DNA of 64,000 nucleotides from Bacteroidota bacterium (GTDB lineage Bacteria; Bacteroidota; Ignavibacteria; UBA10030; UBA8401). Shown here in pieces: positions 1-64,000 of the stretch. The notes below the pieces were generated by a model. That model did no database searches, was not told the DNA's origin, and saw nothing but the letters and a program-made list of their open reading frames with translations. A program made the position numbers and the translations under genes. Position 1 is the first letter of the stretch; every line of letters begins with the position of its first letter. The stretch covers positions 1 to 64,000 of the forward strand of contig JAUXTU010000110.1 of NCBI GenBank assembly GCA_030679145.1. Reading direction: 5' to 3'.

Positions 1-60
1 TTTATTATGCCGTTTGTTGATATGTTCTGTCATACCATAACATTATACTTTTTTTGACCC

Positions 61-138
61 CGACGCAAGCGTCGAGGAATTCTTTCGATTAAATAAATTG
101 CCCAGAGATGTAGGAAACCTTAAAGGTGTCCTACATCT
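61..138. repeat. two adjacent hairpins upstream of the first gene
   Basis: A perfect 6-base palindrome (cgacgc-aa-gcgtcg, 61-74) is followed by a hairpin with 15-base arms at 106-120 and 124-138, 14 of 15 paired, loop of 3. No U-tract follows, so neither is a standard terminator. They resemble the dispersed palindromic elements elsewhere in the window and lie 50 bases ahead of the next gene, so they may sit in its leader. Confidence 0.6.
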
Positions 139-188
139 ACAAAAGCTATGGAGTATTTGAAATGTAACATCTTTTGGAGAATTGAATT

Positions 189-1781
189 ATGAAAACAATA
201 ATTATTCTTTTGCTCATTATCGTTTGTATTTCTCTGCAAGAATTACCGGCTCAATGGGTATTACAAAACAGCGGCACGACGGAAAAGCTTACCGATGTTG
301 TGATGCTCGATTCAACGACAGCAATAGCTGTCGGACGAAACAGATCGATTTTCAGAACAACAAATTCCGGCGCTACATGGTTTGATGTTGCCGCACCGCT
401 GTCATATACCAATCCGTGGAATGCACTTTCGTTCATCGATACGTCAAACGGAATTGTCGTCGGAGATGACGGTGTTGTTATGACTTCAACAAACGGTGGT
501 AAAAACTGGATGTGGCATCAAATTCCTGAAAAGCGAAAATGTTTTTCTGTTCTTCACACTGGCAAGTTTAGTTATTTAGTTGGGGCAGATTCTGGTTGGG
601 TATATCAATCAAATGATACCGGAAATATTTGGACATCAGAGAAAATTAGCACGTGGCCGATACTTTCATTTTTCCCATATCGCGGTCCGGTTATTTTTGG
701 CGTTCCGCTCTACGCACTGACACCACATTCTATTTGCTTACGATATGTCATTCCACCTCCGGCTTGGTCAGAAAAATATACTTCACTGTTTCAAGGACTT
801 GGATCGGGAGCATGTGATGCGGAATTTTGTAACGGAGGAGGGAATGGGTTTATTGTTGGAGTTCAGGGTGATCTCCGTGCAGCTCCGACAATTTTGAGAA
901 AGAAAATGTCCGACACAGCATGGAGTAACATTTCAACTGGTATTTTGAGGGATGGCGTATTACTTGGAGTCTCTGCTCCATCGGCAAACGTTATTTATGT
1001 TTGCGGCAGCGGAGGGATGATTTTCAAATCAACAAATGGAGGAGATACGTGGAAGGATATTTCAGCGCCAACAACACAGAGTTTGAATGCAATTTATTTT
1101 TATGATGAGAAACGAGGTTTTGCTGTTGGTGATTCGGGAAAAATTTTCTTTACCTCGAATGGTGGTGGACTTTTAACTAATAACCCGCCTTTGACATTTG
1201 AGCTGAAATTTCCCGTTAATGAAGATACAATGTTCGTAATGCGTTCAATATCATTTGGGTGGCAAAGAGCAATTGATCCCGATAACGATACAGTGCGATA
1301 TACAGTATTAATCAAACGTGATACAAGTGCAACGTGGGTAGAACATGGACCTACTGTTGATACGTCTCTACAAGTTCATAGTCCTGCTCAAATTCCAGGC
1401 AAATATCTTTGGACAGTCCTTGCAAAGGACAGCCTGTATGCAACTCCAAGTCTTGATATTTTTGAATTTACAGTGAAATCTGTTGTAGATGTAGAAAAAA
1501 TTGAAGGTACTGTGCCTCATGAGTTTTCACTTTTTCAAAACTATCCCAATCCATTTAACCCAACGACAGTGATCAATTATCAGTTGCCAGTGAACAATCA
1601 CGTAACATTAAAAGTGTATGATATGTTGGGAAGAGAAGCAGCAACATTGGTGAACGAGATGAAAGATGCGGGAAGTTATTCTATAGCATTCAACGCATCA
1701 AAATTTTCTTCAGGCGTATATTTTGCACGATTGCAAAGCGGTAACAAAACGCAGTTGAAGAAGATGTCGTTGATAAAGTAG
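189..1781 (+). CDS. T9SS-secreted protein with YCF48/BNR-like beta-propeller repeats
   Basis: The 530-residue product begins with a signal peptide (about 1-22). Repeated 'STNGGxxW' Asp-box motifs follow at roughly residues 60-110 and 280-325, in the style of YCF48/BNR propellers. A fibronectin-like stretch precedes a C-terminal type IX sorting domain (about 445-530) with 'FQNYPNPFNPTT' and a terminal 'KKMSLIK'. In this family the C-terminal domain directs export across the outer membrane and is cleaved for attachment or release. The ligand or role of the propeller is unknown. A GGAG about 10 bases upstream supports ATG 189. It is monocistronic, with its own terminator downstream. Confidence 0.85.
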   Translation: MKTIIILLLIIVCISLQELPAQWVLQNSGTTEKLTDVVMLDSTTAIAVGRNRSIFRTTNSGATWFDVAAPLSYTNPWNALSFIDTSNGIVVGDDGVVMTSTNGGKNWMWHQIPEKRKCFSVLHTGKFSYLVGADSGWVYQSNDTGNIWTSEKISTWPILSFFPYRGPVIFGVPLYALTPHSICLRYVIPPPAWSEKYTSLFQGLGSGACDAEFCNGGGNGFIVGVQGDLRAAPTILRKKMSDTAWSNISTGILRDGVLLGVSAPSANVIYVCGSGGMIFKSTNGGDTWKDISAPTTQSLNAIYFYDEKRGFAVGDSGKIFFTSNGGGLLTNNPPLTFELKFPVNEDTMFVMRSISFGWQRAIDPDNDTVRYTVLIKRDTSATWVEHGPTVDTSLQVHSPAQIPGKYLWTVLAKDSLYATPSLDIFEFTVKSVVDVEKIEGTVPHEFSLFQNYPNPFNPTTVINYQLPVNNHVTLKVYDMLGREAATLVNEMKDAGSYSIAFNASKFSSGVYFARLQSGNKTQLKKMSLIK

Positions 1782-1823
1782 TTTGCACGATTAGTCCCGT
1801 GTGTTTTACAGGAATGCTGGCAA

Positions 1824-1852
1824 ATGAACCGTTCACTTATATCGAACGGTTC
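1824..1852. repeat. palindromic repeat, accgttc family, copy 1
   Basis: Perfect 10-base arms (tgaaccgttc / gaacggttca) flank a short loop. The core 'gttcacttatatcgaacggt' matches the right half of the hairpin at 10025-10072 with two differences, so the two are copies of one dispersed element. It lies in the 3' region of the T9SS gene, ahead of the terminator. Confidence 0.65.
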
Positions 1853-1881
1853 ACAGTGAAAATGAATATATGTGGTGAAGG

Positions 1882-1911
1882 AAAAAGGCGGACAATTGTC
1901 CGCCTTTTTTA
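1882..1911 (+). terminator. intrinsic terminator
   Basis: Stem aaggcggac / gtccgcctt with an 'aatt' loop, followed by a run of T. It ends the 189-1781 unit. The stem closely resembles the terminators at 6958 and 8897. Confidence 0.85.
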
Positions 1912-1962
1912 TTGAAATTTCTGTGTGCGTTCATTCTTGATTTTTCCTATATTCTTCAACCA

Positions 1963-2904
1963 ATGCGCACCACTATAACCACATCATATAAAACTGCAGC
2001 AGAGCATATTTCCAACGGACAAATCGTAGCGTTTCCAACAGAAACAGTTTACGGACTCGGCGCAAATGCCTTTGACGGTGCCGCTGTAAAAAAAATATTC
2101 ACCGCTAAGGGAAGACCGTCTGATAATCCATTGATCGTTCATGTTGCGGATATTGGACAGATCGCTTCTGTAGTTTCGTCAATGCCTCGATATGCAGAAA
2201 AACTGATCGAAGAATTTTTTCCGGGTCCGCTGACGTTGGTTTTGCCAAAGAATAAAAAAATTTCTTCTCTTGTTACGGCAGGTCTCACAAGCGTTGGGAT
2301 CCGAATTCCAAACCATCTGATCGCAAAAAAATTCTTAAAAGAGTGCAGTGTTCCTGTTGCAGCCCCTTCGGCGAATATTTCCGGTTCGCCGAGCCCAACA
2401 ACTTGGCAGGCAGTAAAAAGTGATTTGAATGGAAGGATTCCATGCATCTTAAAAGGAAATCCATCGCAGATCGGAGTTGAATCCACCGTTGTTGATTGTA
2501 CGGGAAATACCCCTGTTATTTTACGAGCAGGAGGTGTAACGCTTGAACAATTACGAAAAATCATTCCCTCAACCCGATTGCAAAAGCGTCAGCAAACAAT
2601 TTCCAAAAGCCCGGGTGTGAAGTATAGGCATTATTCACCGATGGCATATGTTTTCATCGTCAGCAATATGACGGAGACAGTTCCGCTAAAGTCTTCAGCA
2701 TATATCGGGTTGCATAACAATGAAAAAAATCAATTTGGATTGAAGAAAATTTGTCGCACAGAAGCAGAATATGCAAGGTCGTTGTTTCATTTCTTTCGTG
2801 AATGTGATAAGAAGGATATTGAAACGATCTATTGTGAAAGTGTCAGTGAAGATGGTATCGGTCTTGCTATTATGGATAGAATACGAAAAGCGTCGTATCA
2901 ATAA
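1963..2904 (+). CDS. tsaC: L-threonylcarbamoyladenylate synthase (Sua5/YrdC type)
   Basis: The product makes threonylcarbamoyl-AMP from threonine, bicarbonate and ATP for the t6A37 modification of ANN-decoding tRNAs. The YrdC core is clear: 'VAFPTETVYGLG', 'KGRPSDNPLIVH', 'PGPLTLVL', 'VAAPSANISGSPSPT' and 'ILRAGG'. A C-terminal Sua5 domain follows the linker 'SPGVKYRHYSP', giving about 313 residues, typical of the two-domain form. An in-frame TTG at 1912 would add 17 residues ending just before the conserved start. ATG 1963 is preferred, although it has no Shine-Dalgarno and lies only a few bases after a TATATTC box, so the transcript may be leaderless. Confidence 0.93.
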   Translation: MRTTITTSYKTAAEHISNGQIVAFPTETVYGLGANAFDGAAVKKIFTAKGRPSDNPLIVHVADIGQIASVVSSMPRYAEKLIEEFFPGPLTLVLPKNKKISSLVTAGLTSVGIRIPNHLIAKKFLKECSVPVAAPSANISGSPSPTTWQAVKSDLNGRIPCILKGNPSQIGVESTVVDCTGNTPVILRAGGVTLEQLRKIIPSTRLQKRQQTISKSPGVKYRHYSPMAYVFIVSNMTETVPLKSSAYIGLHNNEKNQFGLKKICRTEAEYARSLFHFFRECDKKDIETIYCESVSEDGIGLAIMDRIRKASYQ

Positions 2905-2924
2905 ATTTATATTTGGAGAAAATG

Positions 2925-3365
2925 ATGAAAAGAATACTTCTCTTGATCGCAGTCATTTCGATAGTGTGTATTGCACAGGACAAAAAGAATTACAAAGAAG
3001 AAATGAAGGCCATCGCCCCGGTGTTATTGCATACTGATAAAGCTAAAGTTGTGAAAGACGGAGAGATGAAGCAATATTTCCTTGTCTTGCTGAAAAGAGG
3101 TCCGATACGAAACCAAGACTCGGTAACCTCTGTTGCAATTCAAAAAGGTCATCTTGACAATATCACACGTCTCTATAATGAAGGAAAGATCGATATGGCC
3201 GGTCCGATGGGACATGACGGCGATCTGAGGGGAATCTTTATCTTCAATTGCGAATCGTATGAAGAAGTGCAGCAATTATGTGCAACTGATCCTGCTATTA
3301 AAGCCGGAAGATTAATTGTAGAAATATATCCATGGTGGGCAGAAAAAGGGAGTAAACTTCGGTAG
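2925..3365 (+). CDS. secreted YCII-domain protein
   Basis: About 146 residues: a signal peptide (MKRILLLIAVISIVCIAQ) and a YCII-like ferredoxin-fold domain (about 50-140) with 'FLVLLKRGP', 'HLDNITRLYNEGKIDMAGP' and a terminal 'VEIYPWW'. YCII domains occur alone or fused to enzymes, and their reaction is generally unknown. A periplasmic copy is less common. ATG 2925 sits 6 bases after GGAG; ATG 2922 and TTG 2913 are poorer choices. The stop overlaps the murB GTG by one base (TAGTG), so the two are probably translationally coupled. Confidence 0.8.
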   Translation: MKRILLLIAVISIVCIAQDKKNYKEEMKAIAPVLLHTDKAKVVKDGEMKQYFLVLLKRGPIRNQDSVTSVAIQKGHLDNITRLYNEGKIDMAGPMGHDGDLRGIFIFNCESYEEVQQLCATDPAIKAGRLIVEIYPWWAEKGSKLR

Positions 3366-4432
3366 TGATTTCAGTACAAGAACATATTCGATTGTCCGAC
3401 TACACAACGCTACATCTCGGCGGAATGGCGAGATATTTTTATGAATGTACTTCTATTGATGATCTTCGATCGGCAATTCTGTTTGCGCGGGAGAAGGGAT
3501 TACGATATCATATTCTCGGCGGCGGAAGCAATACCATCTTTGCTGACAAAGGTTTTGACGGGCTTGTGATGAAGATCGGTTTGCGCGGGATTTCATTTGT
3601 TCACGATGGGAACGATATTCTTGTCAGCACAAAAGCGGGTGAAGATTGGGAATCATTTGTTGCAATGAGTGTTGAAAAAGGTTTTGCAGGGATCGAATGT
3701 CTTTCAGGAATTCCCGGACTGGTTGGTGCAACGCCGATACAAAATGTCGGCGCGTACGGACAAGAAGTAAAAGATACGATCGAATCGGTAAAAGTTTTAG
3801 AGAAGGAAACATTTGAAGAAAAAATATTTCAGAACTCTGAATGTAAATTTTCTTACAGAGAAAGCAGATTTAAACAAAGTGACGCGGGAAAATATATTGT
3901 CACAGAAGTCGTGTTCCGGTTGAAGAAAAATGGAAGGCCTTCGACTCATTATCCCGAAGTGCAGAAGATGATCGAACGAACTGTTCCACTTTCATCGCTC
4001 GCCGATGGGATCGAATCACTTTCCGCAGTAAGAAACATTGTGCTTTCACTGCGAAAAAAGAAATCAATGGTGATCGATCCGAACGACTCCAACACACGGT
4101 CAGTCGGCTCATTCTTCCTTAATCCAATCGTTGATAAAAAGACCCTGTCTGCAATAATTGATCACTGGAAAGTCATTGGAGATGGAACAACCGTTCCGAC
4201 ATTTCCATTTGGAGAGAAACAGAAAATTTCCGCAGCATGGCTGATCGAAAGATCCGGTTTTAAAAAAGGGTATAAAAAAAATGACGTAGGAATTTCCGAG
4301 AACCATACACTTGCATTAGTGAATTATCATGGAACGACAACAGCGCTGTTATTACTGGCTGAGGAGATACAGATGGGAGTGGAAAAGGTATTCAATATCC
4401 GTTTGCAGCTTGAAGCGAATGTTATTTCGTAA
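3365..4432 (+). CDS. murB: UDP-N-acetylenolpyruvoylglucosamine reductase
   Basis: This enzyme carries out the NADPH/FAD-dependent reduction that forms UDP-N-acetylmuramate in cytoplasmic peptidoglycan precursor synthesis. At 355 residues it matches the long (E. coli-like) class. FAD-binding motifs 'HILGGGSNTIFAD' and 'GLSGIPGLVGATPIQNVGAYGQE'-like stretches lie at about 48-140, followed by 'YRESRF', the catalytic Ser region 'SVGSFFLNP' and a C-terminal 'LEANV' carrying the general-acid Glu. The start is GTG, overlapping the upstream stop. Confidence 0.95.
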   Translation: MISVQEHIRLSDYTTLHLGGMARYFYECTSIDDLRSAILFAREKGLRYHILGGGSNTIFADKGFDGLVMKIGLRGISFVHDGNDILVSTKAGEDWESFVAMSVEKGFAGIECLSGIPGLVGATPIQNVGAYGQEVKDTIESVKVLEKETFEEKIFQNSECKFSYRESRFKQSDAGKYIVTEVVFRLKKNGRPSTHYPEVQKMIERTVPLSSLADGIESLSAVRNIVLSLRKKKSMVIDPNDSNTRSVGSFFLNPIVDKKTLSAIIDHWKVIGDGTTVPTFPFGEKQKISAAWLIERSGFKKGYKKNDVGISENHTLALVNYHGTTTALLLLAEEIQMGVEKVFNIRLQLEANVIS

Positions 4433-4459
4433 TTAATATTACACAAAATCCTAAAAATT

Positions 4460-4560
4460 ACTGTCATTCCCGCACGTTTTTAGCGGGAATCTATGAAATG
4501 GATGCCCGACTAAAGCATTTCCCGAAGGGATCCTTTTGGGACGGTCATGACGACTTTTTT
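4460..4560. repeat. gtcattcccg-family palindromic repeat
   Basis: The segment 'gtcattcccgcacg...agcgggaatc' forms a short hairpin. A second part, 'catttcccgaagggatccttttgggac', resembles the element at 17163-17226. The same core is found at 19135, 19456, 19622 and, inverted, at 24170. It fills most of the 164-base gap between murB and the next gene. Confidence 0.7.
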
Positions 4561-4596
4561 TAGATAAAGTATAAATCATTTTTCAAAGGAGATTGT

Positions 4597-5448
4597 ATGA
4601 AACGGATCATTCTTGTACTGATGTGTGTTTTCTACGCGGTGAATGCCGGTGACAAAAAGGAAAAAGCAAATTGCTGTGCTACGACGGCAACGGAAGAGTT
4701 CGCCGCGTTTGGAAAGAGCATGGCGTTCGTCTCTCTGCATGAAGCTCCGGAACCGTTCGAGTTTATTTCATCCGGTGGTGAAATGAAAACCATTAAAACT
4801 TCCGATAGTATGGACGCAAGAATGTTTGTGGTACGCAGTCCGCAGGCAAGTAATAATTATATTCTTCTCTTCCATGAATGGTGGGGATTGAACGATTATA
4901 TAAAGCAGGAAGCGCAAAAAATTAGAAGAGATATTGGAAATGTTACGGTAATTGCCGTGGATTTATATGATGGGAAAATAGCTACATCTCCAGATTCTGC
5001 CCGTGCCTATGTTGGTCAAGTGAATGAAGTTCGTGCGCGGACGATCATTAATGCAGCGATCGAATATGCCGGAACGAAGGCAAAGATTGCAACACTCGGC
5101 TGGTGTTTTGGCGGCGGCTGGTCAATGCAGTCTGCGTTAATGCTTGGCAAACAGGCTGTTGGCTGTGTGATCTATTATGGAATGCCGGAAAAGGATGTTA
5201 AAAAACTTTCAACATTACAATGCGATGTGCTTGGTATATTCGGCAGTCAGGATAAGTTTATCAATCCGGCTGTTGTTGCAGCGTTTGAGAAAAATATGAA
5301 GGAAGCAAAGAAAAAATTAGAAGTGAAGATGTACGATGCTGACCATGCATTTGCCAATCCAAGTAATCCACATCACGATAAAGCGATGACTGCCGATGCA
5401 AATGCTGCAACGGTAACATATTTACGATCAAAGTTCGTCCAACCATAA
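4597..5448 (+). CDS. secreted dienelactone hydrolase-family esterase
   Basis: 283 residues with a signal peptide (about 1-17) and an alpha/beta-hydrolase domain of the dienelactone hydrolase family. The nucleophile is cysteine in 'GWCFGGGW'; the acid is Asp in 'GSQDKFI' and the base His in 'DADHAFANPSN'. Family members cleave lactones or esters; the substrate is unknown. AAAGGAG precedes ATG 4597. It is followed 18 bases later by another secreted hydrolase, suggesting a small operon. Confidence 0.85.
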   Translation: MKRIILVLMCVFYAVNAGDKKEKANCCATTATEEFAAFGKSMAFVSLHEAPEPFEFISSGGEMKTIKTSDSMDARMFVVRSPQASNNYILLFHEWWGLNDYIKQEAQKIRRDIGNVTVIAVDLYDGKIATSPDSARAYVGQVNEVRARTIINAAIEYAGTKAKIATLGWCFGGGWSMQSALMLGKQAVGCVIYYGMPEKDVKKLSTLQCDVLGIFGSQDKFINPAVVAAFEKNMKEAKKKLEVKMYDADHAFANPSNPHHDKAMTADANAATVTYLRSKFVQP

Positions 5449-5466
5449 AACAATTTTAGTTCTCGC

Positions 5467-6126
5467 ATGAAAAAAATGATGTTTGTCTTGATGTTTGCAG
5501 TTATTCCAATGACTGCGCAAACTCCTTACGATTCATTGTATCTGAAAAGTTCTCTCTATAAAAACCGTACTGCAATGTTTGCTCAAACCAACGCATCATC
5601 TGCTAAAATAGTTTTTTTCGGTAACTCAATTACATCTGGCGGTGATTGGAATACGTTACTTGACCGCGACAGCATTGTCAATCAAGGAATTGTCGGCGAC
5701 AACACTGTTGGGATGCTTCATCGTTTGCGATATGTCTATCAATTGCAGCCAAAACTCTGTTTTGTTATGGCCGGGATCAATGATATTTATGCGGACGCAC
5801 CGGTAGAGACGATATTTAGCAACTATAAAAAGATCATCGATACGTTGCGTTCTAAAAATATTACACTGATCATTCAATCCACGCTTCATGTCAATCCAAA
5901 ATGGAAGCGAACGGAAGTGAAAAACCCTGAAGTAAAAAAACTCAATGATCTTCTCTCGGAATATTGTGCAGTCAATAAAATCATGTTTGTTGATGTCAAT
6001 GCTAAACTTTCCACGAATGGAGTTTTGAATGATCGATACACGACTGACGGTGTTCATTTATCACCGGCAGCATATGGGGCGTGGAGTAAACTGATTGTTC
6101 CGATCTTGCGGGAGTTTGGTTTGTAA
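5467..6126 (+). CDS. secreted SGNH/GDSL hydrolase
   Basis: 219 residues with a signal peptide (1-18). SGNH blocks are in order: block I 'FFGNSIT' (GNS in place of GDS), block II Gly in 'GIVGDNTVG', block III 'MAGINDIY' (GxND) and block V 'DGVHLSPAAYG' with the Asp/His pair. It is probably a periplasmic or surface esterase or carbohydrate deacetylase; the substrate is not deducible. It lies 18 bases after the dienelactone hydrolase gene and likely shares its mRNA. Confidence 0.85.
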   Translation: MKKMMFVLMFAVIPMTAQTPYDSLYLKSSLYKNRTAMFAQTNASSAKIVFFGNSITSGGDWNTLLDRDSIVNQGIVGDNTVGMLHRLRYVYQLQPKLCFVMAGINDIYADAPVETIFSNYKKIIDTLRSKNITLIIQSTLHVNPKWKRTEVKNPEVKKLNDLLSEYCAVNKIMFVDVNAKLSTNGVLNDRYTTDGVHLSPAAYGAWSKLIVPILREFGL

Positions 6127-6150
6127 TCAGTCTCATTTTCAGTATATTTA
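6120..6150 (+). promoter_or_regulatory. putative Bacteroidota-type promoter for the FKBP gene
   Basis: TTTG at 6120-6123 is followed after 19 bases by TATATTTA at 6143-6150. This fits the TTTG-N19-TAnnTTT(G) layout described for the primary sigma factor of Bacteroidota. It overlaps the end of the preceding gene and lies 39 bases upstream of ATG 6189. The call rests on the pattern only. Confidence 0.4.
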
Positions 6151-6188
6151 CACGTCATTTTTCTATTTCTATAACGAGGAGATGTTTC

Positions 6189-6932
6189 ATGAAACGAACG
6201 CTGTTTATCTGTGCAATAATTGTTGTAAGTGTGGGAATGTTAATTGCTCAACAACCGTCAAAACCTGCGGCAAAATCGTCAACTAAAAAAACAACCGTGA
6301 AAATGAAGACCGTTCAGGAGAAGATGAGTTATTTGAGCGGATTCGATCTGGGACAAAAAGTAATCGCCAATGTGAAAACAAATAATTTTCCGTTAACAAC
6401 AGCAAGTTTCATTAATGGGTTGAGAGATGCGTTGGAAGAGAAGGCGAATATCCTTTCTCCGGAAGAGATACAGCAGGTGGTAACGGAGTTCCAAAAGAGC
6501 CAGCCGCAGCCTGCAAATGATAAGCAACAGCAGGAAGCGATTGCAAAGGTTAAAAAAGAGGGAGAAGATTTTCTCGTTGTAAATAAATTGAAGGACAGCG
6601 TGAAGACTACTGCAAGCGGACTTCAATATAAAATTTTGCGAGAAGGAACAGGAAAAGCCCCCGCTGAAACAAGTACCGTTACTGTTCATTATCGCGGCCG
6701 GCTAATCAATGGTGTTGTGTTCGATGAATCGTACGGACGGGGTGAACCGACAACGTTTGCGCTGAATCAAGTGATCAGAGGATGGACAGAAGGACTTCAA
6801 TTGATGACAGAAGGAGCGAAGTTCGAATTCTATATTCCAAACCAACTTGCGTACGGGGAACGTTCTGCAGGACAATTAATCGCTCCCGGCTCGACATTAA
6901 TTTTTGAAGTTGAATTGCTTTCGGTAAAATGA
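6189..6932 (+). CDS. FKBP-type peptidyl-prolyl cis-trans isomerase (Mip/FkpA-like)
   Basis: 247 residues: signal peptide (1-21), a lysine-rich spacer, an N-terminal helical dimerisation region (about 35-115, starting 'MSYLSGFDLGQKV') and a C-terminal FKBP domain (about 150-247) with 'VTVHYRGRLINGVVFDESY', 'GWTEGLQLM' and 'PGSTLIFEVELL'. It is expected to act as a periplasmic folding catalyst and chaperone. A GAGGAG lies upstream of the ATG, and a terminator follows immediately. Confidence 0.92.
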   Translation: MKRTLFICAIIVVSVGMLIAQQPSKPAAKSSTKKTTVKMKTVQEKMSYLSGFDLGQKVIANVKTNNFPLTTASFINGLRDALEEKANILSPEEIQQVVTEFQKSQPQPANDKQQQEAIAKVKKEGEDFLVVNKLKDSVKTTASGLQYKILREGTGKAPAETSTVTVHYRGRLINGVVFDESYGRGEPTTFALNQVIRGWTEGLQLMTEGAKFEFYIPNQLAYGERSAGQLIAPGSTLIFEVELLSVK

Positions 6933-6957
6933 TTTCGTAAAAGATTTATGGGATTAA

Positions 6958-7018
6958 AAGGTGGATATTTATCCGCCTTTTTTATTGCTATACCTCGTGA
7001 GAAAAAATCAGTATATTT
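6958..7018 (+). promoter_or_regulatory. terminator plus promoter-like module, copy 1
   Basis: A hairpin (aggtggat/atccgcct, one G-T pair) with a T-run ends the FKBP unit at about 6985. It runs directly into a 35-base stretch ending in TATATTT (7012-7018). This whole stretch recurs at 8897-8960 almost base for base ('tttttattgctatacctcg' is shared exactly). In both places it separates two co-oriented genes, so it probably combines termination with initiation of the next unit. Confidence 0.6.
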
Positions 7019-7193
7019 ACAGTACCAAAACAAAATAGCAGTGATGTGTCTGATTTACGAGTGAAAACGCCAGATATCGGTGAGAGTTCTCATTGACCTT
7101 TCATGTAATAAGAATTATTTTAAGTTAAACACCGAAACTAATTAGAAAGAATTTGATAGACCGCATAGAATGTTATTTGTAATGGAGAAAAGC

Positions 7194-8870
7194 ATGTGCA
7201 AGGTTAATTCTTCACATCGTATTCAGTTTTATCTAATGTTATCTATAATTATTGCCGCTGCAAAAATTCTCCCTCAAGAATCATCGAAAGATTTTATAAA
7301 AACAAATATTCATCATCAAATGCTCAATCAGAATCATGAGTTACTACAACACGACGAAATACAATATCCAATTAAAAAATATTCGTTTGCCGATTCACTT
7401 ATTCAACATCGCTTGTTGTTGAATAAAAAGTTGCAAATGGAAAAATTACAAAATGTACTACGTCCTCAATCAAACTGGTATATTGTTGATACAGCAATTG
7501 TTCGTACCGAATATGATACTTCAAGGTATATATATACCTATGATGAAAGCGGGGATATTACTGAAGTGGTAGTTCAAAATTGGAAAAATAAAAAATGGAC
7601 GAACACAAGTCATTCTTTATACACCTACGATACAAATAGAAATCGTTTATCATCTTTTATAGAGGATTGTTATAATGATATTTGGTATATCCTCTTTCGC
7701 CAAACTTATACCTATGATATAAACGGTAATCAGCTATCATTATTGGGTGAAGCATGGTCAGAGAATAAGTGGATAAATAGCGGCCGTGATTCCTATACTT
7801 ACGATGGAAATGAAAATCAGTTATCGTATTTGAGTGAAGTTTGGAAGACTGATAAATGGGTGAACACCTATCACAGGCTCTATACCTACGATGCGAACGA
7901 CAATATGCTGTCAAAACTGACCGAAGATTGGGCAACTAGTGAGTGGTATCCCCGCTTTCGCGAAACCTATACCTACGATGTTAACGGGAATCAATTATCA
8001 TATTTGACTGTAGCGTGGACAAATAATTTGTGGCTAAACGACACTCGTGATACCTATACATACGATACTAACGGAAATCAGTTATCATATTTAAATGAAG
8101 ACTGGTACGATGGTGAATGGGTGAAAGACAATCGCTATACCTACACATACGATTCAATGGAACATCTTATATCAGTTATTCCCGAAGATTGGTGGAATGA
8201 TCAGTGGTTTAACAACTCTCGTACGATTTATACCTACGATTCAAAGGGAAATCTTCTATTGGAATTACACGAAGCATTAGATGATACTAATTGGGTTAAC
8301 AGTTATCGCCTTACTTACACCTATGATTCAAACGGAAATCAATTATCATACATGAACGAATCATGGATAAATAATCAATGGTGGGGTACCGCACGCTTTA
8401 ATTTTAAATATTTTGCTGATCAATTGTGGTCAGAAGGTACTTACGAACAAAGGGAGCCATGGATAACTTTTTCATGGAGACCAGTAAATATATACTTTAA
8501 TTTACGTGACAACGCCGGCAATATTTTTGGCTATACTGGTTGTAATATAAGTTTGATTTATAAATTAATTGTAACAGAAATGAGCAAGAACGAGGAAGTA
8601 ATAGCTAAAGAATATTCAGTATCTCAGAATTATCCGAATCCATTCAACCCAACAACAACAATCAACTACATTTTTCCAAAAGCTGGGAATGTAATGTTGA
8701 AAGTATATGATGTGTTAGGCAGAGAAGTTGCAACATTAGTAGACGAATATAAAGGAATAGGTAGTTATTCTGTAGAATTTGATGCGTCAAAACTTTCCAG
8801 CGGAATGTACTTCTACAAACTGACATCAGATAACTTTAGCAAGGTAAAGAAAATGATGTTGGTGAAATAA
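7194..8870 (+). CDS. T9SS-secreted protein with ten 29-residue YTYD repeats
   Basis: About 558 residues. A signal-like hydrophobic segment (about 8-30) and a linker precede ten tandem repeats of 29 residues (about 114-405), consensus 'YTYDxNGNQLSYLxExW' followed by 'xNxxWxNxxRxT'. The pattern recalls YD/RHS-type beta-hairpin repeats but has its own period and paired Trp positions. A type IX sorting domain closes the protein (about 475-558; 'SQNYPNPFNPTTTINY', 'KVKKMMLVK'). It is presumably a surface-exposed or released repeat protein, perhaps adhesive or carbohydrate-binding (inference). ATG 7194 is preferred over 7170 because GGAG lies 6 bases upstream. Confidence 0.85.
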   Translation: MCKVNSSHRIQFYLMLSIIIAAAKILPQESSKDFIKTNIHHQMLNQNHELLQHDEIQYPIKKYSFADSLIQHRLLLNKKLQMEKLQNVLRPQSNWYIVDTAIVRTEYDTSRYIYTYDESGDITEVVVQNWKNKKWTNTSHSLYTYDTNRNRLSSFIEDCYNDIWYILFRQTYTYDINGNQLSLLGEAWSENKWINSGRDSYTYDGNENQLSYLSEVWKTDKWVNTYHRLYTYDANDNMLSKLTEDWATSEWYPRFRETYTYDVNGNQLSYLTVAWTNNLWLNDTRDTYTYDTNGNQLSYLNEDWYDGEWVKDNRYTYTYDSMEHLISVIPEDWWNDQWFNNSRTIYTYDSKGNLLLELHEALDDTNWVNSYRLTYTYDSNGNQLSYMNESWINNQWWGTARFNFKYFADQLWSEGTYEQREPWITFSWRPVNIYFNLRDNAGNIFGYTGCNISLIYKLIVTEMSKNEEVIAKEYSVSQNYPNPFNPTTTINYIFPKAGNVMLKVYDVLGREVATLVDEYKGIGSYSVEFDASKLSSGMYFYKLTSDNFSKVKKMMLVK

Positions 8871-8896
8871 TTATGGATTAATAAAATGCAGAAAGC

Positions 8897-8960
8897 AAAG
8901 GCGGACAGAATTGTCCGTCTTTTTTATTGCTATACCTCGCAGGAAAAAATCACTATATTT
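8897..8960 (+). promoter_or_regulatory. terminator plus promoter-like module, copy 2
   Basis: Stem ggcggac/gtccgtct with a T-run terminates the YTYD-repeat gene. The same downstream block as at 6985-7018 follows and ends in TATATTT at 8954-8960, 30 bases before the next start codon. Confidence 0.6.
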
Positions 8961-8989
8961 CCCGTAATAAAATTTGGAAGGAAATGTTC

Positions 8990-10012
8990 ATGTCCACAAA
9001 AGCAGTTCTTATTACAGGAGCCAACGGCGAGATTGGTCACGGTTTGGTCTCGCGCCTTACCGAAAAAAATCCCGACATCAGAATCGTTGCGATTGATGTT
9101 CATCCACTCAGCAAAGCATTACGGGAACAATGCCACGAAGTGATCGTCGGTGATATTATGGATTCATCGTTGCTTGACCGGCTTGCAGCATTCTATGATT
9201 TTGAAACGATCTATCACCTTGCGGCGATTCTTTCCACCAAAGCAGAACGCGAACCGGTACTTGGTCATCGTGTGAATGTTGACGGAACTCTTGGATTACT
9301 GGAGCTTGCCGCGCGTCAGGCGCGTGCTACAGGAGAGAATGTGAAATTTTTATTTCCGAGTTCCATCGCGGCGTACGGTCTGCCGAATATTGATATAAAA
9401 ATGAAATCGGGAAAAGTAAAAGAAAATGAATGGCTTGATGCGAGGACGATGTACGGCATTAATAAAAAATATTGCGAAGATCTTGGGCGATACTATAACT
9501 GGTATTACCGCCAGATCGATCCGCAGCCGACCACGGCGCATGTTGATTTCCGAGGGATCCGCTTTCCCGGACTCATCAGTGCTGTAACGTTGCCGACCGG
9601 TGGTACAAGTGATTACGGTCCGGAGATGATGCATTACGCTGCGCAGGGAAAAGTGTATAATTGTTTTGTTCCTGAAAGTACAACACTACCGTTCATGGTT
9701 ATGCCGGATGCGATCAATGCATTGCTGAAACTTGAAGCAACTCCCGCAAAGAATTTAACGCAGGTTGTGTATAATATCGGTGCGTTCTCTGTTTCCGCAA
9801 AAAATTTTTATGATGTGATCAAAAAGGCATTTCCCAATGCCCACGTCAATTTCAAGACGGATGTATTGCGTCAAAAGATCGTTGACAGTTGGCCTGCGGA
9901 TTTGGATGATTCGGTGGCTCGTAAAGAATGGGGATGGGTACCCGAGTTTGATTTCAAACGGGCGTTTGATGAGTATCTGATCCCTGCAGTGAAACAGCGG
10001 TATGGGAAATAA
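8990..10012 (+). CDS. SDR-family NAD-dependent epimerase/dehydrogenase, L-threonine 3-dehydrogenase-like
   Basis: 340 residues. The Rossmann motif 'LITGANGEIGHG' (about 6-17), 'DVHPLS' and 'HLAAILS' bind NAD; the catalytic Ser/Tyr/Lys are in 'PSSIAAYG' and 'MYGINKKYCE'. The stretch 'RGIRFPGLISAVTLPTGGTSDYG' resembles the short-chain type of L-threonine 3-dehydrogenase (threonine to 2-amino-3-ketobutyrate), as opposed to nucleotide-sugar epimerases. No kbl (glycine C-acetyltransferase) gene is adjacent, so the assignment is moderate. ATG 8990 has GGAAGG 7 bases upstream; ATG 8984 is less well placed. Confidence 0.7.
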   Translation: MSTKAVLITGANGEIGHGLVSRLTEKNPDIRIVAIDVHPLSKALREQCHEVIVGDIMDSSLLDRLAAFYDFETIYHLAAILSTKAEREPVLGHRVNVDGTLGLLELAARQARATGENVKFLFPSSIAAYGLPNIDIKMKSGKVKENEWLDARTMYGINKKYCEDLGRYYNWYYRQIDPQPTTAHVDFRGIRFPGLISAVTLPTGGTSDYGPEMMHYAAQGKVYNCFVPESTTLPFMVMPDAINALLKLEATPAKNLTQVVYNIGAFSVSAKNFYDVIKKAFPNAHVNFKTDVLRQKIVDSWPADLDDSVARKEWGWVPEFDFKRAFDEYLIPAVKQRYGK

Positions 10013-10024
10013 TCCTGTTTACTA

Positions 10025-10072
10025 AGCATACCGTTCGTTTTAGCCGGGTTCACTTTTAACGAACGGTATGCT
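10025..10072. repeat. perfect 15-base inverted repeat between convergent genes (accgttc family, copy 2)
   Basis: Arms 10025-10039 and 10058-10072 are perfectly complementary (agcataccgttcgtt), with an 18-base loop. The hairpin lies between the convergent dehydrogenase and flavoprotein genes and may end transcription from both sides, though no long T-run follows. Its right half matches the element at 1824-1852. Confidence 0.65.
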
Positions 10073-10083
10073 GAAGAAATGAC

Positions 10084-11223
10084 TTACCTCCTCGTCCACC
10101 GGATAAGCTTTTCTGTCACTAATGGAAAGTGCCGCATCAACTGTCCGCCGATATTTCCTCCTCGGGAATTCAGCGCAAATTGCTGCAGTCCTAAAGCAAC
10201 TCTAATTCGTTTTGAGAAAAGATTGTTCCATTCTTTTTTGTAGAGTGCTTCTGTTTTTGCTGACGAATACGAGTTCTTATTTGCTTCGGTAAGAATCGTT
10301 GCAACAAGCATTCCGCTTTCGATCGCCATTCCAATCCCGTCTCCCGCCAGAGGAGCGATCACCCGCGCCGCATCCCCGATCATATAAATCCCATTCTCAA
10401 CTACCGAGCGTTTTCCAAAAAAAATATTTCCCGTTCCATAGACAGGAAGCTTTAACAATGTGGGAAGAGGGTCGTGTATGAATAATTCTCGGAAGGATGC
10501 ATTTTTTTCCAACAATTCATACAGTGCATTTTTCGGATCAAGCTGATTGATATTCTTATCCGAAAGGAAGCAGAGCGTTGCTTCATCCTCGCTCACGCAG
10601 TTCACACCGCAATAAATTCCGTTGGATGAAAATATCTGGATCTCATCTTGATCAAGTCTATGCAGTACATTCTTGGGAATATGATACTTTACACCGCTAA
10701 ACCCGGAACGGGAAGAAGCAAATGGTCGCTGCAATGATTTGTCAATGATGTTCTGACGACCGTACGCTCCAATGACATGGTAAGCAGCATACGTTTCAAT
10801 TCCTTTTTGTGTTTTGCAGAGGATCTCAAAGATATTATTTACTCGTCTCATTGAAACAACTTCTGCCGGTTGAACAACCGTTGTTCCTAATGATTTTGCT
10901 TTTTTCAACAGCAACTGATCGAGCAGAGAACGTTTGAGTGCGAATCCTTCAAATCCAAGAGGATGTGTTGTTGCTGCGCCGTTCTCCGGGATGAACCGAA
11001 AATGCGTTACACGGTTTGGTTTCAGCGATAGAAATTCATCGAACAGATCGAATGACTTTAATGCAGAAGTCACTTCATGTGACAGGAATTCGCCGCATAA
11101 GACTTCGCGCGGGAATGATTTCTTCTCAATCACCGCAACGGTCATTCCTTTATTGGCAAGGGAGATTGCTGCACTTGAACCTGCCGGTCCGCCGCCAATA
11201 ATGAGTATGTCAAAATGTTTTAT
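10084..11223 (-). CDS. FAD-dependent oxidoreductase of the geranylgeranyl-reductase/aromatic hydroxylase type, no canonical start codon
   Basis: The reading frame encodes a complete flavoprotein. It has an N-terminal dinucleotide motif 'DILIIGGGPAGSSAAI', 'REVLCGEFLS', a C-terminal FAD motif 'MIGDAARVIAPLAGDGIGMA' and a basic tail. The first in-frame ATG (11145) lies after the GxGxxG motif, so it would give a dead protein. Upstream to the in-frame TGA at 11274-11272 there is no ATG, GTG or TTG. The position where Met is expected (before 'KHFDILIIGGG') is ATA at 11223-11221, and this is taken as the start. It is the third gene after a type III PKS and a methyltransferase, matching SrsC, the flavoprotein that hydroxylates alkylresorcinols in Streptomyces. 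A sequencing error or start-codon mutation is possible. Confidence 0.75.
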   Translation of the reverse strand: MKHFDILIIGGGPAGSSAAISLANKGMTVAVIEKKSFPREVLCGEFLSHEVTSALKSFDLFDEFLSLKPNRVTHFRFIPENGAATTHPLGFEGFALKRSLLDQLLLKKAKSLGTTVVQPAEVVSMRRVNNIFEILCKTQKGIETYAAYHVIGAYGRQNIIDKSLQRPFASSRSGFSGVKYHIPKNVLHRLDQDEIQIFSSNGIYCGVNCVSEDEATLCFLSDKNINQLDPKNALYELLEKNASFRELFIHDPLPTLLKLPVYGTGNIFFGKRSVVENGIYMIGDAARVIAPLAGDGIGMAIESGMLVATILTEANKNSYSSAKTEALYKKEWNNLFSKRIRVALGLQQFALNSRGGNIGGQLMRHFPLVTEKLIRWTRR

Positions 11224-11288
11224 GATAGTGTTATTCCAATGACAATGATTTTTTGTCTCAAGTAAAAATATTCATCCTATGCTTCACA

Positions 11289-11951
11289 TTATAATTCAAT
11301 GACCACAAGCCAGCGAAATGCCCACGTTCGTTTGATGATTAAATTTCTCAACGAACATCGATCAAAAATTCGGAGTAATTCTTCTTTTGTGAATCCACGC
11401 TGAACGGACAACGGCGCATCGTGTTTCACCATTTTGCTCTGTGAGAATAATAACGTAAGAATTTTAATTCCAGTCAAGGCGAAGAAAGAACGCCGGAGAT
11501 CATTGATGATAATTCCGTGATGAGCAACGCGGGAGAATGATTTCAACAATGCGACGATCTGTTCTTCAGTAAAATGATGAAGAAATAACGAAATATGAAC
11601 GACATCAAATGATTGTTCTTTGAGAGGGATATCCATTGCATCGCCGCACAATACCGTATAATTTGTATGGTCACGCAGATATTCACACGTTCTGGGATTT
11701 TTATCTAGCGCTGTGATCGATAAATCATTAGACTCATTCCCAAACACATCTGCACCCCCTGCACCAACATCAAGCACCGTCAGTTTGTTCTGCAGCGATT
11801 TTTTTTTTCGTAGTATGCGGAATCCATTGTGTGTTGTTGCCGTTCCGCCAAGGAAAATATTGATCGTTCTCAGTTCATTCAATGCTTCGTCGATCCGTTC
11901 ATCCTGGATAGAAAAATCATCCATTATTTCAGCATCATGTTTTCGTTCCAC
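11289..11951 (-). CDS. class I SAM-dependent methyltransferase of the polyketide cluster
   Basis: 220 residues with Methyltransf_11-type motifs: motif I 'LTVLDVGAGGADV', an acidic residue in 'ITALDKN', 'CGDAMDIPL' and 'FDVVHISLFLHHF'. The GTG start overlaps the PKS stop by one base (TAGTG), so translation is coupled. An ATG at 11924 is a weaker alternative. By analogy with SrsB it would methylate a polyketide phenol or quinone; the substrate is inferred only from position. Confidence 0.85.
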   Translation of the reverse strand: MERKHDAEIMDDFSIQDERIDEALNELRTINIFLGGTATTHNGFRILRKKKSLQNKLTVLDVGAGGADVFGNESNDLSITALDKNPRTCEYLRDHTNYTVLCGDAMDIPLKEQSFDVVHISLFLHHFTEEQIVALLKSFSRVAHHGIIINDLRRSFFALTGIKILTLLFSQSKMVKHDAPLSVQRGFTKEELLRIFDRCSLRNLIIKRTWAFRWLVVIEL

Positions 11952-13042
11952 TATTTTTTGACCTTAAGAATGGCGACTTCCATTGTCAATCCCGGACCAA
12001 ACGCAACGGCGCAGACAAGTTCATCATTTTTCAATAGAGTATTCTTCATCAACTCTTTCAATACAAAAAGAATTGAAGCGGATGAGAGATTTCCGTAGTT
12101 CTTCAATACTGTTCGCGACGGGATCATTTGCATATCAGAAATATTCATCCCATTCTGTAATGAATCGAGAATTGCACGCCCGCCTGGATGAAGTGCCCAG
12201 TGCGTGATTTGAATAGGAGAAAGATTATGCTGCTCCAGAATCTTTTTTAATACCGGTGCGGCATCGCTGAGAATAATCTTTGGGAGATCGGAAGAAAGCA
12301 TCATTTCAAATCCGGAGTTGCCGATTTTCCATCCCATATATTCTGCAGAATTTTGAAAGAGGTGTGATGATGTTGAAAGTAGTTCAAGACCATTCGTCGC
12401 AGATGGTGAATTGTCAAACAATGCTGCCCCACATCCATCTGCAAAGATCATATTGGCGAGAATATTATCGCGCGTTGGTTCGGTTTGAAGATGAAGGCTG
12501 CAAAGTTCAACGCTGACAAGAAGTGTTTTACCGTTTGTATTGCGAAGCTGCGACATTGATTCGAGCACAGTGTTGAATCCGATCAATGAAGCAGCACATC
12601 CCATGAAACCGATGTTCGTCCGTTTGACGGATGCAGGAAATTTAAAACGATCGATCAGATAGTAATCCAGCCCTGGAGCAAAGAATCCTGTACAGGAAAT
12701 AGTGATCAATCGTTCAACGTCATTTGCATTGACATTATTCTTTGCAAGGATCTCCGCAACAGCATTTCCGGTTAATTCCTTTGACCAGCGTTCATATTCC
12801 GTCATTCGCGTTTTGGTATCGGGTGAGACGTAGCCGCCGGAATTAGAATAGAATTTTTTCTCTGCATCTGATTCGCCGTCCGAAATAACAAAATATCGCG
12901 TATCAATTCCGGAATGATGCGATGCCATATCGATCATTCGACCTGTAATCGGAGTGACCGCCATCCGTTTTTTTAATTCTTCCGTTGCAAGGGATTGATC
13001 AACTTTATACGGCGGTGATGCGGTGGTAATATCGATCAGCAT
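11951..13042 (-). CDS. type III polyketide synthase (chalcone-synthase-like)
   Basis: 363 residues, a typical length. The catalytic triad is visible: Cys117 in 'ISCTGFFAPGLDYYL', His285 in 'HPGGRAILD' and Asn318 in 'NYGNLSSASI'. Such homodimeric enzymes extend a starter acyl-CoA with malonyl-CoA to form alkylpyrones or alkylresorcinols. It is first in a three-gene minus-strand operon with a methyltransferase and a flavoprotein. The ATG lies 196 bases from the divergent DUF1761 gene, so the promoter is in that gap. A long-chain acyl starter is an inference from the srs-like cluster. Confidence 0.92.
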   Translation of the reverse strand: MLIDITTASPPYKVDQSLATEELKKRMAVTPITGRMIDMASHHSGIDTRYFVISDGESDAEKKFYSNSGGYVSPDTKTRMTEYERWSKELTGNAVAEILAKNNVNANDVERLITISCTGFFAPGLDYYLIDRFKFPASVKRTNIGFMGCAASLIGFNTVLESMSQLRNTNGKTLLVSVELCSLHLQTEPTRDNILANMIFADGCGAALFDNSPSATNGLELLSTSSHLFQNSAEYMGWKIGNSGFEMMLSSDLPKIILSDAAPVLKKILEQHNLSPIQITHWALHPGGRAILDSLQNGMNISDMQMIPSRTVLKNYGNLSSASILFVLKELMKNTLLKNDELVCAVAFGPGLTMEVAILKVKK

Positions 13043-13238
13043 ATGGTTCCTTGATGGTTGTCAATATTCTAACAATAGTTGTCAAGTTACTCGTTCCTTT
13101 AATGTAATGTACTTCGAACGATGAAACAATTTTTGGTCTTTACTCCTTGCATCTTATTCTCACCGTTTCTACATTGACGCAAACTACGGTCGCCCAATTA
13201 AATTAAAATTCAATTATTAATATTCCGGAGGAAATACA

Positions 13239-13649
13239 ATGGGAGAATTACAGATAAATTCTTTTGCGGTTATTGTCGCCGCAATCTTGAACATGGTCGT
13301 CGGTGCAATTTGGTACGGACCGATGCTCTTTGCTAAACAATGGATGGCGGTGAACAACATCAATCCCGAAGAGATGAAGAATGTGAATCCGATGCCAATG
13401 TACGCGCAATCCATCGTTGTTACGATCGTTTCGTACTGGGTGCTGGCAATGGCCATCACCATCACAAACGCGGTGACAGTGTCCGGGGGAATGTCGGTCG
13501 CGTTCTGGCTCTGGATCGGATTCATCGCACCGGTACAATACACTGCGAATCTCTTTTCATCAAAAAAGATCCTCGCATTCTTTCTTGATACCGGATATCA
13601 ACTGGTCACAATGCTGATCGCCGGCGGATTGCTTGCGGTGTGGAGATAA
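13239..13649 (+). CDS. DUF1761-family membrane protein
   Basis: 136 residues with four predicted membrane helices (about 8-30, 55-77, 83-103, 112-134) and the family's 'GAIWYGPMLFAKQW' and 'NLFSSKK' segments. The function of DUF1761 is unknown. GGAGG precedes the ATG. It is divergent from the polyketide operon and ends in its own terminator. Confidence 0.8.
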   Translation: MGELQINSFAVIVAAILNMVVGAIWYGPMLFAKQWMAVNNINPEEMKNVNPMPMYAQSIVVTIVSYWVLAMAITITNAVTVSGGMSVAFWLWIGFIAPVQYTANLFSSKKILAFFLDTGYQLVTMLIAGGLLAVWR

Positions 13650-13673
13650 AGTCTGGAAATGATCCACTCTTAT

Positions 13674-13700
13674 AGGACGGTTAAAAGCCGTCCTTTTTTA
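13674..13700 (+). terminator. intrinsic terminator
   Basis: Stem aggacgg/ccgtcct with a short A-rich loop and a T-run, 25 bases after the DUF1761 stop. Confidence 0.85.
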
Positions 13701-13789
13701 TTTTAAAAATAGAATGACGCGTCGGAGTGAGAGATTGAGTTTTTTATCGTATCTTATATGTAGAGATTTCTAAAAAATCCAGCATCACA

Positions 13790-13888
13790 GTCATTCTGAG
13801 TAGCGTAGTGACGAACCTGCCTGCCGGTCAGGCAGGGAATCTTCTTTTTCCACTTAACAATAAAACGAGATTCTTCGCTCAGAATGAC
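13790..13888. repeat. 99-base inverted-repeat element
   Basis: Terminal inverted repeats 'gtcattctgag' (13790-13800) and 'ctcagaatgac' (13878-13888) flank an internal hairpin (cctgcctg/caggcagg, about 13816-13835). This is a MITE- or REP-like dispersed palindrome. It occupies the 300-base gap before the small gene at 13952, which otherwise holds only the terminator. A partial relative lies at about 14250-14300. Confidence 0.7.
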
Positions 13889-13951
13889 AATAGACAACCT
13901 ATTTTTCAGATATCTATGTATTGAACTATTGAAAAAGAAGAGGAGCGACTT

Positions 13952-14191
13952 ATGGCGGACCAACAAACCATCGAATTGCGTTGCAGCAAAAATCCTGACG
14001 GAAAATATAACGCCAGAACATTTGTGAATGGAAAAGAATTAAAGGGGAAAGAATACAGCGTCAACCGCGGTGATCAGTTTTCACTAGTGCTGGTGTATCA
14101 TCAGATCAAGAAGCAATACGCTTCAAGTTCAGTGCAGATCAAAGGGTTGGATAAGAACGCGGAACAGAATATCCTTCATTCCGAGCTGTAA
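13952..14191 (+). CDS. small conserved-looking hypothetical protein
   Basis: 79 residues, cytoplasmic (no signal or membrane segment), with a well-placed AGGAG before ATG. The product begins 'MADQQTIELRCSKNPDGKY' and is rich in Lys, Gln and Val. No family was recognised. Good ribosome binding and an isolated position support a real gene. Confidence 0.55.
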   Translation: MADQQTIELRCSKNPDGKYNARTFVNGKELKGKEYSVNRGDQFSLVLVYHQIKKQYASSSVQIKGLDKNAEQNILHSEL

Positions 14192-14351
14192 CATTATTAT
14201 TATCATTTCGATCAAGCTTTAGCAGGAGAGAAATCTTTTTTTTGCATCCAATAATAAAAACGAGATTCCTCTCCGCCTTCGGCGGATCGGAATGATATTA
14301 CAATAAGATTTCAGATGGTAGTAGAGATATACCTGCGGAATGATTGACGAA

Positions 14352-14672
14352 TTACGCGTTTCCGGGAGGATTGTAATTGCCGACAAGATCCGATTCGATC
14401 TTTTGGCGTTTCTTTTTGTCCTCTTCAGGAAAAACACAGATACAGTTCGCTTCGAAACGGCTCAGTATCGGGTCGCGAGGATGATCGAATTGTTTGGCAA
14501 GATTATCGGTTTCACCAACGTATAATTTCTGATGGATGACCTTATTCATTTCGTCGGTGGTGCGGTTCGTAATAAAATAGACCGCGCCGATCTGTTTGAA
14601 TAATGTTGTGATTGGTTGTATCAGAAAACTGTATTTCTTTCCTGATTCGCCGATTAATGAAATTTGTGACAT
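14352..14672 (-). CDS. GIY-YIG-like small protein
   Basis: 106 residues. 'GAVYFITNR' followed by 'KLYVGETDNL' matches the two-strand GIY-YIG core. 'ANCICVFPEEDKKKRQ' and the C-terminal 'ESDLVGNYNPPGN' carry the conserved Glu and Asn. It resembles a group of short stand-alone GIY-YIG-like proteins of unknown function, not UvrC or homing enzymes. Nuclease activity is inferred only from the motif. Confidence 0.6.
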   Translation of the reverse strand: MSQISLIGESGKKYSFLIQPITTLFKQIGAVYFITNRTTDEMNKVIHQKLYVGETDNLAKQFDHPRDPILSRFEANCICVFPEEDKKKRQKIESDLVGNYNPPGNA

Positions 14673-14806
14673 TATGCTTTCCTTGTTCTAAAATTAACTC
14701 TGTATACAGTATCGTCATAATCACCGCTAACTTCAAGTGTTTACGGATTAGTTTTTGTTAACCCGTGTTAATCTTCTTATTCCTTCAATGAAACCTCATA
14801 AACAAA

Positions 14807-14830
14807 AAAGCCGTCGCGAGGGACGGCTTT
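14807..14830 (-). terminator. intrinsic terminator
   Basis: A perfect 9-base stem (aaagccgtc/gacggcttt) with an A-run on the plus strand gives a T-run on the minus strand. It ends the 14868-15311 gene. The loop and stem ('ccgtcgcgag') nearly repeat in the terminator at 19781-19806. Confidence 0.8.
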
Positions 14831-14867
14831 GATCAAATAGTAAAAGACAATCTAATCACCGGATAAT

Positions 14868-15311
14868 TTATTTACTCACAATTCCAGATTCCACGTTCAC
14901 GCTTAATAAATGTTTTTGCATGTGGACAGATGCTGCTTGAAAAAAATTCTCTTCATTTGCTGTCACGATGCTATTCTCGTTTGCATACCATTCAGGATTT
15001 TCGCAGATCGACATTGCGATATACGCTTTGTATCGTATTGTTCCCGATGGATGTTTCTGCCATACTGTATTCATCTCTTTCACCAATTTCGAAACATCTG
15101 CAGCAACATAACGCATTTTCATCTGTGCAGTTACACGAATCGCTGATTCGATAACGCCGAGATTTGTTGAACGCAAACCGATAAGTAAATTCTTCGTTGC
15201 AAACGCTACTTTTTGATCTTCTGTCGTGAATCGTTTTGCAGGTTCTCCTGCGAACGTAAATTGCATTGTTATTATTACTATTGCGGTCATCATTGCTATT
15301 CTTGTTTTCAT
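14868..15311 (-). CDS. secreted helical hypothetical protein
   Basis: 147 residues: a signal peptide ('MKTRIAMMTAIVIITMQFTFA') and a helical domain resembling one or two HEAT-type repeats ('LLIGLRSTNLGVIESAIRV', 'SGTIRYKAYIAMSICEN'). It is probably periplasmic. No catalytic residues or named family were recognised. Confidence 0.65.
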   Translation of the reverse strand: MKTRIAMMTAIVIITMQFTFAGEPAKRFTTEDQKVAFATKNLLIGLRSTNLGVIESAIRVTAQMKMRYVAADVSKLVKEMNTVWQKHPSGTIRYKAYIAMSICENPEWYANENSIVTANEENFFQAASVHMQKHLLSVNVESGIVSK

Positions 15312-15930
15312 GACATCCTCCGTTATTCCGTTTCTGTTGATGGGTTCGTTATTGTTATGGCATCTCTTACGGCAGAAAAATCAATGGAGTTGTGTCGGTT
15401 GCGTCAAGAATTGTAAAAAAATGTCATGGATAAATTATTACCAGAAGAAAAATACGTTATACCGAACTCGTTTCGGCATCTTTCACACACGAAAAGATAC
15501 TGACTTCCGTCACCATGAAAGTGATTGCATAAAACACCGTTGAGTCTGAAATCGCCATTATCATTGAAACAAAAATAAAATAGTCTTGATTTTGAATTGA
15601 CTCTCAGGCAATTGCTAAATAACTTTGCATCAGTATTACAATACTACTTTAGACAGTCTCTGTAATCTTGTGCAAGAGAGCAGAGTTTTGTTGACCGTTC
15701 TCTTCCTGCATTTAGTAATTACCCAACTGTCCAAAGAGCGATGCTGTAAATGTTCCACACTATTTCACGTTTCATCCGGATTTGATTAATGCACGGCTGC
15801 AGAGAAGGCTTCCGGTTGTTCACTGATTGAATAGAATTTTTTCCTCCTCTCTCTGTGTAATTTTTCACCCCGGAAATATTTCGATGGTTAACAAAAACTC
15901 TCACAATTCGACGAAAGGAGACTTACTTCT
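15312..15930. other. 619-base intergenic region between divergent genes
   Basis: No convincing gene is present. The short open frames here lack codon bias and ribosome sites. A palindrome 'ccgaactcgtttcgg' at about 15462-15480 is related to the one at 24091-24109. The rest must hold the divergent promoters of the secreted helical protein and asnA. No T-box or other known riboswitch was recognised upstream of asnA. Confidence 0.5.
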
Positions 15931-17061
15931 ATGCTCGACAAAAAAACGGATTTGGCGGGACCCGGAATCGGCAACTATGAAGATCTGGAAAAGATCCTGC
16001 CGCACAATTACCGATCGTTGTTAAACGCGAAAGAAACACAAAAAGCTCTGTTTGATTTAAAGGGATATATTGAAGAACATTTGTGCAAGGAACTTAATCT
16101 GATGATGGTGCAGGTTCCTCTCATAGTTGATGCCGAAAGCGGCGTGAATGATCTTTTAGATAGAGACGGTTCACGAACACCGGTGCAATTTCACATCAAT
16201 AATGATTTCAACAAACATCCTATCGATGCGCAAGTTGTACAGGCGGCAACGAAATGGAAACGAATTGCGCTGAAAGAATTCAACATGAAAGTCGGAGAAG
16301 GAATTTGTACGGATATGCGCGCAGTGCGAAAAGATTATTTTCTCGATCACGACCACAGCGCGTATGTTGACCAGTGGGATTGGGAGCGGGTGATTACCGA
16401 TAAGCAGCGGAACTTGAAATTCTTAAAAGAGATTGTCGGTAAGATTTGGAAGGTGCTGGTAGGAGCCGAGCATTTTATTCAGCGAAAATATCCGAAATTG
16501 AAATCGAAAGAATACCCGAATCTTCCTGAAGAGCTGACATTCTTCCACGCTGAAGAAATTCTTGATATGTATCCCGATCTTCCCAGAAAAGCGCGCGAGA
16601 CCGCGATCTTGCAGCAGTATCCTGCAATCTTTATCGTTGGTATCGGTTGGGTATTGAAAGATGGCTATCCGCATGAGATGCGCGCTGCTGATTATGACGA
16701 CTGGGTGACGGAAACAAAAAAGGTCGGAGAGACGATGATGCACGGATTGAACGGCGACATTCTTGTGTGGAATCCGGTGACGCAGCGGCGCCATGAATTA
16801 ACTTCAATGGGAATCCGCGTGAACGCCGATTCGTTAGTAAAACAGCTTGAGCTTACCCATCAAACTGATTTCCTGAAACAACCGTACCATGAGGGAATTG
16901 TTACAAACGAATTGCCGCTGAGTATCGGCGGCGGAATTGGACAGTCGCGCACATACATGCTACTGCTGAAAAAAGCGCACTTGGGTGAAGTAAGTGTAAC
17001 AGTGTGGCCGAAAGTGTTGAAAGATATGTGCAACACGCTGCACATTCCCATTCTCAATTAA
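15931..17061 (+). CDS. asnA: aspartate-ammonia ligase (asparagine synthetase A)
   Basis: 376 residues. It makes asparagine from aspartate, ammonia and ATP via an aspartyl-AMP intermediate, on a class II aminoacyl-tRNA-synthetase-like fold. Diagnostic stretches are 'VQVPLIVDAESGVNDLLDR', 'GEGICTDMRAVRKD', 'DQWDWE' and the C-terminal 'LSIGGGIGQSR'. It is about 45 residues longer than the E. coli enzyme, within the range seen in Bacteroidota. AAAGGAG lies upstream of the ATG. It is monocistronic. Confidence 0.95.
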   Translation: MLDKKTDLAGPGIGNYEDLEKILPHNYRSLLNAKETQKALFDLKGYIEEHLCKELNLMMVQVPLIVDAESGVNDLLDRDGSRTPVQFHINNDFNKHPIDAQVVQAATKWKRIALKEFNMKVGEGICTDMRAVRKDYFLDHDHSAYVDQWDWERVITDKQRNLKFLKEIVGKIWKVLVGAEHFIQRKYPKLKSKEYPNLPEELTFFHAEEILDMYPDLPRKARETAILQQYPAIFIVGIGWVLKDGYPHEMRAADYDDWVTETKKVGETMMHGLNGDILVWNPVTQRRHELTSMGIRVNADSLVKQLELTHQTDFLKQPYHEGIVTNELPLSIGGGIGQSRTYMLLLKKAHLGEVSVTVWPKVLKDMCNTLHIPILN

Positions 17062-17072
17062 ATTGAATCACA

Positions 17073-17107
17073 ACGAATTGGCAAGCCTCTCCGGCTTGTC
17101 AATTCGT
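17073..17107 (+). terminator. strong hairpin after asnA
   Basis: Arms of 15 bases (17073-17087 and 17093-17107, one mismatch) form a stem 12 bases after the asnA stop. Only a short T-run follows, so it may act as a processing or stabilising hairpin as much as a terminator. Confidence 0.6.
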
Positions 17108-17162
17108 TTCAGACGTTCTCCTCATCGTCTGACATCTATCGCAGGCCAGCAAAAAAAAAACA

Positions 17163-17226
17163 CTGTCATTCCTGTTCACAAGGGATCCCTTCGGGAAATG
17201 ATCCTATCCGGAATCTGGTGAAATGA
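17163..17226. repeat. gtcattcc-family repeat
   Basis: This segment resembles the element at 4460-4560, with a 'gggatcccttcggga' core and 'gaatctggtgaaat' at the end. Confidence 0.55.
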
Positions 17227-17255
17227 ATATAGTTTTCTTTTTTATGGAAAAAGAA

Positions 17256-17278
17256 AAAGCCATCACAATGATGGCTTT
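17256..17278 (-). terminator. intrinsic terminator of the desaturase gene
   Basis: A perfect 9-base stem (aaagccatc/gatggcttt), 28 bases beyond the desaturase stop, with a T-rich tail on the minus strand. Confidence 0.8.
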
Positions 17279-17305
17279 AAAAATTGCACACTTCGTTTGA
17301 ATCGT

Positions 17306-18337
17306 TTATTGAATCACACTCTGATTTCGTCCCACATTTTTCAATGCACGGAATCCAACCATCCTGCGCTGCTCTTCGTCCCACAAGCGCAGAACAAGAA
17401 AACGAAAACTTGAGAATAGCGTTATCGGCTTTACCGTTTGGAACATCGGTACTTCCTTTTGTGCTTTTTCGAGTTTATAGTTTGGGATGCGCGGACTGAG
17501 ATGATGGATGTGATGATAGCCGATGTTGCCGCTGAAGAACTGCAGCACTTTCGGAAGTTTATAGAACGAACTTCCTTTCAATGCAGACTCTACAAAATCC
17601 CACTCCTTGTGATGTTCCCAATACGTTTCATCGAACTGGTGTTGCACGTAAAAGAGCCATAACCCGAACATTCCTGCGATCCAGATTGTGGGAAGCATTA
17701 CCATAATGAATGGAACAAAACCGACCAACAGGCTTATTCCCACAGTGATCGCCGCAAGTACAATAGTTGTCCAGTGCACGCTTCGTTTTTCACGTGGACC
17801 GGAATTCTCCGATGTAAAACGATGCGCGATAAAGAACATGAACAACGGACCGACGATCAGCATCGCAAACGGATTACGATACACGCGATATGTGAGACGT
17901 TTCCACGGTGAGAGTGCAAGATATTCCTTTACTGTCAGCATCCACACGTCGCCGGTTCCGCGATGATCGAGATCGCTGCCGGTTGCATGATGAATGGAAT
18001 GGTTGTGACGCCATTCGTAATACGGAGTCAGTGTCAGCAGTCCGCTCAAGATCCCGACGATATCGTTTGCGCGTTGAGATTTGAAAAATGAACCGTGCGT
18101 GCAATCATGAAAAATAATGAATGTCCGCACCTGAAAACCTGCCGCCGGAAACGCCAGAGCGAGCGTGATCCAGTACGAATATTCCATACTGAAGTACATT
18201 GCAACAAGCAGAACAAAATACGGGACGAACGAATCGATGATCTGCCAGATGCTTTTGTGGAGATCAGATCTCTGATATTTGGCGATGATTGACCGCCAAG
18301 ATTCTTGTGCGGAATTTGAAAATTGTTCTTGAGTCAT
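17306..18337 (-). CDS. membrane fatty-acid desaturase
   Basis: 343 residues. The three histidine boxes of membrane di-iron desaturases are present: 'HDCTH' (77-81), 'HNHSIHH' (111-117) and 'HHIHH' (275-279). About four membrane helices lie between them. The order and 'PRIPNYKL' match acyl-lipid (DesA/Des-type omega-6 or delta-12) desaturases. Regiospecificity cannot be read from sequence. It would introduce double bonds into membrane lipids using O2, so the host has at least some aerobic life. AGGAG sits 6 bases from the ATG. Confidence 0.9.
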   Translation of the reverse strand: MTQEQFSNSAQESWRSIIAKYQRSDLHKSIWQIIDSFVPYFVLLVAMYFSMEYSYWITLALAFPAAGFQVRTFIIFHDCTHGSFFKSQRANDIVGILSGLLTLTPYYEWRHNHSIHHATGSDLDHRGTGDVWMLTVKEYLALSPWKRLTYRVYRNPFAMLIVGPLFMFFIAHRFTSENSGPREKRSVHWTTIVLAAITVGISLLVGFVPFIMVMLPTIWIAGMFGLWLFYVQHQFDETYWEHHKEWDFVESALKGSSFYKLPKVLQFFSGNIGYHHIHHLSPRIPNYKLEKAQKEVPMFQTVKPITLFSSFRFLVLRLWDEEQRRMVGFRALKNVGRNQSVIQ

Positions 18338-18475
18338 ACGGTGCTCCTGTAATTGTGTGATGAAATAAGAGGCACCGGAGAAATTTTTGGAGGAGTGATC
18401 GTCTCTATTCCGTTATAAAGTACGCTATTACAATGTAAGACACAATCGTATCAGTGGATGATGTCTGATGTTACT

Positions 18476-18556
18476 ACCACCCCTGTTAAGATTTCAATTA
18501 CACTTGAGCGATAATCATTCCCCTCCTCCTAGAGGAGGGGAATAAAAAGGGGTGGT
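18476..18556. repeat. accacccct inverted-repeat element, copy 1
   Basis: An 81-base element bounded by 'accacccct' and 'aggggtggt', with an internal palindrome 'cccctcctcctagaggagggg'-like stem. Copies 2 and 3 are at 19521-19600 and 19687-19766. The remainder of the 306-base gap before the zincin gene shows no other feature. Confidence 0.85.
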
Positions 18557-18643
18557 GGACTTTCTAAAGGTTAAATATGCAATTCTTCTGTTATAGTTTG
18601 TTCAATTTTTTTGTTCTTAAACAGATTTCACATACATTCTAAA

Positions 18644-19021
18644 ATGACACGCGAACAATTTGAACTTATTGCGCAAGAAGCGTTCGACTCTCTGCCGGCA
18701 GATTTTCGCGATCGCGTGGAGAACGTGCATATCGTCGTGGAGGATTATCCTTCCGATGATGCGCTCGGGAAAGTGAAATCCGACCGTCATTCACTCTTGG
18801 GATTGTATCAGGGAATTCCGTTGACTCACCGCGGACAATGGTACGGAATGAGCGCAACCGTGCCGGATAAAATTTCCCTCTATCAAAAGAATATCGAATC
18901 GGTCTGCGACGGCGAAGAAGAGATCGAATTGAGGATCCGTGAAGTTCTCTTTCACGAGCTTGGCCATTATTTCGGAATGAATGAAGCGCAGATCCGCAGT
19001 GCAATGAAACGATTTATGTAA
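18644..19021 (+). CDS. zincin-like metallopeptidase family protein (DUF1025 type)
   Basis: 125 residues. A central 'YQGIPLTHR' and a C-terminal 'LFHELGHYFGM' supply the HExxH zinc site of the short metallopeptidase family (Zincin_1). Members are cytoplasmic and largely uncharacterised. ATG 18644 gives the usual 'MTREQFE' N-terminus; a TTG or ATG further upstream would add a poor extension. Confidence 0.82.
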   Translation: MTREQFELIAQEAFDSLPADFRDRVENVHIVVEDYPSDDALGKVKSDRHSLLGLYQGIPLTHRGQWYGMSATVPDKISLYQKNIESVCDGEEEIELRIREVLFHELGHYFGMNEAQIRSAMKRFM

Positions 19022-19034
19022 ACAAAAAAAATGT

Positions 19035-19085
19035 GTCATTGCGAGGAGTGGCGCGTTTTGCGCCACGACGTGGCAATCTGTTAGT
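19035..19085. repeat. gtcattgcgag repeat with hairpin, copy 1
   Basis: The element runs 'gtcattgcgaggag'...'gacgtggcaatctg' and encloses a perfect hairpin tggcgc/gcgcca. Related copies lie at 19375-19425, 26321-26400, 47077-47171 and, as a half, at 24209-24240. Confidence 0.75.
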
Positions 19086-19134
19086 CCAAAGGACCCCTTC
19101 GGGGTGGCGTTGGGTGAAGGAAATAAAAAGTGTC

Positions 19135-19170
19135 GTCATTCCCGAATGCTCTTATCGGGAATCCAGTGAT
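19135..19170. repeat. gtcattcccg repeat
   Basis: 'gtcattcccga'...'tcgggaatccag' forms a hairpin. It is the same family as 4460, 19456 and 19622. Confidence 0.7.
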
Positions 19171-19186
19171 ACACATTCTTTAACTC

Positions 19187-19295
19187 TTACTTTTCTTTCC
19201 GAGAAAGAAAAGTAATCCCGCCAAGGCGGGACAAAATTTATCGCTCACGATGAGCCCCGAGTCGCACAGGCCTGTATCACCTCTTCGAGGTGATA
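19187..19295. repeat. three consecutive perfect palindromes
   Basis: 19187-19215 has perfect 12-base arms (ttacttttcttt/aaagaaaagtaa). 19217-19230 is cccgcc-aa-ggcggg. 19275-19295 has perfect 9-base arms (tatcacctc/gaggtgata). No open reading frame of note covers them. Confidence 0.8.
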
Positions 19296-19374
19296 AAACG
19301 CTTCGCTCATCGTTACCTATTCGCTCAATCCTCCACAATTTCGCGTCCAACACACTTTACTAAAAACTGCAATG

Positions 19375-19425
19375 GTCATTGCGAGGAGCCCCGATGTTTT
19401 TTATCGGGACGACGTGGCAATCTGC
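19375..19425. repeat. gtcattgcgag repeat, copy 2
   Basis: 'gtcattgcgaggagccccgat'-type start, an internal hairpin cccgat/atcggg and the 'gacgtggcaatctg' end match the copy at 19035. Confidence 0.75.
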
Positions 19426-19455
19426 TAGTGGCGGTGGGTGAAAAATAAAGAGAGA

Positions 19456-19769
19456 TGTCATTCCCGCACGCTCCTAGCGGGAATCCAGTGAAACGCAAGA
19501 GAGCGGTGTTTGATTTTGCGACCACCCCTGTAAAGATTTCAATAAAAATTGAGTGGTAGTCATTCCCCTCCTCTTAGAGGAGGGGAAAACAAGGGGTGGT
19601 GGACTTGATCAAAAAACACATTGTCATTCCCGCGTGCTCCTAGCGGGAATCCAGCGATACGCAAGAGAGCAGTGTTTGATTTTACGACCACCCCTGTCGA
19701 GATTTCAATAAAAATTGTGTGGTAGTCATTCCCCTCCTCTAAGAGGAGGGGAAAAGAAGGGGTGGTGGA
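19456..19769. repeat. tandem duplication, two 148-base units with a 166-base period
   Basis: Unit 1 (19456-19603) and unit 2 (19622-19769) each consist of a gtcattcccg hairpin, a linker 'cgcaagagagc', and a complete accacccct inverted-repeat element (19521-19600; 19687-19766). The two units differ by scattered substitutions only. The 784-base gap 19022-19805 contains nothing but such repeats and the terminator. Confidence 0.9.
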
Positions 19770-19780
19770 TTTGCCGTAAA

Positions 19781-19806
19781 AAAAACCGTCGCGAGGACGG
19801 CTTTTT
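19781..19806 (-). terminator. intrinsic terminator of the methyltransferase operon
   Basis: Stem ccgtc/gacgg with loop gcgag, flanked by A-run and T-run, so it can work in both directions. It lies directly after the minus-strand operon. Confidence 0.8.
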
Positions 19807-20957
19807 TATTTTTTTGAAGTTACAACTTTTGGTTTGAGTAATAGTATTAATTCACCAGTTTCTTTCCGAGCATCACGATTTTTATTATTACCTCCTAAAG
19901 TGCTAAATTTACTTTTGATTTTTTTTCTGTCAACCCTGAACCATTTTTTTGAAATTGTTTCGACCTCTTTTCCACTCAAACCATTGCTTGCTTTTCCCGA
20001 AGGGAACGTTACTATGACAGTAGATTTTTGCTTAGATATTCTTTCTAATAATTTATCAAAAGCGTTTACTGATTCACCAACATTGCTAAATTTTGATTGA
20101 GGCCGTTCTTCAATAGAAGGATAACGTCCGATGCCTTCAACTTTAGATTCAATTTTTCCACGCGCAATTGTTTCAAGAACGTGATAAAAGCGACTGTATT
20201 GAACTCCCGAATACGGCGGATCGATAAATACGAGGTCTGTTTCATTTAATTTTTTTGCAAATATGTAAGCATCAGAGACAATAGCGCTTCCAAGTTTGTT
20301 GCTATGTTTGACTAATAATTCATTGAGTTCATTTTTTAAGATTATATAGATATTTTTATTCCATGCTTCCTCTAAATATTTCCTTGCTGTTTTGGTCGGT
20401 TGAAATGGCTGTGCCGTGTGTCCGGGAGAAGCCACACATTTACTTGCGGTAATAATTAACGCTGCTAAGCAAACATTCTTTTCATTTTTATCTTTTGGAA
20501 GATGTTTTAATAAATAATCGATCAATAACGCTTGAGATGGACTAAAGTAGTGTCCGCCGTATGCATTCCAAATTGGACCAATAGTTGATTTTTTTTTGCA
20601 TAGTTTTCTGCACTCATCTACAAAGCTAATTGTGAATCTCTTGCCCTCTAATTTTATTGCCTCTATCCAAAGTTTTGAATTCATGCAATCAATCGTTGCC
20701 GTGTCAATCCAAGTGTTTCCAAATTTTTTGTTTATCTGTGAATCAATCCTAGACAGTACAGATTCTGCCAACACCTTGGAATATTTTTGTAGATCAACAG
20801 AGACAACAGGGATATCAATGTTTTCTGCAACAAACCAAGAAACAAATGAAGCACCCGAAAATAAATCCACAAACCTACTATAGTTTGGAGATTCTTCTCT
20901 TATTAAACTTCCCAGCCCATTCTGCAACATGAGCCGTTTTGATCCCATATATTTCAA
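19806..20957 (-). CDS. N6-adenine DNA methyltransferase (D12/Dam class)
   Basis: 383 residues. The start 'MKYMGSKRLML', motif I 'FVDLFSGASFVSWF' (29-42) and catalytic motif IV 'DPPY' (246-249, followed by 'SGVQYSRFYHVLE') identify an adenine-N6 DNA methyltransferase. The order of motifs and the long insert between them fit the D12-like alpha class. The TTG start overlaps the preceding stop by 4 bases; an ATG at 20948 would cut the conserved N-terminus. No restriction endonuclease is recognisable nearby. The gene is visibly AT-rich compared with its neighbours and belongs to a three-gene operon with a DGQHR protein. The recognition site is unknown. Confidence 0.85.
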   Translation of the reverse strand: MKYMGSKRLMLQNGLGSLIREESPNYSRFVDLFSGASFVSWFVAENIDIPVVSVDLQKYSKVLAESVLSRIDSQINKKFGNTWIDTATIDCMNSKLWIEAIKLEGKRFTISFVDECRKLCKKKSTIGPIWNAYGGHYFSPSQALLIDYLLKHLPKDKNEKNVCLAALIITASKCVASPGHTAQPFQPTKTARKYLEEAWNKNIYIILKNELNELLVKHSNKLGSAIVSDAYIFAKKLNETDLVFIDPPYSGVQYSRFYHVLETIARGKIESKVEGIGRYPSIEERPQSKFSNVGESVNAFDKLLERISKQKSTVIVTFPSGKASNGLSGKEVETISKKWFRVDRKKIKSKFSTLGGNNKNRDARKETGELILLLKPKVVTSKK

Positions 20958-22339
20958 CTTGATATTCCCCAGAAAAATGCTCTTTGAAACTGATTTAATA
21001 TTTTGAATTCATCTGAAATTGAATTTTGATGTGCATCATGCAGTGTAGGTGACGCAATCATCGAATCTATTGTATCGATGTTATCAAGACTATCTTTTAC
21101 AGAAACAAATAAATCTGCCATATTCGTACCAGGCAAATTAATATCCACACCAAAACTTGTTCCAAGGTTATTTAGCCAAAATGCAAGATCATTAATCGAA
21201 ATGGTTGAGCTTTTTAAAATTGTAGAAGCAGAAGATAATGAAAGTCGCATTAATATAAATGTCCTACTAATAATTCCATATAAATCTTCTAATTCGTAGA
21301 AATTATTTTTTCTATAGAAATGCTTTTTGTTATTTCCATTGATATTAACCATTCGATTCCTTAACGGTCTCTTTTTTGCATATTCAAATAAATCTAAATC
21401 ATTTTTTTCAACTTTGCGAGTAATGAATTGGAATAAATAACTTGATGTTGATATGCCAAGATTACTAAAGATGGCTGTTACAAAATCATCGTAAGCTGTT
21501 GGACTAAGTCTTCTTTTCGGTGTTGTTTGAGAAATATATAGTTTTTCGATTGCTAAGCGCAATAAATGTCTGTCTAATATGCTAAAAGAATTTGTCCCAT
21601 CGGGTTCAATTATTTTCCAAAGCTCTTTAACAAATGCAAGGGCTGGTTGGAAAATATTAACATTAAAATCAATAGAAAATTCATGAGGTCGATAACTCAT
21701 TTCATTTCGTAATACATGATCTTCTGAGATGTAACTTAAATCAATACTATATTCTTTGATCCAAGCTGTGGCAATTATTTGTGGGCTTGCTATAATATTA
21801 TATGGACTTGCATCAAACCAGCGAGAAAAAGGTAATGCATTATATGACAAACTCTTAAACAAAGATTCGCTTTTAGGTAAGTTTCCCCATTCGATAATAG
21901 CTCTTGGAATAAAATCATGTGTTTTACATTTTTCGGAAATCTCTAATACCCTTTTTGTATTATCTACATAATAATGCCTACTGTTAAATACTCCAATACC
22001 CTCACTAGCTAAAATTGACATTACAGCTTTGATTTCTGCATAATACGCAAGATGAATAGCGTTGGCAACGTCTCCATTAAGCAGGCTTTCTATACTTCGC
22101 GAAAAATTTATCCATCCGTCGGAACAAAACAAAATTGATGATGAAGCAATGTACTCTCTTAGTTGTTTTTGTTTAATTCGATTCGGACGATCAATATCAA
22201 TAAAGTTAAGGGTATCTTTGCGATATCTATTGCTTAGATTAATCCATCTATTGTGCAATAAATGTTTTTTCTTTATTTGTTTGATTGTTTCAATAATTGA
22301 AGCCCTATCCGCATTAGAAATATCTGTTATAAAAGGCAT
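20954..22339 (-). CDS. unrecognised 461-residue protein in the DGQHR/methyltransferase operon
   Basis: No known family was recognised. The product is soluble and mostly helical. Residues around 85-125 ('DVANAIHLAYYAEIKAVMSI', then 'LASEGIGVFNSRHYYVDN') have the look of a HEPN-like four-helix core, which is a weak inference. The gene lies 6 bases after the DGQHR gene, overlaps the methyltransferase by 4 bases, and shares their low GC (about 25% in one hand-counted 60-base line against about 42% in atpA). No Shine-Dalgarno is seen, so it is probably translated by coupling. As the only member without a modification or binding motif, it is the natural candidate for the effector or a scaffold. Confidence 0.75.
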   Translation of the reverse strand: MPFITDISNADRASIIETIKQIKKKHLLHNRWINLSNRYRKDTLNFIDIDRPNRIKQKQLREYIASSSILFCSDGWINFSRSIESLLNGDVANAIHLAYYAEIKAVMSILASEGIGVFNSRHYYVDNTKRVLEISEKCKTHDFIPRAIIEWGNLPKSESLFKSLSYNALPFSRWFDASPYNIIASPQIIATAWIKEYSIDLSYISEDHVLRNEMSYRPHEFSIDFNVNIFQPALAFVKELWKIIEPDGTNSFSILDRHLLRLAIEKLYISQTTPKRRLSPTAYDDFVTAIFSNLGISTSSYLFQFITRKVEKNDLDLFEYAKKRPLRNRMVNINGNNKKHFYRKNNFYELEDLYGIISRTFILMRLSLSSASTILKSSTISINDLAFWLNNLGTSFGVDINLPGTNMADLFVSVKDSLDNIDTIDSMIASPTLHDAHQNSISDEFKILNQFQRAFFWGISS

Positions 22340-22345
22340 AAAATA

Positions 22346-23869
22346 TCAATCTTTAAGTTTAATAAGTTCAGCCGCAGTTTTTTTAACAACTTTATTTTTG
22401 GATTCCTTTAGTAACAATTTTAAAAGTTCTGATCTTAATTCTTTATATCCACTTCCTCCTCTGTACACTAACTGACTCTTTTTTTCTTTATCACTTAATC
22501 TTTGAAAAGATGACGTTCTCCAATCAAATTTTGAAACTGAAGAAGTAATGTCTTTTAGAAATTCATATAATTCATGATTCTGAAAGAACTTGACTACATT
22601 CCCAAGCTCTTTCTCGTCTACTGATTCTTCTTCTAGTGAAAGCTCTGCTTGAAGGTCAAAGGATAACTGTTTTGAGGCTTGAAAACACATATCGTTGACA
22701 ACCATCATAAACCCTCTAACACCCTGATCCGAATTAATCATGCTGTATTTCCCGTAAAACGCTTCATCTTCTGAACTGTCAAATAATGAATCTTGTGCAG
22801 ATCTCAATGATGTTGCCCATTTTTCTTTCGAATTTTTTATGGATTGTTTTAATAAATTCCAAGCAAGAACAACGAAAGCAGTTTGTTGTGTTCGACTCCA
22901 ATTAAGAACTTTATCATTTCTTAATTCATGAGAGAACAAACCACCGACACCTTTCTTTTTTGTTACTCTTAAAAAACTAGCGGCTATTGATCTTATAAAC
23001 GCTGCTTGACTTACAGAGGCATTATTTGATTCACCGAGCATATTTATTTTTTTATACCAAGGGCTTCTTTTATAAGTCCATAATATCTCTGTAATTTCTT
23101 GCGCTCTTGTATCCCTATAAATACTTGAACCTAAAGGGGCCTTTTCCAGCCATTCTTGTATTCTTAGCAACGGGTATAAATCAAAAGCTAAACTCTGGTT
23201 AATTTTTTTTGGTTTAATGTTTATAGTGTAAAACAAATAAGCCTGCCAAACCACATCTAATCCATGAAATGCTACTACTGGGAGTTCATAATCATTTGCC
23301 ACATTAGAATTTTTAATAGAATCAAAAGCCCAAAGTCTATGTTGACCATCTATTATTTCAATTGGAGGTACTTTAGGATCCCATTTTTTTTCCAAAAATT
23401 TTTCAGGTAAGATTATCTTACAAGATTTATTTTCTATTGCACTTATCTCTATTAAATCCTCATTTGAGATAACACTACTTCCTCTTTTTGTTTCAGCTGT
23501 TAAAATGTTTGCAATAATTGCAGTTGGTAACCACCCAGGCATTTTATGGTCATTATAATCTGCAGAACCTTGTTGATCTTCTTTCAGATCAGACCAAGGG
23601 AATCCACCGATTATATAAGAAAAAATTTTTTTAGATCTATTGGGATCATGTGCACGTTGTATAGCTGTATCATCAATTCTTTTTTTATTGGCTTTTCTTG
23701 CATAAACTTTTGAGAGTTGTCTTAACCACGATGCTTTGATCGAAAAAACATAAAAATATGGTTGTGGTTTTGTTCTCAATTTGAGTGAGTCAAACAAAAC
23801 GTTATCCCAACTATTCAACCACTGATTGTTAATTAAAGCAGGAATCTCAATTTTTTTTGATTTACTCAT
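22346..23869 (-). CDS. DGQHR-domain protein (DndB-like)
   Basis: About 507 residues. The signature 'IDGQHRLW' lies at 173-180, followed by 'FYTINIKPKKINQSL', as in DndB, DpdB and other ParB/Srx-like DGQHR proteins. Relatives associate with DNA-modification systems (phosphorothioation, deazaguanine) as regulators or nucleotide-hydrolysing partners. Here the neighbour is an adenine methyltransferase, and no dndACDE genes are visible. ATG 23869 has GGAG 5 bases upstream; a TTG at 23899 is less likely. It is the first gene of the operon, so the promoter lies in the 23870-24000 region. Low GC marks likely horizontal acquisition. Confidence 0.85.
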   Translation of the reverse strand: MSKSKKIEIPALINNQWLNSWDNVLFDSLKLRTKPQPYFYVFSIKASWLRQLSKVYARKANKKRIDDTAIQRAHDPNRSKKIFSYIIGGFPWSDLKEDQQGSADYNDHKMPGWLPTAIIANILTAETKRGSSVISNEDLIEISAIENKSCKIILPEKFLEKKWDPKVPPIEIIDGQHRLWAFDSIKNSNVANDYELPVVAFHGLDVVWQAYLFYTINIKPKKINQSLAFDLYPLLRIQEWLEKAPLGSSIYRDTRAQEITEILWTYKRSPWYKKINMLGESNNASVSQAAFIRSIAASFLRVTKKKGVGGLFSHELRNDKVLNWSRTQQTAFVVLAWNLLKQSIKNSKEKWATSLRSAQDSLFDSSEDEAFYGKYSMINSDQGVRGFMMVVNDMCFQASKQLSFDLQAELSLEEESVDEKELGNVVKFFQNHELYEFLKDITSSVSKFDWRTSSFQRLSDKEKKSQLVYRGGSGYKELRSELLKLLLKESKNKVVKKTAAELIKLKD

Positions 23870-23996
23870 AAATTCTCCATTGTCTATATTATTTACCAAT
23901 TGAATTTAGGTCTAGATGATATAGTTATCAAGTTATTTGAGAATCTTTCTTTTTCCACCCGACTCAAAAATTTTGTATATTACAGTGTAATTTTAA

Positions 23997-24298
23997 CCAA
24001 TCCCGGCTTGTGTCGGGATAACGTTTTTATATGGTTTCCTGTGTGGTGGTTTTGTCTCTGTTTTGTTAGGAATGAAGCTGTTTTGATAGGTGCCGAAACA
24101 AGTTCGGCATGACGTGTCTTTTTGGTTTTGTTGAGTTTTTTTTGCGGTTTGTTTCCCACGCCGCAGGCAGATTCCCGATAGGATCGTTCGGGAATGACAC
24201 GCTTTTTTGGATTGCCACTCTTTTTTTTTCTCGCAATGACACACGTTTTTGTTTTTTATTGTTCATTGGTAATTGTTAACTGTTAATTGAAAATTGGG
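23997..24298. repeat. cluster of palindromic repeat fragments
   Basis: The 436-base gap before the ABC-F gene holds several repeats. A hairpin atcccg/cgggat lies at 24000-24019 and tgccgaaacaagttcggca at 24091-24109. An inverted gtcattcccg element lies at 24170-24198 and a half gtcattgcgag element at 24209-24240. An 'aattgttaactgttaattg' repeat lies at 24268-24296. No gene is seen here. It faces the repeat block on the other side of the DGQHR operon. Confidence 0.7.
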
Positions 24299-24305
24299 TT
24301 TTTGA

Positions 24306-26270
24306 ATGCTCGCTCTAAATAACCTTACCGTAAACTTTGGCGAACGATATTTGTTCGACGATATTTCATTCACTGTTAATCCGCACGACCGCATTGGGCT
24401 TGTTGGCAGCAACGGCGCAGGCAAATCCACGCTGATGAAGATCATCGCCGGCATCGATCCGCCGATGGAAGGAAGCATCAGCAAAGCGCGGTTTGTTTCG
24501 GTCGGCTATCTGCCGCAGGATGCGGTGGTTGATTCCGACGCATCGCTCTATACTGAGGTCGAGTCCGCATTTGAAGATGTGCTCATGATCGAGCAGGAAC
24601 TGAACGAAGCGTACGAAAAACTTGCGGTGACCGATCATACCAGCGAAGAGTATATGGAACTGCTGGAGATCATCGGCGAACTTCAGCATAAGCAGGAAGA
24701 GGCGGATGCATTCCGGTTGAAATCGAAAATTGAAACAGTGCTGCTCGGTCTCGGCTTTACAATGGACGATATGGTGAAGAACGTCCGCGCATTCAGCGGC
24801 GGCTGGCAGATGCGTATTGCGCTGGCGAAATTATTATTGAAAGAACCTTCCGTTCTTCTTCTGGACGAACCGACGAACCATCTTGATATTGAATCGCTGC
24901 AATGGCTGGAAGATTATCTGCGCAACTACAACGGCGCCATCATGCTCATCTCTCACGACCGCGCATTTCTGGATTCGCTGACGAAAAAAACATGCGCACT
25001 CTCGCTCGGTAATATGGAGATCTATGCGGGAAATTATTCCTTCTATGAAAAGGAACGGGTCTTCCGAAAAGAGCTGATGGTGAATGCGAAGAAGAATCAG
25101 GAATCGCAGTTGAAGCAGACGCAGGATTTCATCGACCGTTTCCGGTACAAAGCAAGTAAAGCGCGTCAGGTGCAGAGCCGCGTGAAGCAGATGGAAAAAG
25201 TGGAGATGATCGAGATCGAAGATGAAGAGGATGAAATTCGTTTTCATTTTCCCGTTGCTCAGCCAAGCGGACGCGTAGTGATGGAGTTGAAGCATATTGA
25301 TAAATCGTATCCTTCGCCGACCGGCGAGAATGTTGTCTATCGCGATCTTACATATACATTCGAGCGCGGCGACAGAATTGCGATCGTTGGTGTGAACGGT
25401 GCAGGAAAATCGACCATCTCAAAAATTGCGGCAGGAGTTGAGCCGTTCCAAAAAGGAGAGCGGATTGAAGGATACAATGTTATCGTATCGTACTTCGCGC
25501 AGCATCAGGCGGATGAATTGGATCTGAACAAAGAAGTTTTGCAGACTGTGGATGATGTTGCAGAGGGAGAAATTCGGACGAGACTTCGTTCCATTCTTGG
25601 TTCATTCCTTTTTAAAGGGGATGATGTGTTTAAGAAAGTGAAAGTCCTTTCCGGCGGCGAAAAAAGCCGACTGGCATTGGCGAAAATGCTCCTTGCTCCG
25701 GCAAACTTTCTGATCATGGACGAACCGACGAACCATCTGGATATGCGTTCCAAAAAAGTTCTGCAGGAAGCGTTGAAGGAATTTGACGGAACATATCTGA
25801 TCGTTTCGCACGACCGCTCATTTTTGGATGAGATCGTGAACAAAGTATTGGAAGTGTCGCACAACGGTGTGAAGACATATCTCGGTAACGTGAGCGATTA
25901 TATTGCGAAGAAGAAAATCGAAAAAAAGCAATTGTCAGTTGACAATGCGCAATTCAAAAAAGATAACCCAAAACCTGAAACTCGAAACTCGAAACCTGAA
26001 GTTGAAAATCAAAAGATAAAAGGGAAAAGTGAAACGGAAAAATCGAAGAAGAATCCTCATCAGTTGAAGAAGAAATTGGAGCAGGTGGAGAAAGATATTT
26101 CGTATGCTGAAGAACAAAAAGCGACGCTGGAAAAGAAAATGGGGAGCGACGAGTTCATCAAATATCCGCTAAAAGCAAAGACGATCTCCACGGAGTACGA
26201 TACGGTGACAAAAAAACTGAACGCATTGATGGAAGAGTGGGAGAAGGTTTCTGCGGAGATAGAGAATTGA
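24306..26270 (+). CDS. ABC-F family ATPase with a repeat-derived linker
   Basis: 654 residues with two ABC domains and no membrane segments: Walker A 'GSNGAGKS' (34-41), signature 'FSGGWQMRIALAK', Walker B 'LLLDEPTNHLD'; second Walker A 'GVNGAGKS' (about 362) and 'LSGGEKSRLALAK'. ABC-F proteins bind the ribosomal E site and modulate stalled translation or antibiotic binding; the subgroup (Uup/YdiF-like) is suggested by the C-terminal coiled coil (about 580-654). Residues about 540-575, between the second ATPase and the coiled coil, are a low-complexity insert whose DNA matches an intergenic repeat. No Shine-Dalgarno is obvious before ATG. Confidence 0.92.
   Translation: MLALNNLTVNFGERYLFDDISFTVNPHDRIGLVGSNGAGKSTLMKIIAGIDPPMEGSISKARFVSVGYLPQDAVVDSDASLYTEVESAFEDVLMIEQELNEAYEKLAVTDHTSEEYMELLEIIGELQHKQEEADAFRLKSKIETVLLGLGFTMDDMVKNVRAFSGGWQMRIALAKLLLKEPSVLLLDEPTNHLDIESLQWLEDYLRNYNGAIMLISHDRAFLDSLTKKTCALSLGNMEIYAGNYSFYEKERVFRKELMVNAKKNQESQLKQTQDFIDRFRYKASKARQVQSRVKQMEKVEMIEIEDEEDEIRFHFPVAQPSGRVVMELKHIDKSYPSPTGENVVYRDLTYTFERGDRIAIVGVNGAGKSTISKIAAGVEPFQKGERIEGYNVIVSYFAQHQADELDLNKEVLQTVDDVAEGEIRTRLRSILGSFLFKGDDVFKKVKVLSGGEKSRLALAKMLLAPANFLIMDEPTNHLDMRSKKVLQEALKEFDGTYLIVSHDRSFLDEIVNKVLEVSHNGVKTYLGNVSDYIAKKKIEKKQLSVDNAQFKKDNPKPETRNSKPEVENQKIKGKSETEKSKKNPHQLKKKLEQVEKDISYAEEQKATLEKKMGSDEFIKYPLKAKTISTEYDTVTKKLNALMEEWEKVSAEIEN
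25927..26010. repeat. intergenic-type repeat inside the ABC-F coding region
   Basis: 25927-25953 matches the intergenic repeat at 27371-27397 at 22 of 27 positions. The next part is a short direct repeat of 'gaaactc' and 'gaaacctgaa' units. It stays in frame and encodes a Lys/Asn/Pro/Glu-rich linker. Other copies of the aattgac-type repeat are at 24268-24296 and 29178-29205. Confidence 0.7.
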
Positions 26271-26274
26271 TTTC

Positions 26275-26472
26275 ACCACAGAGACACAAAGGCACAGAGG
26301 AGTTTACTTTAAAAAACTTTGTCATTGCGAGCCGTTCTTTGGTGAAGCAATCTTGTTTTTCAACTTAAGGAGATTGCTTCGGTCGCTTGGCTCCCTCGTA
26401 CCGAAGGGACTTCTTTGGAGCAAGGACCTTTTTCGTTAATAATAGTCTCTGTGGCTCCGTGCCTCTGTGGTT
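26275..26472. repeat. nested inverted-repeat element
   Basis: Outer arms 26275-26302 ('accacagagacac'...) and 26445-26472 (ending 'cctctgtggtt') are imperfect inverted repeats. They enclose a gtcattgcgag element (from 26321) with its own 'gaagcaatc/gattgcttc' arms. It fills the whole space between the ABC-F and transporter genes. Confidence 0.75.
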
Positions 26473-26483
26473 AAGAATAAAAT

Positions 26484-27368
26484 TTGCTAAAGACTAAAAA
26501 CATATCTGCACTCGGATGGATGCTCTTCAGCGCATTCTGTTTTGCGTTGATGGGCGCATTCACGCATTCCTTAAAAGATACATTCGACTGGCGCATCACC
26601 GGATTCGCGCGCGCGTTCATCAATTTTGTCTTTGTCGTTGCGCTGGCGTTTGCAACAAAAAAACCGTTGATCTTCAAAGCACCGTCGTCGTTATGGTGGA
26701 GAAGTTTAGTCGGCACACTGTCCATTCTCTGTACATTTTATATTTTTGCAAATCTTCCGCTTGCCGAAGCAACGTCGCTGGTTAATCTTGTTCCTATTTG
26801 GATGGCACTCATTGTTGCATTCGTCGGCAATCAATCCATTCCGCGTTCTGTGTTAATTTCCATCCTCTGCGGAATTGCGGGAGTGTATTTCATCCAGCAG
26901 CCCCATTTTGGGCAGGGAAATTTTGCAATTGTTGTTGGAATTTTTCAAGCGTTGTTTGCGGCGATTGCGGTATACAATCTTCACCGCACAAAACATCTTC
27001 ATCCCACAACCGTTGTCGCACATTTTACCGGAGTAGCGAGTGTGATAACATTTTTTGTTATGATCCCATCACTTCCGCATTTGATTGACGGAGCAAAATA
27101 TTCTTATCCCGTCATCGGTGCATTATTGGGTATCGGTCTTAGCGGAACAGCTGCGCAGCTTGCAATGACTCGTGCATATATGCTCGGCAATCCGGCACAG
27201 AATTCCACCGTCGGTCTTGCGCAAGTTGCATTCGCTACAGTCTTTGATATTGTGTGGTGGAATCGTTCATTCAGTCTTGAAACGGTCGCTGGAATTTTAC
27301 TCATTACCGTTCCAACGACATTTTTTGTGGCAAGAATCCAATTAAGGAACAGAGCGCAAAACATTTAA
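26484..27368 (+). CDS. EamA-type drug/metabolite transporter
   Basis: 294 residues with about ten membrane helices in two EamA repeats; 'FARAFINFVF' and 'ANLPLAEATSLVNLVPIWMAL' are typical. It is an inner-membrane exporter or importer of small metabolites with unknown substrate. The frame opens with TTG 26484, which keeps the first helix intact; ATG 26517 ('MLFSAFCFALMGAF') is the alternative. No clear ribosome site supports either, and the start directly abuts the nested repeat. Confidence 0.85.
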   Translation: MLKTKNISALGWMLFSAFCFALMGAFTHSLKDTFDWRITGFARAFINFVFVVALAFATKKPLIFKAPSSLWWRSLVGTLSILCTFYIFANLPLAEATSLVNLVPIWMALIVAFVGNQSIPRSVLISILCGIAGVYFIQQPHFGQGNFAIVVGIFQALFAAIAVYNLHRTKHLHPTTVVAHFTGVASVITFFVMIPSLPHLIDGAKYSYPVIGALLGIGLSGTAAQLAMTRAYMLGNPAQNSTVGLAQVAFATVFDIVWWNRSFSLETVAGILLITVPTTFFVARIQLRNRAQNI

Positions 27369-27370
27369 AA

Positions 27371-27405
27371 GCAATTGACAGTGGACAATGTATAATTGAC
27401 AATTT
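27371..27405. repeat. aattgacagt repeat
   Basis: This copy of the family found at 24268, 25927 and 29178 ends in an 'aattgacaattt' segment. The rest of the 27369-27615 gap has a hairpin atccttc/gaaggat at about 27508-27530 and no recognisable gene. Confidence 0.6.
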
Positions 27406-27615
27406 AGAGATTACAATTTAAGAACTAATGTTTTGCAGAATAAGAAAAACGGTTCATGGTGAGCAAGGCGCAGATTGAAATATTTAAGTCATCCTTCGAC
27501 GCATCCTTCAAAAAACGAAGGATTTACTCAGGACGAACGTTGTTTCTGCGCCGCGTCGAACTATTGTATCGCTGAAATTAAAGAAGAAGATCGTTTGAGG
27601 CTTTAAATGACCAAA

Positions 27616-27855
27616 TTATTTTCCGTTGAGCCATTGTTGAGCGCGTGAGATCGCTTCGTCGTGAGGTACGGTTTTTCCGGCAACGAAGTCGGATTCACCT
27701 TCGGCGACAGCCATTTTTTGATTTTCGGAAAGTGTATAGGAAGTTTCAACAATATTCTGTTTATCAATAAGATTTTGAATTGTTGACAGAAATGTCGGAT
27801 CTTCAATTGAAGAGATTTTATTGATAAGATAATTTTGCAATTCCAGTGTGCTCAT
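27616..27855 (-). CDS. antitoxin-like small protein without a toxin partner
   Basis: 79 residues: a helical N-terminus ('MSTLELQNYLINKISSIED') and the C-terminal 'VAEGESDFVAGKTVPHDEA'-type motif with 'QQWLNGK'. This matches small addiction-module antitoxins of Bacteroidota that normally precede a RelE/ParE toxin. No toxin frame is found downstream (27370-27615), so this is an orphan. It is divergent from the dGTPase gene with 55 bases between starts. ATG 27855 is preferred over the longer 27921 frame, which would overlap that gene. Confidence 0.65.
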   Translation of the reverse strand: MSTLELQNYLINKISSIEDPTFLSTIQNLIDKQNIVETSYTLSENQKMAVAEGESDFVAGKTVPHDEAISRAQQWLNGK

Positions 27856-27910
27856 AAATGTTCCATACTTCATCTGTAATGTAATATTGATCAAAGAAAA
27901 TAGCAACCAT

Positions 27911-29176
27911 ATGACCAACACATTCTACACTGATTTCGATACGCAATGCCGCGAAGAAGAACGGAAGCATGATTATCGTACGCCGTTCGAGCAGGACCGC
28001 GACCGTATTATTCACACTGCATCGTTCCGCAGACTGCAGGCGAAGACGCAGGTGTTTCTATCCGGCGAATATGATTTTTACCGCACGCGGTTGACGCATT
28101 CGCTTGAAGTTGCGCAGATCGGCCGGGCGATCTGTACGTATTTGCAAAGAAAAAGTGAGTTCTTCAATGAGACATTTTTCGTCGATGCAAATCTTGTTGA
28201 AGCCATCTGTCTTTCGCACGATCTCGGTCATCCGCCGTTTGGTCACGCAGGAGAAAGAACATTGCACGATGTGATGAAACCATTTGGAGGATTTGAAGGA
28301 AACGCGCAGACGTTGCGGTTGCTAACGGAAACGATCTATTCCGACAAAGTCTCACGCAAAGGAATGAACCCGACCCGTGCATTTCTTGATGGCGTGTTGA
28401 AATACAAAACGATGTACGGTGAATTGGAGAATCCGAAAAATCATTTCATCTATAATGAACAGAAACAATCTCTCAATTTTGTTTTTGAAGGATACGATGT
28501 CACAAAAGAAATTGCTGCAGGAAACAAGCGAGACAATTTCCGCAGTATTGAATGTCAGATCATGGATTGGTCAGACGACGTTGCATATTCGCTGAACGAT
28601 GTTGCGGATGGAATCCATTCCGGATTTATCACAAAATCGAAGATCGAGCAATGGGCTGAAAAACAATTGTTGAATGATGACCAGAAAGAAAGTCTAAAGA
28701 AATTGTATGCCGCAATGGACAACGGAAATGTCGAACGGCATCTTTCCGGAAAGATTGGAAAATATATCGAATCAGTTACGTTAGAAGAAGCAAATAATCC
28801 GATGAGCGGAAAAACGAATCGCTACCGATTCGATCTGTTAATTGATGAAAAAGCAAAACAGGAATCGAAGATGTTCAAACAATTGTCGCTCGATCTTGTC
28901 TTCCTTTCTCCGCAGCTGCATCAGGTGGAACGGAAAGGGGATTATCTATTGAAGAAGATATTCGATACATTTAAAGAGGCATACATCAACACCGATACGT
29001 TTTCCACCCATCTTCTTCCGCCGTACGTCGAACAGAATATGAAAAACGCTTCGCAGGTTGATCAGCGGGTTCGATTGATCTGCGATTATATTGCCGGAAT
29101 GACCGACGGCTTCGCGATCAGAACGTATAAACGCCTGTTCGATCCTGATTTTGGTTCATTGGTTGATTTGATTTAG
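27911..29176 (+). CDS. dgt: deoxyguanosinetriphosphate triphosphohydrolase-like protein
   Basis: 421 residues. The HD-domain residues lie in 'RLTHSLEVAQIGR' and 'CLSHDLGHPPFGHAGE', preceded by 'RTPFEQDRDRIIHTASFRRL', a signature of dGTPases. It hydrolyses dNTPs to nucleoside and tripolyphosphate, affecting dNTP balance; some relatives act in antiphage defence by depleting dNTPs. ATG 27911 gives the family N-terminus. An antitoxin-like gene is divergent and adjacent. Confidence 0.9.
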   Translation: MTNTFYTDFDTQCREEERKHDYRTPFEQDRDRIIHTASFRRLQAKTQVFLSGEYDFYRTRLTHSLEVAQIGRAICTYLQRKSEFFNETFFVDANLVEAICLSHDLGHPPFGHAGERTLHDVMKPFGGFEGNAQTLRLLTETIYSDKVSRKGMNPTRAFLDGVLKYKTMYGELENPKNHFIYNEQKQSLNFVFEGYDVTKEIAAGNKRDNFRSIECQIMDWSDDVAYSLNDVADGIHSGFITKSKIEQWAEKQLLNDDQKESLKKLYAAMDNGNVERHLSGKIGKYIESVTLEEANNPMSGKTNRYRFDLLIDEKAKQESKMFKQLSLDLVFLSPQLHQVERKGDYLLKKIFDTFKEAYINTDTFSTHLLPPYVEQNMKNASQVDQRVRLICDYIAGMTDGFAIRTYKRLFDPDFGSLVDLI

Positions 29177-29177
29177 A

Positions 29178-29280
29178 GCAATGGATAATTGACAATTGAA
29201 AATGATTAAAATCGTTGCCACAGATTTCACAGATTAAATTTGTAAAATTGTTTTTTGCTCTAATCTGTGGTATCTGTGAC
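29178..29280. repeat. repeat pair after the dGTPase gene
   Basis: 29178-29205 is an aattgac-family repeat. 29217-29236 and 29261-29280 are 20-base inverted arms ('cacagat..cacagatta') with 17 matches, forming a large hairpin between dgt and the rRNA methyltransferase gene. Confidence 0.7.
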
Positions 29281-29306
29281 ATTAAGTTTTTTACGAAACT
29301 GAATTA

Positions 29307-30749
29307 ATGAAAGTGATAATGGAATCTGAAAAAATAAAACTGCAATACGGCGACATCGTCGAACTTACAATCGAATCAACCGGATCCGAAGGGAAAAGTA
29401 TCGCGCGGTTGGACGGGCTCGTCGTTTTTGTTGAAGGAGCAGTAGCGGGTGACGTAGTGAAAGCGAAGATCGGAAAATCAAAGAAGAAATTTGCTGAAGC
29501 AAAAGTTATTGAAGTGATCAAACCATCTCCGCAGCGGATCGAAGCGCGCTGCAAATATTTCGGCATCTGCGGCGGATGCAAGTGGCAGCATGTGGAATAC
29601 AAAGCACAATTAGCATTCAAACATCAACAGGTGGTTGATGCGCTTGAGCGGATCGGCGGATTCAAAGATTTGAATATTCTGCCAATCGTTGGTTCGGAAG
29701 ATGTTTTTTATTATCGGAACAAATTGGACTTTTCGTTCAGTGAAAAGCCATGGTTGACTGAAAAAGATATGGAACTTCAAAAAGATGTAAATGTCCCGAA
29801 TCTTGCATTGGGCTTTCACGTTCCTCAGCGATGGGATAAAGTGTTGGATATCGACGAATGTTTCCTGCAGTCAGAACTGAGTACGGGAATCTTAAACGCT
29901 GTTCGCAAATTTGCGCTGGAGAACAATATCCCGGCATTTGAACCGGAAACAGAGAGCGGATATTTCCGCAATCTGGTGATCCGTGAAGGGAAAAATTCTG
30001 GCGACGTGATGGTGAATATCGTATCGTTTGAAGATTCACCGGAAGTAATGGAAAAATTGAGCAAGGAACTGCAAAAACAATTCCCCGAAATTACGACCAT
30101 CATCAATAACGTGACGAAAAGAAAATCGCAGGTTGCTGTCGGAGAATATGAAAAAGTGTATTACGGCGACGGCATTATTCATGACAAACTTGGGAAATAT
30201 AATTTTCAGATCTCGGCAAATTCATTCTTCCAGACGAACACGAAGCAGGCAGAGAAATTATATTCAATCGCAAAAGAATTTGCAGCGTTGAAACCGACCG
30301 ATGTGGTGTACGATCTCTATTGCGGAACAGGAAGCATCGGGATTTATATCTCCGATTCCGTAAAAGAAGTGATTGGAATTGAATTGGTGGAAAGCTCGAT
30401 CCAAAATGCAAAGAAGAATGCAGAATTGAACGGAATTGAGAATTGTGAATTCATTGCCGGCGATCTAAAAGATCTGTTGACCAAAGATAATGCGTGGAGA
30501 GAACAATACGCACATCCAAATATTATCATCGTAGATCCGCCGCGCAGTGGAATGCATCCAAAAGCGGTGGAAGAGTTAGGGAAGATGCAGGTTCCGTCGA
30601 TAGTGTATGTCAGCTGCAATCCCGCAACGCTTGCGCGTGATCTGCAACTGCTCTCGCCGTTTGGTTATGTGATCGAAAAAGTTCAGCCGGTAGATATGTT
30701 TCCGCACACCTATCATATTGAGTGCATAGCGAAAGTTGTGTTACGGTAA
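29307..30749 (+). CDS. rlmD: 23S rRNA (uracil-5)-methyltransferase, RlmD/RumA family
   Basis: 480 residues. An N-terminal TRAM domain (about 8-65) is followed by the iron-sulfur cysteine set 'CKYFGICGGCKWQH', then a Rossmann methyltransferase with 'DLYCGTGSIGIY', 'DPPRSGMHPKA' and the catalytic 'YVSCNPATLARDL'. The RlmD or RlmCD choice cannot be made from sequence alone. The start may be ATG 29307 or 29319. It is convergent with the barrel gene at 30765, 15 bases away. Confidence 0.9.
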   Translation: MKVIMESEKIKLQYGDIVELTIESTGSEGKSIARLDGLVVFVEGAVAGDVVKAKIGKSKKKFAEAKVIEVIKPSPQRIEARCKYFGICGGCKWQHVEYKAQLAFKHQQVVDALERIGGFKDLNILPIVGSEDVFYYRNKLDFSFSEKPWLTEKDMELQKDVNVPNLALGFHVPQRWDKVLDIDECFLQSELSTGILNAVRKFALENNIPAFEPETESGYFRNLVIREGKNSGDVMVNIVSFEDSPEVMEKLSKELQKQFPEITTIINNVTKRKSQVAVGEYEKVYYGDGIIHDKLGKYNFQISANSFFQTNTKQAEKLYSIAKEFAALKPTDVVYDLYCGTGSIGIYISDSVKEVIGIELVESSIQNAKKNAELNGIENCEFIAGDLKDLLTKDNAWREQYAHPNIIIVDPPRSGMHPKAVEELGKMQVPSIVYVSCNPATLARDLQLLSPFGYVIEKVQPVDMFPHTYHIECIAKVVLR

Positions 30750-30764
30750 TTGTCTCAAACGGAA

Positions 30765-31493
30765 TTACAGGATAAATGACAATCCCAAATTTAAAAATGC
30801 GCAGGATAACGTCAACTCCAAAGAGTTGACTTGCTTCGTCTTACTGTTCTCGAATTCGTAGAATCTTAACCCTCTGTATCCCCCTTCAAAATGTGCAGCT
30901 ATTGCCGAACTCAATTTTGGACTGATAATAATGCCGCATTGATATCCCAAAGCATTTCCGGTAAATGAATTTGAAAACCGCGATGTTCCCCCGTTTGTTG
31001 CAGCGATAGTATAATCCTCGTCACAGTTCCCCAGTGCAACGACCATTTCGGCAAAACATTGTATATCCTGTTTAGGAGTTGTAAATGCAGCCCCAACCGA
31101 AAACGGATAGATAGTATATCGTTCAATGATTGTAGTCTGCACGGTACCAATGACCGTTCCATCAATACCCGTTTCCTTAGCGGTCACATCGTATTGATAG
31201 CCAGTCATCATTTTACCGAATCTCAGGTGCAATGCTTTGTAATCATTCGCAGACAATAGAGTGAAAGTGGCGATCATTCCCTTCAAAGAAGTTACATCTT
31301 TGTCCTTTACCGAGAATTCGTTTGAACCTTTCAGTCGATGTTCGTCGCGGTTTTGAATGCCGGGGATATCAGTATTCCAATTATATGTAACAGTAAATCT
31401 GAAATTGAACTTTGCAACGGAATCAGCATCTATTTGCGAGAATACCAACTCGTGAATCGAAAAAAGAAAAAAACAAACCAAGAATAATTTCAT
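30765..31493 (-). CDS. outer-membrane beta-barrel-like protein, module copy 2
   Basis: 242 residues with a signal peptide ending near 'VFSQ', alternating hydrophobic strands and a C-terminal 'LGLSFIL'. The shared layout with the 31988-32740 product (including 'YTIYPFSVG' against 'YSLYPFSIG') shows a paralogue. It is probably an eight-stranded outer-membrane barrel; its function is unknown. It lies 6 bases after its partner lipoprotein gene and is the last gene of the minus-strand unit. Confidence 0.7.
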   Translation of the reverse strand: MKLFLVCFFLFSIHELVFSQIDADSVAKFNFRFTVTYNWNTDIPGIQNRDEHRLKGSNEFSVKDKDVTSLKGMIATFTLLSANDYKALHLRFGKMMTGYQYDVTAKETGIDGTVIGTVQTTIIERYTIYPFSVGAAFTTPKQDIQCFAEMVVALGNCDEDYTIAATNGGTSRFSNSFTGNALGYQCGIIISPKLSSAIAAHFEGGYRGLRFYEFENSKTKQVNSLELTLSCAFLNLGLSFIL

Positions 31494-31499
31494 CGGAAT

Positions 31500-31871
31500 C
31501 TATTTTTTTATTGCAGCAATTCGTTTAAATGTTTCCTCGGAATTGCCGACCTGCAGTTCTATATAATATAGTCCGGAGGGATTTTTATTGAAAGGTCTCC
31601 AATTTATTCGGAATTTTCCTGCAGAATGATTGTTTTTCTCCACAAGCAGCTCCACCAGTTCATTGAACCGGTCGTAAATAGCAACACGAACGCGCGGTCC
31701 TGACTGAGAGCTGAAGTTCGGCACGCCGTAATCGATCACGGTCGTGTCCGTGAACGGGTTTGGGAAATTTTGGCTTAATTCAAATGATTCAGGAGGAGGA
31801 TTATCGACCGCTTGCTCACCACATGAAGCGAGGAAAAATCCTATAATTATTGCAATGATGATGTTTCTCAT
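31500..31871 (-). CDS. small lipoprotein with a T9SS-sorting/FlgD-like Ig domain, module copy 2
   Basis: 123 residues: lipobox 'FFLASC' (about 11-17), then almost nothing but one Ig-like domain beginning 'SQNFPNPFTDTTVIDYGVP' and ending 'SGLYYIELQVG...FKRIAAIKK'. This is the fold and motif of the C-terminal sorting domain, here as the whole mature protein. A lipoprotein would go to the outer membrane rather than through T9SS, so the domain probably has a structural role. It is paralogous to 32750-33151. Confidence 0.75.
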   Translation of the reverse strand: MRNIIIAIIIGFFLASCGEQAVDNPPPESFELSQNFPNPFTDTTVIDYGVPNFSSQSGPRVRVAIYDRFNELVELLVEKNNHSAGKFRINWRPFNKNPSGLYYIELQVGNSEETFKRIAAIKK

Positions 31872-31987
31872 AGCGAAATTACGGCTTATTTTGATGCACG
31901 ATTCTATCTAAAATTTTTACGCTACTTTTCATCACTTTTTTTTGTGTGGAGGAGAATATTTGTCAGTGGAAGTAGAATCGTTTTACC

Positions 31988-32740
31988 TTAGAATCCGTAC
32001 GACAATCCTGCAGAAAGATTTATTCCATTGTAGTCCATTTCGACATTCTTTATCGAAACACCTTTCGCATCTCTAAATTCATCTATAACGATATACCGAT
32101 AACCAATATCAAGTGTTGCTCCCAGTGTTCGTTCAATCGGAATCACTTGCTGCAGGTTGATTCGAAAACCATATCCTTCTCCTTCGTACGTCGTTTCGGA
32201 ATTTGTATATCCTGGAACCGAAGTTTCCTGCGTGATCCGAGCAAGGGCATAAATGAATGCGATCTCTGCTTTTGCAATTGTTTTAAATAATACTGAACCA
32301 GTTCCAATAGAAAAAGGATATAATGAATAGCGGTATTTTGCTGTTGATTCAACCGCATCAATCACAGTGGGGCTTTGTGGCTGCGTGACATTGGTAAGAA
32401 ACGAAAATGAACGCAACGATGTCAGCATTTCAGCACGAAGCGTGATAAAGTTCGACAAATTTTTTGGACGATAGGAAAGCCATATTCCCCACTGCCCTGG
32501 TCTTGAAATAGGAAATTCATCGGTATCAAACATAGAATTATTAGTTTCAATCTGGTTATTAATTCTTTCGGGACTGATGAACGCAATCCCGCCAAAAATT
32601 CCAACACTTAGCATTGGGCGGGGAACTATAGCGAAAATCGTATCACGTTCTGTTGAGGATGATGAAAAGACATCATCATCTTGTGAAAATAGCGGAGTGA
32701 TTGAACAACACACAAGAACAGTAAAGAATATTTTTTTCAT
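31988..32740 (-). CDS. outer-membrane beta-barrel-like protein, module copy 1
   Basis: 250 residues with a signal peptide ('MKKIFFTVLVCCSITPLFS') and repeated amphipathic strands, ending in 'LSAGLSYGF' with the terminal Phe typical of barrel proteins inserted by BamA. It lies 9 bases downstream of its lipoprotein partner. Confidence 0.72.
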   Translation of the reverse strand: MKKIFFTVLVCCSITPLFSQDDDVFSSSSTERDTIFAIVPRPMLSVGIFGGIAFISPERINNQIETNNSMFDTDEFPISRPGQWGIWLSYRPKNLSNFITLRAEMLTSLRSFSFLTNVTQPQSPTVIDAVESTAKYRYSLYPFSIGTGSVLFKTIAKAEIAFIYALARITQETSVPGYTNSETTYEGEGYGFRINLQQVIPIERTLGATLDIGYRYIVIDEFRDAKGVSIKNVEMDYNGINLSAGLSYGF

Positions 32741-32749
32741 AAAAGTCCT

Positions 32750-33151
32750 CTATTTCTTTATTGCTAACACACGAATAATTACTGTCTGGGGTGATAATCC
32801 CTTCATTTCAATGGTATATGTCCCCGAAGGAACTTGAATTCCGCGTTTATTTTCTCCATCCCATTTTGTTGAATAATTGTTTGGCGCCATATTGCCGCTT
32901 GCCAACACTCGTAATTCTTGTCGGAAGTTATCATACACAATTACTGACACAAATGAGTTACTTCCTCCGGTGGCAGGAACACCATAATCTATTGTTGTTG
33001 TATCGGAAAAAGGATTCGGATAGTTTTGTTTCAAATAAAATGCCGGCGGTGCTGTTCCGTTTCCAGTTTGCGGACCGGTTGTTGGGTCAATGTTACAGGA
33101 AAAAAAAAGAAAAAATGATGAGCATAGAGAAAATAAAAAGAAGTTTTTCAT
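32750..33151 (-). CDS. small lipoprotein with a T9SS-sorting/FlgD-like Ig domain, module copy 1
   Basis: 133 residues: lipobox 'LFFSC' after a hydrophobic stretch, a Gly/Thr/Pro spacer, then the Ig-like domain 'KQNYPNPFSDTTTIDYGVP' to 'PQTVIIRVLAIKK'. It is the paralogue of 31500-31871 and forms the same gene pair with a following barrel. Confidence 0.75.
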   Translation of the reverse strand: MKNFFLFSLCSSFFLFFSCNIDPTTGPQTGNGTAPPAFYLKQNYPNPFSDTTTIDYGVPATGGSNSFVSVIVYDNFRQELRVLASGNMAPNNYSTKWDGENKRGIQVPSGTYTIEMKGLSPQTVIIRVLAIKK

Positions 33152-33190
33152 TGGGTCTCCGTAAATGTCTCTTAAAAAATTACAGAAACA

Positions 33191-34114
33191 TTACTTTGAA
33201 AGCAACCACCGTTCATAGAAATTTACAATTCGGACTTCATACTCTTTTTCCCCAACATCATGAACATCGCTGTGTTTTGCAGAAGCTACGAACCATAATT
33301 CTTTCGGTTCGTTCGCAGCAATGAATAATTCCTGGCTGTATTGATATTTGATGAAGTGATCTTCAATGCCATGAATGAAAAATATCGGAACGTGAATTTT
33401 TGAAACTGCTGAAAGCGGAGAAACTTGTCGGTGTTTGAATTGAGCTATTGCTTCGCTTCGCTTCATTGAAATGTTCCGGAGAAAATGCCACGGCAATCGC
33501 AACAATCGTTTTTGATAATCAACCGTCACCTGCCTGAGTGTTGCGAACGATGCTTCTGAAACAATTGCAGAAATTCTCGGTTCAATACTTGCTGCTTGGA
33601 GTGCAATTGCTGCTCCCATCGATGTACCGAATACGCCTATTTTTCCTATGAATATATTTTTTTCCTTGTCCAGCGAAAGCAAATAATCGATCGCTTTTTG
33701 AACATCGAATTTTTCATGGAAACCGTACGTGCAATACCGTCCGCCGCTTTCTCCATGTGCTCGTGAATCGTAAATCAACACATTGAAATGATGGTCGTGC
33801 CAGACTTTTGCGAGCAACAGTCCGCTCATTTTATTGTCCGCTACGCCATGAAGATAAATGATCGTCGCTTTTGGTTCTTCTGCGGGGATGAACCATGCAC
33901 TCAATTGTGATTCTCCGTCGCTTGCGGTGAATCGAACATCCTCAAATGTTAATCCAAGCTGCGATGGTGAAATAGGTAATCCTTTGTGTTGGTAGAATTG
34001 TTCGCCGCGTCGCCGTGGATTCAAAAGCATGATTGGACCGATGACAAACACCAATGCGGAACAGGTAATCAAAAAAGCTAGGAGGGTCAATATAATTATA
34101 AGGAGGATGCTCAT
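33191..34114 (-). CDS. membrane-anchored alpha/beta hydrolase
   Basis: 307 residues. An N-terminal membrane anchor (about 4-28) precedes a serine hydrolase domain: 'YLHGVADNK', nucleophile elbow 'GTSMGAA', acid 'GIEDHFI' and base His in 'SAKHSD'. It is similar to YqkD/BEM46-type hydrolases; the substrate is unknown. It starts 5 bases after the upstream aminotransferase-like gene, so the two are co-transcribed. Confidence 0.85.
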   Translation of the reverse strand: MSILLIIILTLLAFLITCSALVFVIGPIMLLNPRRRGEQFYQHKGLPISPSQLGLTFEDVRFTASDGESQLSAWFIPAEEPKATIIYLHGVADNKMSGLLLAKVWHDHHFNVLIYDSRAHGESGGRYCTYGFHEKFDVQKAIDYLLSLDKEKNIFIGKIGVFGTSMGAAIALQAASIEPRISAIVSEASFATLRQVTVDYQKRLLRLPWHFLRNISMKRSEAIAQFKHRQVSPLSAVSKIHVPIFFIHGIEDHFIKYQYSQELFIAANEPKELWFVASAKHSDVHDVGEKEYEVRIVNFYERWLLSK

Positions 34115-34119
34115 GGGAA

Positions 34120-35259
34120 TTAATGTATCAATTGTTTTATCGCTTCACAGACAACGCGAATATCTTCGATGGAATTATAGAAATGAGGGGAGATCCGTAT
34201 CTTTCCTTCACGCAATGAAACAATGATATTTTGTTCGTTCAATGACGTGAAAATCTTTTCAGCACTATGAATTTTCAATGTAACGATACCCGCTCGTTTT
34301 TCGTGCTCGCGGGGTGTTGCAGTATCGATTCCGTTCTGTTCGGCAAATTCAAAGATATAATCTGTCAACGAAAGCAGATGTAAATGGATATTCGGAATAC
34401 CGACATCATTCAATAGGTTGGCAGATTCTCCAAGTGCAATAATGCCCGCGTTATTCTGTGCTCCATTCTCATACCGTCGTGCAGTCTCATCAAAATCCAG
34501 CCGGTAATCAAAAAGATTGGTGAAATAATTCTTATTGCTTGTCCATCCTGCGAATTGCTGATTGATCCTAGATTGTAATTGTTCTGTAATATAAATAAAT
34601 CCAAATCCCATCATCGAGAGGAGCCATTTGTGCCCGCTGGAAGAGAGAAAATCAATTCCGGATTCTTGAACATCGATCGGTGTTGAACCAAGACCTTGAA
34701 TTGCATCAACGCAATAAATAATATTATTCCGTTTGCATAATTCTCCAATCGATTTTAGATCCGATTTGAATCCTGAAAGGAATTGGACGAAACTGATCGA
34801 CAATAATTTTGTTTTCGGGGTGATTGCCTTTTCAATATCCTCGATTCGAATTTCATCATTCACCGCTCGAACAAAATCGATCTCTACACCAAGTCGTTTC
34901 AGATTAAGGAACGGAACCACATTTGTCGGGAATTCACTGTCATTCAATAAAATTCTATCGCCGCTTTTCCAATCGATTCCATTCGCAAGAATATTCAATC
35001 CATCCGATGTATTGTTGACGAAGCCGATTCTATCCGCCGGTGCGTTGATCAATTTCCCCAACTGTAATTTTGTATTCTGACTGATCTGAACGATCTGGGG
35101 AAAATCATCTATGGAGCCTTCAGAACGATTGATGAGGTACTGCTCGACAATATTTTTCGTTCTGCTGTTCAACGGACTGATAGCTGCATGATTCAACCAG
35201 AGCTTTCCGGTGTTGAGATGAGGAAACCATGAACGATATAAGGGGAGGTTTGATATCAT
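34120..35259 (-). CDS. class V aminotransferase (cysteine desulfurase-like fold)
   Basis: 379 residues. The PLP lysine is in 'SSGHKWLLSMMG', the aspartate in 'CVDAIQGLGS', and the N-terminal 'LNHAAISPLN' is family-typical. This subgroup includes isopenicillin-N-epimerase-like and cysteine-desulfurase-like proteins; the reaction cannot be set from sequence. It is the first gene of an apparent six-gene minus-strand unit reaching to 30765. Confidence 0.85.
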   Translation of the reverse strand: MISNLPLYRSWFPHLNTGKLWLNHAAISPLNSRTKNIVEQYLINRSEGSIDDFPQIVQISQNTKLQLGKLINAPADRIGFVNNTSDGLNILANGIDWKSGDRILLNDSEFPTNVVPFLNLKRLGVEIDFVRAVNDEIRIEDIEKAITPKTKLLSISFVQFLSGFKSDLKSIGELCKRNNIIYCVDAIQGLGSTPIDVQESGIDFLSSSGHKWLLSMMGFGFIYITEQLQSRINQQFAGWTSNKNYFTNLFDYRLDFDETARRYENGAQNNAGIIALGESANLLNDVGIPNIHLHLLSLTDYIFEFAEQNGIDTATPREHEKRAGIVTLKIHSAEKIFTSLNEQNIIVSLREGKIRISPHFYNSIEDIRVVCEAIKQLIH

Positions 35260-35401
35260 AGTTCAATATAAATACTTGGAAAAGGTGAAGCAAGAACAGG
35301 AAACCCAAATGTGATATACAATAGAATCATTGAATATTTATTAATCAATCAGCTTCTTTTTTCGTATATTTCTTCACCTAATTTTATTGTTTAGAGTCTT
35401 G

Positions 35402-36505
35402 ATGAAAATTGCTTTAGTTCATGATTGGTTGACCGGAATGCGCGGCGGTGAAAAATGTTTGGAAGTTCTCTGTGAACTTTTTCCTGAAGCTCCGATCTAT
35501 ACGTTGCTCCATAATAAAGGGACAATGTCATCCGTAATCGAATCAAAAAAAATATTCACTTCATTTATCAATAACCTTCCATCTAAACAAAAACATTACA
35601 GAAAATATCTCCCCTTATTTCCATTTGCAATTGCTCAGTTTGATCTGTCAGAATATGATCTTGTGATTTCAACAAGCCATGCGGTTGCAAAGAATGTCCG
35701 TGTCCGAAACGATGCAATCCATATTTGTTATTGTTTTACACCAATGCGTTACATCTGGGATATGTATGAACAATATTTTGGGAAAGGGAAAGCAGGATTT
35801 GCTACCCGCATAGCAATGATGTTCATTGCACCGATACTGCGATGGTGGGATGTACGGACTTCATCGCGTGTTACATATTTTATCGGAATTTCCGAAGAAG
35901 TTCGCTCAAGAATTAAAAAACATTATAACCGTTCAGCAGATATGATCTATCCCCCTGTTGATACAGAACAATTTCAACTTTCTACAACATCGGAAGATTT
36001 TTATTTGATCGTCAGTGCACTTGTTCCGTACAAACGCGTCGATCTTGCCGTAAATGTATTTAATGCAAACAAAAAAAAATTGATCATTGCGGGAACCGGT
36101 CCGGAAAGTGAAAAACTAAAGTCGTTGGCAAAACCGAACATCACATTTCTTGGTTGGCAAAGTGATAAGGAACTTGCTCAATTATATGCGCAATGCACAG
36201 CGTTAATCTTTCCCGGTGAAGAAGATTTTGGTATTGTTCCTTTGGAAGCCCAAGCATCTGGAAAGCCGGTCGTTGCGTTTAGCAAAGGAGGAGCGTTGGA
36301 GACCATTGTAGATGGAAAGACAGGTGTTTTTTTCTCGGAACAAACCGTACAATCACTTCAACAAGCAGTTGAACGTCTCTCATTAATCAAATTTAATTCA
36401 AACGATATCCGTCAGCACGCGCTTGGATTTTCCCGCTCTATTTTCAAGCAGAAGATGAAGGATTATTTTGAAGGAAAAGTACGGCAACATATTCATAAAC
36501 AATAA
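35402..36505 (+). CDS. glycosyltransferase family 4 (GT-B)
   Basis: 367 residues. It has an N-terminal GT4 domain ('MKIALVHDWLTGMRGGEKCL') and a C-terminal Glycos_transf_1 domain ('LIVSALVPYKRVDLAV', 'GTGPESEKL', 'FPGEEDFGIVPLEAQASGKP') with the EX7E motif. It probably adds a sugar in exopolysaccharide or lipopolysaccharide assembly. ATG 35402 gives the family start; the TTG at 35387 is weaker. A TATATTT box lies 31 bases upstream at 35365-35371. Confidence 0.88.
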   Translation: MKIALVHDWLTGMRGGEKCLEVLCELFPEAPIYTLLHNKGTMSSVIESKKIFTSFINNLPSKQKHYRKYLPLFPFAIAQFDLSEYDLVISTSHAVAKNVRVRNDAIHICYCFTPMRYIWDMYEQYFGKGKAGFATRIAMMFIAPILRWWDVRTSSRVTYFIGISEEVRSRIKKHYNRSADMIYPPVDTEQFQLSTTSEDFYLIVSALVPYKRVDLAVNVFNANKKKLIIAGTGPESEKLKSLAKPNITFLGWQSDKELAQLYAQCTALIFPGEEDFGIVPLEAQASGKPVVAFSKGGALETIVDGKTGVFFSEQTVQSLQQAVERLSLIKFNSNDIRQHALGFSRSIFKQKMKDYFEGKVRQHIHKQ

Positions 36506-36608
36506 CTTGCCGTTATCCTCCTTGTAAAATTTCGTTGCATCTTTTCCTCTTTTTTCCTAAATTTATAATCCAATTTAGTATCAAGTCACACGCTTTGCAG
36601 GAGTGCGA

Positions 36609-37505
36609 ATGCCATCTGAACGGAACCATCACGCATCAAAAAAAAATGCGTTTGAAATAGTGGTGATTCCGCAAGGGGATACCGGTTCAACCTCTTCCTT
36701 CAAAGCCTCTGTATTGACGATAGCACTGGTGTGCATAGGAATTGTAATGGTGGTCGCAACGCTGACGGTAGCGTCGATCATTTATACACCGGTTAGCTTG
36801 CTCCTTCCGATGTCTGAAGAACAATTGCAGAAGCGTTTTGGCTCTGAATTATTTGAAATGCAAAAAAGTTTGAACAAGATTTCAAATGAGGTCATTGTTC
36901 TTCGTGAGTACAATAATAAATTACGAAAAGCATTAGGTCAAAAAGAAATACCGAGTGATAGTAATTTTATGATCATATCTGCAACAACGCCTTCCTGGGT
37001 TGAAGATCAGGATCGTGCAATTGCTGAAACTCAAGACAAATATGAGTCTGTAAAAGAAAAACCGGCAGAACATACGATTGTCTATCGGAACGTTAATTCT
37101 ATAAAAGAAGAAGTAACATTCCGTGCAGAATTTCCAATCATTGTACCGGCTGTTGGATATGTTTCACGGCGGTTTGAATCAGAGCGGGGACATTACGGAA
37201 TTGATTACGCGGGTAAAATTGGATCGTTGATTATTGCAGCAACTGATGGATATGTGGTGTTTGCAGGATTCACGTCGGAAGATGGATACACGATCATGCT
37301 TTCTCATGGCGGTGGATTTTTGACAACCTATAAACATAATCAAAGTTTGTTGAAATCGGTCGGTGAGTTTGTAAAACGAGGAGAACCAATAGCGTTGCTG
37401 GGAAATTCGGGGCGAACAAGTTTTGGTCCCCACTTACATTTTGAAGTATGGAACAACGGTAAAGCACAAAATCCAAATGATTATCTGATTGCGAGCGAAC
37501 TATAA
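36609..37505 (+). CDS. M23-family peptidoglycan endopeptidase (membrane anchored)
   Basis: 298 residues: a cytoplasmic tail, a membrane helix (about 30-58), a coiled coil (about 70-110) and a C-terminal M23 domain with zinc ligands in 'HYGIDYAG' and 'HLHFEVWNNG'. It cuts peptide cross-links of the wall during growth or shape control. ATG 36609 follows AGGAG by 6 bases; the GTG at 36603 overlaps the ribosome site and is rejected. The stop overlaps the bactofilin ATG by one base (TAATG). Confidence 0.9.
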   Translation: MPSERNHHASKKNAFEIVVIPQGDTGSTSSFKASVLTIALVCIGIVMVVATLTVASIIYTPVSLLLPMSEEQLQKRFGSELFEMQKSLNKISNEVIVLREYNNKLRKALGQKEIPSDSNFMIISATTPSWVEDQDRAIAETQDKYESVKEKPAEHTIVYRNVNSIKEEVTFRAEFPIIVPAVGYVSRRFESERGHYGIDYAGKIGSLIIAATDGYVVFAGFTSEDGYTIMLSHGGGFLTTYKHNQSLLKSVGEFVKRGEPIALLGNSGRTSFGPHLHFEVWNNGKAQNPNDYLIASEL

Positions 37506-37864
37506 TGGCAGACAATAGCACGATAAAAAATTTGAACCTCATCGGTACAGGAACAACCGTAGAAGGGAAAATTCGAACGCAAGGAAGTATTCGGATTGAT
37601 GGCAAAGTGACGGGAGAAGTTCATGCTGCAGAAAATTTTGCGATAGGTTTATCGGGAGAAATTGAAGGATCGGTTACTGGAAGGAATGTAACGGTTGGAG
37701 GAAAAGTGAAAGGGAACATCACTTCGGTTGAAAAGCTAGTGATGGAAAGTAAATCAGTTGTGCGCGGCGATGTAAAAGCAGCAAAATTAGTGATCGATGA
37801 AGGTGCGGTATTTGATGGTCGGGTAACAATGACCGAAAATCGTCCGACAGGACAAAATTATTAA
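37505..37864 (+). CDS. bactofilin
   Basis: 119 residues, almost all bactofilin (polymer-forming) beta-helix: 'GTTVEGKIRTQGSIRIDGKV', then 'GEIEGSVTGRNVTVGGKV' and further 6-residue rungs. Bactofilins assemble nucleotide-free filaments on the inner membrane and recruit wall hydrolases. Overlap with an M23 peptidase gene repeats the pairing known for CcmA/Csd1 and related systems, so the two probably act together. Confidence 0.93.
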   Translation: MADNSTIKNLNLIGTGTTVEGKIRTQGSIRIDGKVTGEVHAAENFAIGLSGEIEGSVTGRNVTVGGKVKGNITSVEKLVMESKSVVRGDVKAAKLVIDEGAVFDGRVTMTENRPTGQNY

Positions 37865-37882
37865 TGACTGTGGATCTCTTCA

Positions 37883-38137
37883 ATGAAGAATGAAGAGAAC
37901 GATCAAAAAGGTGTAATGCTGAGTATTGCACCCTATTTAACGCTTGGTGCGCAGTTGGCGGCTACCGTTGTGGCGTTCTTCTTCATTGGAAAATTCGCCG
38001 ATGAATATTTTGGAACGAAGCCCTGGTTGATGATCGTGTTGATCTTGGTTGGTGTGGTTGGCGGAATGATAAAATTCTTTCGAACTGTCATCGAGTTAGG
38101 TAAAAAGGAAGATGATGAGCGAAGCGGTAAAATTTAG
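37883..38137 (+). CDS. atpZ: AtpZ/AtpI-family ATP synthase assembly protein
   Basis: 84 residues with two membrane helices (about 15-38, 46-66) and the family pattern 'GKFADEYFGTKPWLMIVLIL'. These proteins assist c-ring assembly or Mg2+ transport in ATP synthase operons. It is the first gene of the atp operon, 18 bases after the bactofilin stop. Its 3' end overlaps the next frame by 26 bases. Confidence 0.85.
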   Translation: MKNEENDQKGVMLSIAPYLTLGAQLAATVVAFFFIGKFADEYFGTKPWLMIVLILVGVVGGMIKFFRTVIELGKKEDDERSGKI

Positions 38138-38519
38138 CATGAAATTTCCGAAGCAGATTTTTCTAACGCTTATTGTTATTGGAGTGTCGTCGTTTTATCC
38201 GCTTTCTCGATTTGCGAACCAGGAAATTATCAGCGGCGTTATTGCGGGGATCGTGTTAAGCGTTGTAAATGTGTTGATGGGATATGTTGCGATAGAATAT
38301 TCGTTCAACAAATCGTACACATTGTTTATACAAGTAGTATTGGGTGGAGTTGGAATCCGATTGTTTGTTATGGTAGGAATACTGTTGCTGTTGATCGGAG
38401 TATTTAAGTTTCATTCTATTGCACTAGTTGGTTCTTTGTTCGGAATGTATTCGATCTTTTTGGTTTTAGAAGTTCTCTATATACACAATAAGTGGCAGCA
38501 TAAAATTCAGAATTCATAA
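38112..38519 (+). CDS. AtpI-like four-helix membrane protein
   Basis: 135 residues with four membrane helices. Position and topology match the subunit-I-like proteins that precede atpB. The start may be ATG 38112 or 38115 (26-base overlap with atpZ) or ATG 38139 just after the atpZ stop, which begins 'MKFPKQIFLTL'. Confidence 0.7.
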   Translation: MMSEAVKFSMKFPKQIFLTLIVIGVSSFYPLSRFANQEIISGVIAGIVLSVVNVLMGYVAIEYSFNKSYTLFIQVVLGGVGIRLFVMVGILLLLIGVFKFHSIALVGSLFGMYSIFLVLEVLYIHNKWQHKIQNS

Positions 38520-38541
38520 ACAGTAAATTCACAGGGTAATC

Positions 38542-39462
38542 GTGTTTTCTTGGATAGTATTTTCAGATAAAAATGTTGGACATACAGCGGTCGATACCAC
38601 TCATGCTGTTGTTGATACTGTTACTCAAGTCGGGGCAGAACATGGCGGCAAGGAAAATCTTTTCACGCAGCTGCTTCATCATATCTACGATGGACCCGAA
38701 CTCGAACTTCCGTTTCTCGGACATGTACATCTTCCACATTTCGAATTGCTCGGCATTAATATGTCGATCACCAAGCATGTTGTTTTTTTATGGTTTGCTG
38801 CAATAATTTTGGTCGTCGCACTTTCCATTGTTGCACGAAAAAATCTGAAAAACAAAGTACCAAGAGGTTTTGGAAACCTTGTTGAAGTGTTCGTCATGTT
38901 TGTCCGCGATGAGATTGTTATTCCAAATATGGGCAAACGCGGATTGAAATATCTTCCATACTTATTGACAAATTTCTTTTTTATTCTTGTGATGAATCTG
39001 CTTGGCTTGTTTCCGTACGGAGCATCGGCAACGGCCAATGTCAGCGTGACAGCAGGATTAGCAATTATCGCATTTTTGATGATCCAAATTTCCGCAATTC
39101 GAGCACAAGGTTTCGGACATTATCTTGCGCATTTGACTGGCGGCGTTCACTGGGCGCTCTGGCCGATCATGATCCCGATTGAAGTGCTTGGGTTGTTCAC
39201 AAAACCATTCGCGCTTTGTATCCGTTTGTTTGCAAACATGACTGGCGGTCATATCGTTATTCTTGCGCTGATTGGATTGATCTTTGTTTTTCAAACAATC
39301 GCGGTTGCACTAATCTCTGTTGCGTTCGCACTTGGAATATATATGCTGGAATTGTTTGTCGCATTCCTGCAAGCATATATCTTTACAATGTTAACCTCGT
39401 TGTTTATGGGATTAGGAATGCAAACAGAAAGTCACGGAAGCGAACATGGTCACGGACATTAA
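38542..39462 (+). CDS. atpB: F0F1 ATP synthase subunit a
   Basis: 306 residues. The essential half-channel arginine is R228 in 'CIRLFANMTGGHIV', with five to six membrane helices and a long N-terminal extension (about 1-75) that includes a His-rich segment. The C-terminal 'ESHGSEHGHGH' tail is also His-rich. Start GTG, with AGGG upstream. Confidence 0.95.
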   Translation: MFSWIVFSDKNVGHTAVDTTHAVVDTVTQVGAEHGGKENLFTQLLHHIYDGPELELPFLGHVHLPHFELLGINMSITKHVVFLWFAAIILVVALSIVARKNLKNKVPRGFGNLVEVFVMFVRDEIVIPNMGKRGLKYLPYLLTNFFFILVMNLLGLFPYGASATANVSVTAGLAIIAFLMIQISAIRAQGFGHYLAHLTGGVHWALWPIMIPIEVLGLFTKPFALCIRLFANMTGGHIVILALIGLIFVFQTIAVALISVAFALGIYMLELFVAFLQAYIFTMLTSLFMGLGMQTESHGSEHGHGH

Positions 39463-39526
39463 TTCAATTTTAATTTTCAATTAAACACATAAATACAAAA
39501 CAAAACATCTAACAGGAGAAACAATA

Positions 39527-39754
39527 ATGGAATCACTCGGTCTTGGATACTTAGCAGCAGGAATCGGCGCAGGAATTTCGATCATTGGAGCAGGTATTGG
39601 AATCGGTAAACTTGCAGCAGCAGCAATGGAAGCAAGCGGTCGTCAGCCTGAAGTTGCCGGTCAAGTTCGTACATCAATGCTGATTGCAGCAGCGCTCATC
39701 GAAGGTGCTACATTCTTCGCATTGGCTATCTGCATCATTCTTGCCACGAAGTAA
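39527..39754 (+). CDS. atpE: F0F1 ATP synthase subunit c
   Basis: 75 residues forming a two-helix hairpin. The ion-binding carboxylate is E59 in 'ALIEGATFF'; the N-helix is Gly-rich ('GAGISIIGAGIGIG') and the loop is 'RQPE'. The residue after E59 is Gly and no Gln is seen in the N-helix site, so a proton-type ring is more likely than a sodium one. AGGAG precedes the ATG, and a strong hairpin follows the gene. Confidence 0.95.
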   Translation: MESLGLGYLAAGIGAGISIIGAGIGIGKLAAAAMEASGRQPEVAGQVRTSMLIAAALIEGATFFALAICIILATK

Positions 39755-39763
39755 TCATTTACA

Positions 39764-39793
39764 ATAGGACGGGAACATCACATCCCGTCCTAT
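39764..39793 (+). promoter_or_regulatory. intercistronic hairpin between atpE and atpF
   Basis: A perfect 11-base stem (ataggacggga/tcccgtcctat) with an 8-base loop lies 10 bases after the atpE stop and is not followed by a T-run. It could stabilise the upstream mRNA 3' end or attenuate read-through, either of which would raise c-subunit output relative to the rest of the operon. Confidence 0.6.
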
Positions 39794-39817
39794 CAATAAC
39801 GAACTACGAGAGAAATT

Positions 39818-40303
39818 ATGTTAGATATAAATCCCGGTTTAATTATTTGGACGATCATCACGTTTGCATTGTTGGTGGTAGTTCTCGGAAAATTTGCATG
39901 GAAGCCGCTGCTTCAAGCGCTGCAATCCCGCGAGCAGGAAATTGCTGATTCATTGAAAAAAGCAGAAGAAGCAAAAAAAGATGCTGAACGGATGATGCAA
40001 GAGAATAAGATTGCAATGGAACAAGCGAGCACTGAAACCGCCCGATTGATAGCAGAGGGACGTGCGATGGCAGAACAGTTGAAGAACGACATTGTAGCAA
40101 AAGCGAACGAGAGCGCAAAGAAAATGCTCGATCAGGCAAAAGATGAAATTTCGAGAGAAAAAGATTCTGCAATGGCGCAGCTCCGTTCTGAAGTTGCCGA
40201 GCTTTCGATCAGCGTCGCCGAGAAAATTCTTGATGAATCGCTCGACAACGCAAAACAGAAAAAGATGGTTGATAACGTACTTCAACAATTACAAAAGAAC
40301 TAA
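39818..40303 (+). CDS. atpF: F0F1 ATP synthase subunit b
   Basis: 161 residues: one N-terminal membrane helix (about 7-26) and a long charged helical stalk rich in Glu, Lys and Ala. 'FAWKPLLQALQSRE' after the helix is typical. The stop overlaps atpH by one base (TAATG). Confidence 0.93.
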   Translation: MLDINPGLIIWTIITFALLVVVLGKFAWKPLLQALQSREQEIADSLKKAEEAKKDAERMMQENKIAMEQASTETARLIAEGRAMAEQLKNDIVAKANESAKKMLDQAKDEISREKDSAMAQLRSEVAELSISVAEKILDESLDNAKQKKMVDNVLQQLQKN

Positions 40304-40854
40304 TGAGCAATTTACGAGTAGCAACCCGATACGCCTCCGCATTGATGGAGTTGACTAACGAACAAAAGAAATCCGATGCGATTGCTGAGGATCTGTTGAC
40401 TGTGAAGAATGCCATCGACTCTTCGCGTGAATTACGCAATGTTCTTGCAAGCCCAATTGTGGTGAAGGATAAAAAACAAGCGATCATTCGCGATGTGTTC
40501 AAGAAAAAGATCAGCGAAGTTGTTATGGGGTATCTTTTAGAGATTGTTGATAAACGACGTGAAAATGTTCTTGGCGAGACTCTTGCGCAATATTTTGTTT
40601 TGCGTGACGAACAGTTGGGAATTGTGCGGGTGAGCGTAAAAACCACTGTTGAGTTCTCACCGAAACAAGAAAAAGACCTGGTAAAACAACTGGAAGCGAT
40701 GACGAAGAAAAAAGTTGAGATCGCATTCAGTCTTGATAAAACTATTAAAGGCGGATTTGTTGCGCGAGTCGGCGATACGGTGCTTGATGGAAGCATAAAA
40801 CGCCAATTGGAAATTTTAAAAATAAAATTAAAACAAGGTTCGTTTAATAATTGA
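40303..40854 (+). CDS. atpH: F0F1 ATP synthase subunit delta
   Basis: 183 residues of the OSCP/delta family: 'VATRYASALMEL' at the start, 'LGETLAQYFVLRDEQLGIVRV' in the middle and 'GGFVARVGDTVLDGSIKRQL' near the end. It links the F1 head to the b stalk. Confidence 0.93.
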   Translation: MSNLRVATRYASALMELTNEQKKSDAIAEDLLTVKNAIDSSRELRNVLASPIVVKDKKQAIIRDVFKKKISEVVMGYLLEIVDKRRENVLGETLAQYFVLRDEQLGIVRVSVKTTVEFSPKQEKDLVKQLEAMTKKKVEIAFSLDKTIKGGFVARVGDTVLDGSIKRQLEILKIKLKQGSFNN

Positions 40855-40869
40855 TAAGGAACAACAATA

Positions 40870-42417
40870 ATGGCTGAAGTTCGACCTGATGAAATAACTG
40901 CGATACTCCGCAAACAATTAGCCGGATACGAAAAAGAAGTTGATGTGTATGATGTCGGTACTGTTCTCCAAGTTGGTGATGGTATTGCTCGTGTCTACGG
41001 TCTTTCAAAATGTATGGCCGGTGAACTTATTGAGTTTCCCGGTGAAGTATTTGGAATGGTGCTTAACCTTGAAGAAGATAACGTTGGTTGTATTTTGTTT
41101 GGTGACGACACAAAAATTAAAGAAGGTGATACAGTAAAACGCACCAACCGTGTTGCATCAATGCCTGTGGGCGATGCAATGCTTGGTCGTGTTGTTAATC
41201 CGCTCGGTCAGCCGATTGACGGACGCGGTCCGATCAAAACAGATAAATTCTCACCGCTCGAACGCAAAGCGCTTGGTGTTATTCAGCGTGCACCGGTAAA
41301 GGTAGCATTGCAAACCGGATTGAAATCCGTTGATGGAATGATTCCGATTGGTCGCGGTCAACGTCAGTTGATCATTGGTGACCGTCAAACAGGAAAGACG
41401 GCTGTTGCGCTTGATGCAATTATCAATCAACGATATACGCATACTGAAGAAGCGAAGAAGCAAGGTGTGAAACCGGTATATTGTATCTATGTTGCTGTCG
41501 GACAAAAAGGTTCAACAGTTGCGCAAGTTGTAGGAAAATTGGAAGAAGAAGGAGCAATGGCTTATACAACGGTTATCGCTGCGAATGCAAGCGACCCGGC
41601 ACCGATGCAGTTCGTTGCTCCGTATTCCGGTGCAACGCTCGGAGAATTTTTCCGTGATAACGGACGAGATGCTTTAGTGGTGTATGATGATCTTTCAAAA
41701 CAAGCGGCATCGTATCGCCAGGTTTCGTTGTTACTTCGCCGACCGCCAGGACGTGAAGCATATCCCGGCGACGTATTCTATCTTCACTCACGATTGCTTG
41801 AACGTGCATCGAAATTGAGCGATGAAGAGGGTGGTGGAAGTTTAACAGCGCTGCCGATCATTGAAACACAAGCAGGCGACGTATCTGCATATATCCCGAC
41901 AAACGTTATCTCTATTACAGACGGCCAGATCTATCTTGAACCGAACTTGTTTAACGCGGGCGTTCGTCCTGCAATCAACGTAGGTATTTCGGTATCACGT
42001 GTGGGCGGTAATGCTCAGATCAAAGCAATGAAAAAAGTTGCCGGACGTCTTCGTCTTGAACTAGCACAATATCGTGAGCTTGAAGCATTCGCAAAATTTG
42101 GTTCCGATCTTGACAAGTCAACACAGCAACAGTTACGACGCGGTGCGCGTCTTGTGGAATTGTTGAAACAGGGACAGTATGTTCCGCTTACTGTTGAGAA
42201 ACAAGTGGTGATGATCTATCTCGGAACCAACGGCTTATTGGATGAACTGCCGGTTGATAGAATTCAGCAATTTGAAAAAGAATTTTTAGAAATGTTTGAA
42301 ATGAAGCACAAAGCAATATTATCTTCAATCGCTGAGAAAAAAGATCTTACGGACGATGTTGCAAAACAAATTCAGTCTATAGCAAAAGAATTCATTTCAA
42401 CGTTTAAAGCGGGGTAG
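40870..42417 (+). CDS. atpA: F0F1 ATP synthase subunit alpha
   Basis: 515 residues. Walker A 'GDRQTGKTA' (about 170-178), '[11 protein letters not shown]', the arginine finger region '[11 protein letters not shown]' and '[20 protein letters not shown]' are all present. It forms the non-catalytic part of F1. It is followed by 2 bases and then by a toxin-antitoxin pair in place of atpG. Confidence 0.97.
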
Positions 42418-42419
42418 TT

Positions 42420-42620
42420 ATGGCGACTGCCGTTAACGATATTATAGAAATGTATCGCTCCTTAAGCAAAGAAGAACGTCAGGCTGTAAACCAAAAATTA
42501 CTTGAAGATCAGGAATTTTTGGAGGATGCGAGAGATATTCAATTGATTCGTGAAAGAGAAAATGAGCCACGACGGTCATTTCATAGTTTTATTGCTGAAG
42601 ATAAAGTTAATCTGCAATGA
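42420..42620 (+). CDS. RelB-like antitoxin embedded in the ATP synthase operon
   Basis: 66 residues, acidic and helical ('LSKEERQAVNQKLLEDQEFL'), of the small antitoxin type that precedes RelE. It begins 2 bases after the atpA stop, and its ATGA overlaps the toxin start. GGGG at the end of atpA may serve as its ribosome site. It shares low GC with the toxin (about 30% in one hand-counted line). Confidence 0.72.
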   Translation: MATAVNDIIEMYRSLSKEERQAVNQKLLEDQEFLEDARDIQLIRERENEPRRSFHSFIAEDKVNLQ

Positions 42621-42871
42621 AATACAGTGTCACGATTAGTCGGTCAGCTGAGAAAGATTTTAATAGATTACCTTCTCAGACTCAAAGATTAGTGACGCAA
42701 AATATTTTATCTCTTGAAGATTTTCCACGTCCAATTGGAATTAAAAAATTACGTGGTAGAGAAGAATATAGATTAAGAGTCGGCGATTACAGGATTCTTT
42801 ATACAATTGACGATTTAAATAAAATTATTGATATAGTTGTAATTAGACATAGAAAAGACGTTTATAGATAA
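42617..42871 (+). CDS. RelE/ParE-family toxin embedded in the ATP synthase operon
   Basis: 84 residues with the full RelE fold signature: 'SRSAEKDFNRLP', 'RPIGIKKLRGREEYRLRVGD', 'YRILYTID' and the C-terminal 'IVVIRHRKDVYR' with basic catalytic-type residues. Family members cut ribosome-bound mRNA or, in the ParE branch, poison gyrase. It overlaps the antitoxin by 4 bases, and its TAA overlaps the atpG ATG by one base. All key residues look intact, so it is probably active. Confidence 0.85.
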   Translation: MKYSVTISRSAEKDFNRLPSQTQRLVTQNILSLEDFPRPIGIKKLRGREEYRLRVGDYRILYTIDDLNKIIDIVVIRHRKDVYR

Positions 42872-43755
42872 TGGCAACCTTACGAGAGATACGCCAGCGG
42901 ATCAGCGGCGTAAAAAGTACACAAAAGATCACCAAGGCGATGAAAATGGTGGCGGCGTCAAAACTCCGGCGCGCGACTGAAGCGATCGTTGCTGCACGTC
43001 CATACGCTCGAAAAATGCAGGAATTATTATCGCATCTTTCCGGTCAGGTGGATGTAACGAAATATCCTCAGTTCGAAGTCCGAGAAGTGAAATCAGTTGC
43101 AATCATTATTGTAACTGCAGATCGCGGATTGTGCGGAGCATTCAACAGCAATATTATCAAAGCGGCAGTGAATCACATCAAAACAAATTACGCAGAGATG
43201 AATAAAGCAGGTAAAGTGAAACTGATCTGCATCGGCAAGAAGAGTTTTGATTTTTTCAGCAAGCGTGAATACAACGTGATATCGAAGCATGTCGGAATTT
43301 TCGGTCATATGAATTTCAATACCGCAAAGACCATTGTTTCGGAAGTTGTTAATGGATTCATCAAAGGAGAATACGATAAGGTCGAAATCATCTCCAATGA
43401 ATTTAAAAACGCAGTGCAGCAAAAATTGACCATTGGACAATTTTTGCCGGTCGTTCAGGCTGCTTCTGTTGATAAAAAAGTACACGCAACAGATTATATC
43501 TATGAGCCGACCAGTGATGAGATCGTTTCAGCATTGGTTCCAAAACATTTGAATTTTCAAGTATGGCGTGTATTACTCGACTCGAATGCTGCTGAACATG
43601 GTGCACGTATGTCGGCAATGGAAAATGCATCAACGAATGCACGCGATTTGATAAAAGTATTGCAATTAAATTATAACAAAGCACGTCAGGCAGCGATCAC
43701 AAAAGAACTGCTTGAAATTGTTGCAGGCGCAGAAGCGCTGAAGAAAGCAAGCTGA
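42871..43755 (+). CDS. atpG: F0F1 ATP synthase subunit gamma
   Basis: 294 residues. N-terminal 'MATLREIRQRISGVKSTQKI' with 'TKAMKMVAASKLRRA', 'TADRGLCGAFNSNI' and the C-terminal 'RMSAMENASTNARDL' are classic gamma motifs. It forms the rotating shaft. No separate ribosome site is visible, since its ATG lies within the toxin stop, so translation likely depends on reading through the toxin gene. atpD and atpC are absent here and must lie elsewhere. Confidence 0.95.
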   Translation: MATLREIRQRISGVKSTQKITKAMKMVAASKLRRATEAIVAARPYARKMQELLSHLSGQVDVTKYPQFEVREVKSVAIIIVTADRGLCGAFNSNIIKAAVNHIKTNYAEMNKAGKVKLICIGKKSFDFFSKREYNVISKHVGIFGHMNFNTAKTIVSEVVNGFIKGEYDKVEIISNEFKNAVQQKLTIGQFLPVVQAASVDKKVHATDYIYEPTSDEIVSALVPKHLNFQVWRVLLDSNAAEHGARMSAMENASTNARDLIKVLQLNYNKARQAAITKELLEIVAGAEALKKAS

Positions 43756-43761
43756 TAATAG

Positions 43762-45087
43762 ATGTTTGAAACACTTACTGAAAAATTAGATGGCGCGTTA
43801 AAGAAACTTCGCGGACAGCATCGTATCTCGGAAGAGAACACAGCTGAGGCATTGAATGAAGTCCGAAAGGTTTTGCTTGATGCTGACGTGAATCTTGGTG
43901 TCGTAAAGTCGTTCATTGAAAACGTTACAAAAAAGTCGGTTGGACAGGAAGTTGTATCGAATGTTGCGCCGGGACAGTTGATCATCAAGATCATCTATGA
44001 TGAACTTGTTGCGTTGATGGGGAATGAAAAAGCGGAGATCAATTTTTCTTCCGATATTCCAACCGTCATTATGGTTGCGGGTTTGCAGGGTTCCGGTAAA
44101 ACAACATTCAGCGGAAAACTTGCGAATTATCTGAAAGCAAAAGGACGTCAACCGTTATTAGTTGCTGCGGATACGTATCGTCCTGCAGCTATCGATCAGT
44201 TGATCTCTCTTGGAGCACAGATCGATGTTCCGGTATTCAGCAACAGAACGGATACTGCACTTTCTATTGCTAAAAAGGCAATTCCGTATGCAAAAGAACA
44301 TGCGCGCGATATTGTTATTATAGATACAGCAGGTCGTTTGGCGATCGATGAAGTGATGATGCAAGAGGTAGCGGATATCAAATCTGCTGTTAAACCGCAT
44401 GAGATTCTGTTTGTCATAGATTCGATGATCGGTCAGGATGCAGTCAATACTGCAAAAGCATTCCACGACCGATTGGATTATGACGGTGTTGTTCTTACAA
44501 AATTAGACGGCGATACACGAGGCGGTGCGGCACTTTCTATTCGCAGTGTTGTCGGTAAACCGATCAAGTTCGTCGGTGTCGGCGAAAAGATGGATGCGCT
44601 GGAACAATTCTATCCGGAGAGAATGGCATCACGCATTCTCGGCATGGGTGACATTGTTTCATTGGTTGAAAAAGCGCAGCAGACATTCGATCAGAAGCAG
44701 GCAGAGAAATTACAAGACAAGATCATCAAGTCGCAGTTCACGCTCCAGGATTTTTATGAGCAGCTGCAGCAGATCAAAAAGATGGGCCCGCTTTCGCAAG
44801 TGATGTCGATGATTCCCGGAGCAAGCAAACTCGGAAATATGAACGAAGTTGATGATAAAGAATTGAAGTATGTGGAAGCGATCATCCTTTCAATGACGAA
44901 AGATGAACGGGACAATCCAAACATCATCAATGGCTCGCGAAGAAAAAGAATTGCCAACGGCAGCGGAACGACGATCCAGGAAGTGAATAAACTATTGACA
45001 CAGTTCACCGAAATGCAGAAGATGATGAGGAACTTTACCAAAGGAAAAAGTTTTGCAAAGATGATGGGTCAGAGGCTGGGACGATAA
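43762..45087 (+). CDS. ffh: signal recognition particle protein Ffh
   Basis: 441 residues: helical N domain, G domain with 'GLQGSGKTTFSGKLA', 'DTAGRLAID' and 'TKLDGDTRGGAALSI', and a Met-rich M domain that binds 4.5S RNA ('SRRKRIANGSGTTIQEVN'). It targets nascent membrane proteins. It begins 6 bases after atpG and leads the ribosomal gene group. Confidence 0.96.
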   Translation: MFETLTEKLDGALKKLRGQHRISEENTAEALNEVRKVLLDADVNLGVVKSFIENVTKKSVGQEVVSNVAPGQLIIKIIYDELVALMGNEKAEINFSSDIPTVIMVAGLQGSGKTTFSGKLANYLKAKGRQPLLVAADTYRPAAIDQLISLGAQIDVPVFSNRTDTALSIAKKAIPYAKEHARDIVIIDTAGRLAIDEVMMQEVADIKSAVKPHEILFVIDSMIGQDAVNTAKAFHDRLDYDGVVLTKLDGDTRGGAALSIRSVVGKPIKFVGVGEKMDALEQFYPERMASRILGMGDIVSLVEKAQQTFDQKQAEKLQDKIIKSQFTLQDFYEQLQQIKKMGPLSQVMSMIPGASKLGNMNEVDDKELKYVEAIILSMTKDERDNPNIINGSRRKRIANGSGTTIQEVNKLLTQFTEMQKMMRNFTKGKSFAKMMGQRLGR

Positions 45088-45143
45088 GAGAGTAAATCAA
45101 AAGAAATACATAAACTAATCAGCAGTAATAAAGGAGTAACACA

Positions 45144-45560
45144 GTGGCAGTAAAAATCAGATTACAACGCGGCGGAAAAAAGAAACAACCGGTCTACCGT
45201 ATCGTTGCAGCAGATTCACGGTATAAACGCGATGGACGTTTCTTGGAACGTCTTGGTCAATACAATCCGAGCACCAATCCTATCACGATCGATCTTAAAG
45301 AAGGTCGTGTGATGTACTGGCTTGGTGTCGGTGCAACACCAACCGATACGGTGAAGAATTTACTCAGCCGTAAAGGGATCATGCTAAAATGGACGCTGAA
45401 GAAAAAAGGTAAAGACGAAGCGACCATCACAGCAGAATTTGAAAAATGGTCAGCATCGCAACCCTTGAAACGCGAAAAAGAAATCGCTAAAAAAGCGCGT
45501 CGCAAAGTAGCGAAGAAAAAAGCTTCTGCTCCGGCTGCAAAAGAAGCACCGGCGGCATAG
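45144..45560 (+). CDS. rpsP: 30S ribosomal protein S16
   Basis: 138 residues. '[24 protein letters not shown]'-type start and '[12 protein letters not shown]' are diagnostic. A Lys/Ala-rich C-terminal extension (about 85-138) is longer than the E. coli protein but common in Bacteroidota. GGAG lies upstream of the ATG. Confidence 0.96.
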
Positions 45561-45621
45561 TTTTATCGGATAGAATCATCGTAGATACTTCGTCTTCTTA
45601 CAACTAATACTGGAGGAAGCT

Positions 45622-45852
45622 ATGCGTGAATTTCTTGAATATGTTGCAAAACAACTTGTTGATAATCCTGACGCAGTCCAGATCACTGAAGAGGAAAAGG
45701 ACAACAAGATCATTTTTAAGATCAAGGTAGCTCAAGCGGATATCGGTAAGATTATCGGTAAACAAGGGCGGACAGCGCAGTCAATGAGAGTATTGTTGAG
45801 TGCCGTTGCTGCAAAATTGGGGAAAAGGGCGTTATTAGAAGTTGAAGACTAG
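45622..45852 (+). CDS. khpA: KH-domain RNA-binding protein KhpA
   Basis: 76 residues, one KH domain with the 'GKIIGKQGRTAQSMR' GxxG loop. The position between rpsP and rimM is conserved in many bacteria. It binds RNA with KhpB and affects cell size and sRNAs in characterised species. Confidence 0.92.
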   Translation: MREFLEYVAKQLVDNPDAVQITEEEKDNKIIFKIKVAQADIGKIIGKQGRTAQSMRVLLSAVAAKLGKRALLEVED

Positions 45853-45856
45853 TCCG

Positions 45857-46381
45857 ATGAAGAAACAGCTTCGCGCAATTGCAAAACTCCGTAAAGTGTT
45901 CGGCTTGAACGGAGAGTTTAAGATCGATTCATATTCCCGTACAGCGGAAGAATTTGAATTGGTTGAAGACGTAGTGATGGGAATGACGGAACATTCCACG
46001 ATTCCTTGCAAGATCGAGTCGGTAAAGATGCGCGGCGAAGAGATCTGTCTGAAGTTGATCGGAGTGGACGATAAAACCGCCGCTGATATGCTGCGCGGAC
46101 AATTCCTCTTTGTTGAAGAATCAAAACGGAAAAAACTTTCCGATAAACAATTCTTCATTGATGAATTGATTGGATGTTCTGTAGTAGATGAGCGTGGAAA
46201 AGTGTTGGGAATGTTAAGCAGTATTGAAACATCTCCTGCGCACAAAGTCTATAATGTGCGAACATCGGCAGGATATGTGATGTTGCCGGCGGTTCCGGAG
46301 TTTATCGTAAATGTTGAAATAGAAAAGAAAAAGATCGTTGTTCGTCCGCCGGAAGGAATGTTTACCGGCGAAATGTTGTGA
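45857..46381 (+). CDS. rimM: ribosome maturation factor RimM
   Basis: 174 residues. The N-terminal RimM domain has 'KLRKVFGLNGEFKIDSYS' and the C-terminal PRC-barrel has 'VVDERGKVLGMLSSIE' and 'LPAVPEFIVNVE'. It assists 30S head assembly by contacting S19. ATG 45857 is preferred; TTG 45842 would overlap khpA. Confidence 0.93.
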   Translation: MKKQLRAIAKLRKVFGLNGEFKIDSYSRTAEEFELVEDVVMGMTEHSTIPCKIESVKMRGEEICLKLIGVDDKTAADMLRGQFLFVEESKRKKLSDKQFFIDELIGCSVVDERGKVLGMLSSIETSPAHKVYNVRTSAGYVMLPAVPEFIVNVEIEKKKIVVRPPEGMFTGEML

Positions 46382-46394
46382 TCGAACTGTGAGT

Positions 46395-47066
46395 ATGAGA
46401 ATAGATATTATTTCTGCTGTTCCGCAATTGCTTGAGTATCCGTTGAACGAAAGTATTTTGAAACGGGCGCAGCAGTATAATCTTGCAGAGATTGTTGTTC
46501 ACGATCTACGGTCATACGCACACGACAAACATAAGATCATCGATCTTCCTCCGTATGGAGGAGGAGCAGGGATGATCCTGAAGCCGGAACCGATCTTTGA
46601 ATGTATCGAGAAACTTCAGTCAGACCGATCATATGATGAAGTTATTTATGTAACAGCAGATGGTGACCGGTTCAACCAGAAAATGGCGAATCAATTGTCG
46701 TTGAAGAAGAACCTGATCATCCTGTGCGGGCATTATAAAGGGATCGATCAGCGGGTGAGAGAGACATTAATTACCAAAGAAATATCAATCGGTGATTATG
46801 TGTTGACAGGCGGTGAACTTGCAGCGATGGTGATCAGTGATGCAATAGTGAGATTGATTCCCGGTGTGATTGGAGACGGAGAATCGGCATTGACCGATTC
46901 GTTTCAAGACGGACTACTCGATGCACCAAGTTACACGCGCCCCGAAGAATTTAGAGGAATGAAAGTTCCGGAAGTATTGTTAGGCGGAAATCATAAAGAA
47001 GTGGCGAAGTGGAAAGAACAGCAGCGAAAAACAAAAACTGAGCAACGTAGAAAAGATTTGTTGTAA
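46395..47066 (+). CDS. trmD: tRNA (guanine-37-N1)-methyltransferase
   Basis: 223 residues with the trefoil-knot SPOUT signature: 'LPPYGGGAGMILKPEPIFE', 'ILCGHYKGIDQRV', 'SIGDYVLTGGELAAMV' and 'LDAPSYTRPEEF'. It prevents +1 frameshifting by making m1G37. ATG 46395 or the in-frame GTG 46389 may start it; the ATG matches the family. Confidence 0.96.
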   Translation: MRIDIISAVPQLLEYPLNESILKRAQQYNLAEIVVHDLRSYAHDKHKIIDLPPYGGGAGMILKPEPIFECIEKLQSDRSYDEVIYVTADGDRFNQKMANQLSLKKNLIILCGHYKGIDQRVRETLITKEISIGDYVLTGGELAAMVISDAIVRLIPGVIGDGESALTDSFQDGLLDAPSYTRPEEFRGMKVPEVLLGGNHKEVAKWKEQQRKTKTEQRRKDLL

Positions 47067-47076
47067 TTGTTATAAA

Positions 47077-47171
47077 GTCATTGCGAGGAGTCCTGTTCTC
47101 AGGACGACGAAGCAATCTCCTTTTTGACGGAGGGGATTGCTTCATCCCGCTAAAGCGGGATTCGCAATGAC
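47077..47171. repeat. 95-base palindromic element inside the trmD-rplS gap
   Basis: Terminal inverted repeats gtcattgcga (47077-47086) and tcgcaatgac (47162-47171) flank internal arms gaagcaatct/ggattgcttc and a hairpin atcccgc/gcgggat. It belongs to the gtcattgcgag family and breaks an otherwise compact ribosomal operon. Confidence 0.85.
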
Positions 47172-47246
47172 ACAGAGAAGAAAAATTAAAATACATTATT
47201 CAATCATCGTTCCGGAACAACGGGACAAAATATAAACGAGGTAGTT

Positions 47247-47594
47247 ATGGACAAAATCAAATTAGTGGAAGCGGCTTTTGTTAAATCCGATCTTCCGGAA
47301 TTCAAAGTCGGCGATATGCTGAATGTTCACGTTCGCGTTGTTGAAGGTGATAAAGAACGTATCCAGCAATATCAAGGAATTGTGATCGGCCGCCGCGGAG
47401 AAGGAATGGGCGCAACATTCACCGTTCGTAAAGTTTCTGACGGTGTCGGCGTCGAAAGAATTTTCCCGCTGCATTCACCCCGTATCGCAAAGATCGAAAG
47501 AGTAAAACAAGGTCAGACACGCCGTGCAAAACTTTTCTATCTGCGTGGAATGGCAGCGAAACAGATCCGACAAAAGACCGGTTCGAATCAATGA
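47247..47594 (+). CDS. rplS: 50S ribosomal protein L19
   Basis: 115 residues with '[21 protein letters not shown]' and '[14 protein letters not shown]', diagnostic of L19. Its TGA overlaps the ATG of the next gene (ATGA), which couples a menaquinone gene to ribosomal protein synthesis. Confidence 0.96.
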
Positions 47595-48400
47595 GTTCAC
47601 CGATTCGTACCAGCCCGATATCGGTCTGGCGGGTTGGCGGACTTCGAGATTTGTATACTCAACCGCTGTATCGAACAATCAAAGGTTCCGCTTCGGCGGA
47701 ACTTTTGTTTGATACCCCGTCCGTTCATTTCGATGCAATCATGAGCAACGAATTGGATGCTGCATTCACCACACCTGTTGATTATGCGCTGAACAGTTCG
47801 GGAATGATCCTGTATCCGAATATTGGCGTATCATCAACAGGATACAGCAATGTTGCACGTCTATATCTGCGAAAGAACCTGCAATTCATTACAACAATGG
47901 CTGTCGGAATTGTTTCAACGACCGATGTCGCGCTGACTCGTATCGTTCTCGGCGAAAAATATGATTCTGAACCGAAGATTGTTCCTGTTCTTGGATCGAT
48001 CGATGAAATGTTGGCAAAAGCAGACTGCGCTCTCGTAACGAGAGAAATATTGTTGACGCTTCAAAGCGAGTTCCCGTTTATCGACGTTGTTGATGAATGG
48101 TCGGATATTACCGAACTGCCTTTTGTTCACTCATTCTGTATTGCTCGTAGTGAAAAATATTCAAAAGAGATTCAAACGATTCTGCATTCATCTATGGATG
48201 CAGGGCGCGATTCGATCGGGTCGATTGCTAATGAGATTGCAGCTGAAACAAACCGTTCAGCCGATCTAATCCAGAACTATCTTTCTCATTTTTCATACGG
48301 ATTCGACGATTTATCTAAAACCTCGCTTGAAGAGTTTTTCCGAATGGCATTCTATTATGGGATGCTGGGTGATGTTCCGGAAATTAGGGTTGCCGATTAA
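47591..48400 (+). CDS. mqnA: MqnA-like menaquinone biosynthesis protein (chorismate dehydratase)
   Basis: 269 residues of the VitK2-biosynthesis MqnA/MqnD family, a periplasmic-binding-protein-like fold: '[20 protein letters not shown]', '[20 protein letters not shown]', '[15 protein letters not shown]' and '[15 protein letters not shown]'. MqnA converts chorismate to 3-[(1-carboxyvinyl)oxy]benzoate in the futalosine route; MqnD acts later. MqnA is favoured by the overall pattern, but the two are hard to separate by eye. No other mqn gene is near. Confidence 0.72.
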
Positions 48401-48459
48401 CAACAAGTTAGGTTGAATTCTTCATTGAAACTCTCCGTTTTTCAGTGTAATTTGAACTA

Positions 48460-50169
48460 ATGTTAAAAAATCTTCTCATAAAGAACTATGCACTGATCGA
48501 AGAAATCTCGGTTGATTTTTCTTCGGGTCTAACAATAATCACCGGTGAAACGGGTGCAGGAAAATCCATTCTTATTGATGCGCTTGGATTATTGCTTGGT
48601 GAACGTGCAAGTACTGAGATGATCCGAACCGGAGCAGAAAAAGCGATTGTTGAAGGAGTTTTTCTTGTCAAAGGAATCAAACAGGTCGCTGATATTTTAC
48701 GCGGAAGTGAAAATGATATTACAGAAGAAATAATTGTTCGAAGAGAATTGACCACCAAAGGACAGAGCCGTTGTTTTGTAAATGACTCACCGGTTTCTGT
48801 TTCACTTCTTAAAGAGATTGGTGACGTGTTGGTTGATCTTCACGGACAGCATGAACACCAATCATTATTGCGACCTGAAACACACATTGATTTTCTTGAT
48901 GATTTTGGCGGCTATGAAAAAGAAATAATATCGTATCAAACAGTATTTCGTTCGCTAGCAGAATTGACTTCAAAGAAACGCGAACTGCAGAATCAAGAAG
49001 ATCAGCTAAAAGCAAAAAAATCATTATATGATTTTCAGATCAAAGAAATCGACGCAGTAAATCCTCAGCCCGGCGAGGAAGATCAGTTGGAATCCGAACT
49101 GAAGATATTGGAGAATACGGAAAAACTGAGCGAACTGACCAGCGGAATTCACAAGCTGCTATATGAAGATGAAGTATCAGTACGTGATAGTCTGATAAAA
49201 GCACGGAAGATGTTGGAACAATTAACTGAGATCGACGGAACGTTTCACGAATCTGTTGGCGAAGCGCGTTCTGCAGAAGTCATCGTCGAAGAATTATCAA
49301 AGCAAGTTCAAAACTACGCATCAAGAATAGAATTCAATCCTGAACGGCTGGAAAAGATCCGTGAACGACTCGGTGCACTTTCTTTGTTGAAGAAAAAATA
49401 CGGTGGAACGATTGATCTGTTGATCGAATTTCGGAAAAAGATCGGTGAAGAATTTAAATTTGCAGAAAACTTTGATGTTGAGCTTTCAAAATTAGAAAAA
49501 GAGCTGGAATCGCTTCGAACAGACTGCGGTGCAAAGGCGAATCTTCTTTCGCAAAAACGAAAAGAAATTTCAAAGAAATTGGAGCAGGCAATTATTTCTT
49601 CCATTGCTGATCTTGGCATTCAGAAAGCAAAATTTACTACGGTGATTCAGCAGCGGACGGTCGACAAATCCAACTCAGCACTTTCGGTAAAAGTCGGAAA
49701 TCAATTGGTTGAAGCAACTTCAAAAGGCGTTGACCATGTTGAGTTCTTCATCTCAACGAACGTTGGGGAAGATATAAAACCGCTGATAAAAGTCGCTTCG
49801 GGCGGTGAAGTTTCACGCATTATGCTTGCATTAAAAGGAGCACTTGCCGATTCCGATAAGACTCCACTGCTGATCTTTGATGAAATTGATACCGGTGTCA
49901 GCGGACGAATCGGACAATCGGTTGGCTTAAGTTTGAAGAAACTTTCAAAGCATCATCAGGTGATTGCAATAACGCATTTGCCTCAGATTGCCGGACTTGC
50001 CGATTCTCATTTTGCAGTAGAGAAAATTGAGGCAAACAAAAAAACAATAACGAGTCTTCGGAAATTGGAAAATGATGAACGTATTAAAGAAGTTGCAAAA
50101 CTTCTAAGCGGTTCAGATGTTACTGAAGCTGGTTTGAAATCTGCAAAAGAATTAATGGGAATAAAATAG
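48460..50169 (+). CDS. recN: DNA repair protein RecN
   Basis: 569 residues, an SMC-like ATPase: N-terminal Walker A 'GETGAGKSILIDALGLL', central coiled coil (about 155-365), and C-terminal 'ASGGEVSRIMLALK' plus Walker B 'LLIFDEIDTGVSGR'. It acts on double-strand breaks with RecA. No LexA box was recognised in the 59-base leader. Confidence 0.95.
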   Translation: MLKNLLIKNYALIEEISVDFSSGLTIITGETGAGKSILIDALGLLLGERASTEMIRTGAEKAIVEGVFLVKGIKQVADILRGSENDITEEIIVRRELTTKGQSRCFVNDSPVSVSLLKEIGDVLVDLHGQHEHQSLLRPETHIDFLDDFGGYEKEIISYQTVFRSLAELTSKKRELQNQEDQLKAKKSLYDFQIKEIDAVNPQPGEEDQLESELKILENTEKLSELTSGIHKLLYEDEVSVRDSLIKARKMLEQLTEIDGTFHESVGEARSAEVIVEELSKQVQNYASRIEFNPERLEKIRERLGALSLLKKKYGGTIDLLIEFRKKIGEEFKFAENFDVELSKLEKELESLRTDCGAKANLLSQKRKEISKKLEQAIISSIADLGIQKAKFTTVIQQRTVDKSNSALSVKVGNQLVEATSKGVDHVEFFISTNVGEDIKPLIKVASGGEVSRIMLALKGALADSDKTPLLIFDEIDTGVSGRIGQSVGLSLKKLSKHHQVIAITHLPQIAGLADSHFAVEKIEANKKTITSLRKLENDERIKEVAKLLSGSDVTEAGLKSAKELMGIK

Positions 50170-50172
50170 ACA

Positions 50173-51615
50173 ATGCCTCTTTTTTTAACAAATTCATTAA
50201 CCAGAACCAAAGAAGAATTCAAACCGCTCACTGACGGAATTGTACGGATGTACGTTTGCGGTCCGACAGTGTATGGACTTTCACATCTTGGTCATGCAAA
50301 AAGTTATGTCTCGTTCGATATTATCGTTCGGTATTTGCGATACTTAGGATATAAAGTTACATACGTTCAAAACATCACCGATGTTGGTCATTTAACGGAC
50401 GATGCGGACGAAGGTGAAGATAAAATTGCAAAACAGGCAAAACAGGATAAACTTCATCCGATGCAGGTTGTGGAATTATACACACGAGCGTATTTTGAAG
50501 ATATGGATGCTCTAAATATTTTGCGTCCTGATATTTCACCAAGAGCGACCGGACATATTCCCGAACAAATTGAGATGACACAACAGCTTTTGGAAAAAGG
50601 ATTTGCGTACGAAGTGAATGGTTCAGTCTATTTTGATGTCAGTAAAGATCCTTCCTACGGGAAATTATCCGGAAGAGTTGTAGAAGATGCAGAGAGTGGA
50701 ACTCGCGTTGACGTAAAATCAGAAAAGAAACATCCTGCAGATTTTGCATTATGGAAAAAAGCGGAAGCAAATCATATCATGCAATGGCATTCGCCATGGG
50801 GATTGGGATTTCCGGGATGGCATATTGAGTGTTCCGCAATGTCCATGAAATATCTCGGCGAAACGTTTGATATTCACGGCGGCGGAATGGACAATCAGTT
50901 TCCCCATCACGAATGCGAGATTGCTCAAAGTGAAAGTGCTACAGAAAAACCATTTGTAAAATATTGGATGCATAATAACCTTGTGACGGTGAATGGAAAA
51001 AAAATGGGTAAATCCTTGGGGAATTTTATTACCCTGATCGATGCATTCAAAAAATTTGAGCCAATTGTCATCCGTTTCTTTATATTACAAAGTCACTATC
51101 GCAGTACGCTGGATTTCAGCGAGCCGGCAATTGAAGGAGCGGCAAAAGGATTGGAGAAATTAAGGAGTACGGTTTCTCGTTTGCGGGCTGAGATTGATAA
51201 GAAACGAACAGGTTCAATGGACTTCAAAGAAAGATTAAAGGATTATCGTAAACGATTTTTTGATGCAATGAACGATGATTTTAATGCGCCGCTGGCAATC
51301 GGAGTATTGTTCGAACTTGTCCGCGAGACGAATGAACTTCTTTCTGATGCACAGAATGCTTCCGGTGAATTCCTTGAAAAATTGAATGAGTTCTTTACTA
51401 CTGCTTCTGAAACTGTTCTTGGTATTACACTTGCAACTCAAGTCTCTTCATCAGCGGGGCTTGAATCTTCTCTTGTTGATCTGTTGATTGCAACACGCAA
51501 TGAAGCAAGAAAAGCAAAACAATTTGCACTGTCAGATAAGATCCGAGATGATCTTAAATCAATCGGAATTCTGATTGAGGATACAAAAGATGGTACAACG
51601 TGGAAAAAGATATAA
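50173..51615 (+). CDS. cysS: cysteinyl-tRNA synthetase
   Basis: 480 residues, class I. 'CGPTVYGLSHLGHAKSYV' holds the first zinc Cys and the HIGH motif (as HLGH); 'FPGWHIECSAM' and 'HHECEIAQSE' give the other zinc ligands; 'KKMGKSLGNF' is the KMSKS loop. It lies 3 bases after recN. Confidence 0.96.
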   Translation: MPLFLTNSLTRTKEEFKPLTDGIVRMYVCGPTVYGLSHLGHAKSYVSFDIIVRYLRYLGYKVTYVQNITDVGHLTDDADEGEDKIAKQAKQDKLHPMQVVELYTRAYFEDMDALNILRPDISPRATGHIPEQIEMTQQLLEKGFAYEVNGSVYFDVSKDPSYGKLSGRVVEDAESGTRVDVKSEKKHPADFALWKKAEANHIMQWHSPWGLGFPGWHIECSAMSMKYLGETFDIHGGGMDNQFPHHECEIAQSESATEKPFVKYWMHNNLVTVNGKKMGKSLGNFITLIDAFKKFEPIVIRFFILQSHYRSTLDFSEPAIEGAAKGLEKLRSTVSRLRAEIDKKRTGSMDFKERLKDYRKRFFDAMNDDFNAPLAIGVLFELVRETNELLSDAQNASGEFLEKLNEFFTTASETVLGITLATQVSSSAGLESSLVDLLIATRNEARKAKQFALSDKIRDDLKSIGILIEDTKDGTTWKKI

Positions 51616-51646
51616 GTCGGATTTTAAATATTAGTCAGGACATCTA

Positions 51647-52405
51647 ATGAAAAAAATACTATTCGCCGTTGTTATCGCAGCAAGTCTCATACCGGCGGTT
51701 GCACAAAATTCCGCGGGTGATGCCGCCAACATCGAGCCTCGATATATTATCGATACACCGACTGCCGGACTCTTAAAGCGTGGCGCATTTTCTCTTGAAT
51801 CAAATTTCTTTCAGGATGGCGGATTGATGTTCGGATTATATGCCGGTGCACTTGATCGTTTGACATTCGGAATTTCGTACGGCGGAGTTGGTATTATCGG
51901 AAAATCAAGTGCGACGATGCAAAAACTTCCCGGTGTGATGGTAAAGTACAGGTTGTTCGATGAATCCGAAGCAATGCCCGCAATTGCATTTGGTTTCGAC
52001 TCACAAGGAAAAGAAACGTACATCGATTCGTTGGAACGGTTTACAATCAAGTCCCGGGGAATTTTTGTCGCGGCAAGTAAAAATTATTCATTCCTTGGTT
52101 TCTTAAGTTTTCATGGCGGAGTGAATTGGAGTATGGAAAAGAAAGATGGCGATAAGGATATGGATACATTTGTTGGAATTGAAAAATCGATCGGACAGGA
52201 AATCTCGTTCATTACTGAATATGATTTTGGTTTTAACGACAGTCATGTGGTTGGGCAAGGAAAGGGGTATTTAAATGCGGGACTTCGGTGGTCGCTTGCC
52301 AATGGGTTAGCACTTGGTTTTGACCTTAAAAATATTGTGAAAAATCAACAAAATATGACATTCGGAAATCGGACTTTAAAGGTTGAATATGTGCGAACTT
52401 TTTAG
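51647..52405 (+). CDS. putative outer-membrane beta-barrel protein
   Basis: 252 residues with a signal peptide ('MKKILFAVVIAASLIPAVAQ'), many Gly/aromatic alternating strands, and a C-terminal '...KVEYVRTF' ending in Phe. Not assigned to a named family. It lies 31 bases after cysS. Confidence 0.65.
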   Translation: MKKILFAVVIAASLIPAVAQNSAGDAANIEPRYIIDTPTAGLLKRGAFSLESNFFQDGGLMFGLYAGALDRLTFGISYGGVGIIGKSSATMQKLPGVMVKYRLFDESEAMPAIAFGFDSQGKETYIDSLERFTIKSRGIFVAASKNYSFLGFLSFHGGVNWSMEKKDGDKDMDTFVGIEKSIGQEISFITEYDFGFNDSHVVGQGKGYLNAGLRWSLANGLALGFDLKNIVKNQQNMTFGNRTLKVEYVRTF

Positions 52406-52603
52406 CGCAATTTTTTGACTTTTCCTGTTCAATTCTGTAATATATATTGTAATGAAATCTAATAATAATCAGCTTGCCTATTAAACCTTCGCTACAAGAA
52501 CTACATCTACATTGAAAGCCTTACTGCTTTGTTGTACATTGTAAGGAATGATTTTCTTCTTTTGACTGTTCATAAAAGCAGACAATAACCAAAGAGGTGC
52601 GCT

Positions 52604-53569
52604 ATGAAATCTGTGCGGAATTCATTATTTCTATTTTCAACAGTTCTGTTGTTCTCCGGTTGCTATACAGAACTTGCAACGGTTGAACAAAATGATCGTG
52701 AATATGTATATGATGCTGATACGACATTTGAAGAAGGTTCAACAACAGTTAACAATCATTATTATTTAGATGATAGTTATCGTCGGTCCCGTCTACGTGC
52801 ATCATTCCATTATTATTATCCAGAAAATAATTCTTGGATTGGCGCATATTATAATTCCTATTTTAATGATCCGTATTGGGGAATGAGACCATGGTCGTGG
52901 GCATATGATCCGTGGTATGGATATTATCCCGCAACAACATGGTGTTATACCCCACCATATTATGATCCTTGGTATCCCCATTATCCTTATGGCGGGTATT
53001 ATCCGGTATATTATCCCAATCCGGTTTATGTAAGTACTCAGCCGGCAACACCGCCACGAATTCGAACAGAAGGGTCATCTCGAGATGGTAATAGAACCGA
53101 TGTTCGTTCCAGGCCGATTGTCACACCATCGACCGAAACACCGGTAACAACTACACGAACAAGAGGAGGAGTTGACAAAGAAGTAGTTCCCTCTCAGACA
53201 CCAGTGAGAACAAGAGGTAACGATGTATCATGGTGGGATAGAAAAGATAAAGAGCAGCCTAAAGAGGTAAGACCTGTTGAAAGACCAAGAACCGTTCGTA
53301 ATCCAAATGTTTCTGAAAAACAAAAGAGAGGAAATGAAGAAGCTGTTTCAACCGATCGGCCACGTGAAGTAAGAAAACCAACAGTTTCACCAACGACAAA
53401 ACCATCAACACCAAAGAAAGAATCACGACCTGCTGATCGTCCGCGTGAGAGCAGACGTCAATCATATAATCCGCCGCCGCAACAATCTTCATCATCTGCA
53501 CCAGCATCATCAAGAGGTAGCAGCAGTTCATCAACATCATCGTCATCAGGCAGCAGAAAGAGAAATTGA
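52604..53569 (+). CDS. Tyr/Pro-rich lipoprotein with a low-complexity basic/Ser tail
   Basis: 321 residues. Lipobox 'LLFSGC' is followed by an N-terminal segment paralogous to the next gene ('YTELAT' against 'YTQLMT'). A Tyr/Trp/Pro-rich stretch (about 65-145) contains repeated 'YYP/DPWY' units. An Arg/Thr/Pro-rich region and a Ser-rich C-terminus ending 'SGSRKRN' follow. It is probably an outer-membrane or surface lipoprotein; the function is unknown. It has a promoter-sized 198-base leader. Confidence 0.7.
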   Translation: MKSVRNSLFLFSTVLLFSGCYTELATVEQNDREYVYDADTTFEEGSTTVNNHYYLDDSYRRSRLRASFHYYYPENNSWIGAYYNSYFNDPYWGMRPWSWAYDPWYGYYPATTWCYTPPYYDPWYPHYPYGGYYPVYYPNPVYVSTQPATPPRIRTEGSSRDGNRTDVRSRPIVTPSTETPVTTTRTRGGVDKEVVPSQTPVRTRGNDVSWWDRKDKEQPKEVRPVERPRTVRNPNVSEKQKRGNEEAVSTDRPREVRKPTVSPTTKPSTPKKESRPADRPRESRRQSYNPPPQQSSSSAPASSRGSSSSSTSSSSGSRKRN

Positions 53570-53570
53570 T

Positions 53571-54290
53571 ATGCGATACTCAATGAAATTAAATATTCTC
53601 TGTTCGATCATTGCTCTGTTTTTTGTCAGCGGATGTTATACTCAATTGATGACGCCTCAAGATTATATGAAGGTCCGAACCCAGCAATCAGCTGTTCCTT
53701 TTGCGGACAATTCATATTCAATAAATTATAATCAGTCGTGTACATCATGTCATTCTGTTGCGGAACTTAATGAGCGTTCAGAGGAATTGGAATATTATGG
53801 TGTTCGAACTGTTCACGACGGGATTGCATTATCGAATCGGTTATGGGTGAGTGATAATACAAATCCAGATGAAATTTATTATGCGCCTGAACCAATTTTT
53901 TGGCCTGCACCGAATACCCCTATTAATCCATGGTGGGTTCCTCCGGTTTCCGTTATTACTACACCGACTCAGCCGACCAAAGGAAGCCGACCAAGAACTA
54001 ATGGTCCGACACGAGATGGTTCAACGCGCGGTGAAAAAGATAAACCAATTTCATCACCAACAACAGCTCAACCAACTACTCCCGTTGGAGGAACAACGAC
54101 AACACCTGTTACGACTGCACCGGCACCTGCAGTAACAATTACACCGGCTCAATCATCAACGACTCCTTCGCAACCAACAGAAAGCGGACGCACACGGGAT
54201 ACGAGCAGTGATGGAAATACAACAACTACGACCAAAACAAGAAGCGAAGGTTCCTCCAGAGATTCCAGCGGCGGAGCCAGACCGCGTTAA
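53571..54290 (+). CDS. Thr/Pro-rich lipoprotein with a single CxxCH motif
   Basis: About 239 residues. Lipobox 'FFVSGC' at about 17-22, then 'SCTSCHSVAEL', a CxxCH heme-c attachment-type motif, at about 57-67, and a Thr/Pro/Gly-rich disordered tail (about 140-239). The context is one heme site at most, without a recognised cytochrome fold. It starts 1 base after the previous stop (ATG 53571; ATG 53583 also possible). An open frame upstream in the same register from 53445 is only overlap with the previous gene's Ser-rich tail. Confidence 0.65.
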   Translation: MRYSMKLNILCSIIALFFVSGCYTQLMTPQDYMKVRTQQSAVPFADNSYSINYNQSCTSCHSVAELNERSEELEYYGVRTVHDGIALSNRLWVSDNTNPDEIYYAPEPIFWPAPNTPINPWWVPPVSVITTPTQPTKGSRPRTNGPTRDGSTRGEKDKPISSPTTAQPTTPVGGTTTTPVTTAPAPAVTITPAQSSTTPSQPTESGRTRDTSSDGNTTTTTKTRSEGSSRDSSGGARPR

Positions 54291-54306
54291 CATTACGAGG
54301 TAATTT

Positions 54307-55758
54307 ATGGAAAAATTTAAAATTTTAATTCTAATCACTATAATTATCAGCATACCATTATTTGCACAATTCTCAGAAGATGCAGTTCGATATTCAGCGC
54401 GCGGCAGCGGTGTCGGTACACGCGCTTTAGGAATGGGAAATGCATATATCGGGGTGTCGGATGATTACAGTGCAACATTTTGGAATCCTGCAGGGCTTGC
54501 ACAAATGCGACGGCTTGAGGTAATGGGGGGTATTTCCAATGTGGGATTTGCCAATGATGCTACATTTTATTCTGCGAAAAAAAATGCAACGACATCTGCA
54601 ACGTCGCTTGATAATCTCGGATTTGTTTTTCCATTTCCCACGCTGCAGGGAAGTTTAGTTTTTGCATTTGGATATAATCGGATTTCTGATTTTGCAAATG
54701 CTTCTAAATTCGACGGATTTAATAATCAAAGTTCAATTATCCCTTCATTACAAACATCGGCTACAGATGATCCTTCCGGTGAATTTGATATCCCATTCAA
54801 TTTATTCTTAACGAACACGAACGGATATACTTCGATTCAACAAAATGTGAACCAAAGTGCTACCAAAAAGGAGAGTGGAAATCTTGGTCAATGGTCTTTT
54901 TCCGGTGCGATTGATATTGAAGAGAATATTTCTTTCGGTGTTTCACTGAACATTTATTCCGGAAAGTACGACTATACGCGAAATTTTCTTGAGTCAGACA
55001 ATTCCAATCTATATAATTATAATGCTTCACAGGCTATCTCATCCGATTCCGCATATTTGCGATTTAACAAATTCTATTATGATAATTATTTAAGTGCAGA
55101 ATTAAGCGGCAGCAATATTACAATGGGATTGATGTACCGTTCGGATTTTTTCCGGTTTGGTCTTGTCGGCAAAGCTCCATCATCTATAAAGGTCAGCGAA
55201 ACATATACGAATGAAGGACAAAGTGTGTTTGATGCAGGGACTTGGTCAGATAAAAATCCGGCAGGAAAATATTCTTATACTGCGAATAACGAATATACGG
55301 TACACTCTCCGTGGACATTTGGTGCAGGAGGATCGGTATATGTTACAACACATTTGTTACTTGCGGCCGATGTTGAATATACGGACTGGACGCAAATTGA
55401 ATGGGTGGATAATTTTGATCTTGAAAAAGGGAATACCACTCTTCAATCTGCTTTTCGTGCTACAACCAATATTCGTCTTGGGGCTGAATTTGACATTCCA
55501 TCGACTGACGTGAAGGTGCGTGGCGGATATTCTTTGACACCATCCCCATATAAAAATGATCCAAGTTCATTTGACCAGACAATGTTTACCGGTGGCGTTG
55601 GAATTCTTCTCCAACGAAATGTTTCACTGGATGGTGCCGTCGCCTTTGGTTCATTTAAATCATTTAGAAATCAATACTCATATCCAATCAATACATCGAG
55701 AACCGATGAATCGATAGCTACTTCACTGGTCAATTTCACTGTAAGCTATCGATTCTAG
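54307..55758 (+). CDS. OmpP1/FadL-type outer-membrane transport protein
   Basis: 483 residues: signal peptide ('LIPLFAQ'-type end), an N-terminal hatch-like region with 'GMGNAYIGVSDDYSATFWNPAGL' (characteristic of FadL/PorV-like proteins) and a barrel ending 'LVNFTVSYRF'. FadL barrels move hydrophobic substrates such as fatty acids; PorV-like relatives serve T9SS. The choice between them is not settled. An intrinsic terminator follows. Confidence 0.82.
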   Translation: MEKFKILILITIIISIPLFAQFSEDAVRYSARGSGVGTRALGMGNAYIGVSDDYSATFWNPAGLAQMRRLEVMGGISNVGFANDATFYSAKKNATTSATSLDNLGFVFPFPTLQGSLVFAFGYNRISDFANASKFDGFNNQSSIIPSLQTSATDDPSGEFDIPFNLFLTNTNGYTSIQQNVNQSATKKESGNLGQWSFSGAIDIEENISFGVSLNIYSGKYDYTRNFLESDNSNLYNYNASQAISSDSAYLRFNKFYYDNYLSAELSGSNITMGLMYRSDFFRFGLVGKAPSSIKVSETYTNEGQSVFDAGTWSDKNPAGKYSYTANNEYTVHSPWTFGAGGSVYVTTHLLLAADVEYTDWTQIEWVDNFDLEKGNTTLQSAFRATTNIRLGAEFDIPSTDVKVRGGYSLTPSPYKNDPSSFDQTMFTGGVGILLQRNVSLDGAVAFGSFKSFRNQYSYPINTSRTDESIATSLVNFTVSYRF

Positions 55759-55783
55759 TAAATTCAAATAATAGTTGCGTCAA

Positions 55784-55807
55784 AAACGCCGCTTTCAAGC
55801 GGCGTTT
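55784..55807 (+). terminator. intrinsic terminator
   Basis: An 11-base perfect stem (aaacgccgctt/aagcggcgttt) with a minimal loop, then a T-rich run, 26 bases after the FadL-like stop. Confidence 0.85.
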
Positions 55808-55884
55808 GTATTTTATAGTTGAGTTTGGACTATACTTTCAATAGTTTATGTCAATAATTTGAAGTTAATGTTGGGGAGTCATCA

Positions 55885-57072
55885 ATGTTTGGCAAAAAAC
55901 CTTCTGTAGATCCGCAAGGACAAGAAAAAGAACAGATATCGAAATTTTTACGTCAGGCTGATGAACTTGTTAGGGTGAAAAATTTTGACGGGGCATTGAA
56001 TGCAACCCGCAAAGCATTGGCAATCGATCCGAAACACACGCTTGCCCGTTCATTTCAACAGCGAATTCTGCTGATCCAAAAACAAAGTGAACCAGTTGAA
56101 GAAGCTGCATCGAAAGGACCTTCTCCCGAAGAGGTAAATCAAAGAATTTCACTTCTTTTTTCGGCAGCAGAACAATTGATCGGGAAGAGAGAATATCAGG
56201 AAGCGCTGACAAGAATTGCGGAAGTATATCAACTTGAGCCCGGTAGTCATTATGCCAGAGCATATTCCGACAGAATAGAACAATTGATCATGGAAGATGA
56301 TCAGCGCGGTATCAGCAAGTTTGGGAAACCTATTATTCCGAACCAAATGGTTGTTCAGAACGCTTCGTCGCCGCAGAGCGAACGAGGAAGTTTGATGATG
56401 TATGAAGAAATGTTGAAGGAATATTGGTTCGACGGAAAAATCTCACCTGAAGAAGAAAATGAACTTAAAGCTGTCCGGGATATCTTTGCTATTACAACGG
56501 AAGAACATAAAACGATTGAGAATAAAGTAAAACTCGAATCATATATCGAGGCTCTTCGTCTTGCATGGAAAGACGGCGTGATAAGCGAAATGGAACGACA
56601 AGTACTTGATATGATGCGGAAACGATACAGCATCACTGCAGATGAACACTTAAAACTGGAAGACAGTGTGCGTGAAGCGAAACGAGGAACGAAACCAAAA
56701 GCAAGAATTCTTGTTGTTACTGCAGATAAAGAACTGCTGGCGAACATAACGAGAACATTACAACAGCGGCATTATGAAGTTGTCCATGCAAGCCGAGCTG
56801 AAGACGCATTACATTCAATGGCAAAACAAATCCCTGAATTGATCATCAGTGAAGTGATATTTTCCGCCGGAGCTATGGATGGGTTTGAATTTTTTGAGAG
56901 TGTACAAAAACATTCTTCGTTGGAAAATGTGCCGTTCTTTTTTCTCGCTGAAACAAAGAATCAAAATATCATTCGCGCTGCTCTTCGAATGGGATTTGAT
57001 CTTTATCTGACAAAACCAGTCGATGTAGATCTGCTTGTTGCAGGAGTGGACGGAAGATTGTTAGCAAAATAA
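55885..57072 (+). CDS. TPR protein with a degenerate receiver domain
   Basis: 395 residues, cytoplasmic. TPR-like helices lie at about 15-135. Two related helical repeats ('YWFDGKISPEEENEL' at 180-208 and 'AWKDGVISEMERQVL' at 227-256) occupy the middle. The C-terminal receiver-like domain (273-395) keeps Lys377 ('LTKPVD') but has Glu323 ('LIISEVIFS') where the phosphoacceptor Asp is expected. The latter may mimic the phosphorylated state. It is monocistronic, with a TATACTTT box about 50 bases upstream; the partner is unknown. Confidence 0.8.
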   Translation: MFGKKPSVDPQGQEKEQISKFLRQADELVRVKNFDGALNATRKALAIDPKHTLARSFQQRILLIQKQSEPVEEAASKGPSPEEVNQRISLLFSAAEQLIGKREYQEALTRIAEVYQLEPGSHYARAYSDRIEQLIMEDDQRGISKFGKPIIPNQMVVQNASSPQSERGSLMMYEEMLKEYWFDGKISPEEENELKAVRDIFAITTEEHKTIENKVKLESYIEALRLAWKDGVISEMERQVLDMMRKRYSITADEHLKLEDSVREAKRGTKPKARILVVTADKELLANITRTLQQRHYEVVHASRAEDALHSMAKQIPELIISEVIFSAGAMDGFEFFESVQKHSSLENVPFFFLAETKNQNIIRAALRMGFDLYLTKPVDVDLLVAGVDGRLLAK

Positions 57073-57155
57073 TCGCTTGCACCATATCCTAATTTTACGG
57101 ATGTTAAGCCATTGACTGTTTACCATGTTGGTTTTTTATTGAACTCCGCTGATTC

Positions 57156-59456
57156 ATGTACAACAAGATCTTCACAACCATTGTAGTAATATCCGCAGGT
57201 TTTCTTTCATTCCTTCTGCTGAACTTGTTGTTCCCTCTGCCTGAACAAAAATCATACTCGCTCGTCATCTATGATCGAAACAACACCATGCTCAATGCAT
57301 TTCGAACTACCGATGGTATGTGGCGGATTAGAACTCGTCCAGAAGAAATTCCGATTCGATTAAAAGAAATTTTACTTTGGAAAGAAGACCGTTATTTTTA
57401 TTATCATTTTGGTGTTAATCCACTATCGTTAGCAAGAGCTGTGGCGCAAAATCTTTACAACAAAAAAAGAATATCTGGGGCGTCAACAATTACCATGCAA
57501 GTTGCTCGGATGCTTGAGCCGAAAGAACGGACGTACGGAAATAAGATCATTGAAATATTTCGAGCTCTGCAATTGGAATGGCAATACTCTAAAGACGAGA
57601 TACTCGCCATGTATCTTTCGACGGTTCCGCTTGGCGGAAATATTGAAGGATTACAGACAGCGGCAATGATCTATTATCAAACACCGTTGGAGCGATTGAA
57701 TGTTGCACAGATCGTGGATCTAATCCTTGTGCCGAATGATCCCAATGATCTCCGTCCGGACAGAAACAGTGAAATATTGTATCAAGAAAGAATGTTAACT
57801 GTTCAGCGTTTCGCCAGATCAGGAATATTTAGCGAAAAAGATTATGTGATTCTGGAAAAATCCCGCACATCTGTCACTCGAAATGTTTTACCGAAACTTG
57901 CTCCGCATTTTTCGCTCCGAATCAAAGAACTCTATCGTTCGGAGGATGAAATACACAGTTCGCTTGATCTGAAGATCCAGCAATCTGCAGAAAAACTGCT
58001 GCAGAATCATATGCGGATATGGAAACAACGGGAAGTGAATAATGGCGCAGTAATCGTGATCGATAATGCTACAATGGAAGTTGCAGCGTATGTCGGTTCT
58101 GAAAATTTTTCCGATTCATTGCATGGAAGTCAGGTTGACGCAGTGCGGGCAATACGCTCACCGGGTTCTACGTTGAAACCATTCCTCTACGCTCAGCAAA
58201 TGGATAACGGTACGATTACGCCAAAATCCCGTCTGCTAGATATTCCGTACGATGATGAAGGTTTTGTTGCGGAGAATTACGACAAATCGTTCAGCGGATT
58301 TGTGTATGCCGATGATGCGCTGCGGCGGTCGTTGAATGTTCCGATGGTGTACCTGCTTCGGGATGCAAGTGTTCCGGAATTCGTTTCGTTCTTAACGAGT
58401 GCGGGAATCCATTCGTTGGAATCACAGAAAACCAGAGTTGGACTAAGTATGATCCTCGGTGGATGCGGCGTTACACTGGAAGAATTAACACGCGCGTATG
58501 CAATGTTTCCGGGTGGTGGAGTGTTCCGAATGCCGTCGTATAAAAAAGTCTCGCAGAATATATCATTCAACCCTCAAAGAGTATTCTCGCCTTCAGCTGC
58601 ATTTATGGTGACGAATATTCTCTCCGGTCTCGACCGACCTGATCTTCCGAATAATTTTGAGTCTGCAAAAAATCTGCCGAAGGTAGCATTTAAGACTGGA
58701 ACCAGTTACGGCAAACGCGATGCGTGGTGTATCGGATATTCGTCGGAATATACGATTGGAGTGTGGATTGGAAATGTGACGAACAAAGGGAATCCTGAGC
58801 TTTCGGGAAATAAGTCGGCAACACCATTATTAATTGATATTTTTAATTTCATCTCTTCTTCGAAGAAGAAATCCATTTTGCCAATGCCTAATGATGTTCA
58901 ATACCGCGAGGTGTGTGCAGTGAGCGGAAAAATTCCCACGGATGTGTGCAGCGACAGGATCGACGATCTCTATTCGATAACACACTCACTGAATGTATTT
59001 TGTGATATCGATAAAGAATTTACCGTTGCACAAAATGGGAAAATGTGTTTTTGTCCTTCGTGTGTAGAACGGCATTCATATACAACAAAAATTTTCCGTG
59101 ATTTTCCTCCAGCACTTGTGAATTTTTGGAAGCGAACGGATCATCGGTATTCTACGCCGCCGCCACATAATCCGGAATGTTCACGCTTATTTGTAGGAAC
59201 CGGGCCAAAAATAATCACCCCTTCAGAACGAATGACTTACTTGATCGTTTCGGACAATCAAAAAATTTCGCTTCAAGCCAGCTCTGGAGTGGATGTCAAA
59301 TCGCATCTCTGGTACCTTAATCAACACTATCTCGGCAGAAAAAAAGTAGGAGAAACTGTGTTCTTAACACTGCATGCCGGACTGTATACCGCGCGTTGTA
59401 TTGACGACAAAGGAAGATCATCATCGGTGAATTTTACTGTTAAAAAAATCATGTAA
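57156..59456 (+). CDS. pbpC: penicillin-binding protein 1C
   Basis: 766 residues. A membrane anchor (8-28) precedes a GT51 transglycosylase (about 55-225) with catalytic Glu77 in 'KEDRYFYYHFG' and 'GASTITMQVAR'. The transpeptidase (about 290-570) has S338-xx-K341 ('GSTLKPF'), 'RRSLN' and 'KTGTSYG'. A Cys-containing insert and the BiPBP_C domain (about 675-766) close the protein. The bifunctional wall synthase is paired with an alpha-2-macroglobulin gene 18 bases downstream, as in the E. coli pbpC-yfhM pair. Confidence 0.95.
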   Translation: MYNKIFTTIVVISAGFLSFLLLNLLFPLPEQKSYSLVIYDRNNTMLNAFRTTDGMWRIRTRPEEIPIRLKEILLWKEDRYFYYHFGVNPLSLARAVAQNLYNKKRISGASTITMQVARMLEPKERTYGNKIIEIFRALQLEWQYSKDEILAMYLSTVPLGGNIEGLQTAAMIYYQTPLERLNVAQIVDLILVPNDPNDLRPDRNSEILYQERMLTVQRFARSGIFSEKDYVILEKSRTSVTRNVLPKLAPHFSLRIKELYRSEDEIHSSLDLKIQQSAEKLLQNHMRIWKQREVNNGAVIVIDNATMEVAAYVGSENFSDSLHGSQVDAVRAIRSPGSTLKPFLYAQQMDNGTITPKSRLLDIPYDDEGFVAENYDKSFSGFVYADDALRRSLNVPMVYLLRDASVPEFVSFLTSAGIHSLESQKTRVGLSMILGGCGVTLEELTRAYAMFPGGGVFRMPSYKKVSQNISFNPQRVFSPSAAFMVTNILSGLDRPDLPNNFESAKNLPKVAFKTGTSYGKRDAWCIGYSSEYTIGVWIGNVTNKGNPELSGNKSATPLLIDIFNFISSSKKKSILPMPNDVQYREVCAVSGKIPTDVCSDRIDDLYSITHSLNVFCDIDKEFTVAQNGKMCFCPSCVERHSYTTKIFRDFPPALVNFWKRTDHRYSTPPPHNPECSRLFVGTGPKIITPSERMTYLIVSDNQKISLQASSGVDVKSHLWYLNQHYLGRKKVGETVFLTLHAGLYTARCIDDKGRSSSVNFTVKKIM

Positions 59457-59474
59457 TCATCTCTAGGAGAATTT

Positions 59475-62400
59475 ATGAATTTCTGCAAACATCTCTGCAT
59501 CATTCTCTCTTTCGCTGTTTTTTCTTCATGTTCTGTGTTTGATTCCGAGTCATTGAAGATATCATCACTTCCTCATGGCATCGTACCGGCAAACAATGTT
59601 TTTGAATTTAATTTTTCCCGCCGGATTGTCTCTGCCGATTCCGTCGGTGTTTGGACAACAACACCATATGTTGAATTTTCCCCAACGATTGAAGGAAAAT
59701 TTATCTGGCAGGATTCGACCAGACTGGTATTTACTCCCGATGCCCCTTTGCCCGGAGATCAACGTTTCAAAGGGGAATTAAATGTCAGCCTTTTAAAGAA
59801 CATTTCTGGTGCATCAACATTCAGCGGAGATGATGAATTTGAGTTTTCTACGGAACAATTTTTCATGAAAAGCGCTGAATTCTTTTATGACAGGATCGGC
59901 GCACAGCGGGTTGTGGGAGTAAAGGCAAATCTTGAATTTACATACGCCGTTAATCCCGATGATGTGCGCAAATATTTGAAGATCGATATCGACGGGGTGC
60001 AGCATTCCGACGTGCGGGTGATGACAACGACAGTGGGTAAAATAATCCCGATCGAATTAGGTTCGATGACGCAGTTAGAAAAACCGCGCACGATCAACGT
60101 CTCATTCAACAATGAACTGAAATCATCGGAAACGAATACGACGATTACGATGAATGTGCCGTTCGTCTATAAGCTTCCGGGATTGGAAGAGTTGAAGATA
60201 TATGGACACGAATTTGGTTTTGATGGTTCCGACAGCTGGATCACGATCAAAACTTCGCAAGAAATTGATCTAAGAAATGTTAAACAATTTATCACGCTTG
60301 AACCTTCGCGTACATTTAATATTGAGAAAAGCGAAGGAAGAGGGTTTACACTCCGCGGCAAATTCGAACCGGGATCGACATTCCAGTTGAAAGTGAAGAA
60401 AGGGATCGAAAGTGTGCTTGGAGCAAAATCTCAGAATGACTATGATGCTGATATTGTGATCGGAAATATCCAGCCATCAATTCGTTTTGCATCGGCTGGA
60501 ATGTACATGCTGCTGGGAGGTGCAAAAAGTGTCGATATCCGCACGATTAATACGCCGAAGCTGAAAGTTTCCGTCAGCCAGATCTTTCAGAATAATCTGA
60601 CCTTTTTTTTGGCAAGCGGGAGAAGTTATGACTATGATTATTCTGAGGATGAAGACGGGGAAGGTTCGTATCACCGATATTATCGTTTTTATGTGAGCAA
60701 TTTTGGAAAGCAGCTGGAGACCAAAGAATTAGATATTCCTTCCACAAAGAACAAAGAAATTTCTACTCAGATCGATCTTGTTCCGTATCTCAACAATGGG
60801 AGGAAAGGTTTTTATCTGGTGGAGGTATTCAATCCGGAACAGACATGGAAACGAACATCAAAATTGATCTCCATTTCCGATATTGGATTGATTGTAAAAC
60901 GAAGCGAGCAAGTGCTTCATGTCTTTGCGGTGAGTTTGGAGACAAATAAACCGTTAGGCAATGTGACGATTGATTTGATCTCATACAATAATCAGTCGAT
61001 GGCTTCGGCTCAAACGAACGGTGATGGGATGGTGGAGTTTAAAAATTTTGCTGAACTAAGCAAAGAATTTACTCTGAACATTGTAACAGCACGAAAAGGA
61101 GAAGATTTTAATTTTATTGCACTGAATGATTACCGTGTTGAGACTTCCCGATTTGACGTTGCCGGAAAATATGACACCAAAGGAATGTACGATGCATTTA
61201 TGTATGGCGATAGAAATCTCTACCGACCAGGCGAAAAGATCTTCGTCAGCGGTATCATCCGAAATTTGAACAACGATCTTCCTGCAAACCTTCCAGTTCG
61301 GATCAAGATATATAATCCGAGAGGGGCAATGCTGACAGAGCTTAAACAAAATTTGAATGAGGAAGGATCGTTCGAGATATCGTACACAACCCCAATGACA
61401 TCGCAAACAGGAACATACCGTTTTGATCTACAAACGGGTGATGAATCATTTCTTGCATCTCACAATGTGAGCGTAGAAGATTTTGTACCGGACCGATTGC
61501 GAGTAAACCTTGCTACTTCGAAAGAATCGTTGAAACCTGGAGATAAAATATCATACGATTTGCAGGCATTCAATTTCTTTGGTCCACCGGCATCGAACCG
61601 CCATTGGGAATTTGAAGGGACATTCACGATCGTTCCATATCAATCAAAACAGTTCTCCGATTTTAGATTCTATGATGACAATGCGACTAATTATTCTTCA
61701 GAACCACTCGTAAAAGAAGGAGAAACAGACGAAGAGGGGAAGGCGCAATTTGACTTCACAGTACCGCGAGACGTAACGTCGCAGGGATTGCTCCGTGCCC
61801 GTGCGCGCGTTGCAGTATTCGATGAATCCGGCCGTCCTGTGTATCAACTTGCACAAACAACAGTGTATCCAAAAGAGTATTATATCGGAGTAAAGAACAG
61901 CGCCGGATATTATGTCAATCCAAATACTCCTCAAAAAGTCCAAATTGTTGCTGTGGATGCAGGTGATGTTCCCATTAAGGGATTTACAGCGCACATGGAA
62001 GTGATTCGTGAAGAGTGGCATTCCGTTCTTCGTGTCCGAGCCGACGGCGGAGGACTGCGTTATATTTCTGAAAAACGTGAGGTTCTTGTCAGTGCTCAGG
62101 ATATTGTTCTTGATGGCAAACCTCGGGATGTTTCATACAGCGTTCCGCATTCCGGTGAATATGTTGTTCGCATTTCAAAAGCGGGAGAGAGTGGATATAA
62201 TCAATTTGGATTTTATTCATACAGCTGGGCTACAACCGATATAACATCATTTCAGATTGATCCGGAAGCGCGTGTGGATATTGTTCTTGATAAAAAAGTA
62301 TATGCACCGGGAGAAAATGCAAAAGCATTGTTCATGACGCCCTTTGACGGGACACTGCTTGTCACCGTTGAACGGAACAAAGTATTCACGTATCAGTATC

Positions 62401-64000
62401 TTGAAACAAAAAACAACACCGCTTCAATGGATATTGATATTGAAGATGCCTATTTACCCAATGCGTACGTATCGGCAGTGTTGTTTAGAAAGGTAAAAGG
62501 TCTGAATATTCCTCTTCTTGCGGGACATGGATTTGAGCCACTGATGGTCGAACGAGCATCCAACAGGTTTACCGTTTCCATTGAAGCGCCGGAAAAAATA
62601 CGACCGAAACGGAAGCTGACAATCACGGTGAATGTCGGTGACGAGAAAAATGTTTTTGTTACTCTGGCTGCGGTTGATGAAGGGATATGCCAGGTAAAGA
62701 ATTATCAAACGCCGAATCCCTATTCCTATTTTTATGCAAAAAAAGCGTTGGAAGTGGAGACGTTCGATTTCTTCAAAGATCTTATTAATGAACCGGAACA
62801 GCGTGGAAGCAGCACCGGAGGTGGTGATGATGCAATGATCGCCAAACGGGCGAATCCGCTGGGCGTTCAGCGGTTCAAACCGGTTTCATTATGGTCAGGA
62901 ATATTAAAAACGAACAGTGACGGTAAGGCGGAAGTGACGCTCGATATTCCGGAGTTCAACGGCGAATTACGATTGATGGCACTGGCATATAAAGGAGACC
63001 GATTCGGCTCAACGCAAAAAGCAATGAAAGTTGCCGATCCGGTCGTACTTTCTCCGTCACTGCCGCGATTTGTGAGTCCCGGCGACATCATCACAATGCC
63101 GATCAATGCATTCAACACAACGGATAAGCCGGTTTCTCTGAAATTTGAGATCGTAACGGATGGCCCGATCAAAGCCGAACAAAAATCGGTTTCGTTGGAA
63201 CTGTCGGCAAATCAAGAAAAATTTGTAAACGTTCCGCTGAAAGCGACCGAACAAATCGGCAAAGCAACAATAACAGTACGAACATCTGCATTTGGCGAAA
63301 CGATTGAATCGGTGACCGAACTTCCTGTTCGTCCGATCTCTCCATATGTGACAGAAAGTGTTTCCGGATTTGTTGAAGGAGGAAAGACATTTACACATGA
63401 TATGCAGAATGTATTTTTAGAATATGGACGACAGTCATATGTAACGCTTTCACCTTTTCCTGTCGCAAATTTTGCCAAAGAGTTGAAATATCTTATCGGC
63501 TATCCCCACGGCTGTTTGGAACAGACAACATCCAAAGCGTTCCCGCAGATCTATCTGCGCGATATTGCATTGCTGCTTGATCCTTCCATCTTAAGTAAAG
63601 GAAGTCCGACCTATTTCGTTAATGAAGCGATTACCAAGATCAGTACCATGCAGCGTGATGACGGTTCGTTTGATTATTGGCCGGGTGGAGGATATTATAA
63701 CGGCTGGACATCGGTCTACGCAACGCACTTTCTTGTAGAAGCAAAAAAAGCTGGATATCAAGTTCCTGAAGCGACACTAAAGGGGGCATTAAATTCGCTA
63801 TATGGGATTGCACGAAGCAAAGGGATCTACGATTATTATTATTATGAGAATAATGCAACAAAGATCAAGCGAATTGCCGATAAGAGCGCCATCTATGCTC
63901 TGTATATTCTCGCGCTTGCTGGTCAGCCGGAGAAATCGGTGATGAGTTTCTATCGGACGAATGTTGATCTGCTCACTAACGATACGAGATATTTGCTCGG
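59475..64000 (+). CDS. alpha-2-macroglobulin family lipoprotein (3' end outside the window)
   Basis: The open frame runs from ATG 59475 (after AGGAGA) to the window edge, at least 1,508 residues. It has lipobox 'AVFSSC', several macroglobulin (MG/bait-like) domains, 'RPGEKIFVSG' and the thioester site 'GCLEQTTS' at about 1346 (codons at 63510-63533). E. coli YfhM is 1,653 residues, so about 150 residues are missing. Bacterial members trap external proteases in the periplasm and are thought to protect the wall made by PBP1C. Confidence 0.92.
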   Translation, partial: MNFCKHLCIILSFAVFSSCSVFDSESLKISSLPHGIVPANNVFEFNFSRRIVSADSVGVWTTTPYVEFSPTIEGKFIWQDSTRLVFTPDAPLPGDQRFKGELNVSLLKNISGASTFSGDDEFEFSTEQFFMKSAEFFYDRIGAQRVVGVKANLEFTYAVNPDDVRKYLKIDIDGVQHSDVRVMTTTVGKIIPIELGSMTQLEKPRTINVSFNNELKSSETNTTITMNVPFVYKLPGLEELKIYGHEFGFDGSDSWITIKTSQEIDLRNVKQFITLEPSRTFNIEKSEGRGFTLRGKFEPGSTFQLKVKKGIESVLGAKSQNDYDADIVIGNIQPSIRFASAGMYMLLGGAKSVDIRTINTPKLKVSVSQIFQNNLTFFLASGRSYDYDYSEDEDGEGSYHRYYRFYVSNFGKQLETKELDIPSTKNKEISTQIDLVPYLNNGRKGFYLVEVFNPEQTWKRTSKLISISDIGLIVKRSEQVLHVFAVSLETNKPLGNVTIDLISYNNQSMASAQTNGDGMVEFKNFAELSKEFTLNIVTARKGEDFNFIALNDYRVETSRFDVAGKYDTKGMYDAFMYGDRNLYRPGEKIFVSGIIRNLNNDLPANLPVRIKIYNPRGAMLTELKQNLNEEGSFEISYTTPMTSQTGTYRFDLQTGDESFLASHNVSVEDFVPDRLRVNLATSKESLKPGDKISYDLQAFNFFGPPASNRHWEFEGTFTIVPYQSKQFSDFRFYDDNATNYSSEPLVKEGETDEEGKAQFDFTVPRDVTSQGLLRARARVAVFDESGRPVYQLAQTTVYPKEYYIGVKNSAGYYVNPNTPQKVQIVAVDAGDVPIKGFTAHMEVIREEWHSVLRVRADGGGLRYISEKREVLVSAQDIVLDGKPRDVSYSVPHSGEYVVRISKAGESGYNQFGFYSYSWATTDITSFQIDPEARVDIVLDKKVYAPGENAKALFMTPFDGTLLVTVERNKVFTYQYLETKNNTASMDIDIEDAYLPNAYVSAVLFRKVKGLNIPLLAGHGFEPLMVERASNRFTVSIEAPEKIRPKRKLTITVNVGDEKNVFVTLAAVDEGICQVKNYQTPNPYSYFYAKKALEVETFDFFKDLINEPEQRGSSTGGGDDAMIAKRANPLGVQRFKPVSLWSGILKTNSDGKAEVTLDIPEFNGELRLMALAYKGDRFGSTQKAMKVADPVVLSPSLPRFVSPGDIITMPINAFNTTDKPVSLKFEIVTDGPIKAEQKSVSLELSANQEKFVNVPLKATEQIGKATITVRTSAFGETIESVTELPVRPISPYVTESVSGFVEGGKTFTHDMQNVFLEYGRQSYVTLSPFPVANFAKELKYLIGYPHGCLEQTTSKAFPQIYLRDIALLLDPSILSKGSPTYFVNEAITKISTMQRDDGSFDYWPGGGYYNGWTSVYATHFLVEAKKAGYQVPEATLKGALNSLYGIARSKGIYDYYYYENNATKIKRIADKSAIYALYILALAGQPEKSVMSFYRTNVDLLTNDTRYLL

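Follow-up and report, generated by a model that had tools for sequence, protein, structure and literature searches.

The window, a stretch of 64,000 nucleotides from an Ignavibacteria genome, contains two adjacent cassettes on its minus strand, each made up of a gene for a small lipoprotein (LP) followed by a gene for a predicted 8-stranded outer-membrane barrel. We propose, with a probability of roughly 0.5, that each pair forms a two-subunit outer-membrane module, in which a lipoprotein derived from a Type IX secretion system (T9SS) sorting domain is devoted to a small surface barrel as its partner and would be in contact with it. According to this proposal, a type A sorting domain with a FlgD-type Ig fold would have been cut loose from its cargo in an ancestor of the lineage and would have gained a lipobox, and the freed domain would then have become a lipid-anchored partner dedicated to the barrel. 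The lipid would anchor the lipoprotein to the outer membrane on the periplasmic side, where the lipoprotein may hold, cap or help assemble the barrel by way of the conserved periplasmic turns of the latter, whilst the variable outer tips of the barrel may bind a ligand in the environment, a surface or a phage. One transcript would carry both genes, which would stay together and be replaced jointly at one chromosomal site.

Organisation of the cassettes

The four open reading frames run from 33151 down to 30765 in the order lipoprotein, barrel, lipoprotein, barrel, the place and order given in a preliminary description of this DNA. LP1 (32750..33151) is a 133-residue type 1 lipoprotein with the lipobox FFSC (Cys19), the mature part of which consists of a short linker and an Ig domain resembling those of FlgD and of T9SS C-terminal domains (CTDs), and barrel1 (31988..32740) is a 250-residue type 1 barrel with a signal peptide of the signal peptidase I type (…FSQ) and a C-terminal Phe. 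LP2 (31500..31871), a 123-residue type 2 lipoprotein with the lipobox LASC, likewise has a short linker and a CTD-like Ig domain in its mature part, and is followed by the divergent type 2 barrel2 (30765..31493; 242 residues). In both lipoproteins the lipobox leads through a linker of 15-20 residues into an Ig-like domain which extends to the C-terminus. The reported spacing of 6-9 bases within the pairs was also borne out, as 9 nt separate the LP1 stop from the barrel1 start (32741..32749), including an AGGA that resembles a ribosome-binding site, and 6 nt separate LP2 from barrel2 (31494..31499); the tight spacing of LP1 and barrel1 would be compatible with coupled translation. The cassettes are separated by 116 nt (31872..31987); no terminator-like site was found in this spacer, and promoter-like matches around it are not above chance. 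The cassettes are flanked by genes resembling those for a 23S/tRNA methyltransferase (29307-30749) and an alpha/beta-hydrolase (33191-34114), both named by sequence appearance rather than by family search.

Pairwise alignment gives 37% identity for LP1 and LP2 (E 2e-21) and 23% over 128 residues for the two barrels (E 2e-10). The arrangement had been read as a tandem duplication; instead, the cassettes represent two old paralogous types, which relatives carry one at a time or in reversed order. Each of type 1 (LP1/barrel1) and type 2 (LP2/barrel2) is also present elsewhere, for the most part without the other; in the genome of the window (G000) type 1 precedes type 2, and the order is reversed in G002 and G006. 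A recent tandem duplication was rejected because each type has closer relatives in other genomes.

Pairing in related genomes

Among 60 relatives, 18 have homologues of the barrels, and across the class 21 of 391 genomes do; the carriers belong to the family of the window and to one genus of another family; a sample of the phylum yielded no further barrel carriers. The named relatives with the module are metagenome-assembled genomes of Ignavibacteriae or Bacteroidetes. When the alignment of type 1 barrels was used as the query, nine loci were returned, all of them among those already found. A lipoprotein gene lies directly upstream of every barrel with upstream DNA available (23/23, in 20 genomes, all of which have a homologue of LP1), at a distance of 1-16 nt in the 19 pairs measured. 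Pairs of this kind, which the preliminary description had proposed looking for elsewhere in Ignavibacteria, are thus not peculiar to this genome. A profile search with the lipoproteins in 382 genomes recovered the 23 paired lipoproteins at 124-189 bits, and the next listed matches at 100 bits or less; those listed below this gap are mostly sorting domains that end long proteins, and the sole unpaired lipoprotein among the matches listed, which comprise the best ones only so that a distant lipoprotein could be missed, is a copy of LP1 in G006 that is cut by a contig end.

One genome scored as lacking the module, G015, is the twenty-first carrier of a barrel homologue in the class and has only a C-terminal fragment of 37 residues from a type 2-like barrel, located at the end of contig C85 (L116:4250-4363). 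Owing to this fragment, calls of module absence in fragmented genomes are to be read as lower bounds.

The pairing bears on a reading in which the two genes belong to one envelope operon and perform separate jobs, the barrel being a small protein of the cell surface and the lipoprotein an unrelated periplasmic one, so that linkage explains the pattern. Linkage would indeed give co-replacement and correlated distances without contact, and a fused structural model, described below, left the two proteins undocked. However, the one-to-one association is strict over two families, it extends to unrelated neighbourhoods in genus g18 (L056, L062, L065), and neither gene was found alone, and we regard separate jobs as improbable.

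Relationship of the lipoproteins to T9SS sorting domains

Sorting domains are normally taken as proof of T9SS cargo, and a genuine T9SS is present in this genome (SprA, 1035 bits; PorU, 975 bits). About 150 sorting-domain-like matches to the LP1 domain in the 3.8 Mb genome G000 indicate a large T9SS cargo set for the lineage. The lipoproteins resemble type A sorting domains (TIGR04183/PF18962) in their Ig-like fold class, in a PNPF start and a G-x-Y motif kept in all 21 lipoproteins compared, and in a partial motif E tail, and the two clearly have a common origin.

The preliminary description equated the lipoproteins with sorting domains, which is not what the comparisons indicate. None of the 21 lipoproteins passes the type A cut-offs, the best being LP2 (22.4 vs 23 bits for TIGR04183 of NCBIfam; 25.4 vs 27 bits for PF18962, Por_Secre_tail, of Pfam), whereas TIGR04183 is passed at 39-54 bits by 10/10 control cargo domains, taken from proteins sampled from stretches of this genome. 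Nor are the lipoproteins of type B, as they fall far below the cut-off of TIGR04131. In a tree built on only 92 columns, with controls chosen by PNP and a basic tail, the 21 lipoproteins lie on one side of a branch and 45 sorting domains of this genome lie apart (support 100/100). The same sets differ in their motifs: PNPF-x-D occurs in 21/21 lipoproteins and 0/45 controls, PNPF-N in 0/21 and 45/45, a G-x-Y-x-[ILV]-E-[LM]-type motif in 21/21 and 0/45, and the Gly of motif C in 2/21 and 45/45, having been lost from the lipoproteins. For motif E, the strict form KK-x-x-x-x-K was found in none of the 21 lipoproteins and R-[IVLQ]-x-x-x-K-[KQEN] in 19, a contrast that is partly circular, since the controls were picked partly by a KK tail; the typical C-terminus of a type A domain is KKMxLxK, as against R-I-x-A-x-K-[KQ] in the lipoproteins. 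Genuine sorting domains form the C-terminal domain of larger secreted cargo, unlike the lipoproteins, which carry a lipobox and no second domain and thus stand alone, lipidated and without cargo. By a home-made rule, all 28 classifiable cargo signal peptides are of the signal peptidase I type and none has a lipobox (12 further ones are cut and 5 unclassified).

On these comparisons of sequence, we conclude that the LP domain descends from sorting domains and appears to be one no longer. The failed cut-offs and the separate clade mean that the contradiction seen in the preliminary description, that of a sorting domain on a lipoprotein without cargo, largely dissolves. In this lineage, a sorting domain has most likely been turned into a structural lipoprotein, and annotation by motif only would therefore mislabel the LP family.

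The possibility that the domain is a working T9SS signal, by which the lipoprotein is exported through SprA or binds T9SS parts such as PorV, has in its favour the genuine T9SS of the genome, the universal PNPF and G-x-Y, the motif E-like tail in 19/21 and the distance of less than 2 bits between LP2 and both type A cut-offs. It is opposed by the profile results, the motif C Gly, the loss of the motif E KK doublet in most lipoproteins and the lack of a lipobox in classifiable cargo; moreover, removal of the CTD as in cargo would leave just a short lipopeptide. We consider such a signal very unlikely. The lysines of motif E have been stressed for T9SS secretion (PMC10202324). Recognition of the lipoprotein by the T9SS through its partly kept motif E tail seems unlikely from its sequence, and nothing was found in support of the earlier link of the pair to the T9SS machinery, the tail R-[IV]-x-A-x-K-[KQ] itself being present. 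It is equally doubtful that the motif E tail of such a domesticated secretion tag, a free-standing subunit matched one-to-one with the barrel, still docks T9SS parts and lets the T9SS position or load the barrel.

The Ig domain is also akin to that of FlgD (PF13860; PDB 3osv) in fold and in weak sequence similarity. LP1 scores above the FlgD_ig cut-off of Pfam (36.3 vs 27 bits; 5.7e-9), 16/21 lipoproteins match this family, and Foldseek aligns the two at 27% over 82 columns. In contrast to FlgD, the lipoprotein is lipidated, is not flagellar and is without the remaining parts of that protein.

Predicted fold of the barrels and probable placement of the lipoprotein

The AlphaFold2 model of barrel1 has 8 strands, with pLDDT 92-98 across the barrel; a helix lies between the first two strands, and strands 3-6 are long and protruding. 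Barrel2, folded alone from a 22-row alignment, also has 8 strands (mean pLDDT 84.5, pTM 0.78). LP1, as modelled within a read-through of LP1 and barrel1, is an all-beta Ig-type domain with pLDDT of about 82-94. The predicted folds thus agree with the preliminary description of an Ig-domain lipoprotein beside an outer-membrane barrel, both folds being recovered. Foldseek matched the models to OmpA, OmpW, OmpX, Ail and FlgD (barrel1 to OmpA/OmpW/OmpX, barrel2 to Ail/OmpW/OmpA), with TM-scores (target) of about 0.5-0.6 to OmpA, OmpX and Ail. The barrels therefore share 8 strands and a structural match with the OmpA/OmpX/Ail/OmpW-type barrels of the PF13505 clan, but differ from them in having an obligate lipoprotein gene partner and in lacking a family assignment above cut-off. 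Neither Pfam nor NCBIfam gave such an assignment (barrel1 vs PF13505, 13.6 vs 28.7 bits; PF13505 was touched weakly by 3/19 barrels), NCBIfam gave no match of either window barrel to PorP/SprF or another named T9SS barrel family, and a sequence search of solved structures with the barrels returned chance antibody matches only. Barrel1 ends in YGF, with an aromatic last residue, and barrel2 in IL.

In most barrels the residue right after the predicted cleavage site of signal peptidase I is a Gln (…AQ, …SQ), which is the pattern of the Bacteroidetes Q-rule. The paper on this rule restricts it to Bacteroidetes, leaving out the wider FCB group (PMC5837995).

LP1 and barrel1 are in frame across a TAG stop, and the read-through (TAG as Q) was folded as one chain with AlphaFold2 from a 44-row unpaired alignment. 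In this prediction for the fused type 1 pair, complex prediction having been proposed in the preliminary description, both domains are well folded, but the lipoprotein was not placed on the barrel (pTM 0.62, disordered link). As the alignment was unpaired, the missing docking is weak evidence either way. Our best guess is that the lipoprotein acts as an anchor or adaptor for its partner barrel.

On which side of the membrane it would do so is indicated by the lipoprotein N-termini and by the pattern of conservation in the barrels. By pattern, a lipobox [SGA]C is present in all lipoproteins with an available N-terminus. K-(D/E)2 after the Cys is a signal for surface export of lipoproteins (PMC5080379); neither this nor Q-A-(D/E)2 was seen beside the Cys in any of the mature lipoprotein N-termini inspected, although Ignavibacteria may use another export signal. 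Among the type 1 barrels, with orientation assumed from known 8-stranded barrels, periplasmic turn T1 (entropy 0.55) and the strand halves on the same side (0.62-1.18) are conserved, and the highest variability is seen in beta4 (1.90) and beta5 (1.75), in the outer half of each. The absence of the published export signal, together with conserved periplasmic turns and variable outer strand ends in type 1 barrels, places the lipoprotein probably in the periplasm, and the variable tips suggest that the barrel contacts something outside. These same observations argue against a surface-exposed lipoprotein which docks on the outer tips of the barrel, so that the barrel would be a pillar and the lipoprotein the extracellular part. 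This arrangement, suggested by analogy with the docking of the surface lipoprotein BamH on the BamG barrel or of SusD on SusC, would fit the long protruding strands 3-6, a lone acidic residue about +3/+4 after the Cys that is common among the lipoproteins, and the surface lipoprotein-barrel pairs that are a standing theme in the phylum (PMC12611786); we judge it unlikely.

Comparison with known barrel-lipoprotein systems

A periplasmic lipoprotein dedicated to a small barrel, as we propose, has relatives in concept. SusD docks on SusC, and both SusC-SusD and BamG-BamH combine an outer-membrane barrel with a dedicated lipoprotein; the pairs described here differ in that both partners are small and have other folds. 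In the Bacteroidota BAM complex, the barrel BamG has 14 strands and is of the FadL type, and its partner BamH is a large, surface-located protein (PMC12611786). A sorting-domain-type protein also adjoins a barrel gene where a type B CTD substrate is encoded beside a PorP/SprF barrel (PMC10202324), but the present barrels match no PorP/SprF family, and the lipoprotein is neither of type B nor attached to cargo. No description of a pair of an 8-stranded barrel and a sorting-domain-derived lipoprotein was found in searches of an open-access library. A barrel with a dedicated lipoprotein is a known theme, its combination of an 8-stranded barrel with a lipoprotein of this descent probably being previously undescribed. 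At about 370 residues in all, the obligate pair offers a simple test case for a lipoprotein serving an 8-stranded barrel.

Joint divergence and apparent exchange of the pairs

Distances among the lipoproteins follow those among the barrels (r 0.87, n=23 pairs, 0/2000 permutations), also once the distance of the flanking hydrolase is removed (r 0.91, n=13 genomes, 0/2000 permutations). Lipoproteins and barrels thus diverge together, which indicates that they are inherited as a unit; joint divergence and co-replacement could follow from gene linkage alone and do not imply contact. Both genes are under purifying selection, as dN/dS is 0.08-0.33 where estimable (the G000/G001 barrel comparison, which was misregistered, is left out).

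Between G003 and G000 the flanking hydrolase is 93% identical and the barrel only 29%. In G016/G021 the opposite is seen, with dS of about 0.10 in both genes of the pair vs 0.42 in the hydrolase and a DNA identity that is modestly higher at the pair than around it. From these sequence comparisons, the pair is apparently replaced as a cassette at one fixed chromosomal site, and the exchange of intact pairs suggests that lipoprotein and barrel must match. The same data could be read as a diversifying surface receptor or antigen locus, where exchange of the whole pair changes what phages or partners see, and the reversed order of types between G000 and G002/G006 would suit such a locus. This is a tentative possibility: it concerns why the pair varies and is compatible with the two-subunit module, identity increases only modestly in G016/G021, and the pair has neither a relative among viral contigs nor a match to a defence family. 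A phage origin and a defence system (no PADLOC match) were rejected on the latter grounds.

Between loci L054 and L055, at about 5950-7340, DNA identity is 95-98% over the lipoprotein-barrel pair vs roughly 88-94% on either side, which is possibly the trace of a recent exchange. In G004 and G005 (L048:3806-6554, L057:7997-10745) the same locus holds two extra envelope genes beside the lipoprotein, one for a 376-residue protein that has a signal peptide and one for a lipoprotein of roughly 537 residues; the locus may accept a variety of outer-membrane genes. Judged by eye, the open reading frame at 27616-27873 of the window is small and antitoxin-like, with no evident partner gene there; its homologue in G005 (L048:12920-13437) is followed by a RelE/ParE-like open reading frame, which suggests that the two make up a toxin-antitoxin pair.
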